Assembly: GCA_030533035.1 (NCBI GenBank)
Contig: JAUNJW010000023.1
Span: forward strand, 1 to 13,194
Length of the DNA stretch: 13,194 nt
Source: Erysipelotrichaceae bacterium
GTDB lineage: Bacteria; Bacillota_I; Bacilli_A; Erysipelotrichales; Erysipelotrichaceae
Direction of reading: 5' to 3'
A program made the position numbers and the translations under genes. The stretch's first letter is position 1; each line of letters opens with the position of its first letter. Of the stretch, positions 1 through 13,194 are shown in pieces. The notes below the pieces were generated by a model. The model searched no databases, was not told the origin of the DNA, and saw nothing but the letters and a program-made list of their open reading frames with translations.

Positions 1-1068
1 GCGGTAATGCTGGACGCCCTGGTATTCAATGCCGGTTTTCAGGGAAGGAATATACATGTCCAGGCTCTGCAGGTCCAGCCATTCGGGCCGGTACTGGTAC
101 AGGGTATCGGGATATTTCCTGCGGACTGTCTGAAATAAAGAGAGTTCATGTTTCCATCTGGGTTTGATGATTCCCTTTTCCGTCAGTTCCGTGCGGATTC
201 TTGTCCGCTCCAGTTTCCAGTCTGTTTTATACCCGTCCTTTTCCTCATACATTGAAAGGTCGGTATACCACCACTGGAAAACAGGCATGATATAGCGGAT
301 CAGATTCTCGAAAAACTCCAGTTCGCTTTTAAAATATCCTTTTTCAAGAATGTCGGCGATATTCCTTCTGACCATGACTGTTTTGACAGGGTTATAGAAA
401 AAAGGCAGCGCTCCCTGGTAGACGGCGGTTCTGTCCGGCAGATACGGCGAACGAAGGACAATGCCGTTTTCCTGAAGATGGTTCTGGTACCAGGGCAGTG
501 AATAATCATACAGGCTGTAGCCGCCGCAGAAATCTTCCGATCCGCCGCCGTAGACAAGGTGGAACATGAGCAGGACGTCCTCCATGTTCTCTTTGTCAAA
601 GACAGCCAGATAGCGCAGCTGTTCCTCATCCGGGAAAAGATTCTGGATTGGCAGGAACACCCTTGCCCTTCTGCATACTTCACTGATGACAAAGAACTGC
701 GAGGCAAAGCTTTCCGGAAAGATGAAACAGGCGTCACGGTCGGTGTCGAATTCTTCAAACTGACGCATGAATTCCCTGACATAGGGATTCATTTCCACCG
801 GTCCGGAAGATTCAAGAATCTTCATGGTTTCATAGCGGTAAGGCAGATCGGAAAGAGAGAACTGGATCAGGAATTTATCATAATCGTTTTCGATATACTC
901 TTCCCTGACCTCTTCAAACTCCTCCCTGTATTTTTCATGTTCCTCCAGCAGTGCTTCCAGGGTGGTGAACGTTGTCATTTCATGATATTTCAGGTGGCGC
1001 TGCCACAGCATGTTCAGACGCTCAAAGTCATACTGATTGTCTGGTTTTTCATGAACCGGATAAGTCAT
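1..1068 (-). CDS. PD-(D/E)XK nuclease-like protein, 3' end outside the window
   Basis: The frame is open for 356 codons from ATG at 1068 to the window edge, so the C-terminus is missing. AGGGAGG (1085-1079) lies 10 bases before this ATG. An in-frame ATG seven codons upstream would bury that site, so I prefer 1068. Residues 1-300 are mostly charged helix with several Tyr/Trp-rich patches, and I recognise no family there. The last visible stretch resembles the core of PD-(D/E)XK (Vsr/DUF559-like) nucleases: a helix with E308, then a strand ending SLDMYIP with D337, then GIEYQGVQH with E348-x-Q350. Those would be the metal-binding acidic residues. There is no signal peptide and no membrane segment. 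The gene is divergent from pyruvate kinase and no partner is visible. The role is unknown: it may cut or repair DNA, or be a domesticated nuclease. The frame is certain; the nuclease reading rests on a short motif at the truncated end. Confidence 0.7.
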   Translation of the reverse strand, partial: MTYPVHEKPDNQYDFERLNMLWQRHLKYHEMTTFTTLEALLEEHEKYREEFEEVREEYIENDYDKFLIQFSLSDLPYRYETMKILESSGPVEMNPYVREFMRQFEEFDTDRDACFIFPESFASQFFVISEVCRRARVFLPIQNLFPDEEQLRYLAVFDKENMEDVLLMFHLVYGGGSEDFCGGYSLYDYSLPWYQNHLQENGIVLRSPYLPDRTAVYQGALPFFYNPVKTVMVRRNIADILEKGYFKSELEFFENLIRYIMPVFQWWYTDLSMYEEKDGYKTDWKLERTRIRTELTEKGIIKPRWKHELSLFQTVRRKYPDTLYQYRPEWLDLQSLDMYIPSLKTGIEYQGVQHYR

Positions 1069-1209
1069 ACGGCAGCCGCCTCCCTTCATATACAGTCATA
1101 AGTATAATGCATTCCGCGCAAAGATTCCCGTATGCTGAACCGGCCGGGGGACAGAGAAAAGCCGTATTCCGTGAAACGATTCAAATATTCCCGTTTTTTC
1201 GCAGATTTA

Positions 1210-1240
1210 TGTCATCGCCGTGCGGTGATTTTGCTAGAAT
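1210..1240 (+). promoter_or_regulatory. Probable pyk promoter (extended -10)
   Basis: TGCTAGAAT at 1232-1240 is an extended -10 element (TGn plus TAGAAT, 1235-1240). It lies about 50 bases before the pyruvate kinase start. No good -35 box is present at 17 bases; TGTCAT near 1210-1215 is the nearest weak match. Extended -10 promoters often tolerate this. No hairpin or riboswitch-like structure stands out between here and the start codon. Confidence 0.45.
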
Positions 1241-1290
1241 GAAAGTAACAGTAAACGCTGCAGAAAAAATCATATAAGGAGGATAATACT

Positions 1291-2706
1291 GTGCGTAAAA
1301 CGAAAATTGTCTGCACAATCGGTCCCGCCAGCGAATCTGAGGAAGTACTCCGTGAGCTGTGCCTTGCCGGCATGAATGTCGCGAGACTGAACTTTTCCCA
1401 CGGAACCCACGAAGAACACCTGGAAAGAATCAGAAGAATCAAAAAGGTAAGAGAAGAACTCGGCCTGCCGATCGCCATCATGCTTGACACCAAGGGTCCT
1501 GAATTCAGGATCGGAACATTCAAGGACGGAAAGATCATGCTTGAGGAAGGAAGCACATTCACCTTTACAACCGAAGAGATTGAAGGCGATGACTCCATCG
1601 TCTCCGTCAGCTATAAAAACCTTGCCAATGAACTGGATCCGGGCGACAGAATCCTTCTGAACAATGCCCTTCTGGAATTTGAGGTTGTCTCCACTGACGG
1701 CGTACAGATCAAAACAAAGGTCCTGGCCGGCGGCGAACTCTCCAACCGCAAATCCATGAGCTTCCCGGGCAAGCATATGCAGCAGGTCTATCTGTCCGAA
1801 CAGGACAAATCCGACATTGCCTTCGGCGTTGCCAATGACATTGACTTTATCGCCTGCTCCTTCGTCTCCGTCAAGCAGGACCTCGTGGACGTCCACAACC
1901 TGCTGAAATCACTGGGCAAGGACAAGACAGTCGAACTGATCGCGAAGATCGAAAACCAGTCCGGCTATGACAACATCGATGAAATCTGCACAGAGTGCGA
2001 CGGCATCATGGTCGCCAGAGGCGACATGGGCGTCGAAGTCGCGTTCGAACTCCTGCCGGCGATCCAGAAGGATCTGATCTCCCGCTGCCGCATGATCGGC
2101 AAGCGCGTCATCACCGCCACTGAAATGCTGGAATCCATGATCCACAATCCCAGACCTACAAGAGCTGAAACCTCCGACGTTGCCAACGCTGTCTATGACG
2201 GCACCAGCGCAGTCATGCTTTCCGGTGAAACCGCAGCAGGCGCTTATCCTGTTCTCGCCGTCAAGGCAATGGCGAAAATTGCCGAAGCTGCCGAAAAGTC
2301 CATCGACTACAAGAAGAACTTCTACCGTGCCGGATTTGAAATCCACAATGACATGGACGCCATTTCCCACGCGACATGCACAATGGCAATGGATGTCAAC
2401 GCCAAGGCAATCGCCGCCTGCACAATGTCAGGCAGAATCGCCAAGATGGTTTCCCGTTTCCGCTGCCCGGTTGATATCATCGGTCTGACAACAAGTGAGA
2501 AGACATGGCGTTCGCTCGCTCTGTCCTGGGGCGTCACACCGAAGATGTGTGAAATCTTCCCGTCTTCCGAAGTCCTCTTCTACATGGCAAGAAAGACTGC
2601 CATTGACACAATGAATCTCACCGCCGGTGACAAGGTTGTCATCACCGGTGCCGGTGTTGCCGGCCAGTCAGGCGGCGCCAACCTGATCAAGGTTGAAACA
2701 ATCTGA
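1291..2706 (+). CDS. pyk: Pyruvate kinase
   Basis: This 471-residue enzyme transfers phosphate from phosphoenolpyruvate to ADP, the last step of glycolysis, in the cytoplasm. It starts at GTG, set by AAGGAGGAT (1276-1284) seven to eight bases upstream. Visible family motifs are TKIVCTIGPAS at the N-terminus, NFSHG (34-38), LDTKGPE (65-71), the catalytic lysine and metal glutamate in IAKIENQSG (K219, E221), VARGD (241-245), TATEMLESM (275-283), PTRAE (289-293) and SGETAAG (311-317). Length matches the short bacterial form with A, B and C domains only. The extra C-terminal PEP-utiliser domain of Bacillus-type enzymes is absent. Oddities are in the usual VDDGLI segment at the A/B junction, which reads LLNNALLEF (122-130), and in the usual DGTD, which reads DGTS (303-306). 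The gene stands alone and ends in its own terminator. Family assignment is secure; full activity is likely, but the NNA change deserves a look. Confidence 0.97.
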   Translation: MRKTKIVCTIGPASESEEVLRELCLAGMNVARLNFSHGTHEEHLERIRRIKKVREELGLPIAIMLDTKGPEFRIGTFKDGKIMLEEGSTFTFTTEEIEGDDSIVSVSYKNLANELDPGDRILLNNALLEFEVVSTDGVQIKTKVLAGGELSNRKSMSFPGKHMQQVYLSEQDKSDIAFGVANDIDFIACSFVSVKQDLVDVHNLLKSLGKDKTVELIAKIENQSGYDNIDEICTECDGIMVARGDMGVEVAFELLPAIQKDLISRCRMIGKRVITATEMLESMIHNPRPTRAETSDVANAVYDGTSAVMLSGETAAGAYPVLAVKAMAKIAEAAEKSIDYKKNFYRAGFEIHNDMDAISHATCTMAMDVNAKAIAACTMSGRIAKMVSRFRCPVDIIGLTTSEKTWRSLALSWGVTPKMCEIFPSSEVLFYMARKTAIDTMNLTAGDKVVITGAGVAGQSGGANLIKVETI

Positions 2707-2712
2707 TTTCTC

Positions 2713-2744
2713 AAAGTTCACACCGGAAGGTGTGAGCTTTTTTT
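2713..2744 (+). terminator. Rho-independent terminator of pyk
   Basis: A 12-bp stem (2713-2724 with 2729-2740, one G.U pair) closes on a GGAA tetraloop of the GNRA type and runs into seven T. It begins seven bases after the pyk stop codon. Confidence 0.92.
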
Positions 2745-2750
2745 GTGCGC

Positions 2751-2790
2751 AAAAAGAAAATCCCCTTCCCGCAATATGCGGAAAGGAGAT
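2751..2790 (-). terminator. Rho-independent terminator of the transporter-hydrolase operon
   Basis: Read on the minus strand, a 14-bp stem (2790-2777 with 2773-2760, two G.U pairs) and a TAT loop are followed by TTTCTTTTT. It ends the minus-strand operon and faces the pyk terminator only six bases away, so the two convergent transcripts are insulated from each other. Confidence 0.9.
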
Positions 2791-2801
2791 CACTGTTCAT
2801 G

Positions 2802-3545
2802 TTATTTCAGTTCTTCGAGAAACCGGCCCAGCGCCTCCATGGCTTTGTCGAGATGCCGGCGGTAGATATGGTCGTCATCTTCAATGACTGTTAAGCGCGC
2901 GTCCGCGTATTTCTCTGCCGCATCCACGGAATACTGCACAGGAACGGTCGGATCATCGGCGCCATGCACCAGCAGGACTGGTTTATTAAAACGGCGGATG
3001 GCGTCCTCTTCATGAATCATCTGAGCAGTGTGGAAGTAATTGCCGTCCAGCGGATTGCCCTTGAACTCCAGTGTGTCCGGAATATTGTCCGGATCAAATT
3101 CAATGCCCAGCAGCCTGCCCTTCCTGGCGCCGTCTGTAATGACAATCGCCGGTGACATCGGGATGATGGCTTTGATCTCCTCTGCCTTCATTCCGGCCAG
3201 CAGGATTGTCAGCAGTCCGCCCTGGGAATGGCCGCACAGGATGATGTCCGTGACAAAATCCAGTTTCTTTGCGTAATCAATGACAGCGAGTCCCTGGGAC
3301 ATCCACTTGAACAGTGTGTGGTCCCTGAAGGAGCCTTCGCTTTTTCCGTGGCCGTAAAGATCCGCGCGCAGAACGGCATATCCTGCCGAAACTGCTGTCT
3401 TCATGGCGGCGATGATATGATCTTCCTCCATATGGCCGGTCAGCCCGTGGAAAAGAATCATCAGCGGACATTTTTCTTTTGTTTCAGGAAGGTCCAGCTT
3501 TGCGTGCACCTTCAGGCCGTCGATATCAAGGAAGAACTCTTTCAT
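2802..3545 (-). CDS. Alpha/beta hydrolase, cinnamoyl/feruloyl-esterase-like
   Basis: A 247-residue single-domain alpha/beta hydrolase without a signal peptide, so cytoplasmic. The nucleophile elbow is GHSQGG with S107. The likely acid is D197 or D198 in HGADDPTVP, and the likely base is H226 in EDDDHIY. The oxyanion region is FHGLTGH (32-38). The layout, including the lid stretch GIEFDPDNIPDTL before the acid loop, resembles the small intracellular cinnamoyl/feruloyl esterases of lactobacilli and Butyrivibrio. Those cleave hydroxycinnamate esters, but related proteins cleave other small acyl esters, so the substrate is not fixed. AGGAG lies nine bases before the ATG. The gene starts 23 bases after the amidase stop and is followed by a strong terminator, making it the last of three genes in one operon with the VUT transporter and amidase. 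The fold is certain and the substrate open. Confidence 0.9.
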   Translation of the reverse strand: MKEFFLDIDGLKVHAKLDLPETKEKCPLMILFHGLTGHMEEDHIIAAMKTAVSAGYAVLRADLYGHGKSEGSFRDHTLFKWMSQGLAVIDYAKKLDFVTDIILCGHSQGGLLTILLAGMKAEEIKAIIPMSPAIVITDGARKGRLLGIEFDPDNIPDTLEFKGNPLDGNYFHTAQMIHEEDAIRRFNKPVLLVHGADDPTVPVQYSVDAAEKYADARLTVIEDDDHIYRRHLDKAMEALGRFLEELK

Positions 3546-3568
3546 ACCGTTTTTCTCCTGTATGGATC

Positions 3569-5038
3569 TCAGTCAATCTTACGGTTGTGCGGAATATCAT
3601 AGGACCAGGGGCTGATCTGTTCATAGGTATGGGCCGCCGCCAGGACGTCCTCATCCCTGAACTTTCTGCCGATGATCTGCAGTCCCACGGGCAGTCCCTC
3701 TTCTGTCAGTCCTGCCGGGATTGAAGCCGCCGGATTGCCGGTGAAGTTTTCGAAGAAGGTTTCGCAGAAGCCGATCAGCGGCTCCACCTTCTGCCCGTTG
3801 ACCATGTCCGGTCCCTTTGTGTTGTGATCGTTCCTGTTTTTCACCGGCGGGCAGATCGTGACCGGGGAAAGGATAATGTCATAGTCTCTAAAGACGTCTT
3901 CCTGTACATCCAGGATTTCTGTTCTCCATTCGTTCATCAGGCGGAAATCCATGATGGAGCCTTTGGAAACCTGTTCATTCCACCAGATGAACTCTTCCGG
4001 AATTTCATCCCGATGGTCCTTCACAAGGTCAAAGCCCTTCCGTTTCCAGAGCTCCATGTCGCTGGCAGTGTCGAAGCAGATCGATCTGCACCAGAATTCG
4101 GCATACTCGTTCTGTGTATGCGGGAATCTGAATGTGACCGGCTCGACCGTGACACCTGCCTTTTCAAACTGCTTCGCGGCGTTTCTGACAATCTGCCTTA
4201 CCTCTTCATCGACAGTAAAGATGCCGAAGTCATCGGTATAGCCGATCCGCATGCCTCTTATGTCACGCTTCATCAGTTCCGTAAAGTCACGCTCCGGCAG
4301 CGGGACGCTGTGGGGATCACGGGGATCATAGCCGGCCATATAGTTCAGCATGATTGCCGAATCCTCGACGGTCTTTGTGATCGCGCCGTTGAAGCAGTAC
4401 GGATGGGAAGCCGCCCAGGCGTCCGGCCGGTTGACCTGGGGAACGGTGCCGACGGAATTCTTGAAACCGAAGCAGCCGCACCAGGAAGCCGGAATGCGGA
4501 TGGAACCGCCGCCGTCAGAGCCCTCGCCGATCAGGATCATGCCATCCGCCACCGCCGCGGCGCTGCCGCCGGAGGAGCCGCCGGAATTGTATCCCGGCTT
4601 AAATGGCGTTGAGGTCGGGCCGTACATGACATTGTCGGTTGTTCCCCGGAAAGCGAAGGCCGGGGCATTGGTCTTGCCTACTGCTATAGCACCCGCCTTA
4701 TGCGCCGCCGCATAGAAAGCGGAATCTTCCGGATCAACGGCAATCAGCGATTTCACGCCGCCATGGGAATTGGTCCAGCCTTTTCTGGAAGGCAGGAAAT
4801 CCTTGAGGGCAATGGGAACGCCGGCCAGCGGGCCGCAGTCCTCTCCCCTTGCCAGCCTTTCTTCCAGCAGTTTCGCCTCATGCAGGGCGTCTTCAAACTT
4901 TGTATAGGTGAACGCGTTGATGGACGCGTTTCTTGTTTTGATTCTTTCAATGAAGTATTCAACCGCCTCAGTCGGGGATACTTCTTTTCTGTTGATCAGC
5001 CTTCCCAGCTGTGCCGCCGACAGCAATTCCAGCTTCAT
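3569..5038 (-). CDS. Amidase-signature family hydrolase
   Basis: A 489-residue protein of the amidase signature (AS) family, which hydrolyses C-N amide bonds with a Ser-cisSer-Lys triad. The triad can be read as K79 (GVPIALKDF), S155 (SGGSSGGSAAA, 152-161) and nucleophile S179 (GSDGGGSIRIP, 173-183). The whole length is covered and no break is visible. It starts at an ATG that overlaps the stop of the upstream transporter gene (ATGA, 5038-5035), with GGAG seven bases before it, so translation is probably coupled. GatA, the Glu-tRNA amidotransferase subunit, is a relative. There is no gatB or gatC here, and the signature departs from the GatA form, so I read it as a free amidase. Substrates in this family range from small aliphatic or aryl amides to cyclic 6-aminohexanoate dimer. 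The target here is unknown. Co-transcription with a transporter and an esterase-like hydrolase suggests it processes an imported compound. Confidence 0.93.
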   Translation of the reverse strand: MKLELLSAAQLGRLINRKEVSPTEAVEYFIERIKTRNASINAFTYTKFEDALHEAKLLEERLARGEDCGPLAGVPIALKDFLPSRKGWTNSHGGVKSLIAVDPEDSAFYAAAHKAGAIAVGKTNAPAFAFRGTTDNVMYGPTSTPFKPGYNSGGSSGGSAAAVADGMILIGEGSDGGGSIRIPASWCGCFGFKNSVGTVPQVNRPDAWAASHPYCFNGAITKTVEDSAIMLNYMAGYDPRDPHSVPLPERDFTELMKRDIRGMRIGYTDDFGIFTVDEEVRQIVRNAAKQFEKAGVTVEPVTFRFPHTQNEYAEFWCRSICFDTASDMELWKRKGFDLVKDHRDEIPEEFIWWNEQVSKGSIMDFRLMNEWRTEILDVQEDVFRDYDIILSPVTICPPVKNRNDHNTKGPDMVNGQKVEPLIGFCETFFENFTGNPAASIPAGLTEEGLPVGLQIIGRKFRDEDVLAAAHTYEQISPWSYDIPHNRKID

Positions 5039-5793
5039 GCGTTCGCTCCGGCATGGGCTTCGCTGAGATAATCAATGTAGGATTCCCCGACATTGTCCTT
5101 TTCCCATGATTTTGAAACCCTGTAGCCAAGGGGTGAGAAAACAGCCTCGAAGGCAAGCTCGATGATCATCGAGGTGATGGAGCAGATCAGCACCTGCGTC
5201 CATGTCCAGCCGAAGAAGACATGGGAGACCATGGCCGAGAAAACAAAGTTGTCGACAAACTGGGCCAGGCAGGTTGAAACAAGGCTTCTCAGCGCGAATC
5301 CGCTGTACTTTCCGTTGTCGCTTCTTTCGCCGATCCACTGGTTGGCAAAGGCGTTGACGACAGAGGATGCCATCAGGGCCACGGAGGAACCCACGACGAT
5401 GTACCAGGCGCCGGCAAATGTCGCGTCGATGCCGGCATGGATCATTTCACCGACAGCCGGATCATTTGCGGCATAGTAGCCTGCCCATCTGCCCGGCGTC
5501 TGCATCAGCAGCCAGAACAGAATGGCACAGAAGACATTGACCGCCATCGCGAAGAATGAAACCCTGGCTGCAGCCCTGGCGCCGAAACGCTTGCAGATGC
5601 AGTCCATGCAGAGAAAGGATACCCAGGACAGGGCCAGACCGCAGTTCAGGCAGAAATAGTCGGACCGGTAGAGTTCCCTGCCCGCCAGCAGGTTCATCAG
5701 CACGACAGACAAAACAAAAGCAGCGATCACCATCGAGGGAATGCTGCGGAGAAGGATCGTATACTCTTTCCGTATACTCTCAAAATAACGCAT
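5035..5793 (-). CDS. VUT family transporter, probable queuosine-precursor importer
   Basis: A 252-residue membrane protein with about six hydrophobic segments (roughly 17-39, 46-68, 76-97, 124-150, 168-190 and 195-222). It belongs to the VUT/YhhQ (COG1738) family, whose studied members import 7-deazaguanine precursors such as preQ0, preQ1 or queuine for tRNA queuosine. Telltale features are the N-terminal hydrophobic segment running into NLLAGRE, the loop NQWIGERSDNGKYSG and the helix ALRSLVSTCLAQFVDNFVF with its conserved R, S, Q and D. Four cysteines cluster at 48-66, in segment 2 and just before it, and may be incidental. AAAGGAG (5809-5803) lies nine bases before the ATG and directly follows the candidate preQ1-type leader structure. 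The gene opens an operon with the amidase (4-base overlap) and the alpha/beta hydrolase. The family is well supported. The exact substrate (preQ0, preQ1, queuine or another compound) cannot be read from the sequence. Confidence 0.85.
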   Translation of the reverse strand: MRYFESIRKEYTILLRSIPSMVIAAFVLSVVLMNLLAGRELYRSDYFCLNCGLALSWVSFLCMDCICKRFGARAAARVSFFAMAVNVFCAILFWLLMQTPGRWAGYYAANDPAVGEMIHAGIDATFAGAWYIVVGSSVALMASSVVNAFANQWIGERSDNGKYSGFALRSLVSTCLAQFVDNFVFSAMVSHVFFGWTWTQVLICSITSMIIELAFEAVFSPLGYRVSKSWEKDNVGESYIDYLSEAHAGANA

Positions 5794-5800
5794 AAAAACA

Positions 5801-5853
5801 ATCTCCTTTGGTTTTAATGTTTTACAAGCAGGATATCGGACCCGAACTGCTTG
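5801..5853 (-). ncRNA. Candidate preQ1-I riboswitch in the VUT leader
   Basis: On the minus strand a 7-bp stem P1 (CAAGCAG 5853-5847 with CTGCTTG 5831-5825) is followed by UUC at once inside the loop, and a C (5832) lies directly before the 3' arm. Both match the B. subtilis queC preQ1-I aptamer, where UUC follows P1 and the C before P1' reads the ligand. An A-rich strand (5824-5813) and ACC (5812-5810) come next. The ACC can pair with loop GGU (5842-5840) as the short P2 pseudoknot. The Shine-Dalgarno AAAGGAG (5809-5803) abuts P2, which would suit translational control. P1 is longer and the A-rich strand correspondingly longer than in the model aptamer, and P2 is only 3 bp. The gene downstream is of the kind these switches control. 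I give it somewhat better than even odds. Confidence 0.55.
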
Positions 5854-5880
5854 GCTGTTTTAAACAGCTTCCCTATTATA
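5854..5880 (-). promoter_or_regulatory. Probable promoter -10 and leader hairpin of the VUT operon
   Basis: A perfect TATAAT (5880-5875) lies after the upstream operon's terminator and just before the leader. The -35 region about 17-18 bases upstream is poor. The transcript would begin with a 6-bp hairpin (GCTGTT 5868-5863 with AACAGC 5859-5854, loop TAA) that directly precedes the candidate riboswitch P1 stem. Confidence 0.45.
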
Positions 5881-5928
5881 TCCTATTAACCCGGTTTCCG
5901 CAGATTGTTTTCAGGAGATTGAAAGATT

Positions 5929-5966
5929 GAAAAAAAGAAGGGAAAGGCGCTTCACCTTTCCCTTCT
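5929..5966 (-). terminator. Rho-independent terminator of the isomerase/flavoprotein operon
   Basis: On the minus strand a 12-bp perfect stem (5966-5955 with 5947-5936), a 7-base loop and seven T (5936-5930). It lies 19 bases past the stop of the Fe-S flavoprotein gene and separates that operon from the VUT promoter. Confidence 0.93.
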
Positions 5967-5985
5967 TTCATCATTTCTGAAAAGC

Positions 5986-8790
5986 TTATTTTTTGACGAT
6001 CTTGATGGCGTCCTTGATCAGGTTGCCCGCGATCTTTGCGCCGCGCTTGGCCGCGTAGGCGCCGACATACGGGAACTTGTCCTCGCATCTGACCATCTTG
6101 GAAGCGCCCGGCAGGTCTCTTTCCAGATGGATCGCGTCGAATTCGCATCTCGTTGTGCAAAGACCGCAACCGATGCAGCGGTTGAGGTCAACGACAGTAC
6201 GCCCGCAGGACAGGCATCTGCCGGCTTCCTTCTTCACCTGCTCGTCGGTGAGCGGCAGTCTGGTGTCGGAGAATGTAGTCTTGGGTGCGACGCCGGTTGT
6301 GCCCGGGATCTGTCTGCCGGCATTGTCATAGCCGTGGATGACGATTTCGTCCTTGTTGAGTTCGATGAACTGGCGGAGGTCTCTGTTGATTGTCAGTGAC
6401 TGGCCGTCATGGACATGTCTGTGCATGGATTCGCAGCCCTGTCTGCCGTCCGCGATCGCGTCGATGGCAAACTTCGCGCCGTGTCCGATATCACCGCCGA
6501 CGAAGATGTCGGGATCCGCAGTCTGGAATGTAACCGGATCATAGATGACTGTGCCGTTGGGTCTCAGCTCAACCTTTGTGTCCTTGAGCAGACCGCCCCA
6601 GACAGCGGACTGGCCGATGGCCTGCAGAACATTTTCACATTCGATGGTGATTGTCTCGTTTTCATCATATTCAGGCGCGAATTTATGATTCTCATCATAG
6701 ACTCTTGTGCACTTCTTGAATACAACTGCTGTAACTTTTCCGTTCTTTGTGAGGATTTCCTTCGGGCCCCAGCCGTTGAGGATTTCGATGCCTTCTTCTC
6801 TGGCTTCCGCGACTTCGTCAGCTGCCGCCGGCATTTCATCCGCGCCCTCTAAGCAGAGCATTGTGACCTTGCCGTTGGTTGTGCGCACAGCGGTTCTTGC
6901 GACGTCGACCGCGACGTTGCCGCCGCCGATGACAACCGCGTCACCATGGAGTTTAACAGTATTGTCGAGATTGACTCTCTTCAGGAAGCTGACGCCGGAT
7001 TCAACGCCTTTTGCATCTTCGCCCGGCACGCCGGCGCTTCTGCCGCCCTGCAGACCGATGGCGAGATAGAATGCCTTGTAGCCCTGCTCCTTCAGCTGGC
7101 TGATTGTGACGTCTTTGCCGATTTCAACGCCGGTTCTGAATTCAACGCCCATCGTCTTCAGGACATCGATTTCCGCTTCGAGAACGCTCTTTTCCAGGCG
7201 GAAGTTCGGGATGCCGAGGGTTAACATGCCGCCGAGTCTGTCTTCTTTTTCAAAGACGGTGACGTCATAGCCCTTTGCCCGCAGATAATAAGCGGCGCTC
7301 ATGCCGGCCGGACCGGCACCGATGACAGCCATCTTATAGTCTTCGCCCCACATCTTTCCTTCGTCATTTTCACAGACGGGAATGTAGCGCATGTCAGCGT
7401 CAAGTTCCTTGGCGGCGATTGCCTTCTTGATTTCATCAATGGCAACCGGCGCGTCGATCATGCCTCTGGTGCAGGCGTCTTCACATCTGCGGTTGCAGAC
7501 GGCGCCGCAGACAGCCGGGAACGGGTTGTCCTGCTTGATGAGCTTAAGGGCGTCCATCCAGCGGCCTTCCTTCGCCATCTTGACATAGCCCTGAACGGCC
7601 AGGTGGGCCGGGCAGGCAGTCTTGCAGGGAGAGGTTCCTGTTTCATAGCAGTTGATCTTGGAGTCTTCACGGTAGTTGGGATTCCACTTTGTGGCCGGCC
7701 ATGCCTTGCCGTCGGGCAGTTCGGAAACAGGATATTTCACCTCGCCGTTAATTGTGCAGAGCTTCTGGCCGAGCTTGGCGGCGCCGACCGGGCAGACCTC
7801 GACGCACTTGCCGCAGGCCACGCACTTTTCAGCCTCGACGTGGGCACGGTAAGCGGAACGGGACATGTTCGGTGTGTTGTAGAGCTGGGATGTACGGATC
7901 GCGTTGCAGACGCCGGGAGCGCAGTTGCAGATGCCGACGATCTTCTCTTCGCCGTCGATGTTGGTAATCTGGTGGACGAAACCATGGCGTTCGGATCTCT
8001 CGAAGATTTCCATGGCTTCTTCGTAAGTGATGTAACGGCCGGTGCCGCGGTTGACACAGTATTCCGCCATGTCGCCGACGCCGACGCAGAATTCACCGTT
8101 GATTTCACCGGAGCCTTCGCCTCTCATGGTCTGCTGTTTGCGGCAGGTGCACTGGCCGACGGAGTACTTGTCATACTTGCTGAGCCAGTGGGAGATGTGT
8201 TCAACCGGTACGGATCTGTTTTCATGGGCGATTGCCTTTTCAACCGGGATGACATGCATGCCGACGCCGTCGCCGCCCAGCGGGATCATCTGGGTAATGC
8301 CTTCCAGCGGCATCTGGGTCATCAGGTTGAAGAACGTAGCCAGTTCAGGATGTTCTTCGGTCAGCCTGTCATTCATCATCATGAATTCAGCGATGCCCGG
8401 CACGAAGATCGGCACGTCATACTGCATATGGCCGTCTTCATTTTCACGGTTGGATTCCAGAACGCCGATCCAGAGAAGATGGTCGATCATCTTCATGGTG
8501 TCTTCCATGGACATGCCGTTCATCTCGGCGAGCTTCTCCGCGTCATAGTTGACACGGCACTTTTTGAAGCTCAGCAGGAACTTCGCTTCTTCCTTGGTCA
8601 AAACAGCGTCCAGAGCCCAGTATTCCGGGTCGTCTGTCTTCATTGTGTTGGTATATTTGACAAGATAGCGGTCGGTAATCATGGTACCGAGCTTAAGGAT
8701 CAGCTTTTCCTTTTCCTTGTCGGGGGCAGTATAGTCGGGCGCCTGTTTAAAGTCATCGGCATTGACCATTCTGTTGAGCTGGTCTTTCAT
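5986..8790 (-). CDS. Multi-cluster Fe-S, FAD and NAD(P)-binding oxidoreductase (GltD-like core)
   Basis: A 934-residue cytoplasmic electron-transfer protein. Residues 55-200 look like a helical, winged-helix-like segment. Residues 210-300 carry a cysteine set (C214-x-C216, C235, C245, C288-x-C290, C295) with RGTGR and EEAMEIF between. This resembles an N-terminal domain of anaerobe ferredoxin-like proteins that share CxCR ... RGTGR ... ICNC. A 4Fe-4S site follows (C323, C326, C329, C333). Residues 381-440 form the two-cluster domain of GltD and dihydropyrimidine dehydrogenase (C381, C389, C393, C428, C432, C436, C440). Next is an FAD site GAGPAG (491-496), an NAD(P) site GGGNVA (622-627) and the second FAD motif VGGDIGHG (764-771). 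The C-terminus has CxxC (859, 862) and a 4Fe-4S site (C872, C875, C878, C882). No GltB or pyrimidine catalytic domain is fused or adjacent, so it probably passes electrons from NAD(P)H to another protein or substrate. GGAGG lies seven bases before the ATG. It is co-transcribed with the isomerase-like gene, 23 bases upstream. Confidence 0.88.
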   Translation of the reverse strand: MKDQLNRMVNADDFKQAPDYTAPDKEKEKLILKLGTMITDRYLVKYTNTMKTDDPEYWALDAVLTKEEAKFLLSFKKCRVNYDAEKLAEMNGMSMEDTMKMIDHLLWIGVLESNRENEDGHMQYDVPIFVPGIAEFMMMNDRLTEEHPELATFFNLMTQMPLEGITQMIPLGGDGVGMHVIPVEKAIAHENRSVPVEHISHWLSKYDKYSVGQCTCRKQQTMRGEGSGEINGEFCVGVGDMAEYCVNRGTGRYITYEEAMEIFERSERHGFVHQITNIDGEEKIVGICNCAPGVCNAIRTSQLYNTPNMSRSAYRAHVEAEKCVACGKCVEVCPVGAAKLGQKLCTINGEVKYPVSELPDGKAWPATKWNPNYREDSKINCYETGTSPCKTACPAHLAVQGYVKMAKEGRWMDALKLIKQDNPFPAVCGAVCNRRCEDACTRGMIDAPVAIDEIKKAIAAKELDADMRYIPVCENDEGKMWGEDYKMAVIGAGPAGMSAAYYLRAKGYDVTVFEKEDRLGGMLTLGIPNFRLEKSVLEAEIDVLKTMGVEFRTGVEIGKDVTISQLKEQGYKAFYLAIGLQGGRSAGVPGEDAKGVESGVSFLKRVNLDNTVKLHGDAVVIGGGNVAVDVARTAVRTTNGKVTMLCLEGADEMPAAADEVAEAREEGIEILNGWGPKEILTKNGKVTAVVFKKCTRVYDENHKFAPEYDENETITIECENVLQAIGQSAVWGGLLKDTKVELRPNGTVIYDPVTFQTADPDIFVGGDIGHGAKFAIDAIADGRQGCESMHRHVHDGQSLTINRDLRQFIELNKDEIVIHGYDNAGRQIPGTTGVAPKTTFSDTRLPLTDEQVKKEAGRCLSCGRTVVDLNRCIGCGLCTTRCEFDAIHLERDLPGASKMVRCEDKFPYVGAYAAKRGAKIAGNLIKDAIKIVKK

Positions 8791-8813
8791 TTTATGTCCT
8801 CCTCAGTATGGGA

Positions 8814-10226
8814 TCAGAAGAATCTTCCGATCAGGTCGCGGGATGCGGCGCAGGTGTCTTCCATGTCGCCGAAGCTGATGATCTCACCGGCGTAGTAGGT
8901 GTTCTGCTTACCCTGCATTTCTTCAAGTTTGTCATACCAGCCGGCTGCGTAGTCTTCCGGAGATACATGCGGGCAGTAGTATGTTTCCTGTTCATAGAGG
9001 CGTTCCTTGACCTTGAAGCCGCACATGCGCATGTCATCGAGCATGGCGTTGATTGTGTAATCATAATCCGCGTCCTTGGAACCCATATGGTTGCGCAGCG
9101 CGTAGACACAGCACGGGCAGTTGGCGCCGAGGTCTTCCCATCTGTGATAGTAGACCATCGCGTGGCCGAGGCGTTCGGGAACCATGTTGTCGAAGATATA
9201 GCCGGAGATTGTCGGGCTTTCATCCTTTTCGAATGTGGCGATGAAGTCGACATACTTCTCATGGATGATTTTGGAGAAGAGTTCTTTTTCCTCTTCCCTG
9301 GCGTCGGCATACTGAGCGAACCAGTCGAGCGGTGTCGTGACAATCAGCTTGTCGAATTCCTCGACCCTTTCGCCGTCCTTGTCACGGACTGTGACCTTGA
9401 TCTTTCCTTCTGTGCCTTCCGCCGGTCTTTCAACTTTGACAACCTCTGTGTTCAGGTGCGCCGGGTTGATCAGCTTTTTGTTGGCAGCTTCATAGATGGA
9501 CTGGGTGCCGTCCTTCCATGTCCAGAGTCTCATGTTGACGAATTCAATGGCTGTTGTTGTGTCGAGGTATTTCATGACATAGGCAGCCGGAATCTCGTCA
9601 AAGTAGCCGTAGCCGAAGGAGGTGTACGGGCCGATCCAGATCTTCATGACATCTTCAACGCCGTTGATTCTGCAGAATTCATCGAACGGAAGCGCGAGAT
9701 CCTTCAGATTCGGGTTGACGCCTTCGATCGGCAGCAGCGCGTCGTCGATTCCCTTGGAAAGTCCTGAGTACTTGCCCTGGGCAACGCCGCGGTGGCCGTA
9801 GCAGTCATATCCCTTGTATTTTGTTTCCATGATTTCAACAAGCTTCTTCATCTGCTTCTTGAGTCTGAGCAGATCTCTTGTCTTCTGGATGGACGGATTC
9901 TTCTTGACGTCGAACGGATAGATTTCCCTGCCGGAGGAATCCCTGTACATACGTCTCATGTTCGGGCCGTCGTAATGGCCGACACCGCCGAATTTTTCAA
10001 CTTCGTGGACCGCGTGGTAGGTAATCGCGCCCATGATGGCACCTGTCTCGAAGCTTCTCATTTCGCCGTTGACTTCGATCTTCGGTGAATAGGACTTGCC
10101 GCCTACCTTGTTGAGCTTTTCGTAAATCTCGTAGTTCCTGTATCCCTTGAACTGCAGATACATTGCCGCAGAAATACCGGCTGGGCCGCCACCGATAATG
10201 CAGACTCTTTCGTCAATGTTTGTCAT
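8814..10226 (-). CDS. FAD-dependent polyunsaturated fatty acid (linoleate) isomerase-like protein
   Basis: A 470-residue soluble flavoprotein. It has the dinucleotide-binding motif IIGGGPAG (10-17), E36 at the end of strand 2, VGGKSYSP (41-48) and the C-terminal FAD motif YYAGEIISFG (444-453). From memory, it follows the Cutibacterium acnes polyunsaturated fatty acid isomerase (PAI, 424 residues) along most of its length. Shared stretches include TGAIMG (61-66), LPFDEF (179-184), FGYGYFDEIPAAYVMKYLD (204-222), LWTWKDGTQ (234-242), PERLGHAMVYYHRW (350-363) and the HVS-EDY-AGWY segment near 420-431. Two residues reported to hold the fatty acid in PAI, R88 and F193, appear as R92 and F229. PAI shifts a double bond of linoleate through hydride abstraction by FAD, giving a conjugated acid. 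An insert near 143-172 makes this protein longer. A GGGG-containing site lies 12 bases before the ATG. It is the first gene of a two-gene operon. Homology is strong; the true substrate may be another unsaturated acid or amine. Confidence 0.88.
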   Translation of the reverse strand: MTNIDERVCIIGGGPAGISAAMYLQFKGYRNYEIYEKLNKVGGKSYSPKIEVNGEMRSFETGAIMGAITYHAVHEVEKFGGVGHYDGPNMRRMYRDSSGREIYPFDVKKNPSIQKTRDLLRLKKQMKKLVEIMETKYKGYDCYGHRGVAQGKYSGLSKGIDDALLPIEGVNPNLKDLALPFDEFCRINGVEDVMKIWIGPYTSFGYGYFDEIPAAYVMKYLDTTTAIEFVNMRLWTWKDGTQSIYEAANKKLINPAHLNTEVVKVERPAEGTEGKIKVTVRDKDGERVEEFDKLIVTTPLDWFAQYADAREEEKELFSKIIHEKYVDFIATFEKDESPTISGYIFDNMVPERLGHAMVYYHRWEDLGANCPCCVYALRNHMGSKDADYDYTINAMLDDMRMCGFKVKERLYEQETYYCPHVSPEDYAAGWYDKLEEMQGKQNTYYAGEIISFGDMEDTCAASRDLIGRFF

Positions 10227-10255
10227 ATAGAATTATGACCCCTTTCTTCCCTGTC

Positions 10256-10278
10256 TATGCCAGTGACCGGCTGGCATA
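10256..10278. promoter_or_regulatory. Inverted repeat in the isomerase operon leader
   Basis: TATGCCAG (10256-10263) and CTGGCATA (10271-10278) are perfect 8-bp arms around a 7-base spacer. The repeat starts about 14 bases downstream of the proposed -10 box and about 30 bases before the isomerase start codon. A dyad in this place fits a repressor operator. As RNA it would be a stable hairpin, but there is no T-run after it, so it is not a terminator. Confidence 0.5.
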
Positions 10279-10291
10279 ATATGCTGAAGAT

Positions 10292-10318
10292 ATTTTAGCA
10301 TCGAAACCCGATTGTAAA
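10292..10318 (-). promoter_or_regulatory. Probable promoter of the isomerase/flavoprotein operon
   Basis: On the minus strand, extended -10 TGCTAAAAT (10300-10292; hexamer TAAAAT 10297-10292) with TTTACA (10318-10313) upstream at a short 15-base spacing. The start codon is about 65 bases on. The TGC-TAnAAT form matches the element proposed for pyk in this window. A small dyad, GTGAA-TAAT-TTCAC (10329-10342), lies just upstream. Confidence 0.5.
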
Positions 10319-10431
10319 TTGCGGTTTCGTGAATAATTTCACTTACAGTCAACAAAAACAGTTCTGAAATGATTGTTTTCTTTCATGTCTGTGCAAATGC
10401 TCGCACACTTATTTCTGAAAATTTACATTTT

Positions 10432-10452
10432 AAAAGCCGGCACAGTGCCGGC
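10432..10452 (-). terminator. Terminator after the padR-DUF2812 pair
   Basis: Read on the minus strand, GCCGGCA (10452-10446) pairs with TGCCGGC (10442-10436) around CTG and is followed by TTTT then AAAA. The stem is GC-rich but the T-run short. It sits 13 bases past the DUF2812 stop codon, and is probably a moderate terminator. Confidence 0.65.
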
Positions 10453-10465
10453 CTGGATGTTTCCT

Positions 10466-11656
10466 TTAAGGTTTTACGCTGTCGATCAGCTTCTGCAGGA
10501 CTTCTGCCGATACAGAGTCACCGCCGCGGTCTGCGTGCAGAATGCCGGCGGCAACCTTCTTCCCCTTCCGGAAAGCAAACGAGATCAATCCATGTTCATC
10601 TTCACTGCCTGAGAGCTCATCATATCCGCTGAACCTCTGTGTGAAAGCCGGATCACCCGCAGTGCTGTATTCCCTGAACAGACGGCGGGCCACGAAATCG
10701 AAGTCCGTGTCGTAATAGTACAGGTTCGTGAAGCAGTAAACAGTCTCATCCTTTTTCAGATACGCATCCTCGGTCCAGATGTAATTGTCACGGGAAAGCA
10801 GATCGCTGTAATGACGCATGGTATTGAATGTCGGAAACTGCTCACGCAGGCTTTCAATCACAAAACTGTTCATGACATATTCGGCGTCCGGATCGATGTC
10901 GGCGACAGTCATGAACGGCGGATCTTCTGAATAATCTTTCAGACTGATCCTGCCGGCATCGGAGGCATCGGCTGCCAGCATCGAAACAAACGCGGCGGCC
11001 ATCAGCGTATACATGCAGAATTTCATGATCCTGAACACTTTGAAGGCGGCTGCGTTTTTCCGCCAGTCTTTTTCATGGCTGTACGGGATGCCTTTTTCCA
11101 GCTTTGAAGCTTCGATGAAAAGCCTGACACATTCAGTCACACTGCCAATCACGCTGACAACGGCAAACGGGATGGTTGCCAGGACAATCCATGAGCCGGT
11201 CTGGATCATCAGCTGCATGAAGTGTGAAGACACCAGAAATCCATAAAACAGCAGCGGCACACAGGCTCTTAAAAGCTGCACAAATCTGGCGCGGGCCAGA
11301 TCCATCCGGATCAGTGATTCAGTTTCAGGATCGGTGTGCAGCTCGCATGTGCCCGCATGGGCAAACAGCAGATACTGGCGGTGAGAACCCAGCAGCTGCC
11401 AGCCTGCCTCTTCCAGAAAGCCGGTCTTATTCTCAAGATTATCCTGATCAAGAATTGCGTCAGTATTGAGAATATAGGCGGACGGTTCAAACCGGTAGGT
11501 CATTGTTTGCGGCTCACCGGTCACAAACTGCGCACAGAGAGCCCCGATGCCGTTTTCCCTGAGGAAGAGTCCTTTTGCGGCACAGTCCCTGAACCAGGTT
11601 TCAAGCCCGGCGATGTCATATGACGGACACGGCAGCATCCTTCTGACGATACTCAT
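10466..11656 (-). CDS. DUF2812 membrane protein, PadR-linked
   Basis: A 396-residue protein with an N-terminal DUF2812-type region (about 10-115): YDIAGLETWFRDCAAKGLFL, then YRFEPSA, then FLEEAGWQLLGSHRQYLLF. Three hydrophobic segments follow (about 124-147, 154-178 and 207-229), and residues 230-396 form a soluble tail that three helices would place outside the cell if the N-terminus is inside. I chose ATG at 11656, with GGAG five bases upstream and the family-like sequence starting right after it. A longer frame would need the TTG at 11683. The gene overlaps the end of padR by 41 bases, so the two are surely co-transcribed. DUF2812 genes commonly sit beside PadR regulators; their biochemical role is unknown, with envelope stress or membrane sensing often guessed. 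The extracytoplasmic tail (Tyr/Phe-rich, around NLYYYDTDFDFVARRLF) is not one I recognise and may be specific to this group. Confidence 0.85.
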   Translation of the reverse strand: MSIVRRMLPCPSYDIAGLETWFRDCAAKGLFLRENGIGALCAQFVTGEPQTMTYRFEPSAYILNTDAILDQDNLENKTGFLEEAGWQLLGSHRQYLLFAHAGTCELHTDPETESLIRMDLARARFVQLLRACVPLLFYGFLVSSHFMQLMIQTGSWIVLATIPFAVVSVIGSVTECVRLFIEASKLEKGIPYSHEKDWRKNAAAFKVFRIMKFCMYTLMAAAFVSMLAADASDAGRISLKDYSEDPPFMTVADIDPDAEYVMNSFVIESLREQFPTFNTMRHYSDLLSRDNYIWTEDAYLKKDETVYCFTNLYYYDTDFDFVARRLFREYSTAGDPAFTQRFSGYDELSGSEDEHGLISFAFRKGKKVAAGILHADRGGDSVSAEVLQKLIDSVKP

Positions 11657-11966
11657 AGGTCTCCATCCTTTTTGCGTCTTCAAGGCATAAGAGAAGACGT
11701 TCTTTTTCCTGCTGATACACCTGTTTTCCAGACTCCGTCAGCTTATAGTTTCTTTTACGGCCGCCGGCAGGTGTTTCTTCGATGATTCCTTCTTTGAGGA
11801 ATTTGGAAAGAATTGTATAAAGCGTCGCCGGGCCGATCTGGATTCTCGACTCTGTCAGGGCATCAATAGCCGCGGCGATATCCTGCCCGCACATCTCCTC
11901 TTTTGAAAGAGCCATCAGGATGTAAAACATGGAATCCGTCAGCACCTGCATTGATTTTCTGGGCAT
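11616..11966 (-). CDS. PadR family transcriptional regulator
   Basis: A 116-residue winged-helix repressor of the short PadR type (PadR-s2-like, with only a brief C-terminal helix for dimerisation). Visible family features are LTDSMFYILMAL (9-20), GQDI (27-30), the recognition-helix region IGPATLYTILSKFLKEGII (44-62) and the wing GGRKRNYKLTESG (68-80). AAGGAGG (11977-11971) lies four bases before the ATG. PadR proteins usually repress their own gene and the linked target and release DNA on binding a small molecule. Here the target is most simply the overlapping DUF2812 gene. Two nearly identical palindromes sit over the proposed padR promoter, which supports autoregulation. The inducer cannot be inferred from the sequence. 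Confidence 0.93.
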   Translation of the reverse strand: MPRKSMQVLTDSMFYILMALSKEEMCGQDIAAAIDALTESRIQIGPATLYTILSKFLKEGIIEETPAGGRKRNYKLTESGKQVYQQEKERLLLCLEDAKRMETYEYRQKDAAVSVI

Positions 11967-11977
11967 ACAGCCTCCTT

Positions 11978-11996
11978 AATATCGTTTAACGATATT
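11978..11996. promoter_or_regulatory. Putative PadR operator 1
   Basis: AATATCGTTTAACGATATT is a perfect 19-bp palindrome (9-bp arms, central T). It directly abuts the padR Shine-Dalgarno site and would cover the first transcribed bases. Its sequence recurs with two changes as operator 2. Confidence 0.75.
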
Positions 11997-12008
11997 ATCT
12001 TCATTCAC

Positions 12009-12037
12009 ACAATATCATATAACGATATTGAATACAA
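12009..12037 (-). promoter_or_regulatory. padR promoter with putative operator 2 in its spacer
   Basis: On the minus strand, -35 TTGTAT (12037-12032), a 17-base spacer and -10 TATTGT (12014-12009). The 19-bp near-palindrome AATATCATATAACGATATT (12011-12029) fills the spacer and differs from operator 1 at two bases. The two sites are centred 33 bp apart, about three helical turns, so dimers bound to both would lie on the same DNA face. Confidence 0.6.
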
Positions 12038-12110
12038 GATCTGTCCCGGTTCCGCAGAAAATACAGTGCAGAACTCCCGGCTGTAATCCGTTCAGGCGTG
12101 TTTAAACGTG

Positions 12111-12116
12111 TATAAT
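12111..12116 (+). promoter_or_regulatory. Probable -10 of the CCG-protein/PhzF operon
   Basis: TATAAT lies 25 bases before the start codon. No convincing -35 hexamer is seen at 16-18 bases upstream. The 8-bp palindrome GTTTAAAC just upstream (12100-12107) lies between the two boxes. Confidence 0.45.
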
Positions 12117-12141
12117 ACAGAGGAAGTGAGGGACAAACAGT

Positions 12142-12783
12142 ATGGATTACTATATTCCCGGATGCGATGTCAGAAGAAATCATCCCGAAGCAGTGAGAAA
12201 AATGGAAAAATGGATGAATGATCACGGTGTTCTTTCCGCGGCCTGCTGCCGGAAGGATCTCTCCTTTCTCAAAGAAGGAGACATGATTGTTCAGAACTGC
12301 ACTTTATGTGAGCTGATGTTAAGGGAAAGAGTTCCCGGAACGCCTTTCGTCAGTTTGTGGGAATATCTGGATCAGACAGACTTTGAATGGCCTGACTGGC
12401 AGGGAAAAGATCTCACCCTGCAGGACTGCCGGCGGACTGTAAACAACATCCATCTGCAGAACGCGGTGCGTTCCGTATTAAGCAAAATGAATATCCGGAT
12501 TGTTGAAATGGAAGAAAACCGTGAGAAATCACAATACTGCGGCGTCTGGTACAACAATCCCCCTGCCCCCGACTGTGTGCAGCTCGCGCCTGTCACATTT
12601 GCGAAGCTGGAAGAACAGAGGGTTCTTCTTTCAAAAGAGGAACAGGAAGAAAAGATGAAGGAATGGGTGAAGCAGTACCGAACAGATGAAATTGCCGTTT
12701 ACTGCAACGGCTGTGAAAAAGGCATCCGTCTGGGCGGCGGAAAGCCCCTGCATCTGATTGAACTGGTTACCCGTGATCTTTGA
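12142..12783 (+). CDS. Small HdrB-like protein with two CCG-type cysteine motifs
   Basis: A 213-residue soluble protein with ten cysteines. The first half fits the CCG (cysteine-rich) pattern C-xn-CC-xn-CxxC: C8 in YYIPGCD, C35-C36 in AACCRK, and C53/C56 in NCTLC. The second half repeats it in degenerate form: C96, then YCG (C133), then C188/C191 in CNGC; C145 is extra. CCG domains in HdrB, GlpC and LutA relatives bind unusual 4Fe-4S clusters or active-site thiols in redox enzymes. Those proteins are usually longer, near 240-300 residues, so this is a compact version. There is no signal peptide. The start is set by AGGG nine bases before the ATG. The gene is followed after 14 bases by a PhzF-family gene on the same strand. 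No HdrA, HdrC or flavoprotein partner lies next to it. The cysteine pattern is clear; family membership is probable; substrate and partner are unknown. Confidence 0.75.
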   Translation: MDYYIPGCDVRRNHPEAVRKMEKWMNDHGVLSAACCRKDLSFLKEGDMIVQNCTLCELMLRERVPGTPFVSLWEYLDQTDFEWPDWQGKDLTLQDCRRTVNNIHLQNAVRSVLSKMNIRIVEMEENREKSQYCGVWYNNPPAPDCVQLAPVTFAKLEEQRVLLSKEEQEEKMKEWVKQYRTDEIAVYCNGCEKGIRLGGGKPLHLIELVTRDL

Positions 12784-12797
12784 TTGAGGAAATTGAT

Positions 12798-13194
12798 ATG
12801 AAACAGTATATTGTCGACGCGTTTGCCGACCGTGTCTTTGCCGGCAATCAGGCCGCTGTCTGTGTGATGGATGAATGGCCCGAAGTTGATCTGATGAAGC
12901 AGATCGCAAAAGAAAACAACTTTTCGGAAACAGCCTTCGCTGTCAAAGAAGGAAATGTATATCATCTGCGCTGGTTCACACCCGGCGATGAGGTGGATTT
13001 CTGCGGACACGCCACATTGGGAACCTCCTTTGTCCTGTTTTCCTTCTATGAGAAAGAGGCGGAAGAGATTGTCTTTAAGACCCAGGTCGGCACTCTCAGT
13101 GTCAGGCGCAATGGGGATCTGTTTGAAATGAACTTCCCGGCTTACAGAACAGAAAAGATTGAAGTCACGGATGAGAAGGCTGAGGCCATCGGCA
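12798..13194 (+). CDS. PhzF family isomerase/epimerase, 3' end outside the window
   Basis: The first 132 codons of a PhzF-like protein (usually 260-300 residues), cut by the window end. The start, YIVDAFADRVFAGNQAAVC, is typical, with GNQAA/GN-AV as the family signature. NNFSETAFA contains the conserved catalytic glutamate (E44, equivalent to E45 of PhzF), and VDFCGHATLG (67-75) is the second conserved motif. PhzF itself isomerises trans-2,3-dihydro-3-hydroxyanthranilate in phenazine synthesis. Most relatives are diaminopimelate-epimerase-fold proteins of unknown substrate, and no other phenazine gene is present, so that pathway should not be assumed. GAGGA lies seven bases before the ATG. 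It probably shares a transcript with the CCG-motif gene 14 bases upstream. Confidence 0.92.
   Translation, partial: MKQYIVDAFADRVFAGNQAAVCVMDEWPEVDLMKQIAKENNFSETAFAVKEGNVYHLRWFTPGDEVDFCGHATLGTSFVLFSFYEKEAEEIVFKTQVGTLSVRRNGDLFEMNFPAYRTEKIEVTDEKAEAIG

Follow-up and report, generated by a model that had tools for sequence, protein, structure and literature searches.

Two neighbouring minus-strand genes in a 13,194-nucleotide stretch of DNA from an Erysipelotrichaceae bacterium (the window; positions are counted from its first letter) encode a homologue of the polyunsaturated fatty acid isomerase (PAI) of C. acnes and a large Fe-S/FAD reductase, here termed RED. The locus is real and conserved. 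With moderate confidence, we read both genes as part of an anaerobic biohydrogenation gene set for unsaturated fatty acids, which would first isomerise its substrate and then reduce it with NAD(P)H. This reading draws on the PAI homology with its substrate residues, the adjacency and co-occurrence of RED, a CrtI-like flavoprotein that tracks the isomerase, acyl genes in related loci and the ruminant titles of the records; homology, residue conservation, adjacency and co-occurrence are its observed part, as read from the sequences. PAI-type isomerisation is redox-neutral. In the proposed mechanism, the PAI-like flavoprotein would, likewise redox-neutrally and without a partner, shift a double bond in a polyunsaturated C18 acid so that it becomes conjugated, and a reductase would then saturate one double bond using NAD(P)H, by which the fatty acid would be detoxified and electrons disposed of. 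The main features of the locus are the following:

8814..10226, minus strand: PAI-like FAD isomerase gene (470 aa), homologue of C. acnes PAI
8798..8803, minus strand: AGGAGG, likely RED ribosome-binding site, inside the 23-nt gap between the two genes and 7 nt upstream of the RED ATG
5986..8790, minus strand: RED (Fe-S/FAD reductase) gene (934 aa), with Fer4, Fer4_20 and Pyr_redox_2 domains
5934..5968, no strand assigned: 14-pair inverted repeat, possible operon end, 17 nt past the RED stop; scored on the plus strand only

The 470-aa protein aligned with C. acnes PAI (2b9w) at 368 bits (E 4.6e-109) over nearly the full length, in two alignment pieces, as a preliminary description of this DNA had stated for most of the first gene, and both proteins have a dinucleotide-binding N terminus. 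Residues R88, F168 and F193 of 2b9w, which we take to be the substrate-site residues of PAI, correspond in the alignment to R92, F204 and F229. When the window's isomerase was aligned with 93 of its relatives (964 were found at 1e-30), R92 and F229, the two positions already proposed to be kept, were present in 94 of 94 sequences and F204 in 93 of 94. The family differs from C. acnes PAI in about 24 additional residues around 147-174, which fall between residues 134 and 139 of 2b9w, in its RED neighbour and in its largely ruminant-gut hosts. These additional residues, the generic source annotations of the isomerase relatives (FAD-dependent oxidoreductase) and a weak match to cyclopiazonate dehydrogenase (9vex, 28.5 bits) would suit a homologue with a non-fatty-acid substrate, e.g., a terpenoid or another polyene. 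We regard such a substrate as improbable, given the invariance of R92 and F229 and the acyl ligase, acyl carrier protein (ACP) and acyl-ACP thioesterase genes that adjoin the isomerase in several sister-clade loci. In the biohydrogenation reading, the substrate would be a polyunsaturated fatty acid and the product of the first step a conjugated one.

The two open reading frames lie 23 bases apart on the minus strand, as their coordinates confirmed for the initial observation. This gap is of operon-type spacing, and the isomerase and RED are probably carried on one transcript. Five terminator-like sites were found in the region vs. a mean of 6.3 in shuffles, i.e., there was no enrichment, and the reading of the inverted repeat as an operon end is therefore weak. 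The downstream amidase, alpha/beta hydrolase and Vut_1 genes were not supported as operon members, since the genes that follow RED vary among relatives. Within RED, five segments were distinguished:

8401..8790, minus strand: RED residues 1-130, including a winged-helix-like segment
7861..8400, minus strand: RED residues 131-310, cysteine domain with invariant C214, C216, C235, H273, C288, C290 and C295
7756..7845, minus strand: RED residues 316-345, ferredoxin-type 4Fe-4S motif (C323, C326, C329, C333)
6391..7653, minus strand: RED residues 380-800, GltD/NfnA-like module (Fer4_20 and Pyr_redox_2), with a fold match over the whole module
6145..6216, minus strand: RED residues 859-882, C-terminal invariant cysteines (C859, C862, C872, C875, C878, C882)

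The C-terminal cysteines are probable Fe-S ligands. Over the first 378 residues, Pfam gave ferredoxin-type models only, at about 308-351 and with E values up to 1, and residues 131-310 of the window's protein had no Pfam match of their own. The predicted structure of the N terminus modelled alone yielded winged-helix matches for residues 16-129 approximately. The fold search with full-length RED returned rows that had little bearing on residues 1-384, so that no fatty-acid catalytic site was identified by it, and this was counted against the biohydrogenation reading. If RED acts in this pathway, NAD(P)H would donate electrons to the NfnA-like FAD module, and the Fe-S clusters would relay them to the N-terminal cysteine domain; there they would reduce either the fatty acid itself or an intermediate carrier. 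RED differs from the NfnA/StnA subunits of electron-bifurcating transhydrogenases (9bov, 8oh5, 9n5u, 9n5v) in having the winged-helix-like segment and the cysteine-rich domain fused in front; neither an Nfn/Stn B nor a C subunit was found among the nine window ORFs scanned. The RED family is large: 7988 proteins, which is to say all candidates scored, matched its first 375 residues at 1e-10, and at least two RED paralogues are present in the window's genome. Selenocysteine was considered for an interrupted paralogue (contig C351) but not supported, as four relatives examined were without cysteine at that position.

The pairing of the two genes extends well beyond the window. Among 272 genomes of its GTDB family, many of them incomplete, the isomerase (at 1e-20) was present in 61 and RED (at 1e-150) in 110; RED occurred in 59 of the 61 isomerase-positive genomes, the exceptions being G131 and G232, vs. 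51 of the 211 isomerase-negative ones. Loci were compared in the best 80 of 160 isomerase relatives from a species-genome scan, a set that was chosen by likeness to the window, whose members are interrelated and whose fractions are not rates. In this set, RED lay in the fetched flank of 48 loci, within 3 kb in 47 of the 80, and in 46 of the 48 it was downstream on the same strand. The 32 loci without RED in the flank included 10 with less than 3 kb of downstream sequence and 21 with at least 5 kb there and still no RED; where at least 5 kb was available on both sides, RED was found in 28 of 44 loci. The pair is thus conserved in related genomes, a point on which the preliminary description had made its case depend.

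The isomerase of genus g51 shares 82-84% identity with that of the window, but RED is encoded at another place in the genome; in the three loci fetched, it follows two HypB genes and precedes HypA. This, the 51 isomerase-negative genomes that carry RED and the 21 of 80 loci that lack it in the fetched flank despite at least 5 kb downstream were counted against the biohydrogenation reading. RED is not a dedicated partner of the isomerase, as it occurs in those 51 genomes and is itself tied to HypA and HypB. RED stands with HypA and HypB without the isomerase in many loci, as it would if RED-HypA-HypB served another reaction and the isomerase had merely been inserted alongside. A quickly built tree of 86 RED proteins, from a sample enriched for isomerase-adjacent ones (47), showed at least six changes of adjacency to the isomerase, and several arrangements were observed: isomerase-RED, isomerase-HypB-HypA-RED, isomerase-HypB-HypB-RED-HypA, HypB-isomerase-HypB-RED-HypA, a divergent arrangement and the sister-clade cluster. 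Such recurrence makes a neutral neighbourhood barely probable.

Operon-type spacing and repeated adjacency would also be expected if RED fed electrons to the isomerase flavin, activating or resetting it, as had been put forward at the outset. Recombinant C. acnes PAI converted 30-50% of linoleate in E. coli and Lactococcus, according to the excerpted text of PMC2885616, which indicates that RED is not needed for the isomerisation step. RED, moreover, also occurs in genomes that lack the isomerase, so that resetting this flavin is not its dedicated role. Nothing was found in favour of flavin resetting as such, and we consider it highly improbable.

In relatives, RED frequently has HypA and one or two HypB genes (PF01155, PF02492), which encode nickel-insertion proteins, on its flanks. 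On the RED tree, 52 of the 86 proteins had a HypA or HypB gene no more than 3 kb away. Of 392 genomes sampled across the phylum, 26 matched the RED N terminus, and HypB stood beside RED in 16 of the 26 RED-type loci (1.5-kb flanks). One HypB scored 241 bits vs. a TIGR00073 cut-off of 121.2, and one HypA scored 64.5 bits vs. a cut-off of 88.1. In 60 hand-chosen genomes, HypB exceeded the cut-off in 46 of 52 RED-positive vs. none of eight RED-negative genomes, one of the latter (G016) having a match under the cut-off. No Hyp gene lies beside the window's own RED, and HypB was not found at 1e-30 in the window's genome (G000, 83.95% complete) or in G061, G065 and G079, of which G061 and G079 are more than 90% complete; it was present in G015, G032, G054, G059 and G068. 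A P-type metal ATPase gene adjoins some HypB pairs.

HypD is a hydrogenase maturase. HypB was above the cut-off in 39 of 145 sampled family genomes, 30 of which had RED; HypD was lacking in 31 of these 39, with RED present in 29 of the 31, and was found in seven of the nine HypB genomes without RED. On these counts, [NiFe] hydrogenases were rejected as the explanation of HypA/HypB for most sampled family genomes. PF00374, the [NiFe] hydrogenase large subunit, gave matches in seven of the 145 genomes, confined to positions 1-70 of 508, and no match in the window's genome. A bolder proposal, unlikely in our judgement, would make RED a new NAD(P)H-driven oxidoreductase that uses nickel or another metal delivered by HypA/HypB: HypA and the paired HypB would load the N-terminal cysteine domain, RED would reduce the conjugated fatty acid product of the isomerase next to it, and the hosts would mostly be without [NiFe] hydrogenase. 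The nickel dependence of RED is a speculative hypothesis, taken from genome sequences. If the proposal were true, HypA/HypB-loaded RED would be a long-sought biohydrogenation reductase of a rumen guild. The association of RED with HypA and HypB would be a pointer to a metal-dependent redox enzyme not recognised so far.

A second candidate for the reduction step came from the sister clade, whose isomerases are 54-58% identical to the window's. In several of its loci, the isomerase is followed by a flavoprotein resembling CrtI/carotenoid isomerases and then by a reductase of the FNR type that has a 2Fe-2S domain. Genes for an AMP-dependent acyl ligase, ACP and an acyl-ACP thioesterase run divergently from the isomerase gene in these loci; in other sister-clade loci, this acyl/CrtI/FNR set is partial or absent. 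The flavoprotein differs from CrtI and carotenoid isomerase flavoproteins in scoring far under the family cut-offs (crtI_fam, 85.8 bits vs. 238.1; carot_isom, 75.9 bits vs. 586.9) and in being accompanied by acyl-handling genes. We presume a kinship with RetSat; RetSat-type enzymes saturate a polyene.

A CrtI-like search of the 272 family genomes gave matches in 58 at 1e-40, 37 of them at 51% identity or more and above 500 bits. In the window's genome, the match was 57% identical over 203 residues, where it was broken off by a contig end. All 38 genomes with close homologues (these 37 and the window's) were isomerase-positive; the other 20 matching genomes, isomerase-positive as well as isomerase-negative, had weaker matches that were 30-35% identical. 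Within the window's genus, close CrtI homologues were found in 32 of 39 isomerase-positive vs. none of 31 isomerase-negative genomes. Fisher test P values for the co-occurrences ignore shared ancestry. CrtI was followed by FNR in seven of eight further loci, the eighth being near a contig end.

From these data it could be argued that the CrtI/RetSat-like flavoprotein with its FNR is the fatty acid reductase, and that RED is a general HypA/HypB-linked redox enzyme which is adjacent since the same condition needs both. In favour of this are the restriction of close homologues to isomerase-positive family genomes, whereas RED also occurs in 51 without the isomerase, the FNR-type neighbour of its own and the chemistry of RetSat-type enzymes. 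However, 23 of the 61 isomerase-positive family genomes are without a close CrtI homologue, and some of these carry the PAI-RED pair (e.g., G032, G059 and G065). In addition, among the genomes holding the named PAI-RED loci L126, L167, L168 and L188, only that of L126 had a CrtI match at 1e-30, which leaves RED as the reductase at hand in the other three, and the co-oriented neighbour in the window's clade is RED, not CrtI. We therefore judge an exclusive role of CrtI-FNR unlikely. In the biohydrogenation reading, the fatty-acid reductase could be RED or CrtI-FNR, and the CrtI/RetSat-like flavoprotein with its own FNR-type reductase would also act on the isomerised product in many relatives, probably including this genome. 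The isomerise-then-reduce route of the preliminary description is strengthened by a flavoprotein and an FNR that track the isomerase.

The isomerase family, the NfnA-like module and HypA/HypB are already known. A 2023 paper in Nature reportedly dealt with gut bacterial linoleate isomerases. Butyrivibrio-type CLA reductase, an iron-containing enzyme of about 60 kDa, reduces conjugated linoleate, and we know of no sequence for it. The reactions and the habitat proposed here are the same as those of the linoleate isomerase and CLA reductase of Butyrivibrio fibrisolvens (excerpt of PMC12254105), and no linoleate isomerase gene had been found in Butyrivibrio according to the excerpted text of PMC6249431. 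As excerpted from PMC13365329, the CLA-HY/DH/DC/ER pathway of Lactobacillus plantarum likewise takes linoleate to conjugated and partly hydrogenated products, yet its intermediates are hydroxy and oxo fatty acids and its enzymes are different ones. In the open-licence PMC papers that the searches brought up, judged by title and abstract opening, neither the operon nor the association of RED with HypA and HypB appeared, and none paired a PAI-like isomerase with RED or with the Hyp proteins. PAI was also considered as the missing Butyrivibrio isomerase, which was not supported: of the 79 genomes in the GTDB genus to which the MAG titled Butyrivibrio sp. (L168) belongs, two matched, one at full length (the L168 MAG itself) and one with a 98-aa frame.

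At least 59 of the 80 record titles (best 80 of 160 loci) belong to ruminant series, namely 25 RGIG, 30 RUG or RUI, which we take to be rumen series, and four deer; the hosts of isomerase-carrying gut bacteria are mostly cattle, sheep, goats and deer. Three named strains carry both genes, with RED located 27 nt downstream of the isomerase in Erysipelotrichaceae bacterium NK3D112, 283 nt in Porcincola intestinalis and 1099 nt in Lachnospiraceae bacterium FE2018. The fatty acid make-up of milk and meat is shaped by biohydrogenation in the rumen, and milk fat is lowered by trans-10 intermediates, which are antilipogenic. The rumen bacteria that form these intermediates have not been unambiguously identified, as stated in the excerpted text of PMC7339423, where only C. 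acnes, of very low ruminal abundance, formed them among 28 species tested; before C. acnes AP1, no rumen strain was available (excerpt of PMC11770317). In PMC9853040, where the trans-10 shift was studied by 16S, Erysipelotrichaceae are absent from the main text and other taxa are implicated, including a Lachnospiraceae group; this study neither supports nor excludes the present candidate organisms. The loci described here supply candidate organisms and genes (for isomerisation as well as for reduction) and the genomes of three named strains. The bacteria that carry them may perform a still unsolved step of rumen fat chemistry, and the likely role of the locus makes this long-standing question testable.

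The isomerase-like flavoprotein (window 8814-10226, minus strand) carries, at residues 147-174, approximately 24 extra residues that are common to its relatives. This contrasts with the polyunsaturated fatty acid isomerase (PAI) of C. acnes, which lacks them, the gap falling between PAI residues 134 and 139. Further genes of the window were as follows:

2802-5793, minus strand: genes for a Vut_1-type transporter, an amidase and an alpha/beta hydrolase, closely spaced after the Fe-S/FAD reductase (RED) gene on the same strand
10466-11966, minus strand: overlapping ORFs for a DUF2812 protein and a PadR-type regulator, upstream of the isomerase
12142-12783, plus strand: a protein of 213 aa that is similar to a portion of NF045663

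The likeness of the 213-aa protein to NF045663, a dicluster-binding oxidoreductase family, is partial (51.1 bits against a cut-off of 530). In a close relative (locus L041), a gene from the same cluster as 10466-11966 stands after RED instead.

On contig C351 of the window's own genome (G000, locus L006), hypA adjoins a RED paralogue that is broken by one in-frame TGA, a position at which the frame is open, with no stop, in the four relatives compared. At L242, a separate 387-aa protein resembles the N-terminal cysteine domain of RED; next to it are a gene for HypB and a short ORF similar to HypA.

HypB pairs also adjoin a P-type heavy-metal ATPase at L209, where a metal-sensitive repressor accompanies it, at L210, and at L093 and L094, where we take the ATPase to be of this type from its N-terminal motif. 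Such an ATPase next to HypB pairs hints at metal supply.
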